Of a stretch of DNA of 41,692 nucleotides, positions 1 through 41,692 are shown piece by piece. The notes beneath the pieces were generated by a model that worked only from the letters and a program-made list of their open reading frames with translations, was not told where the DNA came from and ran no database searches. Position 1 is the stretch's first letter. Each line of letters begins with the position of its first letter. The position numbers and the translations under genes are program-made. Source of the stretch: Gemmatimonadota bacterium (GTDB lineage Bacteria; Gemmatimonadota; Gemmatimonadetes; Longimicrobiales; Gaopeijiaceae); contig VXQO01000024.1 of the NCBI GenBank assembly GCA_009838975.1, positions 1-41,692 on the forward strand, in the 5' to 3' direction.

Positions 1-2538
1 GTCCCCGCCTCCCTCACGATCTCGCCCGCCTCCGTCTCCTTCACCGCCGTGGGTGACACCGAGCAGCTCAGCGCCCGGGTGGTCGACCAGTACGGCAACG
101 TGATGTCCGGCGTCAGCGTCGTCTGGGCGAGCCTGCGCCCGACGGTGGCACAGGTCGACGTTACAACGGGCCTCGTGACCTCGGCGGGCGCCGGCACGGC
201 AACCATCTCGGCCCGTGCCCAGTCTGCCAGCGGCGAGGCAATGGTGACCGTGCAACAGGAGGTGGAGGCGCTCGAGAAAGCGGCCGGCGACGGTCAGGAG
301 GGCTATTTCGGGGAGGCGCTGCCGGTCGCACCGGCCGTTCGCGTGCTGGACCGCAACGGTCATCCGGCCGCGGAGATCACGGTGAACTTCGAGGTCACGG
401 CGGGCGGCGGCTCGGTCTCGCACTCGTCGATCGTCACCCGCTCCGAGGGTATCGCCGAGACGGTGTGGACAATGGGGACGGACTCGCTGCAGACGCTTTC
501 GGCGACCGCCGCCGGGTTCACGGCCGAGTTTCGGGCGACTGCGTCGCACCTGGCGCTCATCATTGCCACCGACTCGCTGCCGCAGGGACGCGCCACGCTG
601 GAGTACGCCCAAGCGCTGACGGCGCGGGGGGGCAGCGGTAGCGGGTACAGCTGGAGCCTCGCGGAAGGCGCGGCGATTCCTCCCGGGCTCGCCCTCTCCG
701 AGGACGGCACTCTCCACGGCACGCCGGAGGAAGCCGGCGATTTCGAGTTCGGGGTACGGCTCGTCGATTCGGAGGGTGGGGAGGCCACCGCGACTCTTGG
801 AATGAAGGTCTGCGACGGACCGCTCGGACTGGCGCTCGGCGATGTGAGAGTCGCCACGGCGAACGACATGAGGGGCTGCGGCCTGTTCATCCGCGCGCCC
901 CGGAGTTCCGCCTACTACCGCGTCACACTCGCGGGCCTGGATGCTTCCAACGAGCGCATATTCCCCGTCGAACTGATGGCCGAGGGGATTGCGCCGAGCC
1001 AGGCACCCGGGCTGAGGCCCGTCGTCGCAGCCGCCGAGCGCGCAGCCGACCCGACCGCGCTCCACGCCCTCGACCCGGACTGGGAGCGCGCGCTGGAGAT
1101 CGAGGACGCCAACGCGGCGCTCCACTACGAGATCCGCCGTCAGGAAGCCGAAATGTTCGCCCGGCTGGAAGACGAAGGACGACTCGCCGGCATGCTCGAA
1201 CGCGGCATCGAGGCGCAGATCGCGCGTCGCGAGGCACTGGCCGCGGGCGGACAGATGCAGGCGGACAGCCCTGCGCAGCGGCAGTTTCGGCTCTACAACC
1301 GCGACGGCGGCGACCGCTGCTCGATCCACCGCACCGTCACGGCGGGGCTCATCGCGGAGAACGACCACCTCGTGGTCTACGAGGACACGGCCGCCGCGTC
1401 TCCGGTGCCCGTGGCCAACGTCGAGCGCGTCATCGACTTCTACTCGGAGCACGGGGCCGAGGTCATCGAACGCTATTTCGGCGGCGTGAGCGACGTGAAC
1501 GGGGACGGCAGGGTCCTTGTCCTGGTGGACCCGGAACTCAATGGCGTGCGCGGTTACGTGTGGTCGGGAGACATGACCTTCACGGCGCTCGATTGTCCCA
1601 CGTCGAACGAGACCGAACTGATCCACATGAGCGCTGGAAGTTTCACCGAACTGGACGACGACCGGTACTGGGCGATGGCCGGACTGGTCCACGAGATGAA
1701 GCACGTCAGCTCGCTGTACAAGCGCGTGCGCAGCGACGTGCTTCGCGGCCGGCCCGCAGGCGTACGCACGTTCCATCCGACGTGGATCGAGGAAGGGACG
1801 GCAGAAATCGCCAAGGAGATGAGCTCACGCCTCGCCTGGGAAAGGGCCGGTGGACCCGCCATGCGCGACCGAGCCAACCGCACCATCATCCGCGACGGCC
1901 TGTCCAACATGAGATCGGAGGTCTGGGGCACCTTCCAGGTCATGGCCAGGGTGGTGCGCGCGTTCTCCGTCGATCCCAACGCGGTCACCTTCGAGCCGAG
2001 GGATGAGGGCCATGTCTACGGGAGCGGCTGGCACTTCCATCGCCTGTTGCGCGACATCCTCGCGGGAGGAGATGATGCCCAGGCCGCCGACGAGGCCCTG
2101 GTCCTTGCACTCAACGATTCCTCCGCGATTCCGGGAGTCCTGGGCATCGCCGAGGCGACGGGTCTGAGCCTGGAAGACCTGCTCACCAAACACGCCATCG
2201 CGTTGACCGTCGCCGGTGCCGAACCATGGCTCACCGACGACGACACCCCCCGGTTCCTCGGCTACGATTTCCCCACCGCCACCGAGATCTTCTCCAACCC
2301 CGACCCGCCCGGCCGCTATCCGTGGCCGGTCACGCTGACCGGCGAAGAGGACGACAGCTCCGAACCCTCGGTTCCACTGGCGCGCACCCTGCGCTTCAGC
2401 GGCGAGGTCGGGTCGAGCGGGGTTCGCGTGTTCGACTTTGAGGCAGTCGACGAGGGCGCGGGTGCCATCTTTCGCCTGACCACTCTGTCGCCGATCGCGG
2501 TGATCGTGGCCCGGATACCGCGGCCACCAGGCTTCTAG
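1..2538 (+). CDS. Ig-like domain secreted metallopeptidase (5' end outside window)
   Basis: The reading frame is open from base 1, so the start and any signal peptide lie upstream; the GTG at 49 is internal. Counting codons from base 1, residues 1-85 resemble a bacterial Ig-like (Big_2) domain. A second Ig-like segment follows at about 90-180, and a putative-Ig (He_PIG-like) segment at about 185-270 carries the PPGL...DGTLHGTP pattern. The C-terminal half is a zinc peptidase domain: HEMKH at 564-568 matches HExxH, and WIEEGTAE at 595-602 supplies a likely third ligand (E598), as in gluzincins. The arrangement recalls the M30 hyicolysin-like group, but that assignment is tentative. The protein is probably exported and acts on extracellular proteins. 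It ends 22 bases from the convergent greA gene, with no clear terminator between them. Confidence 0.75.
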   Translation, partial: VPASLTISPASVSFTAVGDTEQLSARVVDQYGNVMSGVSVVWASLRPTVAQVDVTTGLVTSAGAGTATISARAQSASGEAMVTVQQEVEALEKAAGDGQEGYFGEALPVAPAVRVLDRNGHPAAEITVNFEVTAGGGSVSHSSIVTRSEGIAETVWTMGTDSLQTLSATAAGFTAEFRATASHLALIIATDSLPQGRATLEYAQALTARGGSGSGYSWSLAEGAAIPPGLALSEDGTLHGTPEEAGDFEFGVRLVDSEGGEATATLGMKVCDGPLGLALGDVRVATANDMRGCGLFIRAPRSSAYYRVTLAGLDASNERIFPVELMAEGIAPSQAPGLRPVVAAAERAADPTALHALDPDWERALEIEDANAALHYEIRRQEAEMFARLEDEGRLAGMLERGIEAQIARREALAAGGQMQADSPAQRQFRLYNRDGGDRCSIHRTVTAGLIAENDHLVVYEDTAAASPVPVANVERVIDFYSEHGAEVIERYFGGVSDVNGDGRVLVLVDPELNGVRGYVWSGDMTFTALDCPTSNETELIHMSAGSFTELDDDRYWAMAGLVHEMKHVSSLYKRVRSDVLRGRPAGVRTFHPTWIEEGTAEIAKEMSSRLAWERAGGPAMRDRANRTIIRDGLSNMRSEVWGTFQVMARVVRAFSVDPNAVTFEPRDEGHVYGSGWHFHRLLRDILAGGDDAQAADEALVLALNDSSAIPGVLGIAEATGLSLEDLLTKHAIALTVAGAEPWLTDDDTPRFLGYDFPTATEIFSNPDPPGRYPWPVTLTGEEDDSSEPSVPLARTLRFSGEVGSSGVRVFDFEAVDEGAGAIFRLTTLSPIAVIVARIPRPPGF

Positions 2539-2560
2539 CGTTCGCCCGCAGGGACGGCAG

Positions 2561-3043
2561 TCATTCCCCCACCCCCACCTGTTGCGGCAGGGTGGTGAGT
2601 TCGACGATCACGAACTCTCGCGGTCCCACCGGCAGCCGCACCGTCACCTCGTCTCCCTGACGCGCACCGAGCAGCCCCTGCCCGATCGGCGACTCGAGCG
2701 AAATGTGGCCCTTCTCGAGATCGATGTAGTCGCCGGCCACGATGGTGAACGTGCTTTCCGTCCCCACGGCCCGGTCCAGAACGCGAACCTTCGATCCAAA
2801 GCCCACCCGGTCGGTCGGGACATCGTCGATGTCGATCTTGGAGAGCTCCGACATGCGCCATGCCAGGTGTCCGATTCGCGCCTGAACGAACTGCTGGCGT
2901 TCCAGCGCGGATTTGTACTCCGCATTCTCGCGCAGGTCGCCCAGCTCCACCGCCTTCTTGATCCGGTCGGGCAGCTCGATGTTGAGCTCGTGCGTGAGCG
3001 CTTCGACTTCCTCAGATATCCTCGTCTTGATTTCTTCCAGCAT
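2561..3043 (-). CDS. greA: Transcription elongation factor GreA
   Basis: The 160-residue protein matches the usual GreA length of about 158. GreA enters the RNA polymerase secondary channel and stimulates cleavage of backtracked transcripts. Residues 1-75 form the N-terminal coiled coil, with the acidic tip in GDLRENAEY (D36, E39), the residues that place the catalytic magnesium. The C-terminal half is an FKBP-like domain with a PIGQGLLG segment and a DEVTVRLP strand, typical of the family. The ATG at 3043 is the only sensible start. The gene follows purK on the same strand after a 209-base gap. That gap carries the tandem AT-rich inverted repeats at 3134-3174, about 90-130 bases upstream of the start, so greA probably has its own promoter. 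Confidence 0.95.
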   Translation of the reverse strand: MLEEIKTRISEEVEALTHELNIELPDRIKKAVELGDLRENAEYKSALERQQFVQARIGHLAWRMSELSKIDIDDVPTDRVGFGSKVRVLDRAVGTESTFTIVAGDYIDLEKGHISLESPIGQGLLGARQGDEVTVRLPVGPREFVIVELTTLPQQVGVGE

Positions 3044-3133
3044 GATGCCTCACAGGGTGGTCAGGGAACGGATAAGCTAATCGCGCACGGGCGGTTGGGG
3101 GAGATGGGCACCTACGTTGGACAATCATGAACT

Positions 3134-3174
3134 ATGTAATGTATGGTTTACATAATGTAATATTATCTTTACAT
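3134..3174. promoter_or_regulatory. Tandem ATGTAA-N8-TTACAT boxes (site A)
   Basis: Two 20-base inverted repeats, each ATGTAA-N8-TTACAT with perfect 6-base arms, lie at 3134-3153 and 3155-3174. Their starts are 21 bases apart, about two helical turns. The segment is strongly AT-rich in a GC-rich setting and lies in the gap upstream of greA. A paired array like this is what a dimeric transcription factor binding co-operatively would use. The regulator is unknown. Related copies occur at 12859-12899 and 32954-32973. Confidence 0.6.
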
Positions 3175-3252
3175 CAGGTGTTGCGCTGGCGCCGTCAGAT
3201 GTCCCATCCGAGCATGCAGATGCCGTGCGTCGTTTCCGCGGAACCGCCGCCC

Positions 3253-4371
3253 CTACCAGCCGCTCGCCCGGGACAGTTCGCCCTCGCCGGGCAGCAGCGC
3301 CCACACCCGCTCCACGGTACCCATGACCTCCGCCTCGTCGCCGCCGGTGATGTTGACGTGCCCCAGCTTCCGGCCCGAACGGGGCGCCTTGTCGTAGATG
3401 TGCAGGTGGGCGCCGGGTATCCCCGCCAGGGCGCCGAGGTCCGGAAGCTCGCCGATCAGGTTGATCATCGCCGCCGGTCCGGGAACGCGGGGCCTGGCCA
3501 GCGGCATCCCGGTCACAGCGCGGATGTGGTTCTCGAACTGGCTCGTGTCGGCCCCGTCGAGCGTCCAGTGCCCGGAGTTGTGCACGCGCGGCGCGATCTC
3601 GTTGGCGACCAGACGGCCGCCCACCTCGAAGAGCTCGATCGCGAGCACACCGACATACCCGAATCGATCCAGCACCCTGGCCGCCAGGGCCTCGCCTTCG
3701 GACTGCAGCGCCTGCGTGAGCCCCGGCGCCGGCGCGTAGCTCACCGACAGGATCCCACCCCGATGGTGGTTCTCGGTCAGGGGATAGAACGCACGGCTGC
3801 CGTCACGCCCCGCGACCGCGAGCACGCTCAACTCCCGCTCAAAACGGACAAGGCTCTCCGCGATGAGCCCCGATCCCAACCGCACGACCGCCGCCGCCGC
3901 TTCCGCACCCGTCCGCACGACCGCCTGACCCTTGCCGTCGTAGCCGAGCCTGCGCGTCTTGATCACGGCCGGCAACCCGGTCACGGCGAGCGCGGCCTCG
4001 AGGCAATCGACGCTGTCCACAGGGTGGAACGCCGGCGTCGGGATGCCGAGTTCCCGGAACATCGTCTTCTCGGCCATGCGGTCCTGCGCGACCTCCAGCG
4101 CGGCGGGCGGCGGAAGCGCCGGCAGCCGGGCGGCAAGGAACGCCGCGCTGTCGGCTGGAACATTCTCGAACTCGTAGGTGACCACGTCCGCAGCCGCGGC
4201 GATCCGCGCGAGCCCGTCCATATCGTCGTAGGCGGCCGCTACGACCGTACCGAGTCCACCCGCGGGCGGATCGGGGAACGGCTCCAGAATGGCGAAGCGA
4301 TGCCCCAGTGGCATCCCCTCCAGGGCGAGCATGCGGCCGAGCTGCCCGCCGCCGAGGATGCCGACCCTCAC
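3253..4371 (-). CDS. purK: 5-(carboxyamino)imidazole ribonucleotide synthase PurK
   Basis: The 372-residue protein is an ATP-grasp ligase that makes N5-CAIR from AIR, bicarbonate and ATP in purine synthesis. The N-terminus has the nucleotide-fold start [12 protein letters not shown] and the [11 protein letters not shown] segment typical of PurK. The middle contains [12 protein letters not shown], the ATP-grasp glycine loop, and [17 protein letters not shown]-type residues with NSGHWTLDG mark the active site and CAIR-binding region. The start is GTG at 4371; it overlaps the purE stop in a GTGA arrangement, so the pair is translationally coupled. The length and all core motifs look intact. Confidence 0.95.
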
Positions 4372-4904
4372 CGGGGCGGCGGAACGCTCGGGTCGCGGTC
4401 GGCCAGGACCGACTCGGTGCGGGCACGTGCGTGGGCGCGCACGGCCTCCCTGATGGCTGGATCGGTCTGCCCCAGGATCCGGCCCGCCAGCAACGCCGCG
4501 TTGGTCGCCCCCGCCACCCCGATCGCCAGCGTCCCCACCGGAACACCCCCCGGCATCTGCACGATCGAAAGCAGCGAGTCCAGCCCGTTGAGCGCCCGCG
4601 ACTGAACCGGCACACCCAGCACCGGAAGCACCGTCTTCGACGCGACCATCCCCGGGAGGTGCGCGGCCCCGCCGGCCCCCGCGATGATCACCTGCAGCCC
4701 CCGCTCCTCCGCGCTCCCCGCGTACTCATACAGCAGGTCCGGCGTGCGATGCGCCGACACCACCTGCACCTCGTGCGGAATCCCCAGCGCCTCGAGCGTA
4801 TCGGCCGCGTGCTTCATCGTACCCCAGTCGCTGCGGGATCCCATGATCACGCCAACCAGCGGCCGTCCTGGCGGGGTGTCGGACGTTGACGACTTCGATG
4901 CCAT
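4368..4904 (-). CDS. purE: N5-CAIR mutase PurE (class I)
   Basis: The 178-residue protein converts N5-CAIR to CAIR, directly after PurK. Class I PurE motifs are present in order: [10 protein letters not shown] near the N-terminus, [31 protein letters not shown] and [15 protein letters not shown] chose the ATG at 4904 because the frame upstream of it has no family similarity and reads through the divergent intergenic region. An AGGA stretch lies about 10 bases upstream. A short Ser/Thr-rich N-terminal tail of about 15 residues precedes the core. purE is first in the purE-purK pair and is divergent from the acyl-CoA oxidase gene. Confidence 0.95.
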
Positions 4905-5078
4905 CGGCAGGGTTCCTGTTCCGGTTTGCTGGCTTGAGATGAGGAAAGCCAAGAACGGACTTTGCCTTACGGCCCAGCGGTTTTCAAGGGGCGGCTCCCT
5001 CCTCGGCACCCCGGCGCCGGCGGGAGGGTGGACTTCAGGGTCCCGTCGGTACCCCGCACATGGCGCGTCTCCCGCCCG

Positions 5079-5105
5079 TTGAATGCGTCGCGGGTTGGCT
5101 ATCTT
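5079..5105 (+). promoter_or_regulatory. Possible promoter of the acyl-CoA oxidase gene
   Basis: TTGAAT (5079-5084) and TATCTT (5100-5105) resemble -35 and -10 hexamers, but the 15-base spacer is short. If used, transcription would start near 5112, which favours the ATG at 5149 over the upstream candidate at 5083. This is weak evidence based only on hexamer similarity. Confidence 0.3.
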
Positions 5106-5148
5106 GCAGGGAAGCGCCCCGCCCCACCCGAACCGCAGTTGCGCGCCG

Positions 5149-7518
5149 ATGCCCCCACATGGCCCACCCGTCCCAACCGGGCCCTCCCTCTCGCCCGAGC
5201 CCACCTTCCTGGCCTTTCTGCCGATCCTGTGCGCCGTCTGGGCGGACGGGCTCATGGAGGATGCCGAGCTGGACGCCGTGTCGGGCGCGCTCGACGGAGC
5301 CGAATGGATGACCCCGGAGGGCAGGGCGGAGGTGTTCGCGTGGCTTGATCCCGCCGCCCCGCCTGCCGCTCCCGTCTTCGCCGAGGCGGTGAAGCGGATC
5401 CGTGGCGGGGCCCGCGGCAGCGTCACCCTCGCGCGCGCCGGGGTAACCGTCGCCCAGCGAGCCGTGCGCCACCGGATGCACCTCCGCGCGCTTTCGGGCG
5501 TCGAACCGGACGACGGCGTGCTGGCGGCGGCGAACGTCGTCCCCTGGCGCGACCAGGCCCTCGCGACGCTCGGCCGCGTCGAACTGGAGCTGGGACTCGC
5601 CGGACCCGAGGCGCTCCGTGAGCTGACCGAGGCCGCGGACGAACGGGAGTTGCCGGCCGAGCCGCCCCCGGGGGTCGTGGACGAGATCGCGGCTCACATC
5701 CACGGCGGCTACCACGAGGTCAGGTCACGCGTCCGCGAAGCGCTGGCTCGTCCGGAACTGAGCATCCCGGACGAGATCCCGCGCGGCGAGTACCGCGAGC
5801 GGACGCTGACCGCGGTCAAGGTGCTGGCCGACATGGGCCTCGGCGTCGCCGCCTATCCGCGCGAATGGGGCGGGCTGGGAGATCCCGGCGCCGCGGTGGC
5901 GGCCTTCGAGGAACTCGCGCTCGGCGACCTCAGCGTGCTGGTCAAGTTCGGCGTGCAGTTCGGCCTCTTCGGCGGCAGCATCGCGCAGCTGGGGACCGAG
6001 AAGCACCACCGCCGCTACCTGCGGCAGGTTGCCACCCTGGCGCTGCCCGGCTGCTACGCGATGACGGAGACCGGACACGGCTCCAACGTGCGCGACCTGC
6101 GCACCACCGCCGACTACGACGCCACGACCGGCGAGTTCGTCATCGACACGCCCGACGACGACGCCCGCAAGGACTACATCGGCAACGCCGCGCTGCACGG
6201 ACGCATGGCCACCGTCTTCGCGCGGCTTCGGCTCGGGCGCGACGATCATGGGGTTCACGCCTTCCTGGTCCATATCCGCGATGCCCACGGCCGGGTCGCG
6301 CCCGGCGTCAGCATCGAGGACTGCGGCGCGAAGGAAGGGCTGAACGGCGTCGACAACGGTCGCATCCGGTTCGACGGCGTCCGGGTCGGGGCCGACGCGC
6401 TGCTCGACCGCTTCGCGCGCATCACCCCGGACGGCGAATACGAGAGCCCCATCCCGAGCGCGGGCCGACGCTTCTTCACCATGCTGGGCACCCTCGTCGC
6501 GGGGAGGATCAGCATCGCGGCCGCCTCGCAGACCGTCACCAGGAAGGCGCTCACGATCGCGGTCCGCTACACCGCGCGACGGCGCCAGTTCGGTCCGGCC
6601 GGCGGCGCTGAGGTCCCCGTCCTCGACTATCTGTCGGTACAGCGTGAACTCCTCCCCCGCCTGGCCGCCTCCTACGCCGTGGGCTTCGCGGTGCGTGACC
6701 TGACCCGCCGGTTTGCGAGTCCCGACGCCGACCGCCTTGAACTCGAGGTGCGCGCCGCCGGGCTCAAGGCCGCCGCGTCGCGGCTCGCGATGGACACGCT
6801 GCAGGCGTGCCGCGAAGCGTGCGGCGGCCAGGGCTATCTGGCCGCGAATCAGTTCGCCCGCCTCAAGGCCGACACCGATGTCTTCACCACCTTCGAGGGC
6901 GCCAACCCGGTGCTCCTGCAGCTGGTCGCAAAGGGGCTCCTGTCACGCTTCCGCAGGAATCTCGGAGACCTGACGATGTGGGGGATGGCGCGCTACCTCG
7001 CCGAACTGGCCGGCACGCGGCTGGCCGAGATGAACCCGGTCGTTACCCGCAGAACCGACCCGGACCACCTGGCCGACTCCGAGTTCCAGCTCGCTGCCTT
7101 CCACTACCGCGAACAACGGCTGATGCGTTCGGCCGCGCGGCGCGTCAAGGCTCGCATGGACCAGGGCATGGACAGCTTCGACGCGGTCAACGCCTGCCAG
7201 GACCACCTGATCACCCTGGCCCGGGCGCATGTCGACCGGATCGTGCTCGAATCCGCGCTTGAGGCGCTGGCGGGAATGGACGAATGCGACGGCAAGGAGC
7301 TGATCGCCCGCGTGATCGCGCTTCATGGTCTGGCAACGCTCGAAACCGACCGCGCCTGGTTCCTCGAGACGGGGTACTTCGAGCCCGTCAAGAGCGAAGC
7401 CGTGCGCCGCGAGGTCAACGCGCTGTGCCGGGAGCTGGCTCCGCGGGCACGCGAGCTTGTGGACGCGTTCCGGATACCGGACGAGTTGCTGGCCGCGCCG
7501 ATCGGGAAGAAGGGGTAG
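5149..7518 (+). CDS. Acyl-CoA oxidase/dehydrogenase family protein
   Basis: The 789-residue flavoprotein would catalyse alpha,beta-dehydrogenation of acyl-CoA in fatty-acid beta-oxidation. After an Ala/Pro-rich N-terminal region, the ACAD core begins near residue 180. It contains [12 protein letters not shown], the flavin and substrate segment [18 protein letters not shown], and [14 protein letters not shown]. The pattern TETGHGSN with a following TTADYD is more like peroxisomal acyl-CoA oxidases than short-chain dehydrogenases. [29 protein letters not shown]-type residues mark the C-terminal flavin-contact helix region, and a long acyl-CoA oxidase-type tail follows. Which electron acceptor is used (oxygen or ETF) cannot be read from the sequence. 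The start is uncertain: an in-frame ATG lies at 5083, but a possible promoter overlaps it. The gene is divergent from purE. Confidence 0.85.
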
Positions 7519-7541
7519 CATGTGTAGGTGGAGGTCGGAAT

Positions 7542-8684
7542 ATGCCAAGTGACCTGGCGAGACCCGGGATACCTGCCTCGGTGGCGGTCGCTTGTGCGAT
7601 CTGCTTCCCGGGGACACCGCCTCTGAGCGGCCAGGAGGTGATCGAACTGCCGGCGGAGGACCGATGGCTCGACGCCGACTTCGAGGAACTCTACCGCCTG
7701 GGATCGCTGCACGACGGCTGGGACGCCTTCGGCCAGGTTTCGGATGTCGACTTCGATGCTGCGGGCAACCTGCATATCCTCGATGGTCAGGCGGCGCAGA
7801 TCACGGTCGTGGACCTCCAGGGGAATCCGTTACGCCAGTTCGGCCGGGTGGGCGAGGGCCCCGGCGAGTTCAGCGCGGGCGGCACATGGACGCTCAGCGT
7901 GCTCGGCGATGAGCGTATTGCGGTCTACGACGCGAACCGGCGCGCCTTCGACCTTTTCACTCCGGACGGCGAGTTCGAACGAAGAATCCCGCTGGATGGC
8001 CCCACCTTTATCTCCATCCCGGACCTGCAGGCCGATCCCACTTCCGCGTCCCTGGTGTCGACCGGGGAGGTCCAGTACCTCGACTGGACTCCGCTTGCGC
8101 GACCGTCGTTCCGGTACGTCATGCGCTACGGACTGAGCGGGGAGAGAGTCGAGGTCGACACCCTGGCTGCGGGTTGGAGGCCGCCGGGAGACCTGCTCGC
8201 CTTCGCCCCCGAGTTCAGGGTGGGCGTGCTCCCCGATGGCGGCGTCGCCTTCACCGACTCATCCACCTACAGGATCAGGATCACGGGTCCGGAAGGCAGG
8301 GTGTCCCGTCTCCTGATCAGGCCGTTTCGGCCGGAGCCCGTGAGTCGCCGACACAGGGCGGTGTTTCTCGAGCGTGCTCCGGAGTCGATTCGTCGGCGGG
8401 CAGAGTCCGGGGCGTTGGAGTTCCACCACGAGATTCCGGTAGTCCGGGACCTGCGAACAAGTCGGAAGGGGACGATCTGGGTGCTCCGAAGAGGCGACGA
8501 ACCCGATAGCGCCGGACCCATCGACCTGATTGCTCCGGATGGCCGCTATCTGGGCACCCTTCCTGCCGGCGCCACCGATCTTCCATCGGCGTTCGGCCCC
8601 GAGGGTCTGGTGGCATTCGTGGAACGAGACGATCTGGATGTTCCCACCGTCGTGGTGAGGAGGCTGCCACCGGGATTGCAGTAG
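7542..8684 (+). CDS. 6-bladed beta-propeller protein, probably exported
   Basis: The 380-residue protein has an N-terminal hydrophobic stretch (ASVAVACAICF, residues 12-22) that looks like a signal peptide, with SGQ near the likely cleavage site. The rest holds repeated propeller blades: DVDFDAAGNLHILD, ITVVDLQGNPLRQFGRVGEGPGEF and VFDLFTPDGEFERRI-like blocks. Such 6-bladed beta-propeller proteins are common in Bacteroidota and Gemmatimonadota, mostly with unknown ligands. The ATG at 7542 is supported by a GGAGG at 7530-7534, seven bases upstream. The gene starts 23 bases after the acyl-CoA oxidase stop and may be co-transcribed with it. No catalytic motif was recognised. Confidence 0.8.
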   Translation: MPSDLARPGIPASVAVACAICFPGTPPLSGQEVIELPAEDRWLDADFEELYRLGSLHDGWDAFGQVSDVDFDAAGNLHILDGQAAQITVVDLQGNPLRQFGRVGEGPGEFSAGGTWTLSVLGDERIAVYDANRRAFDLFTPDGEFERRIPLDGPTFISIPDLQADPTSASLVSTGEVQYLDWTPLARPSFRYVMRYGLSGERVEVDTLAAGWRPPGDLLAFAPEFRVGVLPDGGVAFTDSSTYRIRITGPEGRVSRLLIRPFRPEPVSRRHRAVFLERAPESIRRRAESGALEFHHEIPVVRDLRTSRKGTIWVLRRGDEPDSAGPIDLIAPDGRYLGTLPAGATDLPSAFGPEGLVAFVERDDLDVPTVVVRRLPPGLQ

Positions 8685-8718
8685 GCGGTTCGGCGGCCCC
8701 ACTGGGTGTTCCGTTCGT

Positions 8719-9051
8719 TTACAGAAGAATCGCGCCGAGCGTGCTGGCGATCCACTGGTTGAGGCTCTTTCCTTCGGCCGCAGCAGCGGCCGCCGCGCTC
8801 GCGTGCAACTCGGGCGAGATGCGCAGATTGAATCTGCCCGAGTACGACCTTCGCGGCTCGACACCGTCCTCGTGGCACATCTCCAGGAACACCTTGAGGG
8901 ACACCGCACCTTCCTTCCTGAGACCAGCTACGTCGCGCGCATAGAAGTCTGCACCGCCGTTCAGGCCAATGAACTCGCCCCGAAACATGTCGATGTCGGG
9001 ATCGAACTGAATGATGGCCCTGTGGCCGTCGATCTCCATGGTGTTCTTCAT
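8719..9051 (-). CDS. hicB: HicB-family antitoxin
   Basis: The 110-residue protein has the HicB layout. The N-terminal half (residues 1-60) is the partly degraded RNase H-like fold with FDPDIDMFRGEFIGLNGGADF and the FLEMCHEDG segment. The C-terminal part is a ribbon-helix-helix-like DNA-binding module (SGRFNLRISPELHA, then SLNQWIASTL). The antitoxin would neutralise the neighbouring HicA-type toxin and repress the operon. Its start overlaps the toxin stop in an ATGA arrangement, so toxin and antitoxin are translationally coupled in the usual toxin-first order. A run of alanines (SAAAAAAAEG) lies before the last helix. Confidence 0.88.
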   Translation of the reverse strand: MKNTMEIDGHRAIIQFDPDIDMFRGEFIGLNGGADFYARDVAGLRKEGAVSLKVFLEMCHEDGVEPRRSYSGRFNLRISPELHASAAAAAAAEGKSLNQWIASTLGAILL

Positions 9052-9302
9052 GGTTCCACTCCGTTCCGCCGTAGCCATTCCCGGACGCTGGCGACCGCGC
9101 CGGCATCGACGTTCGGCGACGGATGCGGCCGGTGAAACACCCGCCGGTCTCCGAACAGTCTCACCCCGATGCGCGAGCCTTCGCGCTGGCTGATCTCCGC
9201 TCCCAACTCGATCAGCAACGCCTCGATCTTCCGCCAGGGGATGTTGCGGCTGACCGGATGCCGGAAGATCAGTTCGAGCGTCTTTCGGTGCCTGCACTTC
9301 AT
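9048..9302 (-). CDS. hicA: HicA-like toxin (mRNA interferase family)
   Basis: The 84-residue protein fits the HicA/YcfA-like dsRBD-fold family: IPWRKIEALLIELGAEI forms helix 1 and strand 1, then EGSRIGVRLFGDRRVFHRPHP, then a helix ending in REWLRRNGVEP. In classical HicA toxins the strand carries the catalytic His in a GSH motif; here the motif is GSR (R44). This variant occurs in a known HicA-like subgroup, and its activity is not clear to me. The ATG at 9302 is chosen because a well-formed promoter ends just five bases upstream, so the longer frame starting at 9332 would not be transcribed. The stop overlaps the hicB start. Confidence 0.82.
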   Translation of the reverse strand: MKCRHRKTLELIFRHPVSRNIPWRKIEALLIELGAEISQREGSRIGVRLFGDRRVFHRPHPSPNVDAGAVASVREWLRRNGVEP

Positions 9303-9307
9303 CGGGC

Positions 9308-9336
9308 ATGATACCACAAGTTGGTACCGCATTCAA
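9308..9336 (-). promoter_or_regulatory. hicAB promoter with operator in the spacer
   Basis: Read on the minus strand, TTGAAT (9331-9336) and TATCAT (9308-9313) form -35 and -10 elements with an ideal 17-base spacer. An inverted repeat, TACCA-N5-TGGTA (9312-9326), fills most of the spacer and would let the HicB repressor block RNA polymerase. The start of transcription falls almost on the hicA ATG, so the mRNA may be leaderless. Confidence 0.6.
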
Positions 9337-9457
9337 CCAGCGGGGGAGTGAGGGCCGCGATCTGGACCGGCAAGAATCCCGGGCTCGGCCGTTGTAACCG
9401 AGAGCGATACCGGTCGTACGTTGCACCGGCTTCCAGTCTCCCCTTTTGGAGGATCGT

Positions 9458-10636
9458 ATGGTGATTCCACTGCCGCCCACGCATGCCGACCACTTCCGGT
9501 TTTGGAACGTGCAATGTGCCGGATCAGCGCGGCGTTGGCGGTGGGCATCGCTTCTGCGGTTGATCGGGCCGGCGGCGCTCGCCGTCGCGACACCCGCGTC
9601 GGCGGATGCTCAAGGCGGGACGATTACGTACTCGCGTAGCACGATCATCGAAGTCGATGCGCCGGAGGACATGGCAGCAGTCCGGAACCTGCTTGCGCAG
9701 GAATGGCAGCAGTCCTTCCTGCTCCATTTCGATCCGTCATCGTCTCTCATGGTACCAGCGCCGGAAGTCCAGAGAGAGAACTCGCCTCCCGCAGTGTTTC
9801 CGATGACGCAAAACAACCTCGATGCGCTGGTTGACATGTTCGGGCACCAGGCCACGAGCCCGGAGAATGTACTTGCGTACGCATACTTCGACTCCGGAGG
9901 TGCGGTTGCCGTCAGGGGGTTCGAGGTCTTCCGCACCGAGTTCCGGATGGATCACGCGGGGCTCGACGCCGAATGGCGGATTACCGACGATCGGCGCATG
10001 CACCTCAGCTACCAGGTGACCAGGGCGACGGCAACTCTGGACGGCGGTGAGGTTGTTGCCTGGTTTGCTCCGGATATCCCCGTGCCGAGTGGCCCGGCCC
10101 TCTTCGGGGGGCTGCCCGGCATGATCCTGGTGTTGGCCTTGAATGGCGGAAACACGGTCTACGCCGCCACGGCCGTCTCGCTCGACGGTGTGGACAACGA
10201 GATCGTTCCGCCGGAAGAGGAGGAACGCCTGATGACGCAGGATGAGTACCAATCATTCGTGAGCGATGAGATCCGGGACATGAGGCGGGACTTCCGCAGA
10301 TTGCGTAACCAGGGGCCTCACCTGGAGCAATGTGCTCTTGCCAGGAGGAATGGACGTCTGAGTTTGTCCTGCTTTGACCCTCCCGGCGGGACCAGGCCAA
10401 GCGCACCGTCTTCCCTACCCCAACTCAACCACCAGATGGCGTTTCTTGCCGATCCGGACCAGGACGAAGCGGTCTTCGATCGGGTCGCTCTCTCCTACCA
10501 CGGATCCCATGTCCGTTACCCGTTCGCCGTTGAGGTAGACACCGCCACCGCGGATCAGGCGGCGCGCTTCGCTTCGGGATGCGGTCATTCCGGCGTCGGC
10601 CATCAGGATCGCGAGTTCCACGCCGGCTTCGAGTGA
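9458..10636 (+). CDS. GLPGLI-family protein, exported, running into antisense tyrS
   Basis: The 392-residue protein carries a GLPG-type signature (GGLPGMILVL) after a WRITDDRR...W.APDIPVPSGP region, the hallmark of the GLPGLI family. These proteins are periplasmic or surface proteins of unknown function that are frequent in Bacteroidota and Gemmatimonadota. A signal-like segment (LLRLIGPAALAVATPASADAQ) sits near residues 30-50. The ATG at 9458 has GGAGG at 9448-9452 upstream; a GTG at 9461 is an alternative. The last 74 or so residues are encoded opposite the tyrS S4 domain and do not look like part of the family. An original stop may have been lost, or the true end may be earlier by frameshift. 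Confidence 0.7.
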   Translation: MVIPLPPTHADHFRFWNVQCAGSARRWRWASLLRLIGPAALAVATPASADAQGGTITYSRSTIIEVDAPEDMAAVRNLLAQEWQQSFLLHFDPSSSLMVPAPEVQRENSPPAVFPMTQNNLDALVDMFGHQATSPENVLAYAYFDSGGAVAVRGFEVFRTEFRMDHAGLDAEWRITDDRRMHLSYQVTRATATLDGGEVVAWFAPDIPVPSGPALFGGLPGMILVLALNGGNTVYAATAVSLDGVDNEIVPPEEEERLMTQDEYQSFVSDEIRDMRRDFRRLRNQGPHLEQCALARRNGRLSLSCFDPPGGTRPSAPSSLPQLNHQMAFLADPDQDEAVFDRVALSYHGSHVRYPFAVEVDTATADQAARFASGCGHSGVGHQDREFHAGFE

Positions 10637-11680
10637 CGAGCGGGCCACGGCGGTCGAGGGCACGTCGGCGAAGATATCGGCGATGTCGGCGGCACCCAGC
10701 CCGTCCAGGCTCCCCCCGAAGAGCACCTTCGACGCCCGCTCGGCCCGGTCCAGGGCATCGGCTCCGTGGACGGTGCGGGTCATCTCGGAGGCCAGGCGCC
10801 GCTGTGCTTCGCGCGCGTGGGGTCGGTCGGCGACGGCTTGGGCGAGTTCGTCGATGGTTGGGCGATCGAGGAGGGTGAACATCTTGAGGTAGCGGATCAC
10901 GTCGCCGTCTTCGGTGTTCAGCCAGAACTGGTAGTAGCGGTAGGGCGAGGTGCGCTCGGGGTCGAGCCAGACGGTGCCTTCCTCGGTCTTGCCGAACTTG
11001 ACGCCGCGGGACGACTCCACGAGCGGGAAGACCACGCCATGGCATCGGGGGCCGCCCATCCGCCTTACCAGGTCGATGCCGGCGGTGATGTTGCCCCACT
11101 GGTCGGAGCCGCCCATCTGCAGGGTGCAGCCGTAGCGGCGGTTCAGCTCCAGGTAGTCGTACGCCTGGAGCAGTTGATAGCTGAATTCGGTGAAGGAGAT
11201 GCCGGAGTCCTCGTCGGCGATGCGGCGGCGGACCGACTCCTTGCGGAGCATGGCGTTCACCGAGAAGTGCTTGCCCGTGTCGCGCAGGAAGTCGACCAGG
11301 CCCAGGTCGCCCAGCCAGTCGAGGTTGTTTGCCATTCGGGCGGGGGCGGTGCGCGACTCGAAGTCGAGGAAGGCCGCGAGCTGCCTGTGGATCCCTTCGG
11401 CGTTCGCCTCGGCCCGGGCCCGGTCGAGGAGCGCTCGCTCGGATGCCTTGCCGGACGGGTCACCGATGAGGCCGGTGCCGCCGCCGACCAGCGCGATGGG
11501 GCAGTGTCCCGCGCGTTGGAGGTGTACGAGTCCCATGATGGGAACGAGCGAGCCGACATGGAGAGACGAGGCGGTGGGATCGAAACCGATGTAGCCGGTC
11601 ACCTTTCCGGCGGCGAGGGCGGTCTGTGCGTGTTCGGTCGCGGCGGCGAGAAGGCCGCGCCAGCGCAGTTCGTCGATCAT
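10415..11680 (-). CDS. tyrS: Tyrosyl-tRNA synthetase
   Basis: The 421-residue class I synthetase charges tRNA-Tyr. HVGS at residues 41-44 is the HIGH-type ATP motif, and KFGKT at 228-232 is the KMSKS-type loop. QMGGSDQWGNITAG (about 188-201) is the tyrosine-binding segment specific to TyrRS. Residues from about 350 form the S4 RNA-binding domain that grips the tRNA (SEARRLIRGGGVYLNGERV). The start overlaps the menE stop in an ATGA arrangement, so tyrS is the last gene of the menaquinone operon. Its 3' 222 bases overlap the convergent GLPGLI-family gene. Confidence 0.96.
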   Translation of the reverse strand: MIDELRWRGLLAAATEHAQTALAAGKVTGYIGFDPTASSLHVGSLVPIMGLVHLQRAGHCPIALVGGGTGLIGDPSGKASERALLDRARAEANAEGIHRQLAAFLDFESRTAPARMANNLDWLGDLGLVDFLRDTGKHFSVNAMLRKESVRRRIADEDSGISFTEFSYQLLQAYDYLELNRRYGCTLQMGGSDQWGNITAGIDLVRRMGGPRCHGVVFPLVESSRGVKFGKTEEGTVWLDPERTSPYRYYQFWLNTEDGDVIRYLKMFTLLDRPTIDELAQAVADRPHAREAQRRLASEMTRTVHGADALDRAERASKVLFGGSLDGLGAADIADIFADVPSTAVARSSLEAGVELAILMADAGMTASRSEARRLIRGGGVYLNGERVTDMGSVVGESDPIEDRFVLVRIGKKRHLVVELG

Positions 11681-13191
11681 GTGGTTCTCCTCGCGTGTGC
11701 GTTCCCGCCGGCCTCGCCGCCGGAATTCGGGCCGCTGCCGGCCGCCGCCGGCCGGGGCACGGTCAGTTCACGTCCATAGCGCTCGCTCACTCGCCACCTC
11801 ATCACCTTCCCCGTCCAGGTTCGGGATAGCGAGTCCACGACCACGATGCGCGACGGACACCTTCCTCGCGCGAGCCGGGCGCGGCAGTGGCGATCGACCG
11901 CCTCCGCGTCGACGACCGCCGGGTCGCCTTCCACCACCGCCGCCACGACTTCGCCCCACTCCTCGTCGGGCACTCCGAAGACGACCGCAGCGGTCACTCC
12001 CGGCATTGTCTCGATCACGCGCTCGACTTCCGAAGGGCTGACGTTCAGCCCCCCGCTCACAATGATCGCGTCGGCGCGCCCATCGATCCAGACGAGGCCG
12101 TCCGGGTCGATGCGGCCGAGGTCGCGGGTTGCGAACCAGCCGTCCGGGTCGGTGGCGAGCGGTTCGGGGTGTGCGCCCGGACCGCGGATTGCAACCGAGG
12201 CCAGGGTGGGGCCGCGGACCTCGAGCGTTCCGGGGGCGGTGGCCGCCACTCTGACTTCGAGGCCGCGCAGGGGACGTCCCGCGGTGCCGGGGTGTCGCCG
12301 GGCCAGGTCGGGGGGCGCGGTGGCGACCTGTGAAGCGGTCTCCGTCATGCCCCAGGTTGTGGCGACGGGGACGCCGGCCGCCCAGGCTTCTTCCAGCAGG
12401 GGCCGTGCGGCGGCCGCGCCGCCGACCAGGACGCAGCGCAGGGTTGCGGGAACGCGCTCGCCGGCAAGCCGGGAGAGGACTCTGCGCAGCATGACCGGCA
12501 CCAAGGCGAGATGAGTGACCTGTCCGTCCAGGACTGCACGCGCCACCGCTCCGGCGTCGAAGGACGGCCAGAGTCGCACGGACGCCCCGGTCATGACCGC
12601 GCGCACGACCAGGGACAACCCGCCGATGTGCCCCGGCGAGAGGCACAGTCCCCAGCGGTCGGTCGCGGTCAGGTCGAGCCGGTTCGCGACCGCCGACGCG
12701 GATGCGGCGAAGGCGTCGCGCGTGAACCCCAGTGCCTTGGGGGCGCCCGACGAGCCTGAGGTGAGGATGCAGGCCACGACGTTCGGGAACGAAGCGAGGC
12801 GGTTGGGGAGCGGGCGGGCAGGGCCAAGCTGGCTCGCGGGGTTGGATTGACTGAGATAATGTAATGTCTGATTGTCAATATGTAATGTTGACATTACAAT
12901 CCGACGTGCGCGGTCGACCTCTGACGGGGTAAGTCGCTCATGCAGCGGGACGGCCACGCACCCCGCCCTCCAAAGGCCGAAGAGGGCGGTTACGGTCTCG
13001 GCGCCCGGGGTTGCGCAGAGGGTAACCGTGTCGCCGGCAGCCGCATCGCATTCGCGCAGGCGGCCCGCCATGGCTGCGACGCGCTCGTCGAGGTCACGGT
13101 AGGTGAGTGACCCTTCGTCCCACACGAGCGCGGTGGCGGAGGGCGTCGCGGCCGCCCGCCGCGCCAGGTCGTCCGAGGGATTGGGCGTCAA
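11677..13191 (-). CDS. menE: o-succinylbenzoate-CoA ligase MenE
   Basis: The 504-residue ANL-superfamily adenylate-forming enzyme activates o-succinylbenzoate to its CoA ester for MenB. The phosphate-binding loop TSGSSGAPK is at 144-152. TTWGMTETASQ is the adenylate motif, and the DGWFATRDLGRIDPDG and GGLNVSPSEVE segments mark the hinge and C-terminal lid, which ends with the lysine-bearing RTWTGKVMRW. The start is a TTG at 13191 that overlaps the menA stop (TTGA), so translation is coupled. Residues 98-112 are encoded by an AT-rich stretch with two 21-base repeats (ACATTACAT) and codons such as TTA, ACA and GTA that are unusual in the rest of the gene. This may be a small insertion in a linker. 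Confidence 0.9.
   Translation of the reverse strand: MTPNPSDDLARRAAATPSATALVWDEGSLTYRDLDERVAAMAGRLRECDAAAGDTVTLCATPGAETVTALFGLWRAGCVAVPLHERLTPSEVDRARRIVMSTLHIDNQTLHYLSQSNPASQLGPARPLPNRLASFPNVVACILTSGSSGAPKALGFTRDAFAASASAVANRLDLTATDRWGLCLSPGHIGGLSLVVRAVMTGASVRLWPSFDAGAVARAVLDGQVTHLALVPVMLRRVLSRLAGERVPATLRCVLVGGAAAARPLLEEAWAAGVPVATTWGMTETASQVATAPPDLARRHPGTAGRPLRGLEVRVAATAPGTLEVRGPTLASVAIRGPGAHPEPLATDPDGWFATRDLGRIDPDGLVWIDGRADAIIVSGGLNVSPSEVERVIETMPGVTAAVVFGVPDEEWGEVVAAVVEGDPAVVDAEAVDRHCRARLARGRCPSRIVVVDSLSRTWTGKVMRWRVSERYGRELTVPRPAAAGSGPNSGGEAGGNAHARRTT
12859..12899. repeat. Tandem ATGTAA-N8-TTACAT-like boxes inside menE (site B)
   Basis: Two boxes begin at 12859 and 12880, again 21 bases apart. 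The second, ATGTAA-TGTTGACA-TTACAA, contains a perfect 18-base palindrome (TGTAATGT-TG-ACATTACA, 12881-12898). The first keeps the ATGTAA arm, but its other arm is TGTCAA. Aligned without gaps, the 41 bases match site A at 30 positions. It lies inside the menE coding sequence and keeps the frame. Confidence 0.55.
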
Positions 13192-14117
13192 AGTGCGCCG
13201 AGGGGACCCGCCGTGCCCAGGAGAGCCCCCAGGCCCAGCCCGGCCCCGTAGAACGCGACGCCGCGCGCGGTCATGGCCAGCGCCGGGTTGAGGGTGCGCC
13301 GGTCAACGCCGTCGGGCACCGCGAGCACGCCCAGGACGCGTCGCGCCGCGGGAACACACGGCAGCAGACCTGCCAGCGACAGGAGAGTCAGGGGCGACCA
13401 TTCCATCGCCGCCACGCCGACCACCGATACCGCCACGGCTGCGGCCAGGCACGCGAAGTACTGCACCACCGTGAAACGGTCGCCGAAGCGCACCGCCAGA
13501 GTGCGCTTGCCCGCCGCGCCGTCGGTCTCGCGGTCGCGGAGGTTGTTCACCACCAGCATCGCGGTACTCATCGCCCCGAGTCCCGCGCCTGCGAGAATCG
13601 CCCCCGGGGACCAGAATCCCGCCTGCACGTAATAGGTGGTCGCGGTCGCCACGAGTCCGAAGAAGACGAAGACGAAGACATCGCCGAGGCCGTTGTACGA
13701 GAGCGGATACGGGCCGCCCGTGTAGCAGACCCCCATCAGCATCGACACGAGACCGATGACCGCCACCGGCCACCCCGCGACCCACACCAGGTACACCCCC
13801 ACCAGGAACGCCAGAACGAGGGTGAGGACCATCCCCCGAAACACCGTATCGGGAGGCAGGATCCCCGCCTGGGTCACCCGGACGGGACCGAGCCGCTCAC
13901 CGGTGTCACTCCCCTTCCTGAAGTCGTAGTAGTCGTTGGCCAGGTTGGTGGCGATCTGGATCAGCAGCGCGCCTACCAGCGCCGCCAGCGCCGGCAGCTG
14001 GGCGAAGACGCCGTCGGCGGCCGCGAAGCCCGTTCCGGCGACGACGGGGGCCGCTCCCGCGGTGAGCGTCCGGGGGCGGGTGGCGAGAACCCACGCCTGC
14101 GCGCGGCTCACCTCCAT
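13188..14117 (-). CDS. menA: 1,4-dihydroxy-2-naphthoate prenyltransferase MenA
   Basis: The 309-residue UbiA-family membrane enzyme attaches the polyprenyl chain to dihydroxynaphthoate. The first aspartate-rich motif is NLANDYYDFRKGSDTG (NxxxDxxxD), and the second is NNLRDRETDGAAGKRT. About eight or nine hydrophobic segments fit the family topology. I prefer the ATG at 14117, because the following AWVLATRPRTL matches the usual MenA N-terminus; a GTG at 14153 would add 12 residues. The gene sits between menB and menE, and its stop overlaps the TTG start of menE. Confidence 0.93.
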   Translation of the reverse strand: MEVSRAQAWVLATRPRTLTAGAAPVVAGTGFAAADGVFAQLPALAALVGALLIQIATNLANDYYDFRKGSDTGERLGPVRVTQAGILPPDTVFRGMVLTLVLAFLVGVYLVWVAGWPVAVIGLVSMLMGVCYTGGPYPLSYNGLGDVFVFVFFGLVATATTYYVQAGFWSPGAILAGAGLGAMSTAMLVVNNLRDRETDGAAGKRTLAVRFGDRFTVVQYFACLAAAVAVSVVGVAAMEWSPLTLLSLAGLLPCVPAARRVLGVLAVPDGVDRRTLNPALAMTARGVAFYGAGLGLGALLGTAGPLGAL

Positions 14118-14178
14118 GGCCGTGTCGCCATTCTCCGTGTGGCGCTGGCCCACGCCACGCCGAGCGTGCCAGTCGCCC

Positions 14179-15018
14179 TCACCATGGCAGCCAGGGGTAT
14201 TTCCGGAAGTCCGGCTTGCGCTTCTGCAGGTAGGCGTCCCGCCCCTCCTGGCCCTGTTCGGTCATGTAGAAGAGCAGCGTGGCGTTGCCGGCGAGCTCCT
14301 GCAGTCCCGCCTGCCCGTCCACATCCGCATTCATGGCCGACTTGAGCAGCCGGATCGCCAGCGGGCTGTGTTCGAGTATCTGCTGCGCCCAGCGGAAGCC
14401 CTCTTCCTCGAGCTCGTCCACCGGGACGACCTTGTTGACCAACCCCATCTCGAACGCCTCGGCGGCGTTGTACTGGCGGCACAGGTACCAGATCTCGCGC
14501 GCCTTCTTCTGCCCCACGATGCGCGCCAGGTAGGACGAACCGAACCCGCCGTCGAAGCTGCCCACCTTCGGGCCGGTCTGACCGAAGACGGCGTTGTCGG
14601 CGGCGAGGGTCAGGTCGCAGACGACGTGCAGCACGTGGCCGCCGCCGATCGCATAGCCGGCCACCATGGCGATCACCGGCTTGGGCATCGTCCGGATCAG
14701 GCGCTGGAGCACCAGAACGTTCAGCCTTGGTACGCCGTCGCCCCCGACGTAACCGGCGTCGCCGCGCACGCGCTGATCCCCGCCCGAGCAGAACGCGTAC
14801 TTGCCGTCCTTCGCGGGTCCTTCGCCCGTGAGCAGCACCACGCCGATCGACGGATCCTCGTTCGTGTCGTTGAAGGCGTCGAGCAGCTCGAAGAGGGTCT
14901 CGGGCCTGAAGGCATTGCGCACCTCGGGCCGGTTGATCGCGATGCGCGCCACGCCGTCGCGCTTCATGTAGGTGATGTCCTGGTAGGACTTGGCGGTCTG
15001 CCAGGTCGTCGGGGTCAT
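14179..15018 (-). CDS. menB: 1,4-dihydroxy-2-naphthoyl-CoA synthase MenB
   Basis: The 279-residue crotonase-fold enzyme closes the ring of o-succinylbenzoyl-CoA. Characteristic segments are [23 protein letters not shown]-like residues at the N-terminus, [16 protein letters not shown] (the oxyanion and bicarbonate-binding region), [14 protein letters not shown], and [16 protein letters not shown]. The C-terminus [11 protein letters not shown] is diagnostic for MenB and separates it from other enoyl-CoA hydratases. The ATG at 15018 overlaps the menD stop (ATGA). Size and motifs are complete. Confidence 0.96.
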
Positions 15019-16874
15019 GGTGTCTCTCGGTTGAGGAATCCCTGAAGGCGAAGGGCCACCCGGTCGCGCACTTCACGGTGGCGGAGCCGGTTCGCGTCGC
15101 GGTCGGTGCGCACCCGCAACACTTCGGTTCCGGGACGCGCGACGGCCGCGGCGACGGCTGCTTCCAGCTCCTCCGGCGTGGTCACGTCGGTGAACGGCAG
15201 CCCGTACATCCGCGCCGCGTGCCGGAAATCGAGGCCGTGCGGGGTCGCGAAGTACGGCGTGAATACCGGCTCGAAGTCGCGGATCGGAAGCATATGGAAG
15301 ATACCGCCGCCGTCGTTGTCCACCACCACGAACACGACGTTCAGGTCCCGGTCGCGCGCGGCGAGCAGGCCGTTCATGTCGTGGTAGAAGGCGATGTCGC
15401 CGACAAGCGCCGCCATCGGCCAGGCACCGCCCGCGGCGCAGCCCAGCACGGTCGAGATCACGCCGTCGATGCCGCTCGCGCCACGGTTGCCGAGGATCTG
15501 GAGGCCGCGGGGAGCGGGCCGGGCGTAGGCGTCCACGTCCCGCACGGGCATGGACGAGGAGACGAAGAGCGTCGCTCCGGAGGGCAGGCCGCGCACCACG
15601 GCCGCCGCGTGGTCTCCCTCGTGGTCGGGCCGGGGCGGCACCTCGTCGATCGCGGCCCAGGTCGCCGCTTCGAGGTCGGTCCAGGAGCGGAGCCAGTCGG
15701 GCGAATCGGGGGTGGGCGATGGTGTCGGGGCCGCGTCAGCGTCCTCGTCTCCCGCAAGCGTGCCGAGAACGGCACCCGCCGACGCGTGGAGATAGTGGTC
15801 GGCCAGGCCCTGGTGGTCCTTTCTGTGCCCACCATCATCGATCACCACCTGAATCGCATCCGACCACTTGGCGAGAGCGGCTTCCAGCACCCCGGACGTC
15901 GGCGTGCGGCCCACGCGGATGATCAGATCGGGGGCGTAGCGGTCGATCACCTCGGGCAGCCGGAGGAAGTGATGGTAGGCGCCGAGAACGGGAGAAGGCG
16001 AGGCGGTGCCGGCGGCCGGATCGAAGCGGGCGCCGGAGAGGGGGTCCGCAAGCGTCGGCACGCCGCGGGCGACCGCAAACCGGGCGATCGCGGGGCCGTC
16101 CAGGCCGGGATCGCTCGAGGGTCCCGCCACCAGCAGAGGCCGACGCGCAATCCCCAGACGGGACGCGAGGACCGCCTCCTGGTCGCGTCCGCGCCGCCGC
16201 CCTTCGCTTCTGCGGCGCCACGGCCCCCTGGGGGTGACCCGGCCGTCCGCCACGGCCACGGCAGCGGACAGGTCGAGAGACGCCTCCTCACCAGGGCCCG
16301 CCAGATCCAGGCCCTCGGTGGATGCCGGCTCGAGAGGCTTGTCGAAGGGCACGTTCAGATGTACGGGCCCTCCCGGCGGACCGAGCGCGTGCCGGGCGGC
16401 GCGGCGAGCGATCTCCCGGACCGAACTCTGCCCGCCGCCCTCCAGATCGTCGCGGGAAGGCATCGGCAGATCGGCCTCGAACCGCACGCGGTCTCCGAAG
16501 ATCCCCGGCTGCGCAATCGTCTGGTTGGCGTCGGCCCCGCGCAGGTGCGGCGGGCGATCGGCGGTGATCACGACGAGAGGCACGTCCGACATGTCCGCTT
16601 CGACGACTGCGGGCAGGAGGTTGGCAACCGCGGTTCCGGACGTGGTGATCACGGCGGCCGGACCCAGATTGGTGCGGCCGTAGCCCAGTGCGAAGAACGA
16701 CGCGCAGCGCTCGTCGAGGTGGACCCGCGCGTTCAGCCCCGGAAGGGAACGCGACGCCAGCACCAGCGGACCCGAACGCGACCCGGGGGCGATCTCCACC
16801 TCCTCGAGCCCGTACTCCGTCAACGCCTCCAGGAGTGCACGGGCCCAGGCGAAATTGAGCTCCCCGGGGGTCAC
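15015..16874 (-). CDS. menD: SEPHCHC synthase MenD
   Basis: The 619-residue thiamine-diphosphate enzyme joins isochorismate and 2-oxoglutarate to give SEPHCHC. The N-terminal Pyr domain has [13 protein letters not shown] and [21 protein letters not shown], with [19 protein letters not shown]; these are MenD hallmarks. The C-terminal PP domain has [16 protein letters not shown] and [17 protein letters not shown], followed by [13 protein letters not shown], the ThDP-magnesium region. The start is GTG at 16874, seven bases after the menF stop, and the stop overlaps the menB start. A 16-residue basic stretch ([14 protein letters not shown], near residue 225) in the central domain is unusual but lies in a variable linker. 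Confidence 0.95.
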
Positions 16875-16881
16875 GACGGAC

Positions 16882-18339
16882 CTACCCGGTCCCGACCGCG
16901 GTGCTCTCGGTGGCGCCTGCCCTGGCGATGGCGCTCAGCACCGGCCGGAACTTCAGCTCCGTTTCCTCCCATTCCAGGGCCGGATCCGACCCCGCCACAA
17001 TGCCTGCGCCCGCAAAGAGCCGCCAATGCTCGCCCCTGCGGACGGCCGACCTCAGTGCGGGAACGAAGATGCCCTTCCCCTCGGAATCGAGGAATCCCAC
17101 GGGACCCGCGTACCAGCCGCGATCGAAGTCCTCGCTGTCGGTGAGCACGGACCGGGCCACATCGCGCGGGATTCCACATACCGCGGGGTTTGGATGAAGC
17201 GATTCGAGGATGTTGAGAAGGGAGATCCCGGGCGGCACCTCGGCGGCGATCTTCGTCTCGAGGTGCTGTATGCGGGCCAGGGCCAGGACATGAGGCTCGA
17301 CATCCCGCTGCACCCTGCACCCGAGCCGCCTCAGGCGCGCCACGACGTCCCGAACCACGAAGTCCTGCTCTGCCCGGTCCTTGGCGCTGTCCAGAAGATC
17401 CTGCGCCAACTGCGCGGTTTCCACTGAATCGGCCCCTACCCTCACGCTGCCCGCGACAGCGGTCGCCTTTGCCACGCCGTTGACCAGCGTCGCGATGGTC
17501 TCCGGAGCCGCGCCGACGATGGCCTCTCCCGGTGCGGGCTCGAAGAGGAAGACATAGCTGCCGTGGTTCTCCTCCCAGAGCGCGATCACGAGATCGGCGG
17601 GTTCCAGGGACTGCGCAGGCGCGACTTCGAGTATCCTCGCCAGCACGATCTTCTCCGCGTCGCCGGCCCCGATCTTGCTCAGTGCCTGCCAGACCATGCG
17701 GCCCCATGTCGCGCGATCCGTGCCCAAAACGCGGGCAGGGGGAGCGGAAGGTGCAAGCCCGCGAAAGCCGGCAACCGCGTCTCCAGTCGGGGGTGAGCCC
17801 GCCACGCCACGCACGACCCCGTGCCCCGACGCCGCAGCCCGTTCCAGCAGTTCGGCCCAGCGCCCCCAATGCCGCTCGGCATCGTCCGGCGTCCGGCCCC
17901 GCACGACCAGCGAGCACCGTCCGTCGGCGGGACGATGCTCCAACTCGACCTCCGGCAGATGGAAAAGCGCCGGAGGGAACGACGACCACACGGGATCCGG
18001 CTTCCGGCGTGGCCAAAATGCGAACCCGCCGAAGATGCGCGGCCGGCAATCCGCGGAGACACGCGGCCGACCGTTTGCGGGCCCCTCCGGGCGACCCCCG
18101 GCTGGCAGTACGCGGCTGAACAACCGTCGCGATTCCTCCTGCACCGACCCGAACCGCGATCTCGCGACATCCGCGTCACCGTGTCGGATCGAGACCTTTC
18201 CCATGAGCCCCGTGTGCGCCACCCATCGGTCGCCCGCGGCCCAGAAACCGCGCGGTCTCCCGGCGCTGCGATCCAGCAGGACGCAGGGCGACACGGGGGC
18301 CACGTCGCCCCGGATCTCGTAGAGGCGTGCGGTACTCAT
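16882..18339 (-). CDS. menF: Isochorismate synthase MenF
   Basis: The 485-residue chorismate-binding enzyme converts chorismate to isochorismate and commits it to menaquinone. The C-terminal 260 residues form the catalytic domain: GAGDAEKIVLARILE with the catalytic base lysine, EAIVGAAPETIATLVNG, HLETKIAAEVPPG, and SEDFDRGWYAGPVGFLD. AGAGIVAGSDPALEWEETELK closes the magnesium site. The ATG at 18339 is selected because the frame upstream of it shows no family similarity. The N-terminal 200 residues are the variable, less conserved domain. The gene opens the men operon, 37 bases downstream of a small lipoprotein gene on the same strand. Confidence 0.93.
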   Translation of the reverse strand: MSTARLYEIRGDVAPVSPCVLLDRSAGRPRGFWAAGDRWVAHTGLMGKVSIRHGDADVARSRFGSVQEESRRLFSRVLPAGGRPEGPANGRPRVSADCRPRIFGGFAFWPRRKPDPVWSSFPPALFHLPEVELEHRPADGRCSLVVRGRTPDDAERHWGRWAELLERAAASGHGVVRGVAGSPPTGDAVAGFRGLAPSAPPARVLGTDRATWGRMVWQALSKIGAGDAEKIVLARILEVAPAQSLEPADLVIALWEENHGSYVFLFEPAPGEAIVGAAPETIATLVNGVAKATAVAGSVRVGADSVETAQLAQDLLDSAKDRAEQDFVVRDVVARLRRLGCRVQRDVEPHVLALARIQHLETKIAAEVPPGISLLNILESLHPNPAVCGIPRDVARSVLTDSEDFDRGWYAGPVGFLDSEGKGIFVPALRSAVRRGEHWRLFAGAGIVAGSDPALEWEETELKFRPVLSAIARAGATESTAVGTG

Positions 18340-18376
18340 GAAGGGCTTGCCGGAGCGCGCGGGGCGGGAGCGTGAA

Positions 18377-18877
18377 TCAGAGGTGGTCCACCGGCCCCTG
18401 GAGCCCGTACTGCTCCTGCTCCCCGGACGGAACCGTGATGTTCGAGACGCCGCAGTTGGCCAGGAGCGCCTGCGCATCCGACTTCCCGCTGTCGGACGGC
18501 GCAATGATATCCTCGCCCTGCTCCGGCTCATCGCTGAGCCCGGCCAGGAGGTCCGCATCCTGTTCCGCGACCCGTGACGCCACGACCCTGAGGTTGGTCT
18601 CACCCGTCGCGGGATTGTCGAATGCGGTGGCCGTGAGCAGATCGTGGTAGGTGTTGCCGGTGAAGATCTGCGTGCCCAGCCCGGAGGTCTGTTTGCGGCC
18701 CCTGATGAACCCGGCGTCGCTGTTTCCGTCTTCGATCGTGTAGCCCATGATGTTGAGCTGAGCGACCGCGCACTGGTATGCGGTCTCCCTCCCCGGCGGC
18801 GCCACGCCGTAAAAGGACACGGGAGCCGAGGAGCAGGCCACGGTGAGAAGCGCGGCAAGGGCGGTGTACTTCTTCAT
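18377..18877 (-). CDS. Small lipoprotein of unknown function
   Basis: The 166-residue protein starts with MKKYTALAALLTVACSS, a short lipoprotein signal peptide with a lipobox LTVAC and the lipidated cysteine at residue 15. The mature part has a YQCAVAQLNIMGYTIEDGNSDAGFI-like segment, which resembles small periplasmic lipoproteins with a tandem alpha/beta fold, and an acidic stretch (DEPEQGEDI). I do not recognise a named family. GAAGGATGG lies upstream of the ATG. The gene has its own good promoter at 18914-18943 and precedes menF, so it could lead the menaquinone operon transcript. Confidence 0.75.
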   Translation of the reverse strand: MKKYTALAALLTVACSSAPVSFYGVAPPGRETAYQCAVAQLNIMGYTIEDGNSDAGFIRGRKQTSGLGTQIFTGNTYHDLLTATAFDNPATGETNLRVVASRVAEQDADLLAGLSDEPEQGEDIIAPSDSGKSDAQALLANCGVSNITVPSGEQEQYGLQGPVDHL

Positions 18878-18913
18878 GGTGCCATCCTTCGGTCAAACGC
18901 TGGTTTGCGACCC

Positions 18914-18943
18914 ATCATAACATATAGGTTTACGAGATGTCAG
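18914..18943 (-). promoter_or_regulatory. Promoter of the lipoprotein gene (and perhaps the men operon)
   Basis: On the minus strand, CTGACA (18938-18943) and TATGAT (18914-18919) each match five of six consensus bases and are separated by 18 bases. Transcription would begin near 18907, giving a 30-base leader. The -35 element lies inside the first codons of ppk1, so the divergent promoters must overlap. Confidence 0.5.
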
Positions 18944-21231
18944 AGTCGGTCCAGACACGGTTGAATCAAGAGGCGGGTGCCCGTGCCGAACGCACGGAGG
19001 ACTCCACCGCGCCCGCATCCCAGGTGGATCCGCCTTCCGCCAAGGGCACGGAAACTCCGGTTTTCCATACCCCGGCCGACCCCACGCCGATCCCCCGGGC
19101 GACGGACGGCCACCACGACCTGGACCTGCCGGAGTACTATCTCAACCGCGAGCTGACCTGGCTGAACTTCAACTTCCGGGTGCTGCACGAGGCGGAAGAC
19201 TCCAGGACTCCCCTGCTGGAGCGGCTGAAGTTTCTGGCTATCGTGGGCTCCAACCTCGACGAGTTCTTCATGAAGCGGATCGGGGGGCTCAAGCAGCAGG
19301 TCGAGGCCGGGATCACTGGGCGCACGGTTGACGGCCGCACCCCCGGCGAACAGATCGAGCAGTGCTACGAGGTCGTGGATCGGCTGGAAACGCGGCAGCG
19401 GGAGCTGGGGCGCGAGATCGTGGCGGCGCTCGCCGCAGAGGGGATCCGGGTCGCCGATTGGCGGGAACTCACCTCGCAGCAGAGGAAGTGGCTCCGCAGG
19501 CACTACGTGAGGAACATCTACCCGCTGGTGACACCTCAGGCCACCGATCCCGCACACCCCTTCCCTTTCATCTCCAACCTCTCGCTCAACCTTCTCGTCA
19601 CCCTGCGGTATCCGGACGACGAACACAGCCTTGTAGCGAGGGTGAAGGTGCCGGTCGGAGCGGGCATACCCCGTCTCGTGAGGATCGAGGATTCCTCGGT
19701 CTTCGTCCCGCTCGAGAGCGTGATGGCCAACAATCTGGACCTGCTCTTTCCGGGCATGGAGATCCTGTCGTGCGAGTACTTCCGGGTCACCCGCAACGCG
19801 ATCTACGACGTTGAGGAGGACATGGCCGACGACCTGCTCGCGCTCATCGAGAAGGGTCTGCGCAAGCAGCGCCTGGCGCCGATCGTGCGGCTGCAGGTCG
19901 GCCGCGACTTCGACGCTGGGCGGCTCCAGATGATCGCCGGCATGCTCGGACTGAAGGATTCCGATGTCTTCCATGGCGACGGGCTCCTCGGGCTCCGCGA
20001 CCTGATGGAGTTGCATGATCTGCCCCGCCAGGGTCTGAAGGATCTGCCGCACCAGCCCTCGCAGCACCCCGATCTGCTGACCGAGCGCCCGATCTTTCAC
20101 ATCATCCGCGAGGAGGGCCCGCTGCTCCTGCACCACCCCTACCAGGCGTTCGACACGTCGGTGCAGCGGTTTGTGCGTGAAGCCGCGCACGATCCCAGGG
20201 TGCGGGCGATCAAGATGACCTTCTACCGCATGGCCCCGCGCAGCAGCATCATCGACCACCTCGTGCATGCCGCCCGGAACGGCAAGCAGGTCGCCGTCGT
20301 GATCGAGCTCAGGGCGCGCTTCGACGAGGCAGCCAACATCCAGTGGGCGAACGCGCTGGCCTCGCACGGAATCCACGTCACCTACGGAGTGCTGGGACTC
20401 AAGACGCACTGCAAGGTCACGCTGGTGGTGCGCCAGGATCAGGACGGCTTGCGGCGCTACGCCCACGTGGGGACCGGGAACTACCACGCCGGGACGGCGC
20501 GCCTGTACTGCGACCACGGGATACTGACCTGCGATTCGGCGATAGGAGCCGACCTGACGGAGTTGTTCAACTACCTCACCACCGGGTATCGCCCGAAGCG
20601 GAAGTACTGGAAGCTCCTGCCGGCGCCCAAGTTCCTGCGGCCGGCCATCCTGAAACGCATCAAGCGCGAGATCAAGGGTCACTCGGAAGAGTCCCCGGGG
20701 CACATCCAGTTCCAGATGAACGCACTGGAGGACCCCGAGGTGACGCGCGCGCTCTACGAGGCTTCCGCCCGTGGCGTGACCGTCGACCTTATCGTGCGCG
20801 ACAGCTGCCGCGTACGGCCGGGCATTCCCGGGCTTTCCGAGAACATCCGTGTGGTCAGCATCGTCGGGCGCTTCCTGCAGCATTCCCGCATCTACTACTT
20901 CCGTAACGGCGGCGACGAGGAGTACTACATCGGGTCCGCCGACTGCATGAGCCGCAACCTCAGCGCCCGGGTGGAGGCGCTGGTGCCGGTCGAGGACCCG
21001 GCGCTCCGCAGTGAACTCCGGCAGGTCCTGGACATCCAGCTGTCGGACCGCCGCTGCGCCTGGGAGATGGCGGCCGACGGCAGCTACACGCAGCGGACTC
21101 CGGTGTCGCGGAAGCAGACCTGTACCTTCGAGACGATGATCGCGTGGGCGCACGCGCGCGAGTTCGAGGGCACCAGGCTGCGCAGCCGGCTGGCGCGGGG
21201 GCCCAGGAAGAGACGGCGGTGGAAGGGATGA
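18937..21231 (+). CDS. ppk1: Polyphosphate kinase 1
   Basis: The 764-residue enzyme makes polyphosphate from ATP. It has an unusual low-complexity N-terminal extension of about 65 residues before the PPK core, which begins at LPEYYLNRELTWLNFNFRVL. Next come LKFLAIVGSNLDEFFMKRIG (N domain) and the middle domain with PLVTPQATDPAHPFPFISNLS. The catalytic domains contain KTHCK, whose His (H491) is the autophosphorylated residue, YAHVGTGNYHAGTARLYCD with H510, and SADCMSRNLSARVEAL at the C-terminus. The ATG at 18937 leaves almost no leader, so the transcript may be leaderless. The stop overlaps the start of the next gene (ATGA). Confidence 0.95.
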   Translation: MSESVQTRLNQEAGARAERTEDSTAPASQVDPPSAKGTETPVFHTPADPTPIPRATDGHHDLDLPEYYLNRELTWLNFNFRVLHEAEDSRTPLLERLKFLAIVGSNLDEFFMKRIGGLKQQVEAGITGRTVDGRTPGEQIEQCYEVVDRLETRQRELGREIVAALAAEGIRVADWRELTSQQRKWLRRHYVRNIYPLVTPQATDPAHPFPFISNLSLNLLVTLRYPDDEHSLVARVKVPVGAGIPRLVRIEDSSVFVPLESVMANNLDLLFPGMEILSCEYFRVTRNAIYDVEEDMADDLLALIEKGLRKQRLAPIVRLQVGRDFDAGRLQMIAGMLGLKDSDVFHGDGLLGLRDLMELHDLPRQGLKDLPHQPSQHPDLLTERPIFHIIREEGPLLLHHPYQAFDTSVQRFVREAAHDPRVRAIKMTFYRMAPRSSIIDHLVHAARNGKQVAVVIELRARFDEAANIQWANALASHGIHVTYGVLGLKTHCKVTLVVRQDQDGLRRYAHVGTGNYHAGTARLYCDHGILTCDSAIGADLTELFNYLTTGYRPKRKYWKLLPAPKFLRPAILKRIKREIKGHSEESPGHIQFQMNALEDPEVTRALYEASARGVTVDLIVRDSCRVRPGIPGLSENIRVVSIVGRFLQHSRIYYFRNGGDEEYYIGSADCMSRNLSARVEALVPVEDPALRSELRQVLDIQLSDRRCAWEMAADGSYTQRTPVSRKQTCTFETMIAWAHAREFEGTRLRSRLARGPRKRRRWKG

Positions 21232-21641
21232 GGTATCGTGGGCGCAGTTGGGTCACCGGGCTGTTGCTGCCCGGTGTCCTGGGTGCCGCGGGGGGTTGCG
21301 TGACGCCGGGAGGAAGCCCCGCCCGGTTCGGCGGATCGGACGTGATCACCTTCGAGGAAGTCCGCGAGACCAGCGCCAACGACGCCCACCAGGTAGTCCA
21401 GCTGCTGCGCCCCAGATGGTTGCGCCCCCGCTCGGCGCCCTCCCTCACGAACGCTGGCGGAGGCTACGCCAGGATCTATGTGGACAACGTGCCCCTTGAC
21501 GGTGGGACCCGGGCCCTCAGCACGGTGCCGGTGGGCGACATCCGCGAGATCCGCTACATCAGTCCCGCCGACGCCACCACCCGCTTCGGAACCGGACACG
21601 CGGGAGGAGTGATCATGGTGCTGACGAGGACGGGGGGGTAG
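21228..21641 (+). CDS. Small exported TonB plug-domain-like protein
   Basis: The 137-residue protein starts at 21228, where ATGA overlaps the ppk1 stop and AAGGG lies just upstream. It has a signal-like hydrophobic stretch (WVTGLLLPGVLGAAGGC), possibly with a non-standard lipobox at C25. The mature part has RIYVDNVPLDGG and VPVGDIREIRYISPADATTRFGTGHAGGVIMVLT, the layout of a TonB-dependent receptor plug domain with no barrel. Such stand-alone plug-like lipoproteins occur in Gemmatimonadota; their role is unknown. Translational coupling to polyphosphate kinase is notable. A convincing functional link cannot be read from the sequence. Confidence 0.7.
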   Translation: MRYRGRSWVTGLLLPGVLGAAGGCVTPGGSPARFGGSDVITFEEVRETSANDAHQVVQLLRPRWLRPRSAPSLTNAGGGYARIYVDNVPLDGGTRALSTVPVGDIREIRYISPADATTRFGTGHAGGVIMVLTRTGG

Positions 21642-21753
21642 GCGGGGCCGTCATCCCCTGAGCTCGGGGGCGTTTGCCACGTAAGCCGGGGCGTTCCAAC
21701 ACTCGCAACCTGCGGTTTTGGGGCCGGTCTTGAAACTGATTAGTTGCATACAA

Positions 21754-21770
21754 ATACGCATGCGTATACT
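21754..21770 (+). promoter_or_regulatory. Palindrome overlapping a -10 element upstream of susC-like gene
   Basis: A perfect 14-base palindrome, ATACGCATGCGTAT (21754-21767), overlaps TATACT (21765-21770), a good -10 hexamer. ATTAGT (21739-21744) and ACTAAT (21768-21773) form an outer inverted pair that is not exactly concentric. The block is AT-rich within a 217-base gap and lies about 90 bases before the receptor gene. A -35 at the proper distance is poor, as expected if an activator or repressor governs the promoter. Confidence 0.4.
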
Positions 21771-21858
21771 AATGAATCGAACCTCGTGAGCGAGCCGGGG
21801 CTCGGACCTGAGTTGGGGGGAGTGCTGGTCTCGTTCCCCTGACCCCCGGAGGTCGACC

Positions 21859-24800
21859 ATGTCCGTACCCCGTTTCGCCAACCCGATCCTCCTGATCCCG
21901 TGCCGGGCCCGCTCGCCCTCACCGCGAGAGCGGGCGTCGCCATGGTTCCCCGTCCTCGCAGTGGTCGCTGCGCTGGCGCTGCCCTCCCACGGTGCTGCGC
22001 AACAGCCGATCGGCGGTACCGTCGTGGACGCGCAGACGCTCCAGCCGCTCGTCGGCGCCCAGATAGTGGTCGATGGAACCAGTCTGGGAGCGCTGGCGGG
22101 CGCGAACGGTGCCTTCCTGATCGAGGGCGTACCTGGCGCCACGGCCACCATCCGTGTCCTCATGATCGGCTATGCCACGTGGGAAGAGACGGTGAACGTG
22201 GGCGACCGCGCGATCCGGGTCGAGTTGCGCACGGAGGCGATCTCGCTGGACGAGATCGTCGTTACCGGAACGGCCGGCGGCTCGCAGGCCAGGGCAGTGG
22301 GCAACGCGGTCAGCGCGGTTGCCATGTCCGAAGTCATCGAACGCCGTTCACCCCCGAAGCTCCAGTCGATGTTGACAGCCGAAGTTCCCGGCCTTCGCCT
22401 CCGCTCCGTCGGGGGTGAGATCGGCGGCGGCGGCTCCATCAAGATCCGCGGCACTGGCAGCCTGGTGCTTTCCAACGAGCCCGTGATCTTCGTCGATGGC
22501 GTGCGTGTGGACAACCGGGACAACGTGAATTCCGCAGCCTTCGTCAACTCGCGGGGCGGCCCTTCCCGCCTGAACGACCTGGCGCTCGCAGACGTGGAGC
22601 GGATCGAGGTCATCAAGGGCCCGGCCGCCGCCACGCTCTACGGCACCGAGGCCTCCAACGGCGTAATCCAGATCTTCACGAAGAGGGGCCAGCAAGGCGC
22701 GCCCCGCTTCGAGGTGTCGATGCGCCAGGGCGCGGCCTTCCTCTACGACGCCGCCAACAAGTATCCGGTGGTTTGGGGTGTCGATTCCGATACCGGCCAA
22801 CTTCTGTCGGCCAACCTCGTGGACCTGGAACGCGAGAGGGGGACGCCGATCTTCCGGACAGGGCTTCCCACTTCGGTGTTCGCGAGCGTTTCCGGCGGAA
22901 TCCAGAACCTGCGGTACTACTTCTCGGCCGATGTCCTGCGCGACCAGGGAATGGTCGACTACCAGTGGCAGAACAAGCTGGCTGGACGCTCCAACCTGTC
23001 ATACACCACCGAGAACTTCGAAGTGGGCGTGAACATGGGATTCATTCGCCAGAAGACGCACACTTCCGGCGGTGAACAAGCCATGACCTTTCAGCTCATG
23101 TGGGGCAGCCCCCTGAAGCTCGACGGCCCCTCGCGCGGGTTCTTCCGCAATTCACACGAGGATTACCACGAGTACGTGAGCGGGGAAGAGGAGGTCGACC
23201 GCTTCACCGGCGGCTTCTACTTCCGTCATTCCCCCTTCGAGTGGCTGACGCACCGGCTCGATGTCGGTGGCGACTTCGGCAATCAGCGCAGCTTCAGCCT
23301 CTGGCCGCGCACGGCTCAGCAACCCGGTCCCTTCCGGCGGAGCATCGGCCAGAAGGACGTGGTCCAGGACCGAACCACGCTCACTACGATCAACTACAGC
23401 GCCACGGTGCCCTTCAGCCTGAGCGAGGACATCACGCTGGAGACCTCGTCCGGCGTGCAGTACTACCAGCGCAAGCATCAGATCACCACGGCCAGCGGCG
23501 TCGAGTTCCCCGTACCCGGCGTATCGACGGTCAGCGCCGCGGCACAGCGCCTCGCCGACGAGAGTTTCATCGAGAACAAGACCTTCGGCGTGTACGTGCA
23601 GGAGCAGATCGGCTGGAGGAATCGACTGTTCCTGACCGGCGCGGTCAGGGGGGACGACAACAGCGCCTTCGGCGAGAACTTCGATTTCGTCGTCTACCCC
23701 AAGGTGAGCGCGGCGTGGGTCGCCAGCGAAGAACCGTTCTGGAGCGTTCCCTTCGTCAACACGCTCAAGTTGAGGGCCGCATGGGGACGGGCGGGGCAGC
23801 AACCCGACGTATTCGCGGCGACGCGACTCTACGAGCCGGCCACCGGTCGCGGCGGCATTCCGACCCTGACACCCTCCAACATCGGCAACCCTGATCTGCA
23901 GCCGGAGGTTGGCCAGGAGCTCGAACTCGGCTTCGACGCAAGTCTCCTCGACCAGAAGCTGACAATCGACTTCACCTACTACGACCAGACCCGCAGGGAC
24001 GCGATCGTCCCCGCGGCGGCGCTGCCGTCGATGGGATTCCCGGGGACGCAGTTCGTCAACGTTGGTGAGGTGAGCAACAAGGGATTCGAGGTCGCACTCG
24101 GCACCCAGGTGCTTCGCTCCGAGGACTGGGGTCTTGACCTGGGCGCAAGCTATGCCACCACCGATAACAAGGTGGTGGACCTCGGCGGCATCACCCCACC
24201 CCTCATAGGGCTCCCGTGGCCCGGACAGCGCCACGTCGAGGGCTATCCGGTGGCGTCGATGTTCATGAAGAAGGTCGTCAATGCCGAATGGGACGCTTCC
24301 GGCAACCTTGTCAACATGATGTGCGAGGGCGGGGATCCCATCTCCGGCGGTGGTCCTCCCGTTCCCTGTGCCGAGGCGGGCACGGCATACTGGGGTTCCC
24401 CTACGCCGACCTGGGATGTGGCGGCGACGGCGAATCTCCGCTTCAGACAATGGACGCTCAGCGCCACCGCCGACGGGCAGGGCGGCTACTACAAGTGCAA
24501 CGGCGACATCGCCTGGGCCAACGTCTTCTTCCGCAACACGCACGAGATCAACCTGCCGCCCGGACAACAGGATCCCATCCTCGCCGCCTACGACCAGATG
24601 GGCTTCGTGTGTCAGGCCGGTGCCGTCGACTCCGGCTTCGCCAAGCTCCGCGACATCACCCTGCGCTGGGATCTGCCATCGAACCTGGCCTCGTACCTGG
24701 GGGCCGTCCGGGCCACTGCGCAACTGTCGGCGCACAACATGTTCGTGCTCTGGCAGGCCACGAGAGAACTGTACGGCACCCGCGTCATCGACCCGGAGGT

Positions 24801-24909
24801 CCATTCGAACACGAACTTCCGCGGCGATATCGGCGACAAGGGTGCCTACGTGCAGGATCTATGGCCGCAGCTGCAGCGGATCGACTTCACCATCCGCGCG
24901 GTCTTCTAG
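21859..24909 (+). CDS. SusC/RagA-family TonB-linked outer-membrane receptor
   Basis: The 1016-residue protein is a TonB-dependent importer that pairs with a SusD-type lipoprotein. A signal peptide covers about residues 1-47 (LAVVAALALPSHGAAQQ). A carboxypeptidase-D regulatory-like domain follows (about 48-125: IGGTVVDAQTLQPLVGAQI), then the plug (about 140-270) with SLDEIVVTGTAGG and VIFVDGVRVDN. The beta-barrel spans about 280-1016 and ends in IRAVF, the aromatic outer-membrane signature. GGAGG at 21848-21852 supports the ATG at 21859. A loop around residues 815-845 contains two cysteines (MMCEGG and PVPCAEAG) that may form a surface disulfide. The linked S9 peptidase genes suggest a peptide substrate, but this is an inference. 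Confidence 0.92.
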   Translation: MSVPRFANPILLIPCRARSPSPRERASPWFPVLAVVAALALPSHGAAQQPIGGTVVDAQTLQPLVGAQIVVDGTSLGALAGANGAFLIEGVPGATATIRVLMIGYATWEETVNVGDRAIRVELRTEAISLDEIVVTGTAGGSQARAVGNAVSAVAMSEVIERRSPPKLQSMLTAEVPGLRLRSVGGEIGGGGSIKIRGTGSLVLSNEPVIFVDGVRVDNRDNVNSAAFVNSRGGPSRLNDLALADVERIEVIKGPAAATLYGTEASNGVIQIFTKRGQQGAPRFEVSMRQGAAFLYDAANKYPVVWGVDSDTGQLLSANLVDLERERGTPIFRTGLPTSVFASVSGGIQNLRYYFSADVLRDQGMVDYQWQNKLAGRSNLSYTTENFEVGVNMGFIRQKTHTSGGEQAMTFQLMWGSPLKLDGPSRGFFRNSHEDYHEYVSGEEEVDRFTGGFYFRHSPFEWLTHRLDVGGDFGNQRSFSLWPRTAQQPGPFRRSIGQKDVVQDRTTLTTINYSATVPFSLSEDITLETSSGVQYYQRKHQITTASGVEFPVPGVSTVSAAAQRLADESFIENKTFGVYVQEQIGWRNRLFLTGAVRGDDNSAFGENFDFVVYPKVSAAWVASEEPFWSVPFVNTLKLRAAWGRAGQQPDVFAATRLYEPATGRGGIPTLTPSNIGNPDLQPEVGQELELGFDASLLDQKLTIDFTYYDQTRRDAIVPAAALPSMGFPGTQFVNVGEVSNKGFEVALGTQVLRSEDWGLDLGASYATTDNKVVDLGGITPPLIGLPWPGQRHVEGYPVASMFMKKVVNAEWDASGNLVNMMCEGGDPISGGGPPVPCAEAGTAYWGSPTPTWDVAATANLRFRQWTLSATADGQGGYYKCNGDIAWANVFFRNTHEINLPPGQQDPILAAYDQMGFVCQAGAVDSGFAKLRDITLRWDLPSNLASYLGAVRATAQLSAHNMFVLWQATRELYGTRVIDPEVHSNTNFRGDIGDKGAYVQDLWPQLQRIDFTIRAVF

Positions 24910-24925
24910 GAGAGGAGGAATACAG

Positions 24926-26188
24926 ATGCAAAGCCACAACCTGACAAAACGACTCTTCCTCGCTGGCATCATCGCTGTGCTCGCGAGCGGATGCTCTGAC
25001 CTCCTCGACGTCGATCTGCCGGGTGTCGTTGAAGCCAAGACCCTGGAGAACCCCGAGATCTCGGCGCTGCTCGTGGAGAGCGCGATCGCCGACTTCGAGT
25101 GCGCCTACACCAACTACTCGGCGGGCAGTTCGGCCATGTCCGACGAGTGGTGGCACACCTCCGGCGGCCAGGTCTACCGCGAATGGGGCGGCCGCCAGAT
25201 CAACGCCCAGAACGACAACTATGTGCGGGCCGCCTGTGACGAAGGTGGTTTCGGCCAGTACGTTGTCATTCAGACTGCGCGCTTTCAGGCCAAGGACGCC
25301 TTCGAACGGATCAATGAGTTCAGCGACGCCGATGTGCCGGGCGACAGGAACGACATGCTGGCCACCGCGTCGGCGTATGAAGGATACAGCCTGCTGATGC
25401 TGGGCGAGAACTTCTGCGAGATGGCCCTCGATGGCGGACCCCTCATGCAGCCCGGTGAAGTCCTCGCGGTCTCGTCGGAGCGTTTCGAGCGCGCAATCAG
25501 CATGGCCGGGGGCAACGACGACATTCGCAACATGGCCAGCGTCGGACTCGCGCGCGCGCTTCGAGGCATGGGCAACCTCAGCGGCGCCGCCACGGCAGCG
25601 GCGACGGTTCCCGAGGAGTTCCAGTACGACGTCAACCGCGACGACACGCCGCGTCGGCGCTGGAACCGCTTCGTCGACAGCAACGTGAGGCGCTCGGATT
25701 ACACGGTCGCGCCTCCGTTCCGCGGAATCGAGTGGAAGGGTGAACCAGACCCGAGGGTGGAACTCTTCTACAACGGCGTCATCGCGGCATACGATGTCGA
25801 TTGGTGGCAGACCACCAAGTACAAGACGCTTTCGGACAACATCCCCCTGGCCACCTGGGTCGAGGCGCAGCTGATCATGGCTGAGGCCCAGGGCGGTGGC
25901 GGCGCGGTGGACATCATCAACAGGCTACACGCCCGAGCGGGTCTTCAGCCCTTCGATCCCGCCGCGGACATGGTCGAAGGCCCGACAGGCGACAACGTCA
26001 TGAACATGGTGATCGAGCAGCGCCGACGTGAGTTCTTCCTCGAGGGCGGACACCGGCTCAGCGACATGTTGATGTACGACCTGCCGTTCTTCACAGGTGT
26101 GGATCATCTGGGGAGGGAGTACGGAGATACCACTTGCTGGCCGCTCCCCGATCTGGAGCGTCTGGGCAATCCCAACATCAGCGGATGA
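24926..26188 (+). CDS. SusD/RagB-family outer-membrane lipoprotein
   Basis: The 420-residue lipoprotein would form the substrate-binding lid of the preceding receptor. The N-terminus MQSHNLTKRLFLAGIIAVLASGC has a lipobox LASGC with the lipidated cysteine at residue 23. The body is TPR-like, with PEISALLVESAIADFECAY, a MLATASAYEGYSLLMLGENFCEMAL-like helix pair typical of SusD, and VIEQRRREFFLEGGHRLSDML near the C-terminus. A strong ribosome site (AGGAGAGGAGGAA) lies upstream, 16 bases after the receptor stop. Its stop overlaps the next ATG (ATGA). The strand, spacing and order are the standard susC-susD arrangement. Confidence 0.92.
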   Translation: MQSHNLTKRLFLAGIIAVLASGCSDLLDVDLPGVVEAKTLENPEISALLVESAIADFECAYTNYSAGSSAMSDEWWHTSGGQVYREWGGRQINAQNDNYVRAACDEGGFGQYVVIQTARFQAKDAFERINEFSDADVPGDRNDMLATASAYEGYSLLMLGENFCEMALDGGPLMQPGEVLAVSSERFERAISMAGGNDDIRNMASVGLARALRGMGNLSGAATAAATVPEEFQYDVNRDDTPRRRWNRFVDSNVRRSDYTVAPPFRGIEWKGEPDPRVELFYNGVIAAYDVDWWQTTKYKTLSDNIPLATWVEAQLIMAEAQGGGGAVDIINRLHARAGLQPFDPAADMVEGPTGDNVMNMVIEQRRREFFLEGGHRLSDMLMYDLPFFTGVDHLGREYGDTTCWPLPDLERLGNPNISG

Positions 26189-28440
26189 TGGCCGCGACCA
26201 TCGTGCGGGGGGGCCGCAGCCTGTGGCGGCCCTTCTGCGCGCTCCTGGAACGCCCCGCCTCCCTGGCCGTCGCGGCTCTGCTCGCCGCGGGAGCCGGGGA
26301 GGCCACGGCCCAGGATGGACCCCGTCTCACGACCGACAACCTCTGGACATTCCGGCAGCTATCGGCACCGGAGTGGTCGCCTGACGGTGGCAGGATCGCC
26401 TTCACGCTGACCGAGGGCGAGACCAATTCCAGCGCGATCTACGTGGTGGATCTCGAAGGCGAGGTCCGCCGGCTCGACCTGCCGGGCGGTGACGTCACGC
26501 GCACGCTTCTGCCCGAGCCCTGGACACCCGACGGCAACACCCTGCTCTACCTGGCGGGGGGTGACATCCAGGCCGCCGATGTGGCCGGGGGCTCGTCGCG
26601 CACCGTAGTGGACTTTGGCGCGACCTCACCCGGCTATACGCCGCAGCAGTACTTCAACGGACCGGACCCGGTGCTGTCCCCCGACGGCAGCCGACTCGCG
26701 TACATCCGCGAGAGCGAACTGTGGGTGCTGGACCTGACGGACGGAGGCGTGCGCCAACTCACCAGTTCCCACGGAGAGGGCTGGCACAACCTCCAGCCGC
26801 GCTGGTCCCCCGACGGCGCGCGGATCCTCTACACGGCCCAGGCGACCGACGAGCAGCGCCGCTTCCGTTACACCGACTTCTCCAGGCTGATCATCGGCGT
26901 GGACTTCACGCTGATCGGCTACGGACGGGTGCGCCTGGGCGTGATCCCGGCCGAAGGAGGTGAAACCACCTGGCTCGGGCCTCCCGATGGCGAACGGTAT
27001 TCACTGCGGGGCGGAAGCCAGGCCCATTGGTCCCCGGACGGCCGTTCGGTCGCCATCAACTGGCTCTCGTTGGACCACACGGCGCGCGAGATCCGCATCG
27101 CCTCGCCCGAAACCGGAGAAGTGCGGACCATTTGGCGGGAGGAGGTGGAGGCGTGGATCTCGCCGTTGGCCATCTGGATCCGCTGGTCGCCCGACTCGCG
27201 ACAGCTCCTGTTCACCTCGGAGCGTGACGACTGGAACCACGTCCATGTCATCGATGCAGACGGTGCCCTCCACGAGCCCGTGCAGCTCACGTCGGGCGAC
27301 TTCACGGTCACCAGCAACCAGGTGTACGACCGCTTCGAGATCACGCCCATGTGGGCGCGAGGCGGCCGTACCATCCTCTTCCCCTCCAACGAAGCCGGGA
27401 CGCCCGAGCGACACCTCTACGAGGTTCCCGTAGAGGGTGGAGAGTGGCGGCGCGTTACGCCCCTGCCAGGCGTCAACCTCTCCTCGACCCCTTCGCCCGA
27501 CGGCTCACGGGTCGCGTACCTCTACAGCAACCTCACCGCGCTCCCCGAGCTGTACGTTCAGGAGATCGATGCAGACCAGCCGCGCCGCCTCACCTCGCTT
27601 GCGATTCCCGAACCGCTGGCGGGCTATCGATTCCGGGAGCCCGAGATCGTGAGGTTCCCCAGCGCCGCCGACGGGGCCGCCGTCACGGCGCGCGTCTACC
27701 GCCCCGACGGGCTCGACCCCGCGCGGAAGTACCCGGCTGTCGTCTTCGTCCACGGCGCGGGATACGCACAGAGCGTGTTCGCAGGGTGGATGCGGCTCGA
27801 CCAGTCCGCGTTCAACCGGTATCTGGCACAGGAAGGGTACGTAGTCCTCGACGTGGACTTCCGCGGAAGCGCCGGCTACGGCCGCAAGTTCCGGATGGAT
27901 GTCTTCGACCGTCTTGGAGACATCGATGTGGCCGATGTTCTGGGCGGCGTCGAGTATCTGCGCGGCTTGGGGTATGTGGACATGGACCGGATCGGGACGT
28001 GGGGGCACAGCTATGGTGGGTTCATGGTCGCCAGCTCGATGCTGCGGTCACCCGAAACCTTCGCGGCAGGCGTGTCCAGCGCCCCCGTGACCGACTGGGA
28101 ACGCTTCTTCTACCTCGCCCCGGGATACAACGAGGAGCACTTCGGCTTTCCGTGGGAAAACCCGGAAGGCACCCGCCGGGGTTCCCCCATCACGTATGCG
28201 GAAAACCTCGTGCGTCCGATGCTGATCCTGAGCGGCATACAGGACACGATGCACCTCGACGCAGCCGCGCTCGTCAACGAACTCCTCGCCCACGGAAGGA
28301 CGACCTTCGAGTGGATCTTCTATCCCGACGAAGCGCATGGAATCCGGGGGCCGCGCGCCCGGTCGGACTACTACCGCCGGATCGCCGAGTACCTCGACCG
28401 CTACCTGAAAGCCGGGCCGACTGCGGCCTCGGATCGCTAG
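26185..28440 (+). CDS. Secreted S9-family prolyl oligopeptidase-like peptidase (first)
   Basis: The 751-residue protein has a signal peptide (about 1-40, ending LAAGAGEATAQ). An N-terminal seven-bladed propeller made of TolB/PD40-type blades (WSPDGGRIAF, WSPDGARILY, WSPDGRSVAI) spans about 45-480, and the alpha/beta-hydrolase domain follows. The triad appears intact: S609 in GHSYGG, D687 in GIQDTM and H718 in DEAHG, spaced as in the DPP-IV/POP family. The enzyme would clip oligopeptides in the periplasm or at the surface; the exact specificity is not visible. The ATG overlaps the SusD stop, with ATGATG giving two adjacent start choices. It is coupled to the SusCD pair. Confidence 0.88.
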   Translation: MMAATIVRGGRSLWRPFCALLERPASLAVAALLAAGAGEATAQDGPRLTTDNLWTFRQLSAPEWSPDGGRIAFTLTEGETNSSAIYVVDLEGEVRRLDLPGGDVTRTLLPEPWTPDGNTLLYLAGGDIQAADVAGGSSRTVVDFGATSPGYTPQQYFNGPDPVLSPDGSRLAYIRESELWVLDLTDGGVRQLTSSHGEGWHNLQPRWSPDGARILYTAQATDEQRRFRYTDFSRLIIGVDFTLIGYGRVRLGVIPAEGGETTWLGPPDGERYSLRGGSQAHWSPDGRSVAINWLSLDHTAREIRIASPETGEVRTIWREEVEAWISPLAIWIRWSPDSRQLLFTSERDDWNHVHVIDADGALHEPVQLTSGDFTVTSNQVYDRFEITPMWARGGRTILFPSNEAGTPERHLYEVPVEGGEWRRVTPLPGVNLSSTPSPDGSRVAYLYSNLTALPELYVQEIDADQPRRLTSLAIPEPLAGYRFREPEIVRFPSAADGAAVTARVYRPDGLDPARKYPAVVFVHGAGYAQSVFAGWMRLDQSAFNRYLAQEGYVVLDVDFRGSAGYGRKFRMDVFDRLGDIDVADVLGGVEYLRGLGYVDMDRIGTWGHSYGGFMVASSMLRSPETFAAGVSSAPVTDWERFFYLAPGYNEEHFGFPWENPEGTRRGSPITYAENLVRPMLILSGIQDTMHLDAAALVNELLAHGRTTFEWIFYPDEAHGIRGPRARSDYYRRIAEYLDRYLKAGPTAASDR

Positions 28441-28447
28441 GAGATCA

Positions 28448-30490
28448 ATGTTGAAGCCCAGAGTACTGCCATTGACCGTCGCGCTGACCGCGCTGACCGC
28501 GGCCGGGCTGAACGCCCAGGAGGCCGACCGAGTCGTGCCCGCGCCCGTGACCGCCGAGGACCTCTTCCGGATCACTGAAGTCGCCGACCTCGCCTTCCAC
28601 CCGAACGGTGAACGACTCACCTTCGCTACCAGCCGCCTCGACCGCGAGGCCAACAGCTACCTGCGGGCACTCTGGGAAGCCGAGGTGGAAACCGGGGAGC
28701 TCCGACAACTCACGCGAGGCGAAGGAGACGGGTCGCCGCAGTGGTCCCCGGACGGGAAGTGGCTCGCTTTCCGCTCTTCGCGGGGTGGGTCGCCACAACT
28801 GTGGCTGCTTCCTGAGGGCATCGGCGAAGCAAGACCGGTCACCGACCTCGAAACGGGCGTGTCGGGCTTTGCCTGGGCACCCGATTCGCGCCGGCTGGCG
28901 GTGGTTTCGGAAGTAACCGAGCCATCGGCAGCTGAACGGTTGCTTGGTGAACGAGTCGAGTCCGAGTCCGGCGACCTGATCGTCGCCGATCGACTGCGCT
29001 ACAGAGCCGGGACCGCCTATCTCGGGTCCTCCTACCCGCACATCCTTGTCCTGTCGATCGATGGCGGCGCTCCCGTGCAGGTTACGGAGGGACCGTACGA
29101 GGACTCGGAGCCCGCCTGGTCGCCCGATGGCGAGCGGATCGCCTTCGTGTCCAACCGGACCGACGAACCGGACTTCAACCGCAACAGCGACATCTGGATC
29201 GTCGACGCTGCGGGCGGCCCGGCGCGGCGTTTCTCGGGCGGGCCTGGCACCGATGCTGCTCCGCGCTGGTCGCCCGACGGCGAGTGGCTCGCCTTCAGGG
29301 GCAACTCCGACCCGCACGACTATGGGTCCCAGCATCAGATCTGGCTGGTCGGCTCGCAGGGCGGCGAGCCCCGGAGCATCACAGAGGCGATCGACCACAC
29401 GCCCTCCGGCTTCGCGTGGATGCCGGGTGGTGACCTCGCGGTCAGGTTCCAGATTCACGGCGAAATCGAGATTCACCGATTGGCTCTGGACGGAACGCAC
29501 CTGCCGATGGTCACCGGGAAGGGCCAGGCGACAGGACTCGCCGTCGCTCGGGACGGTGGGCTGGGATACCTGTGGACCACGCCCACCGGTCCCGCCGAGG
29601 TGTATGCAGCCCCGACCGCCACGGGTGACGCGCGGGATGGTGCCGAGGGCCGCAGGCTGTCCGCGTTCAACGACGAGTGGATCGCGTCCCGTCAGCTATC
29701 CGATACCGAGGGGTTCTGGTACAAGGGGGCCGAAAATTGGGATGTGCAGGGCTGGATCATGAAGCCGGCGGGATTCGCGGCCGACGGCAGCTACCCGATG
29801 GTCCTGGAGATCCACGGCGGGCCGTACGGGATGTACGGTAACGGATTCAGCCTCGAGTTCCAGATCCTGGCTTCGCAGGGATGGGGCGTTCTGTTCACAA
29901 ACCCCCGTGGAAGCACGGGATACGGCCAGAGCTTTGAAGCAGCGGTAACCGGCGACCTCGTCGGCAAGGCATTCGACGACATCATGGCCGGGGTGGACCA
30001 GGCACTCGCCGACCACGACTGGATCGACCCCGCCAGACTGGGGGTGACCGGGGGCAGCTATGGGGGACTGATGACCAACTGGGTTGTCGGCCACACCGAC
30101 CGATTCGCCGTGGCGGTAACCCAGCGGAGCATCTCCAACTGGATCAGCTTCTTCGGCACGGCGGACATCCCTTCCTGGGTCGAACTGGAACTCGACGGAA
30201 CCCCCTGGGAGGTGCCGATGAGGCTGTGGGAGTCGTCGCCCATTGCCTACGCGGACCAGATGACGACGCCCACCCTGGTCCTGCACAGTGAACTCGACTT
30301 CCGCGTGCCGGTGAGCCAGGGCGAGGAGATGTACCGCGCTCTCGTGCGCCAGGGAGTGCCTTCGCTCTTCGTGCGATTCCCCGACGAGGGCCATGGTCTG
30401 CCCGGGTCCGGCCAACCCCTTCACCGCCTCGAGCGATTGCAGTGGATCGTTCGCTGGTTTTCCACCTATCTCGCGCCTGTCAGGAGCTGA
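28448..30490 (+). CDS. Secreted S9-family acylaminoacyl peptidase-like peptidase (second)
   Basis: The 680-residue protein begins with a short signal peptide (VALTALTAAGLNAQ). The propeller region has PD40-like WSPDGKWLAFRSSR and WSPDGERIAFVSNRTD blades to about residue 410. The hydrolase domain carries S537 in GGSYGG, D617 in HSELDFRVP and H649 in DEGHG; this HxELDFRVP arrangement is typical of acylaminoacyl-peptidase-like S9 members. It has AGGAG upstream and begins eight bases after the first S9 gene. It differs enough in length and motif detail from that gene to suggest complementary specificity, not a recent duplication. Confidence 0.9.
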   Translation: MLKPRVLPLTVALTALTAAGLNAQEADRVVPAPVTAEDLFRITEVADLAFHPNGERLTFATSRLDREANSYLRALWEAEVETGELRQLTRGEGDGSPQWSPDGKWLAFRSSRGGSPQLWLLPEGIGEARPVTDLETGVSGFAWAPDSRRLAVVSEVTEPSAAERLLGERVESESGDLIVADRLRYRAGTAYLGSSYPHILVLSIDGGAPVQVTEGPYEDSEPAWSPDGERIAFVSNRTDEPDFNRNSDIWIVDAAGGPARRFSGGPGTDAAPRWSPDGEWLAFRGNSDPHDYGSQHQIWLVGSQGGEPRSITEAIDHTPSGFAWMPGGDLAVRFQIHGEIEIHRLALDGTHLPMVTGKGQATGLAVARDGGLGYLWTTPTGPAEVYAAPTATGDARDGAEGRRLSAFNDEWIASRQLSDTEGFWYKGAENWDVQGWIMKPAGFAADGSYPMVLEIHGGPYGMYGNGFSLEFQILASQGWGVLFTNPRGSTGYGQSFEAAVTGDLVGKAFDDIMAGVDQALADHDWIDPARLGVTGGSYGGLMTNWVVGHTDRFAVAVTQRSISNWISFFGTADIPSWVELELDGTPWEVPMRLWESSPIAYADQMTTPTLVLHSELDFRVPVSQGEEMYRALVRQGVPSLFVRFPDEGHGLPGSGQPLHRLERLQWIVRWFSTYLAPVRS

Positions 30491-30492
30491 TC

Positions 30493-31923
30493 ATGAAGAG
30501 GTCGATCGCCGTCTTGCTCACCGCCACGCCACTCTTCCTCGGCTGCGCGCCCCTGGACACGGGCGGCGATGCGACCGTTCTCACGGGCGGACTGCTCATC
30601 GACGGAACCGGTGCGCCCGCAGTGCCAGACGGCGTCGTGGTGATGCGCGGCGGACGGATCACCGGGGCAGGCGCGGCCGGCACCGTCGATGTACCCGCGG
30701 GCGCCACCATGATCGACGTTACCGGCAAGACGATCATGCCCGGGATGATCGAGGGGAACAGCCACATCATCTTCGACGGGCAGTCCAATCACCCCGCGTA
30801 CTTCGCCGGGCGCTACCGCGACTACTACGAGATCGGGGCGCGCAACCTGAACGCGAGCCTCATGCAGGGGATCACCACTTCTCGGGACACGATGGACCCG
30901 CTCGAGGAGATGATCCGGCTGCGCGAGGATGTCGAGAGCGGACTTATCGCCGGGTCCCGCCTGTTCACCTCGGGCACGATCCTGAACTACCCGGGCGTCT
31001 ACCGGATGTTCGACGATCCGACGGATTCGGTTTTCGAGGGCATACCGGCCGAGGGTGTGGAATACGCGAAGGCGGCGATGGTGCTGCCGGTGCGCGACGG
31101 ACCCCACGGGCGGGAGATCGTCGCTGACTACGCCGAGCGCGGAGCGGACTTCATCAAGGTATCGAGCCACAGCGGACCGGAGAACATTCCCCCCGAGCTG
31201 TCCACCGAGGCCCTGACCGAGATCGTGGAGGAGGCGCACGCACGCGGACTGCGGGTGACGACCCATACCTCGTCAATCCCCAGCATCGTCGCGGTGCTGG
31301 ACGCGGGGGTTGACGCCATGGAACACCCCACCCTCGTCAGCCAGGAGGAAGTAGGACCGCAGGGCGAGTTCTCGGACGAACTGGTGCAGCGCTTCGTCGA
31401 CCAGAACGTCTACTCGGTGTCGCTCATGGTCGTGCGCGAGGTCTACGTGACGTACATGGAGGACCCCAGCCGACTGGAGGATCCTTGGTACATTCGCCAC
31501 GCTCCGGCCGACATGGTGCAGGAGGCCCGTGAATGGGTGGCCAGAGACCTCGCAAGCGACCCCGAGGCACTCGAGAAGCAGCGCGCCGGCTACGACCTGG
31601 GACGGGAGAACCTCGCCAAGCTGATCGCCGCGGGCGCTCCGATCGCGATGGGAACCGACAAGGGTACCCGCCTCAACTTCCACGAGAGCGGGAACCACGT
31701 GCGCGAACTCGAGATCTTCACCGAGCTGGGGATGACGCCAATGGAGGCGATCGTCTCCGCCACGCGCCGGGGAGCGGAGCTGCTCGGGATGGAGGACGAG
31801 TTCGGTACCATCGAAGCCGGGAAGCTCGCCGACGTGATCGTTGTGGACGGCAATCCGCTGGAGGACATCTGGGCGCTGCGGGATGTGGACCTGGTGTTCA
31901 AGGAGGGGGTGAGGTACCGGTAG
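30493..31923 (+). CDS. Amidohydrolase-family lipoprotein with altered HxH motif
   Basis: The 476-residue protein has a lipobox at the end of a short signal peptide (LFLGC, cysteine 18) and belongs to the amidohydrolase superfamily, imidazolonepropionase/prolidase-like branch. Expected metal ligands are K222 (DFIKV), H258 (THTSS), H278 (MEHPT) and D389 (GTDKGT). The first ligand pair, normally HxH, reads N89-S-H91, so one histidine is missing. The C-terminal part (GKLADVIVVDGNPLEDI) is the usual composite-domain end. AGGAG precedes the ATG, and the gene starts two bases after the second S9 stop. It may hydrolyse dipeptides or cyclic amides released by the S9 peptidases. Confidence 0.85.
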   Translation: MKRSIAVLLTATPLFLGCAPLDTGGDATVLTGGLLIDGTGAPAVPDGVVVMRGGRITGAGAAGTVDVPAGATMIDVTGKTIMPGMIEGNSHIIFDGQSNHPAYFAGRYRDYYEIGARNLNASLMQGITTSRDTMDPLEEMIRLREDVESGLIAGSRLFTSGTILNYPGVYRMFDDPTDSVFEGIPAEGVEYAKAAMVLPVRDGPHGREIVADYAERGADFIKVSSHSGPENIPPELSTEALTEIVEEAHARGLRVTTHTSSIPSIVAVLDAGVDAMEHPTLVSQEEVGPQGEFSDELVQRFVDQNVYSVSLMVVREVYVTYMEDPSRLEDPWYIRHAPADMVQEAREWVARDLASDPEALEKQRAGYDLGRENLAKLIAAGAPIAMGTDKGTRLNFHESGNHVRELEIFTELGMTPMEAIVSATRRGAELLGMEDEFGTIEAGKLADVIVVDGNPLEDIWALRDVDLVFKEGVRYR

Positions 31924-32025
31924 GCGTCGGGACAACCGTCGTCGGCTCGCCGATGTCGTAGGGAGAGTGAAGGGCCGGAACCTGCCCGGACACGATCCCC
32001 GCCAACAGCGAACGGAGAGAGAGGC

Positions 32026-33201
32026 ATGAGCGGTTGTTCCCCACGAGCATGGGTGTCGGTACTCGTAGTCATCCTGTGCCAGGCGTGTTCCGAGCGCGGT
32101 GGAAACGGCAATGCCGGTCCGCAGCGGGCGACCCTCGGTCCGCCTGATGCCGTCTTCCCGGAGGATTTCGGCTTTGTCCACACGGTGCGCGAGCTTCCGG
32201 GTGGTCACATCCTGGTCCCGGACCCCCTCGGGAAAGCGCTCTACCGGGTGGACATGGACACCGGAGTGCGCACCGTGGCAGGGACGCTGGGCGGGGGGCC
32301 GGAAGAGTACCAGCAGCCTGACGCCGTTTGGCCATTGCCCGGAGATTCGACGCTGTTCGTGGATCTTGGTAACGGCCGTCTGGTGAGACTGGGGCCGAAC
32401 CTCGAGTACGGACAGGCTCACCCCATTGCACGATTGCAGGGCGACGGCGGCTTCGTGATGGCGCTTCCGGCGGGGGTCGACCGGAGCGGGAACGTCTATG
32501 CCGCCGCTTTGGGCGGCTACCCGCCCGACCCCGAAGGGCGCGGCGCGATCCTGCGAATCGGCCTGGCGTCGGGACGGGTTGACACCGCCGGCAGCTACAA
32601 GCTCGGTGAGGTGGAGGTCGACGAATCGGACAACCGGATCAGCATTTCTCCGATTCCGCTGTCTCCTGCCGATTCATGGGGGGTCTCGGTCGACGGGTCG
32701 GTCGTGGTGGCCCGCTCGCTCGGGTACGGCGTGGACTGGCATGCACCGGACGGCTCCGTGACCCGTGGCGATACCGTCGCATATGAGCCCATCCCCATCA
32801 CGACTGCCGAGAAGGACGAGTACTTCCGCGACAGGCGCCGGCAGGCCGGAGTCGGCATAAGCATGACGTCTTCCGCGAACGGACAAACAAGCGCGACCTT
32901 TTCTCGCTCCGGCTTTTCAGATGAACCGGAGTATGACAACTACAGATGGCCAGATGTAAAGCCCGCTTTACATTCCATGACCATTCGTGTCGATCCGCAT
33001 GGCCGTGCGTGGGTGCGGCGTCATGTGCCCGCGGGCCGTAGCACCGCTTACGACCTCTTTGACCGCCAGGGGAATCTCGTGAGTGCCGTCACGCTGGATG
33101 GAGACCGGCGCGTTGTCGGGTTTGGCCGCGGATCAGTGTACATGGTCTCGTTCGACGAGCTGGACCTGGCGTATCTCGAGAAGTACGCACTCCCGGAGTA
33201 G
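32026..33201 (+). CDS. 6-bladed beta-propeller lipoprotein
   Basis: The 391-residue protein has a lipoprotein signal (VLVVILCQAC, cysteine 21) and propeller blades with FVHTVRELPGGHILVPD and LGKALYRVDMDTG motifs. A strong ribosome site (CGGAGAGAGAGGC) lies just upstream of the ATG. It lies 102 bases after the amidohydrolase gene and may be an independent unit or a weakly linked last gene. An AT-rich, near-perfect ATGTAA-N8-TTACAT box (32954-32973) lies inside the coding sequence at about residues 310-316. No catalytic motif is recognised; such proteins are probably surface binding or sensing modules. Confidence 0.78.
   Translation: MSGCSPRAWVSVLVVILCQACSERGGNGNAGPQRATLGPPDAVFPEDFGFVHTVRELPGGHILVPDPLGKALYRVDMDTGVRTVAGTLGGGPEEYQQPDAVWPLPGDSTLFVDLGNGRLVRLGPNLEYGQAHPIARLQGDGGFVMALPAGVDRSGNVYAAALGGYPPDPEGRGAILRIGLASGRVDTAGSYKLGEVEVDESDNRISISPIPLSPADSWGVSVDGSVVVARSLGYGVDWHAPDGSVTRGDTVAYEPIPITTAEKDEYFRDRRRQAGVGISMTSSANGQTSATFSRSGFSDEPEYDNYRWPDVKPALHSMTIRVDPHGRAWVRRHVPAGRSTAYDLFDRQGNLVSAVTLDGDRRVVGFGRGSVYMVSFDELDLAYLEKYALPE
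32954..32973. repeat. Single ATGTAA-N8-TTACAT box inside a propeller gene (site C)
   Basis: A 20-base inverted repeat with perfect nine-base arms (ATGTAAAGC-CC-GCTTTACAT). It has the same arms and spacing as sites A and B. No convincing second box lies 21 bases away: 32933 begins ATGACA, but the opposite arm does not match. Confidence 0.5.
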
Positions 33202-33207
33202 CGGTTC

Positions 33208-33942
33208 TCATTCCACGGGATCCCGACTCCCCACCAGCTCCGCCACCGTCACCACCCTGCCCCGCTCCGCCCACCGCGCCAAAGTGGCCTCCTCGGCCTC
33301 CAGCCCAAGACCCCAGGTCGCGTCCCGCACGGCCGCCACCTCGTAGCCGCGCTCCTGCAGCCCGTCGACGGCCTGGGTCACGCAGACGTCGCGCGCCACG
33401 CCGATCACCACGAACCGGAGCGGGCGGCCCAGCGCATCGCCCAGCGACCGCACGAACGCATCGGCGCCCGGGTTGCCCTCGAAGACGTTGAAGCGCGTCT
33501 TTTGCACGAACACCGGCCGCCGCTCCGCCACGGCGCGCCGCGCAGCCGCCTCCGCCGCCTCGGTCCCGGCATCGTATGCCAGCACCACCGGGTCGACCGG
33601 GCGGATCCCGGCGATCACCGCCGCGCCCGCGCGCTCGTCGGGGTCGGGCGAGCGCCCCATGCAGTGCGGCGGGTAGGTGCCGCGGGCCGGATCGGGGGCG
33701 ACCGGGTCGATCTCGGCATCCTCGAGGCCGTGCCAGTCGCCCGTGTAGACCATCGCGTCGCAGTGCGCACGCATCCAGGCCGCGGTCTCCTCCAGTGCGG
33801 GAATGATCTGAACGGCGCCGGGATCGGAGTCGTCGAAGAGGTCTCGCACATAGAGCCGGCCTGCCGGGTCCATGAAGTCCGACTGCACGTCGACGATCCA
33901 CCCGACCAGCGCGGGGCGGGTCGCGCTCTCTCCCCCACTCAT
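33208..33942 (-). CDS. pncA: Nicotinamidase (isochorismatase-fold)
   Basis: The 244-residue protein deamidates nicotinamide to nicotinic acid. Catalytic residues are visible: D18 (VDVQSDF), K147 (QKTRFNVF) and C186 (VARDVCVTQA). D69 and H71 (GDWHG) and H93 (PPHCM) would bind the metal, the PncA pattern. It is somewhat longer than the usual 200-215 residues, with a tail after residue 220. The ATG at 33942 overlaps the pncB stop (ATGA), so the two genes are coupled. The isochorismatase family also includes other cysteine hydrolases, but the metal-site pattern and the neighbour pncB make nicotinamidase the best call. Confidence 0.88.
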   Translation of the reverse strand: MSGGESATRPALVGWIVDVQSDFMDPAGRLYVRDLFDDSDPGAVQIIPALEETAAWMRAHCDAMVYTGDWHGLEDAEIDPVAPDPARGTYPPHCMGRSPDPDERAGAAVIAGIRPVDPVVLAYDAGTEAAEAAARRAVAERRPVFVQKTRFNVFEGNPGADAFVRSLGDALGRPLRFVVIGVARDVCVTQAVDGLQERGYEVAAVRDATWGLGLEAEEATLARWAERGRVVTVAELVGSRDPVE

Positions 33943-35027
33943 GTCACCACCTCCAGACGATCGTTCGGCCTGTGCCAGCGGCCCGCCTTCGACAGCGGCT
34001 TCCCCTCGACCCGCACGATGTCGGCGGTGTAGTCGAAGGACCCGCGCATGAGCGACGAGCCCACGCCGTACGAGTCCACCGGCACGCCGGCCTCCTCGAA
34101 GGCGCGGATCTTCCCGGCGCCGAAGCCTCCCGACGCCACGATTCGCACATGTCCGAAGCCAGCCCGGTCGAGGGCGTCGCGGACCTTTTGCACCAGGCGG
34201 GGGTTCACGCCGCGGGGGTCGAAGTCGCCCATCTCGCCCTCCATGGACCGGTCGACCATGGTGCCGGAGGTGTCGAGGCGGACCCCCCACAGCCGCTCGC
34301 CCAACGCGCGTGCCACCGCCAGCGAGGTTCCCACGCTGTCGTTGTCGAAGTCCACGAGCGACACGATGCTCACCTCGTCGGAAAGCTGCGCGGCGAGCGC
34401 CTCCGTCGCGGCCACCGTGTCCCCCCCACAGGCCGCGATCAGGCCGTGCGGAACCGTGCCGACGCCCGACGACCCCCACCACGAAGCCTGCGCATCGGTC
34501 GAGACGCCGATCGCGCCCGCCACGTGCGCCGCCCAGCCGTCGCCGGTCTGGACCATCCAGTGATCGTGGCGCGCGGGGAAGAACATGATCGACTTCGGCC
34601 ACGCGGCCTCCACCACCGCGCGCGTGTTGGTTGCGATGCGGGTGCGGCGCGCGAGCACGCCGGCGTAGAGGGTCTCCAGGTGGACGAAGGCCCCGTACGG
34701 TCCGGTGATGAACATGACCGTCTCCCAGGGCCGGGCGCGGTCGCCGTCGCGCAGGGAGCGCACCTCCAGATCGCCGAAGTCGTAGCCCTCGGTGAGGCAC
34801 AGCTTCAGGATGGCGATGGCCTCGTCGGTGCCGGCCACGACCGCCTTCCGCTTCTGGAAGACCTGCATGGTGACCGGGGGGTTGGTCCCGCCGGCAAGAA
34901 GCTGTTCGCGCGTGCGCACGAAGTATTTGTCGGAGTAGTAGCCGCTTCGCATCTTCTCGACGGGAAGCGCGAAGATGGAGGGGTCCAGGCGCTCGGCGTG
35001 GCGGATGGGATCGGGGGGAGCGGTCAT
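33939..35027 (-). CDS. pncB: Nicotinate phosphoribosyltransferase
   Basis: The 362-residue enzyme joins nicotinic acid to PRPP to give NaMN. Segments typical of the family are SGYYSDKYFVRTREQLL near the N-terminus, RDGDRARPWETVMFITGPYGAFVHLETLYAGVLARRT (substrate loop), FFPARHDHWMVQ and VASGGFGAGKIRAFEEAGVPVDSYGVGSSL in the phosphate-binding barrel. I chose the ATG at 35027, which has GGAG eight bases upstream; the ATG at 35045 would add six residues. The stop overlaps the pncA start. With pncA it forms a two-step nicotinamide salvage unit. Confidence 0.9.
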   Translation of the reverse strand: MTAPPDPIRHAERLDPSIFALPVEKMRSGYYSDKYFVRTREQLLAGGTNPPVTMQVFQKRKAVVAGTDEAIAILKLCLTEGYDFGDLEVRSLRDGDRARPWETVMFITGPYGAFVHLETLYAGVLARRTRIATNTRAVVEAAWPKSIMFFPARHDHWMVQTGDGWAAHVAGAIGVSTDAQASWWGSSGVGTVPHGLIAACGGDTVAATEALAAQLSDEVSIVSLVDFDNDSVGTSLAVARALGERLWGVRLDTSGTMVDRSMEGEMGDFDPRGVNPRLVQKVRDALDRAGFGHVRIVASGGFGAGKIRAFEEAGVPVDSYGVGSSLMRGSFDYTADIVRVEGKPLSKAGRWHRPNDRLEVVT

Positions 35028-35047
35028 CCGGGTATCTCCGTGCATGG

Positions 35048-35524
35048 TCAGGAGCCGAGGCGGTTCAGGTCCAGCGTGCGAGCGAGGTCCTCGATGAGGT
35101 GGACCCGCCCCTCGATGCTGTCCGGCGAGATCACCTGTCCCTGGTAGGTACCCGACACGACCGTACCGAAGAAGACCATGTCGAGGTCGAGCGATACCGC
35201 GGGATAGGTATGGGTACCGCCGGCGTTGCCGGAAAACACCAGCCTCCCGACCCGGATGCTGAAGCTGCCGGTGACGGCCCCGTCGGAAGATTCCTCCAGC
35301 CGAAACGTCCAACTCTCGGCCGTGTCAAAGGAGACACCGGTGCCTGTCCAGTTGCCGGTGACTGTCGGATACTCGGGCTCCGCCGGGCCACCCCAGCAGC
35401 TCGACGACAGCGCAAGGGCAAGAAGCGGCGCCAGGGCACGCTGGCACCGAAGCGTTGGCGAGAAGTCCCGACCGATCGGAAGGCTCCCTTCGTTTGGACA
35501 CCTTGGACAGTACCCATTCGCCAT
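35048..35524 (-). CDS. Small lipoprotein upstream of pncB, unknown function
   Basis: The 158-residue frame contains a lipoprotein-like signal (LAPLLALALSSSC, with the cysteine near residue 43) followed by a mostly beta region with GNWTGTGVSFDTAESWTFRLEE and GAVTGSFSIRVGRLVFSG. This resembles small lipocalin-like or Ig-like lipoproteins. The signal is preceded by about 30 unusual residues (CPRCPNEGS and so on), so the annotated ATG may be too far upstream, but I found no better ATG, GTG or TTG. It ends 20 bases before pncB, so it would be co-transcribed. The function is not recognised. Confidence 0.5.
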   Translation of the reverse strand: MANGYCPRCPNEGSLPIGRDFSPTLRCQRALAPLLALALSSSCWGGPAEPEYPTVTGNWTGTGVSFDTAESWTFRLEESSDGAVTGSFSIRVGRLVFSGNAGGTHTYPAVSLDLDMVFFGTVVSGTYQGQVISPDSIEGRVHLIEDLARTLDLNRLGS

Positions 35525-35635
35525 GCATTGGCAATGGACATCCGCTTGACTACCGGCCCCCCGCGCACCAGCATGGCAGCAGACGAGCGCCCGCCGAGGG
35601 CGCCGACAAAGGCCCGCCCCAACAGGGAGACCCCA

Positions 35636-36760
35636 ATGACGAAGCGAACCCTTTCATGGTTTCTGCTGCTCCCCGGCCTGACGCTTGCCGCCGCCTGCGC
35701 CCCTGAAGCCGCAGAGGAACAAGAAGCCCCCGCCGACCCCACCGACGTCCCGGACCCGGCGATGGCCGGTCTGCCGGACCCGGCCGCCGAGGTGCTCGCC
35801 GACTGGGTCGACCTTCCCGACGAACGCGAATGGGGCTCCACGGCCGGGGTCGACGTCGATCCGATCGACGGACACATCTGGGCCTACGACCGCTGCGGCG
35901 GCGTGGGACTGGCTGGCGGATGCGCGGAGACCCTGGTCGATCCGATCTTCAAGTTTCATCGCGAGACCGGAGAGATCCTCGCCAGTTTCGGTGCGGGACT
36001 CTTCGTCCTTCCGCACGGGATCCACGTGGACGCGGACGGCAACGTCTGGGTCACGGACTCGATGGGTACCGTGGACAAGGGCCACCAGGTCATCAAGTTC
36101 AGCCCGGAGGGCGAGGTGCTGATGGCGCTGGGCCAGCCGGGAAGGGTGGGCACCGAACCGGGCCTGTTCAACCAGCCCTGCGACGTGATCACGGCGCCGA
36201 ACGGCGACATCTTCGTCTCGGACGGGCACAGCGGACAGAACGCCAACCCGCCTGAGGGTTCGACGGGCCGCATCATCAAGTTCTCCCCGGAGGGCGAGTA
36301 CATCATGGAGTGGGGCCAGATCGGCGACGGTCCGGGCGAGTTCCGCACTCCGCACGCGCTCGAGATGGATTCGCAGGGCCGCCTCTTCGTCGCGGACCGC
36401 GGCAACCACCGCATCCAGATCTTCGACCAGGACGGCAACCATCTGGACTCGTACTACCAGTTCAGCCGCATCAGCGGGCTCTACATCGACGCGGACGACA
36501 ACCTCTACGCGATCGACTCCGAGTCCAACCCGAACAACCACGACGGCTGGATGACCGGGATCCGGATCGGCCACGCGTCGGAGGACCGGGTCACGGCGTT
36601 CATTCCGCCGCACGCCATCTCCGAGGACCGGCCGTACGGCTACGCCGGAGAGGGCGTCGCAGCGGACTGGGACGGCAACGTGTACGCCGCGGAAGGGCCG
36701 ATATCGCTCGCCGCCGCGGGCGGTGGCCTTACCAAGTACGTGCGTTCAGAGGGGAATTAG
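35636..36760 (+). CDS. NHL-repeat (peptidylglycine-lyase-like) lipoprotein
   Basis: The 374-residue protein has a lipobox at the end of a 21-residue signal (TLAAAC, cysteine 21) followed by an acidic, Pro-rich linker. The body has NHL-type blades: LPHGIHVDADGNVWVTDS, FNQPCDVITAPNGDIFVSD, RTPHALEMDSQGRLFVADRGNHRIQIFDQDGN. This order resembles the peptidyl-alpha-hydroxyglycine alpha-amidating lyase (PAL) fold, but the catalytic identity is only a suggestion. A GGGAGA element lies upstream of the ATG. The gene is divergent from the lipoprotein-pncB-pncA unit and is followed after 72 bases by the sirtuin gene. Confidence 0.8.
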   Translation: MTKRTLSWFLLLPGLTLAAACAPEAAEEQEAPADPTDVPDPAMAGLPDPAAEVLADWVDLPDEREWGSTAGVDVDPIDGHIWAYDRCGGVGLAGGCAETLVDPIFKFHRETGEILASFGAGLFVLPHGIHVDADGNVWVTDSMGTVDKGHQVIKFSPEGEVLMALGQPGRVGTEPGLFNQPCDVITAPNGDIFVSDGHSGQNANPPEGSTGRIIKFSPEGEYIMEWGQIGDGPGEFRTPHALEMDSQGRLFVADRGNHRIQIFDQDGNHLDSYYQFSRISGLYIDADDNLYAIDSESNPNNHDGWMTGIRIGHASEDRVTAFIPPHAISEDRPYGYAGEGVAADWDGNVYAAEGPISLAAAGGGLTKYVRSEGN

Positions 36761-36832
36761 GGCGGCGCCGGCCGCCACGGCAACCGCCCCGATGACCACC
36801 GGCGGGCCGGCCATGCCCGTCGCGCCTGCGTG

Positions 36833-37588
36833 ATGCCCGGCGCCCTCGCGTTGCGTGAAGCCCGCGCCCTGGTGCGCGACGCGCGCCGCGTCGTAGCGCT
36901 GACCGGCGCGGGCATCTCCGCCGAGTCCGGCGTCCCCACCTTTCGCGACGCGGGCGGCCTGTGGCGCACCTACCGCCCCGAGGAGCTCGCCACCCCGGAG
37001 GCGCTGGCGCGTGATCCCCACACGGTGTGGGAATGGTACGATCATCGCCGCGGCTTCCTGGCCACCTGCGAGCCCAACCCCGCCCACCGCGCCCTCGCGC
37101 GCTTCTTCCTGCGGCGCGGGACGGCCGGGCTGATCACCCAGAACGTCGACGGACTGCACTCCCGCGCCGCGCACGAGGAGGCGGGCGGCGGGGCGCCCGA
37201 CGCGGCCCTGCCCGTCGAACTGCACGGCATGATCGCGCGCGACCGCTGCAACGTCTGCGGCCAGCGCGCGCCCGGCGAGCCTCTCGGCGACCATCTCCCC
37301 CGCTGCGCCCGCTGCGGCGGCCTGCGCCGCCCGGACGTCGTCCTCTTCGGCGAGCAGCTCGACGCCGCCTCGCTCGCAAGCGCCCAGTCGATGGCCGCGC
37401 GGGCCGACCTCTGCCTCGTCATCGGCACCAGCGCCGAGGTGTACCCGGCCGCCGCCATCCCGTGGACCACCCTGCACTCCGGCGGCCACGTCATCGAGGT
37501 CAACACGCAGCCCACCTCGCTGACGCGCGCGGCCTCGACAGCCGTCCACGGCAAGGCAGGCGAGGTGCTCCCCGCGCTGCTCGAGTAG
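36833..37588 (+). CDS. cobB: NAD-dependent deacylase, SIRT5-like sirtuin
   Basis: The 251-residue sirtuin removes acyl groups from lysines with NAD. GAGISAESGVPTFRD at about 25-39 and QNVDGLH at 103-109 are the NAD-binding hallmarks. H131 (ELHG) is the catalytic histidine. Zinc cysteines are C139, C142, C158 and C161. Y69-x-x-R72 (WEWYDHRRG) is the acid-acyl motif of SIRT5, which favours succinyl or malonyl lysine. The start is uncertain between GTG at 36830 and ATG at 36833; I use the ATG. No good ribosome site is evident. Confidence 0.93.
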   Translation: MPGALALREARALVRDARRVVALTGAGISAESGVPTFRDAGGLWRTYRPEELATPEALARDPHTVWEWYDHRRGFLATCEPNPAHRALARFFLRRGTAGLITQNVDGLHSRAAHEEAGGGAPDAALPVELHGMIARDRCNVCGQRAPGEPLGDHLPRCARCGGLRRPDVVLFGEQLDAASLASAQSMAARADLCLVIGTSAEVYPAAAIPWTTLHSGGHVIEVNTQPTSLTRAASTAVHGKAGEVLPALLE

Positions 37589-37728
37589 GGCCCCTCCCCG
37601 CGGGAACCCGGGAACACCGGGAACCGCATTCCGATCCACTCGTGTAGCACCCGACAGAGGACCGGCACATATCCGTACGACGTCCGCGTCGGATGGGACC
37701 AGGGATTCGATGAACCGATTATCTATTG

Positions 37729-37815
37729 TATAATGAGCGGTTTTGATGTACGTTACTGGCCCAATATCGTAGATACACGTCTCTCTATAGCGGATACAGT
37801 CGTTTTGAATCGCAT
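37729..37815 (+). promoter_or_regulatory. AT-rich promoter/operator-like region at the carH start
   Basis: A consensus -10, TATAAT (37729-37734), overlaps the ATG of the downstream regulator (37733). The -35 side is poor. The first 85 bases of the coding sequence are AT-rich, with two GATACA repeats (37772-37777 and 37793-37798) 21 bases apart. This may be an autoregulatory site. Confidence 0.4.
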
Positions 37816-38749
37816 CGTCCATTCGACCGAAACCGACCTCAGCACCGGCGAAATCGCGGAGCTCCTCGGCGTTCATGCCTCGACCGTGAAGCGCTGGTTC
37901 AGGGGCGGTGCGAGGGCAGGCGGCCGGGGTCGAGTCCCCACCACGGCGGGCGGGCACCGCCGCGTTTCGCTCGATCTGGCGCTGCGAGTGGCCCGCGACC
38001 GTGGCCACGAGGTCTATCTGCACCGCTTCGACTCCGAAGCCGTCCGTGTCTGGCGGGCGATCCGGGCGCTCAAGCGTGGTCGTGCGGAATCCGCGCAGGA
38101 CCTGCTCATCGCGTGGTTGAAGGGCCGGCGCACCCGCCTCATCGGTCACTTCCTCCGACACCTCGCCACCGTCGAGGATCCCGTCGATCCCGCCGTTCTC
38201 GACGGCGTCTTCGGAGGGTTCATGCGGCGCGTGGGCGACGCCTGGGCGAGCGGCGACCTGCGGATCAGCGACGAGCGCGCCGCTACCCGTGAGGTCTCGG
38301 AAGCCATCTACGCCCTGCTTGACTCGCTGGACCGGGCGGAACACGAGCCGGATCCGGGAAGCCCGACGGCGGTGGTCGCGACGGTCGAACCCGATCAGCA
38401 CATACTGGGCTCGCTCCTGGTCCGCCTGGTTCTGGCCCAGCGCGGCTGGAACGTGGAGCACCTCGGCACGGGGCTCCCCATTGCGGAGATCGTCGCGACC
38501 CAGCGCGCCCTGGGTGCGTCGCTCATGTGCGTGTCGTTCACGCCTCCCCGGGGGGCCGCGGACGTTCACAGGCTGTTCGAGGTGGCCGGAAGTCTGGCGG
38601 ATCCCTGCCACCCCTGTTCCCTGCTCGTCGGCGGCAGTGCCGCACAGAGTGCACGGGTCCCCGCCCACGGCCACCCGTTCTCGGACCTCAGGATCCTGGC
38701 GAACCTCGCCGAACTCAGCGACTGGCTGGAGGAACACCGCCATGCCTGA
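37733..38749 (+). CDS. CarH-like B12-binding MerR-type transcriptional regulator
   Basis: The 338-residue protein has a MerR-type winged helix (about 35-90: LSTGEIAELLGVHASTVKRWF and TTAGGHRRVSLD) followed by a four-helix B12-binding cap and a B12-binding Rossmann domain. DQHILG, with H223, matches the DxHxxG cobalamin-ligand motif. In the cap, the usual Wx9EH motif that surrounds the upper adenosyl ligand reads W171-x9-E181-R182. CarH represses carotenoid genes in the dark and releases DNA when light breaks the Co-C bond. The start may be the ATG at 37733 or a TTG at 37805 (see the AT-rich region). The stop overlaps the cruF start by eight bases. Confidence 0.85.
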   Translation: MSGFDVRYWPNIVDTRLSIADTVVLNRIVHSTETDLSTGEIAELLGVHASTVKRWFRGGARAGGRGRVPTTAGGHRRVSLDLALRVARDRGHEVYLHRFDSEAVRVWRAIRALKRGRAESAQDLLIAWLKGRRTRLIGHFLRHLATVEDPVDPAVLDGVFGGFMRRVGDAWASGDLRISDERAATREVSEAIYALLDSLDRAEHEPDPGSPTAVVATVEPDQHILGSLLVRLVLAQRGWNVEHLGTGLPIAEIVATQRALGASLMCVSFTPPRGAADVHRLFEVAGSLADPCHPCSLLVGGSAAQSARVPAHGHPFSDLRILANLAELSDWLEEHRHA

Positions 38750-39593
38750 GTCGCGTCGCGTTTTCACCCGGCTCGACCTGTGGAGCCTGGTCACCCTCGG
38801 CCTCTTCACGGCGGTCGTGGTCGCGGGCTTCGGGTCGTTCGGACGGCACCCGGAGCTCCTCGCGCGGTTTCCTTCGTCGCGGGAGTTCTATCCGGTGGCG
38901 TTCGAGGTCTTCGCGCGCGGTCACGTGATCCTGGCGTTCGCGGTGCTTGGGCTGCTCCTGATCCCGCGGGTGGGCGCGAAGTGGATCCCGGCACTGATCG
39001 TGGCCGTTGTGCTGTCGCTGGGAATGGAACTGCTGGGCACTGCGACCGGATTCCCGTTCAGCGGCTACCGGTACACCGAACTGCTCGGCTACCGGGTCGC
39101 CGGACTGGTTCCACTCCTGATCCCGTTCAGCTGGTTCATGATGGGCTTCCCGTCGTACGTGCTGGCGAGGCGGATTGTCACGGGACGGCTTGCGCGGCTG
39201 GCGCTCGGCTCACTGCTCCTCGTGATCTGGGATCTGACACTCGATCCTGCCATGAGCGAGCTCTCGCCGTACTGGGTCTGGGAGACCGCCGGCGTCTACT
39301 ACGGGATGCCGCTGGTCAACCTGGCGGGGTGGTTCGGAACAGGGTTGCTGATCATGGCCGGGTTCGACGCCGTGGGGGTCGGCGCGGGCGCGGACCGGAT
39401 CCCCGCGCCGGTGATGGAGATCTACTACGCGACGGTGCTGGCGCTGTCGCTCGCGATGACATTGGTCGCCGGCTACTGGCTGGCGGTGCTTCTGACCCTC
39501 GCTTCACTCGCTGGAGTGAAGGCGCTGGCGGGGGCCGGGGCTTCGGCGGGCGCCGAAGCGGGAACAACGTGGTGGGCGGCAAGGGCTCGATGA
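38742..39593 (+). CDS. cruF: CruF-like carotenoid 1',2'-hydratase, membrane protein
   Basis: The 283-residue protein has six or seven hydrophobic segments: SLVTLGLFTAVVVAGF, ILAFAVLGLLLIP, ALIVAVVLSLGMELLG and so on. The motifs GFPFSGYRYTELLG and WDLTLDPAMSELSPYWVWE fit the CruF / DUF422 family, which hydrates the psi end group of bacterioruberin, myxol or deinoxanthin-type carotenoids. It sits between the light-regulator gene and the phytoene synthase gene, which is why I prefer CruF over other DUF422 proteins. Its stop overlaps the next ATG (ATGA). The C-terminus is Ala/Gly-rich and variable. Confidence 0.85.
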   Translation: MPESRRVFTRLDLWSLVTLGLFTAVVVAGFGSFGRHPELLARFPSSREFYPVAFEVFARGHVILAFAVLGLLLIPRVGAKWIPALIVAVVLSLGMELLGTATGFPFSGYRYTELLGYRVAGLVPLLIPFSWFMMGFPSYVLARRIVTGRLARLALGSLLLVIWDLTLDPAMSELSPYWVWETAGVYYGMPLVNLAGWFGTGLLIMAGFDAVGVGAGADRIPAPVMEIYYATVLALSLAMTLVAGYWLAVLLTLASLAGVKALAGAGASAGAEAGTTWWAARAR

Positions 39594-41515
39594 TGGGGGC
39601 CGGACTCGTGAGAACGGGGCTCGGCCGGGGAGCCGCTTCGGCGGCGAGGCTGGGAGTGGCAATTCCGCCTGTGAGGGGGAAGCTCCTTCGTCCGCTCACC
39701 GCGTTTTCCCTCGCGTCCGCCGATCGGCGTGAATCGCTCGGCGACCGATTCTGGTTCGGTTGTCTCGCGGTCCAGATGGCACACGAGGCTTCACTTCAGC
39801 ACGACGACGTGCTCGACAGCGGATTCGGGCGGCGCAACGCGGCCACGCTGCTGGCCCGCGAGGGTCCGGGCGCGGCGCTGCTTTTGGGGGACCTGTATCT
39901 GACCGGGTCGTACCGGGTCGCGAGCCTGACCGGGTCGGAAGGATTCCTCACCGACTTCATGCGGGCGGTGGAAGAGACGGTCCGGGGCGAACGGATGCAG
40001 GGAGAACTGGGAGCCGCCGAGGATCCCGGGGCGGTCTACGAAGAGGTGGTGCGCGCCAAGAGCGGTGCCCTGTTCGGCGCGGCGGCAGCGTTGCCGGGCT
40101 GGACCGGCGACGCGGCGGCGGCCGGTGGCGCTCCCGTCCTTCCGGACACACTCCGCGAAGTCGGAATCGAACTGGGGGCCTTCTATCAGCTGGTCGACGA
40201 CTTCCTCGACTACTGTCCTGCGGACGATACGGGCAAGGCGAAGCTTCAGGACTTCAACAACCGGATCTGGACTTCGGTCCTGGGCTCGCGCGGCGTAGCC
40301 TGGTTCGATCGGACGCCGGGAGAAGCCGTGGCGGAGTTCTTCCGCGCGGGAAGTGCGGGGGCCGGACGACGGTCGATGGCCGAGCTGGCGATGGAGCGCC
40401 TGGAGGAGCGGGGATCGGCGCTGGTGGAGCGGTTGCACGGCGCCGGATCGGCAGGGGCACTCGTCGACATCGTGACCGGCTGGATCGATCGTTGCGGCGA
40501 CGCTGCCCGGGCCGGAAGCGGTGTCGGTGTGACCGTGCCCGCCGTATTGCCGGAGCGGCCGAGGGTGGTGGCGGCCACGACGGTGTCACGGATCGCGACC
40601 CGCGCGCTGGCGCTCGGACCGCCGTCGCAATGGGGACGCTTCTTCGCCCGCAACAGCCGCAGCTTTTCGTTCGCGTCGGCGCTGTTCCCGCCGGAGGAAC
40701 GGAGGATGGTGCGCGAGATCTATACCTTCTGCCGCTTCACCGACGATCTGGTGGACAAGGGCGGTGAACCGGCCGTGCGGCTCCACGAAACCCTCGACGC
40801 CTGGGCGGAGATCGCCCGTTCCGCGTACGGGGGTCATGCCACGGGCATCCCGCTGGCGGATGTGGTGATGGGCAGGATGGCGGAGATGCGGATCCCCTTC
40901 GCCCTGGCTTCAGAGCTGATCGAAGGCGTGCGCATGGACGTGGAGCCGCACGGCTACCCCTCGATGCACGACCTTAGGCGCTACACCCACCGGGTCGCTT
41001 CGGTCGTGGGCGGGTGGCTGACGCAGGCGTTCGGAGTGCGCGATCCGTGGGTGCTGGAGCGCGCGCACGATCTCGGTCACGCCATGCAGCTGACCAACAT
41101 CGTGCGCGACGTGGGCGAGGACCTGGGCATGGGCCGGATCTATCTGCCCGCGGATCGCATGGCGTTCCATGGCGTAACGGCCGAGTCGCTTCTGGCGATG
41201 AAGGCGCGGTTGCAGGGGGGTGGTCGGGTGGATCGCGCCTACGTTGCGCTGCTGGAGGAGTTCATGGCCAGGGCGGACTCCGCCTACGCCGCGGCCTACG
41301 AAGGCATGCCCTTCCTGCCGGCCCGCTTCCGACGGCCGGTTGCGGTGGCTGCACAGGTGTACCGGGGCATCCACGACCGGGTGCGCGCCAACGGCTACGA
41401 CAACCTCAACCGGCGCGCGTACACGACGCTGCGGGGGAAGATCATCCTCGGAAGGCAGGGACTCGGACGCCTGGCGCGGGCGCCCGGGCACCCGGAGTTC
41501 GCCGGTGCGCGATGA
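39590..41515 (+). CDS. crtB: Fused polyprenyl diphosphate synthase-phytoene synthase
   Basis: A 641-residue fusion. Residues about 20-300 are a trans-prenyl-diphosphate synthase: a GKLLRP motif, DDVLD (72-76) as the first aspartate-rich motif and DDFLD (203-207) as the second. The length is a little short for a full GGPP synthase. A linker follows, then a phytoene/squalene synthase domain (about 350-630) with RSFSFASALFPPEE, TDDLVD (D385) and LTNIVRDVGEDLGMGRIYLP as the two aspartate-rich motifs. One chain could therefore make and then condense GGPP. The ATG at 39590 overlaps the cruF stop, and the stop overlaps crtI (GTG at 41505). The fusion itself is unusual. Confidence 0.87.
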   Translation: MMGAGLVRTGLGRGAASAARLGVAIPPVRGKLLRPLTAFSLASADRRESLGDRFWFGCLAVQMAHEASLQHDDVLDSGFGRRNAATLLAREGPGAALLLGDLYLTGSYRVASLTGSEGFLTDFMRAVEETVRGERMQGELGAAEDPGAVYEEVVRAKSGALFGAAAALPGWTGDAAAAGGAPVLPDTLREVGIELGAFYQLVDDFLDYCPADDTGKAKLQDFNNRIWTSVLGSRGVAWFDRTPGEAVAEFFRAGSAGAGRRSMAELAMERLEERGSALVERLHGAGSAGALVDIVTGWIDRCGDAARAGSGVGVTVPAVLPERPRVVAATTVSRIATRALALGPPSQWGRFFARNSRSFSFASALFPPEERRMVREIYTFCRFTDDLVDKGGEPAVRLHETLDAWAEIARSAYGGHATGIPLADVVMGRMAEMRIPFALASELIEGVRMDVEPHGYPSMHDLRRYTHRVASVVGGWLTQAFGVRDPWVLERAHDLGHAMQLTNIVRDVGEDLGMGRIYLPADRMAFHGVTAESLLAMKARLQGGGRVDRAYVALLEEFMARADSAYAAAYEGMPFLPARFRRPVAVAAQVYRGIHDRVRANGYDNLNRRAYTTLRGKIILGRQGLGRLARAPGHPEFAGAR

Positions 41516-41692
41516 CCGGCTGCGACGGCAGGCCCGCGGTCGCCCCCTCCGCGCCGTCGTCATCGGAAGCGGCTTCGGCGGTCTGGCGGCGGCGGTGCGG
41601 CTGCAGGCGGCCGGCGTAGCCACCACGCTGATCGAGCAGCGGGGGCAACTCGGCGGGCGGGCGGGCCGAATCCGCGACTCGGGCTACACCTT
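41505..41692 (+). CDS. crtI: Phytoene desaturase CrtI, N-terminal fragment at window end
   Basis: The reading frame starts at a GTG at 41505 (11 bases overlapping the fusion gene) and runs off the window after 62 codons. After an Arg-rich N-terminus it reads RAVVIGSGFGGLAAAVRLQ, the Rossmann dinucleotide motif GxGxxG, then ATTLIEQRGQLGGRAG, the FAD-binding pattern of CrtI-type carotene desaturases and related oxidases. The genome context (phytoene synthase, CruF, CarH-like regulator) supports CrtI. A CrtO-type ketolase or other amine-oxidase-like enzyme cannot be excluded from this short piece. The start codon is weakly supported. Confidence 0.75.
   Translation, partial: MRDDRLRRQARGRPLRAVVIGSGFGGLAAAVRLQAAGVATTLIEQRGQLGGRAGRIRDSGYT

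Follow-up and report, generated by a model that had tools for sequence, protein, structure and literature searches.

A tandem 41-bp palindromic unit, probably the operator of an XRE-family repressor heading a modA operon, occurs about 100 times in a Gemmatimonadota genome

Two phased palindromes upstream of greA in a Gemmatimonadota bacterium form one copy of a 41-bp tandem unit. Very probably, the unit is an operator at which an XRE-family repressor controls its own gene; that protein carries HTH_3 and PBP_like domains, and its gene comes first in a molybdate-transport (modA) operon. About 100 such units occur in this genome (G000). A profile built from homologous XRE proteins of other phyla finds the regulator in each of the 22 genomes of the genus that carry the sites, a unit lies upstream of the regulator gene in all 22, and modA is the next gene where this was checked. 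Together, these observations make it most likely that the boxes are operators of a repressor that controls its own gene and probably responds to molybdate. The starting point was a sequence-only reading of one stretch of 41,692 nucleotides (here called the window), which had raised the possibility that a dimeric regulator binds the boxes co-operatively; that proposal is supported, and a probable cognate protein can now be named.

Results

The boxes at 3134–3153 and 3155–3174 of the window are exact matches to ATGTAA-N8-TTACAT with starts 21 bp apart, just as first described. The complete unit reads TGTMA-N8-TKACA-N3-TGTMA-N8-TKACA, with TGTAA and, less often, TGTCA as half-sites; by position weights, the four arms are conserved to the same degree and the spacers are close to random. 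Within the window, four single boxes with up to two mismatches were found, against 0.05 expected from shuffles. At the same tolerance, the whole G000 genome contains 196 single boxes versus 13 for the reversed pattern, and 97 and 94 tandem matches on the two strands versus none in the reversed-pattern control. In 760 kb of G000, 50 tandem units exceeded the score threshold, compared to one or two in reversed sequence. The 21-bp period seen at greA was exact in 25 of 28 neighboring box pairs less than 400 bp apart in the same 760 kb. A resemblance to GlnR/TnrA operators had also been suggested. Those are single 19-bp boxes (TGTNA-N7-TNACA) bound by MerR-type regulators, whereas the spacer here is 8, the boxes are in 21-bp tandem phase and the linked regulator is of the HTH_3 type, and this assignment is not supported. 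Literature searches on the operator sequence or on HTH plus PBP_like molybdate regulators yielded nothing useful.

Across 298 genomes of the phylum, tandem matches numbered 8–195 per strand in members of the genus and 0–2 in the others (about 280). Single boxes at one mismatch occurred 26–218 times in 22 of the 23 genus genomes (control, 0–2), and G008 had none. Most genomes compared were metagenome-assembled genomes (MAGs), and genes in the relatives were called with a simple codon-usage caller. The sister genus genome G033 has a tandem pair of 22-bp period upstream of its regulator, the only pair listed there by the scan. Among public contigs, the named ones that carry the exact motif come from Gemmatimonadota MAGs, and their isolate names suggest sponge samples. 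In an unrooted tree of greA and menE, G008 fell near the base beside the long G010 branch. This 94% complete MAG is the only genus genome without both the sites and the regulator described below, so co-loss within the genus is a single case. Since sister genera also possess the regulator, loss of both is the simpler reading.

Inside the window, the operator upstream of greA (3134–3174) matches the tandem pattern with no mismatch on the minus strand. The downstream gene is greA (2561–3043, minus strand; Pfam GreA_GreB, PF01272 and PF03449, and ortholog comparison), whose ATG lies 91 bp from the end of the predicted operator; on the other side, purK (3253–4371, minus strand; Pfam ATP-grasp and PurK_C) ends 78 bp from it. 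Ortholog comparison located a site before greA only in G000 and its nearest relatives, G013 and G015, with arms kept and spacers changed, and in no other genus member. The suggestion that the boxes regulate greA is thereby weakened, and greA is at most a lineage-specific target. A second tandem operator (12859–12899) is embedded in the coding sequence of a menE-like AMP-binding ligase gene (11677–13191, minus strand; Pfam AMP-binding) that adjoins a UbiA/menA-like gene. Its box at 12880–12899 has one mismatch and that at 12859–12878 is degenerate, but as a tandem unit it deviates at one of 21 specified positions. This copy, whose middle translates as LHIDN, sits at the same codons in about 20 genus genomes and is absent from G008; these orthologues were fetched by protein homology, with the motif not used. 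A conserved position near orthologous genes thus holds genus-wide for the menE-like copy and only among the three closest relatives for the greA copy. Of the two further occurrences originally claimed, the one at 12859 is a real tandem of imperfect boxes, and the one at 32954 is a lone exact box (32954–32973) in an unassigned ORF (32053–33201) with a degenerate partner half. The latter is a doubtful member that may be due to chance or decay.

The candidate regulator emerged from the motif itself. A scan of all public genome contigs for the exact 41-bp sequence pattern returned 12 contigs outside Gemmatimonadota. On eight of them, representing five independent loci, the motif adjoins a gene for a 64–91-amino acid (aa) XRE protein similar to CylR2, either in its operon or divergent from it. 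Usually the XRE gene shares its operon with one other gene, which encodes a small membrane protein. These homologous XRE genes belong to Actinobacteria, Bdellovibrionota, Balneolota and Firmicutes. Profile A1, made from the eight cross-phylum proteins and searched in 59 relatives, matched one strong homologue (E values 1e-18 to 1e-22) in each of the 22 site-bearing genus genomes; in G008, it gave no match at E ≤ 1e-6. The genus regulator has about 370 aa with HTH_3 and PBP_like domains (Pfam; for HTH_3, PF01381, E value 7.5e-12, 45.5 bits at a cut-off of 23). In 22 of 22 genomes, a tandem site with at most two mismatches is located 32–110 bp before its ATG. A sigma70-like TTGACA/TATAAT-like pair with a 16-bp spacer falls within the site at 14 of these 22 regulator loci, versus 3 of 50 other sites. 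Next after the regulator gene comes modA (TIGR01256, an NCBIfam equivalog, above cut-off) in all four genomes checked (G000, G013, G021 and G017), and modA also follows the homologue in Thermomicrobium roseum.

By profile, the closest solved relatives of the HTH part are CylR2 of Enterococcus faecalis and other XRE repressors (2xiu, 1utx, 9k3w). The PBP_like domain resembles the molybdopterin-biosynthesis protein model NF011068 below that model's cut-off; with the operon context, this suggests that the regulator may bind molybdate. An AlphaFold model was poor outside the HTH (pLDDT, 64; pTM, 0.40), and for the C-terminal domain, where periplasmic-binding folds top the list, the predicted structure is too poor for a firm fold. 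In other genera, the regulator occurs without site expansion, so its presence alone does not account for the copy number. Among plasmid-borne small XRE genes, tandem boxes of period 21 with two or three mismatches were present 65–92 bp upstream at three of ten loci, with weaker or no boxes at the rest; the operator is therefore not shared by all members of the broader XRE family. As another candidate for the binding factor, PadR was discarded, with only six PadR matches in the genome. The regulator gene itself occupies the C1:6785–7894 region of G000 (L253:592–1701, minus strand). In several genus genomes, a gene for a GPP34 (Golgi phosphoprotein 3-like) protein lies directly upstream of the regulator (L253:1815–2471, minus strand).

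Some copies are carried by a miniature element. A MITE family of 170–250 bp was recognized in G021 (L203:1900–2160, L208, L210, L214 and others) and G010 (L300–L319) from its TIR GCAGYCCGTGGA/TCCACGGRCTGC beside TA in aligned copies, TA/CTAG ends, many copies and the lack of a transposase ORF. The predicted binding site is near its middle. About 13 sites in G021 are borne by this element, there 249 bp long, as are about 20 of 49 in G010; L214 of G021 contains three identical 249-bp copies head-to-tail. The site is missing from some shorter copies, in which the direct repeat GCTTCGCT marks the junction, so that either an insertion or a deletion accounts for the difference. In G000, 3 of 50 sites have MITE-like flanks, and the flanks of the other 47 are at random-sequence level. 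Arm conservation is biased by retrieval in pairs from the 0-mismatch list and in MITE copies selected by their site; our argument for selection uses the menE-like copy, the regulator promoter and MITE copies selected by element body. Among the latter, 27 had flanks reaching the site, of which 23 showed at most three mismatches, none showed four to six and four were site-less. Such all-or-none sites, despite 10–20% flank divergence, suggest selection on the arms. The 41-bp unit itself does not qualify as a transposon of the MITE or REP kind: target-site duplications are absent, and direct repeats in 20-bp flanks average 3.93 compared to 3.94 after re-pairing (131 sites). The sequence-only alternative of a small dispersed repeat is hence accurate for the many copies that ride on the MITE in G021 and G010, but not for the unit as such, which lacks these duplications and is fixed in the menE-like gene across the genus.

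Placement of the copies does not follow promoters. Coding sequence makes up about 90% of the DNA, yet 44 of 50 G000 sites are intergenic; five are wholly in coding sequence. In G000, 12% of regions are convergent and contain 10 of the 41 classifiable sites; in G010, the figures are 16% and 9 of 45. Most copies are not positioned for promoter control, and many cannot be simple promoter operators. A second coding-embedded copy occupies a conserved place in smc of G000, G021 and a third genome (L025:9720–9760, L186:1501–1539 and L067:1502–1540). The genes beside sites displayed no clear shared function. A Mo-hydroxylase (coxM) operon contains a site in more than one genome, and in two genomes a site precedes degP. 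Six-bladed propeller proteins were not convincing as a theme, at 5 of 82 site-adjacent genes versus 13 of 595 in G000 and 20 of 321 in the G021 background. The 0-mismatch list had raised the suspicion of an orientation bias in G010, which was dismissed, as both orientations occur. At L183:1540–1560 and L198:1540–1565 of G021, the operator is directly adjoined by a CRP- or Rex-like palindrome, TGTGAA-N4-TTCACA; L187:1540–1560 has a half-site.

Discussion

Binding, its dimer or tetramer stoichiometry, repression and the ligand are features that we infer from the arrangement of sites and genes. In the model we favor, two HTH dimers would occupy the adjacent palindromes on one helix face, 21 bp being two turns. 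At the regulator's own gene, the bound dimers would cover the −35/−10 pair and repress the operon. Molybdate or a related Mo ligand could shift the state of the PBP_like domain and thereby end repression; the ligand might either release or recruit the repressor. Within the genus, the operator would have multiplied to about 100 positions in each genome, in part through the MITE.

That another factor recognizes the motif, with the XRE regulator merely one of its targets, seems to us very improbable. A site upstream of one gene does mark that gene only as a candidate target. However, the motif adjoins homologous XRE genes in four phyla, was not found through the regulator alone and is missing together with it from G008. 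We also regard it as unlikely that these are sites of an architectural or chromosome-organizing protein comparable to Noc, SlmA or MatP, a part that the XRE protein, if it binds, would itself play. The number of sites, their mostly intergenic position whatever the gene orientation, including convergent regions, and the copies in menE and smc would suit such a role, as would a mild depletion near parS/ori in the complete G021 genome (mean relative distance 0.59, P = 0.004; P = 0.03 without MITE copies). Yet this depletion is weak and stems partly from MITE copies, the unfailing site before the regulator gene is the signature of a repressor, and in other phyla, the XRE homologues that share the site have essentially a single copy of it, at the operon that encodes them.

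If the unit is the operator of the autoregulated repressor, its abundance calls for comment: about 100 copies, many off-promoter and some on mobile elements, are unusual for a simple metabolite repressor. The extra sites may serve global regulation, act as decoys or silence the element. A reading with real but less than even prospects makes them passengers of the MITE, most of them functionless remnants of decayed copies or mere decoys titrating the repressor. The shares of G021 and G010 sites within one element and the three G000 sites with MITE-like flanks speak for it, and a titrating role fits the site placement. Against it stand the 47 of 50 G000 sites that lack a detectable MITE flank, the element-body-selected copies that are intact or site-less and never half-decayed, and the menE-like copy kept in place genus-wide. 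Only tentatively, and short of calling it probable, we consider that in this one genus a molybdate repressor has come to bind DNA throughout the genome, with its operator distributed partly via the MITE and selected even in genes and convergent regions, where it would act by means other than occlusion, such as element silencing, titration, road-blocks or chromosome organization.

Several known systems share parts of this arrangement. The cylR1–cylR2 locus combines genes for a small XRE protein and a small membrane protein (PMC3709268). The loci of other phyla, in which the 41-bp operator lies over operons of this composition, resemble it, whereas the genus regulator differs from CylR2 in that its HTH is fused to a PBP_like domain, its gene stands in a modA operon and its sites number about 100 per genome. 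The XRE fold is likewise common to the C proteins of restriction–modification systems (C.AhdI, C.BclI and Csp231I C), and C.AhdI was among the PDB profile matches. C proteins are autoregulatory and occupy a pair of tandem palindromes as two dimers that act co-operatively; their motif and period differ from the 41-bp unit, and no restriction–modification genes are found here. ModE is comparable in its gene's location in a molybdate-transport operon, a ligand-binding C-terminal part and autoregulation or mod control. It consists of a winged-helix domain and MOP/TOBE domains, and Pfam assigns only HTH_3 and PBP_like to the present regulator, which we therefore did not place in the ModE family. 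Correia elements and other MITEs are similarly short transposable elements with a site for a host protein, which for Correia elements is IHF. Unlike in that case, the 41-bp site also lies outside the element at most G000 places and is conserved inside genes.

If this reading is correct, 22 species offer a natural example of a regulatory site that has multiplied: sister genera have the single autoregulatory operator, these species have about 100 copies, and a MITE is one carrier that can be seen. Such a case would open tests of how transposable elements rewire networks and of whether a repressor's non-promoter sites are decoys or functional. It would also supply a likely operator for a broad family of small XRE and XRE–PBP_like regulators, which usually lack a known site. 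The exact 41-bp motif was additionally seen in three marine alphaproteobacterial single-cell genomes (L163:5205, L169:2642 and L172:4318), where it occupies a single orthologous position and has no XRE gene in its vicinity. Two IMG/VR contigs (L173:13661–13701 and L174:4779–4819) contain two identical tandem copies of ATGTAAGGTTTACTTTACAT within flanks of the same sequence in both.
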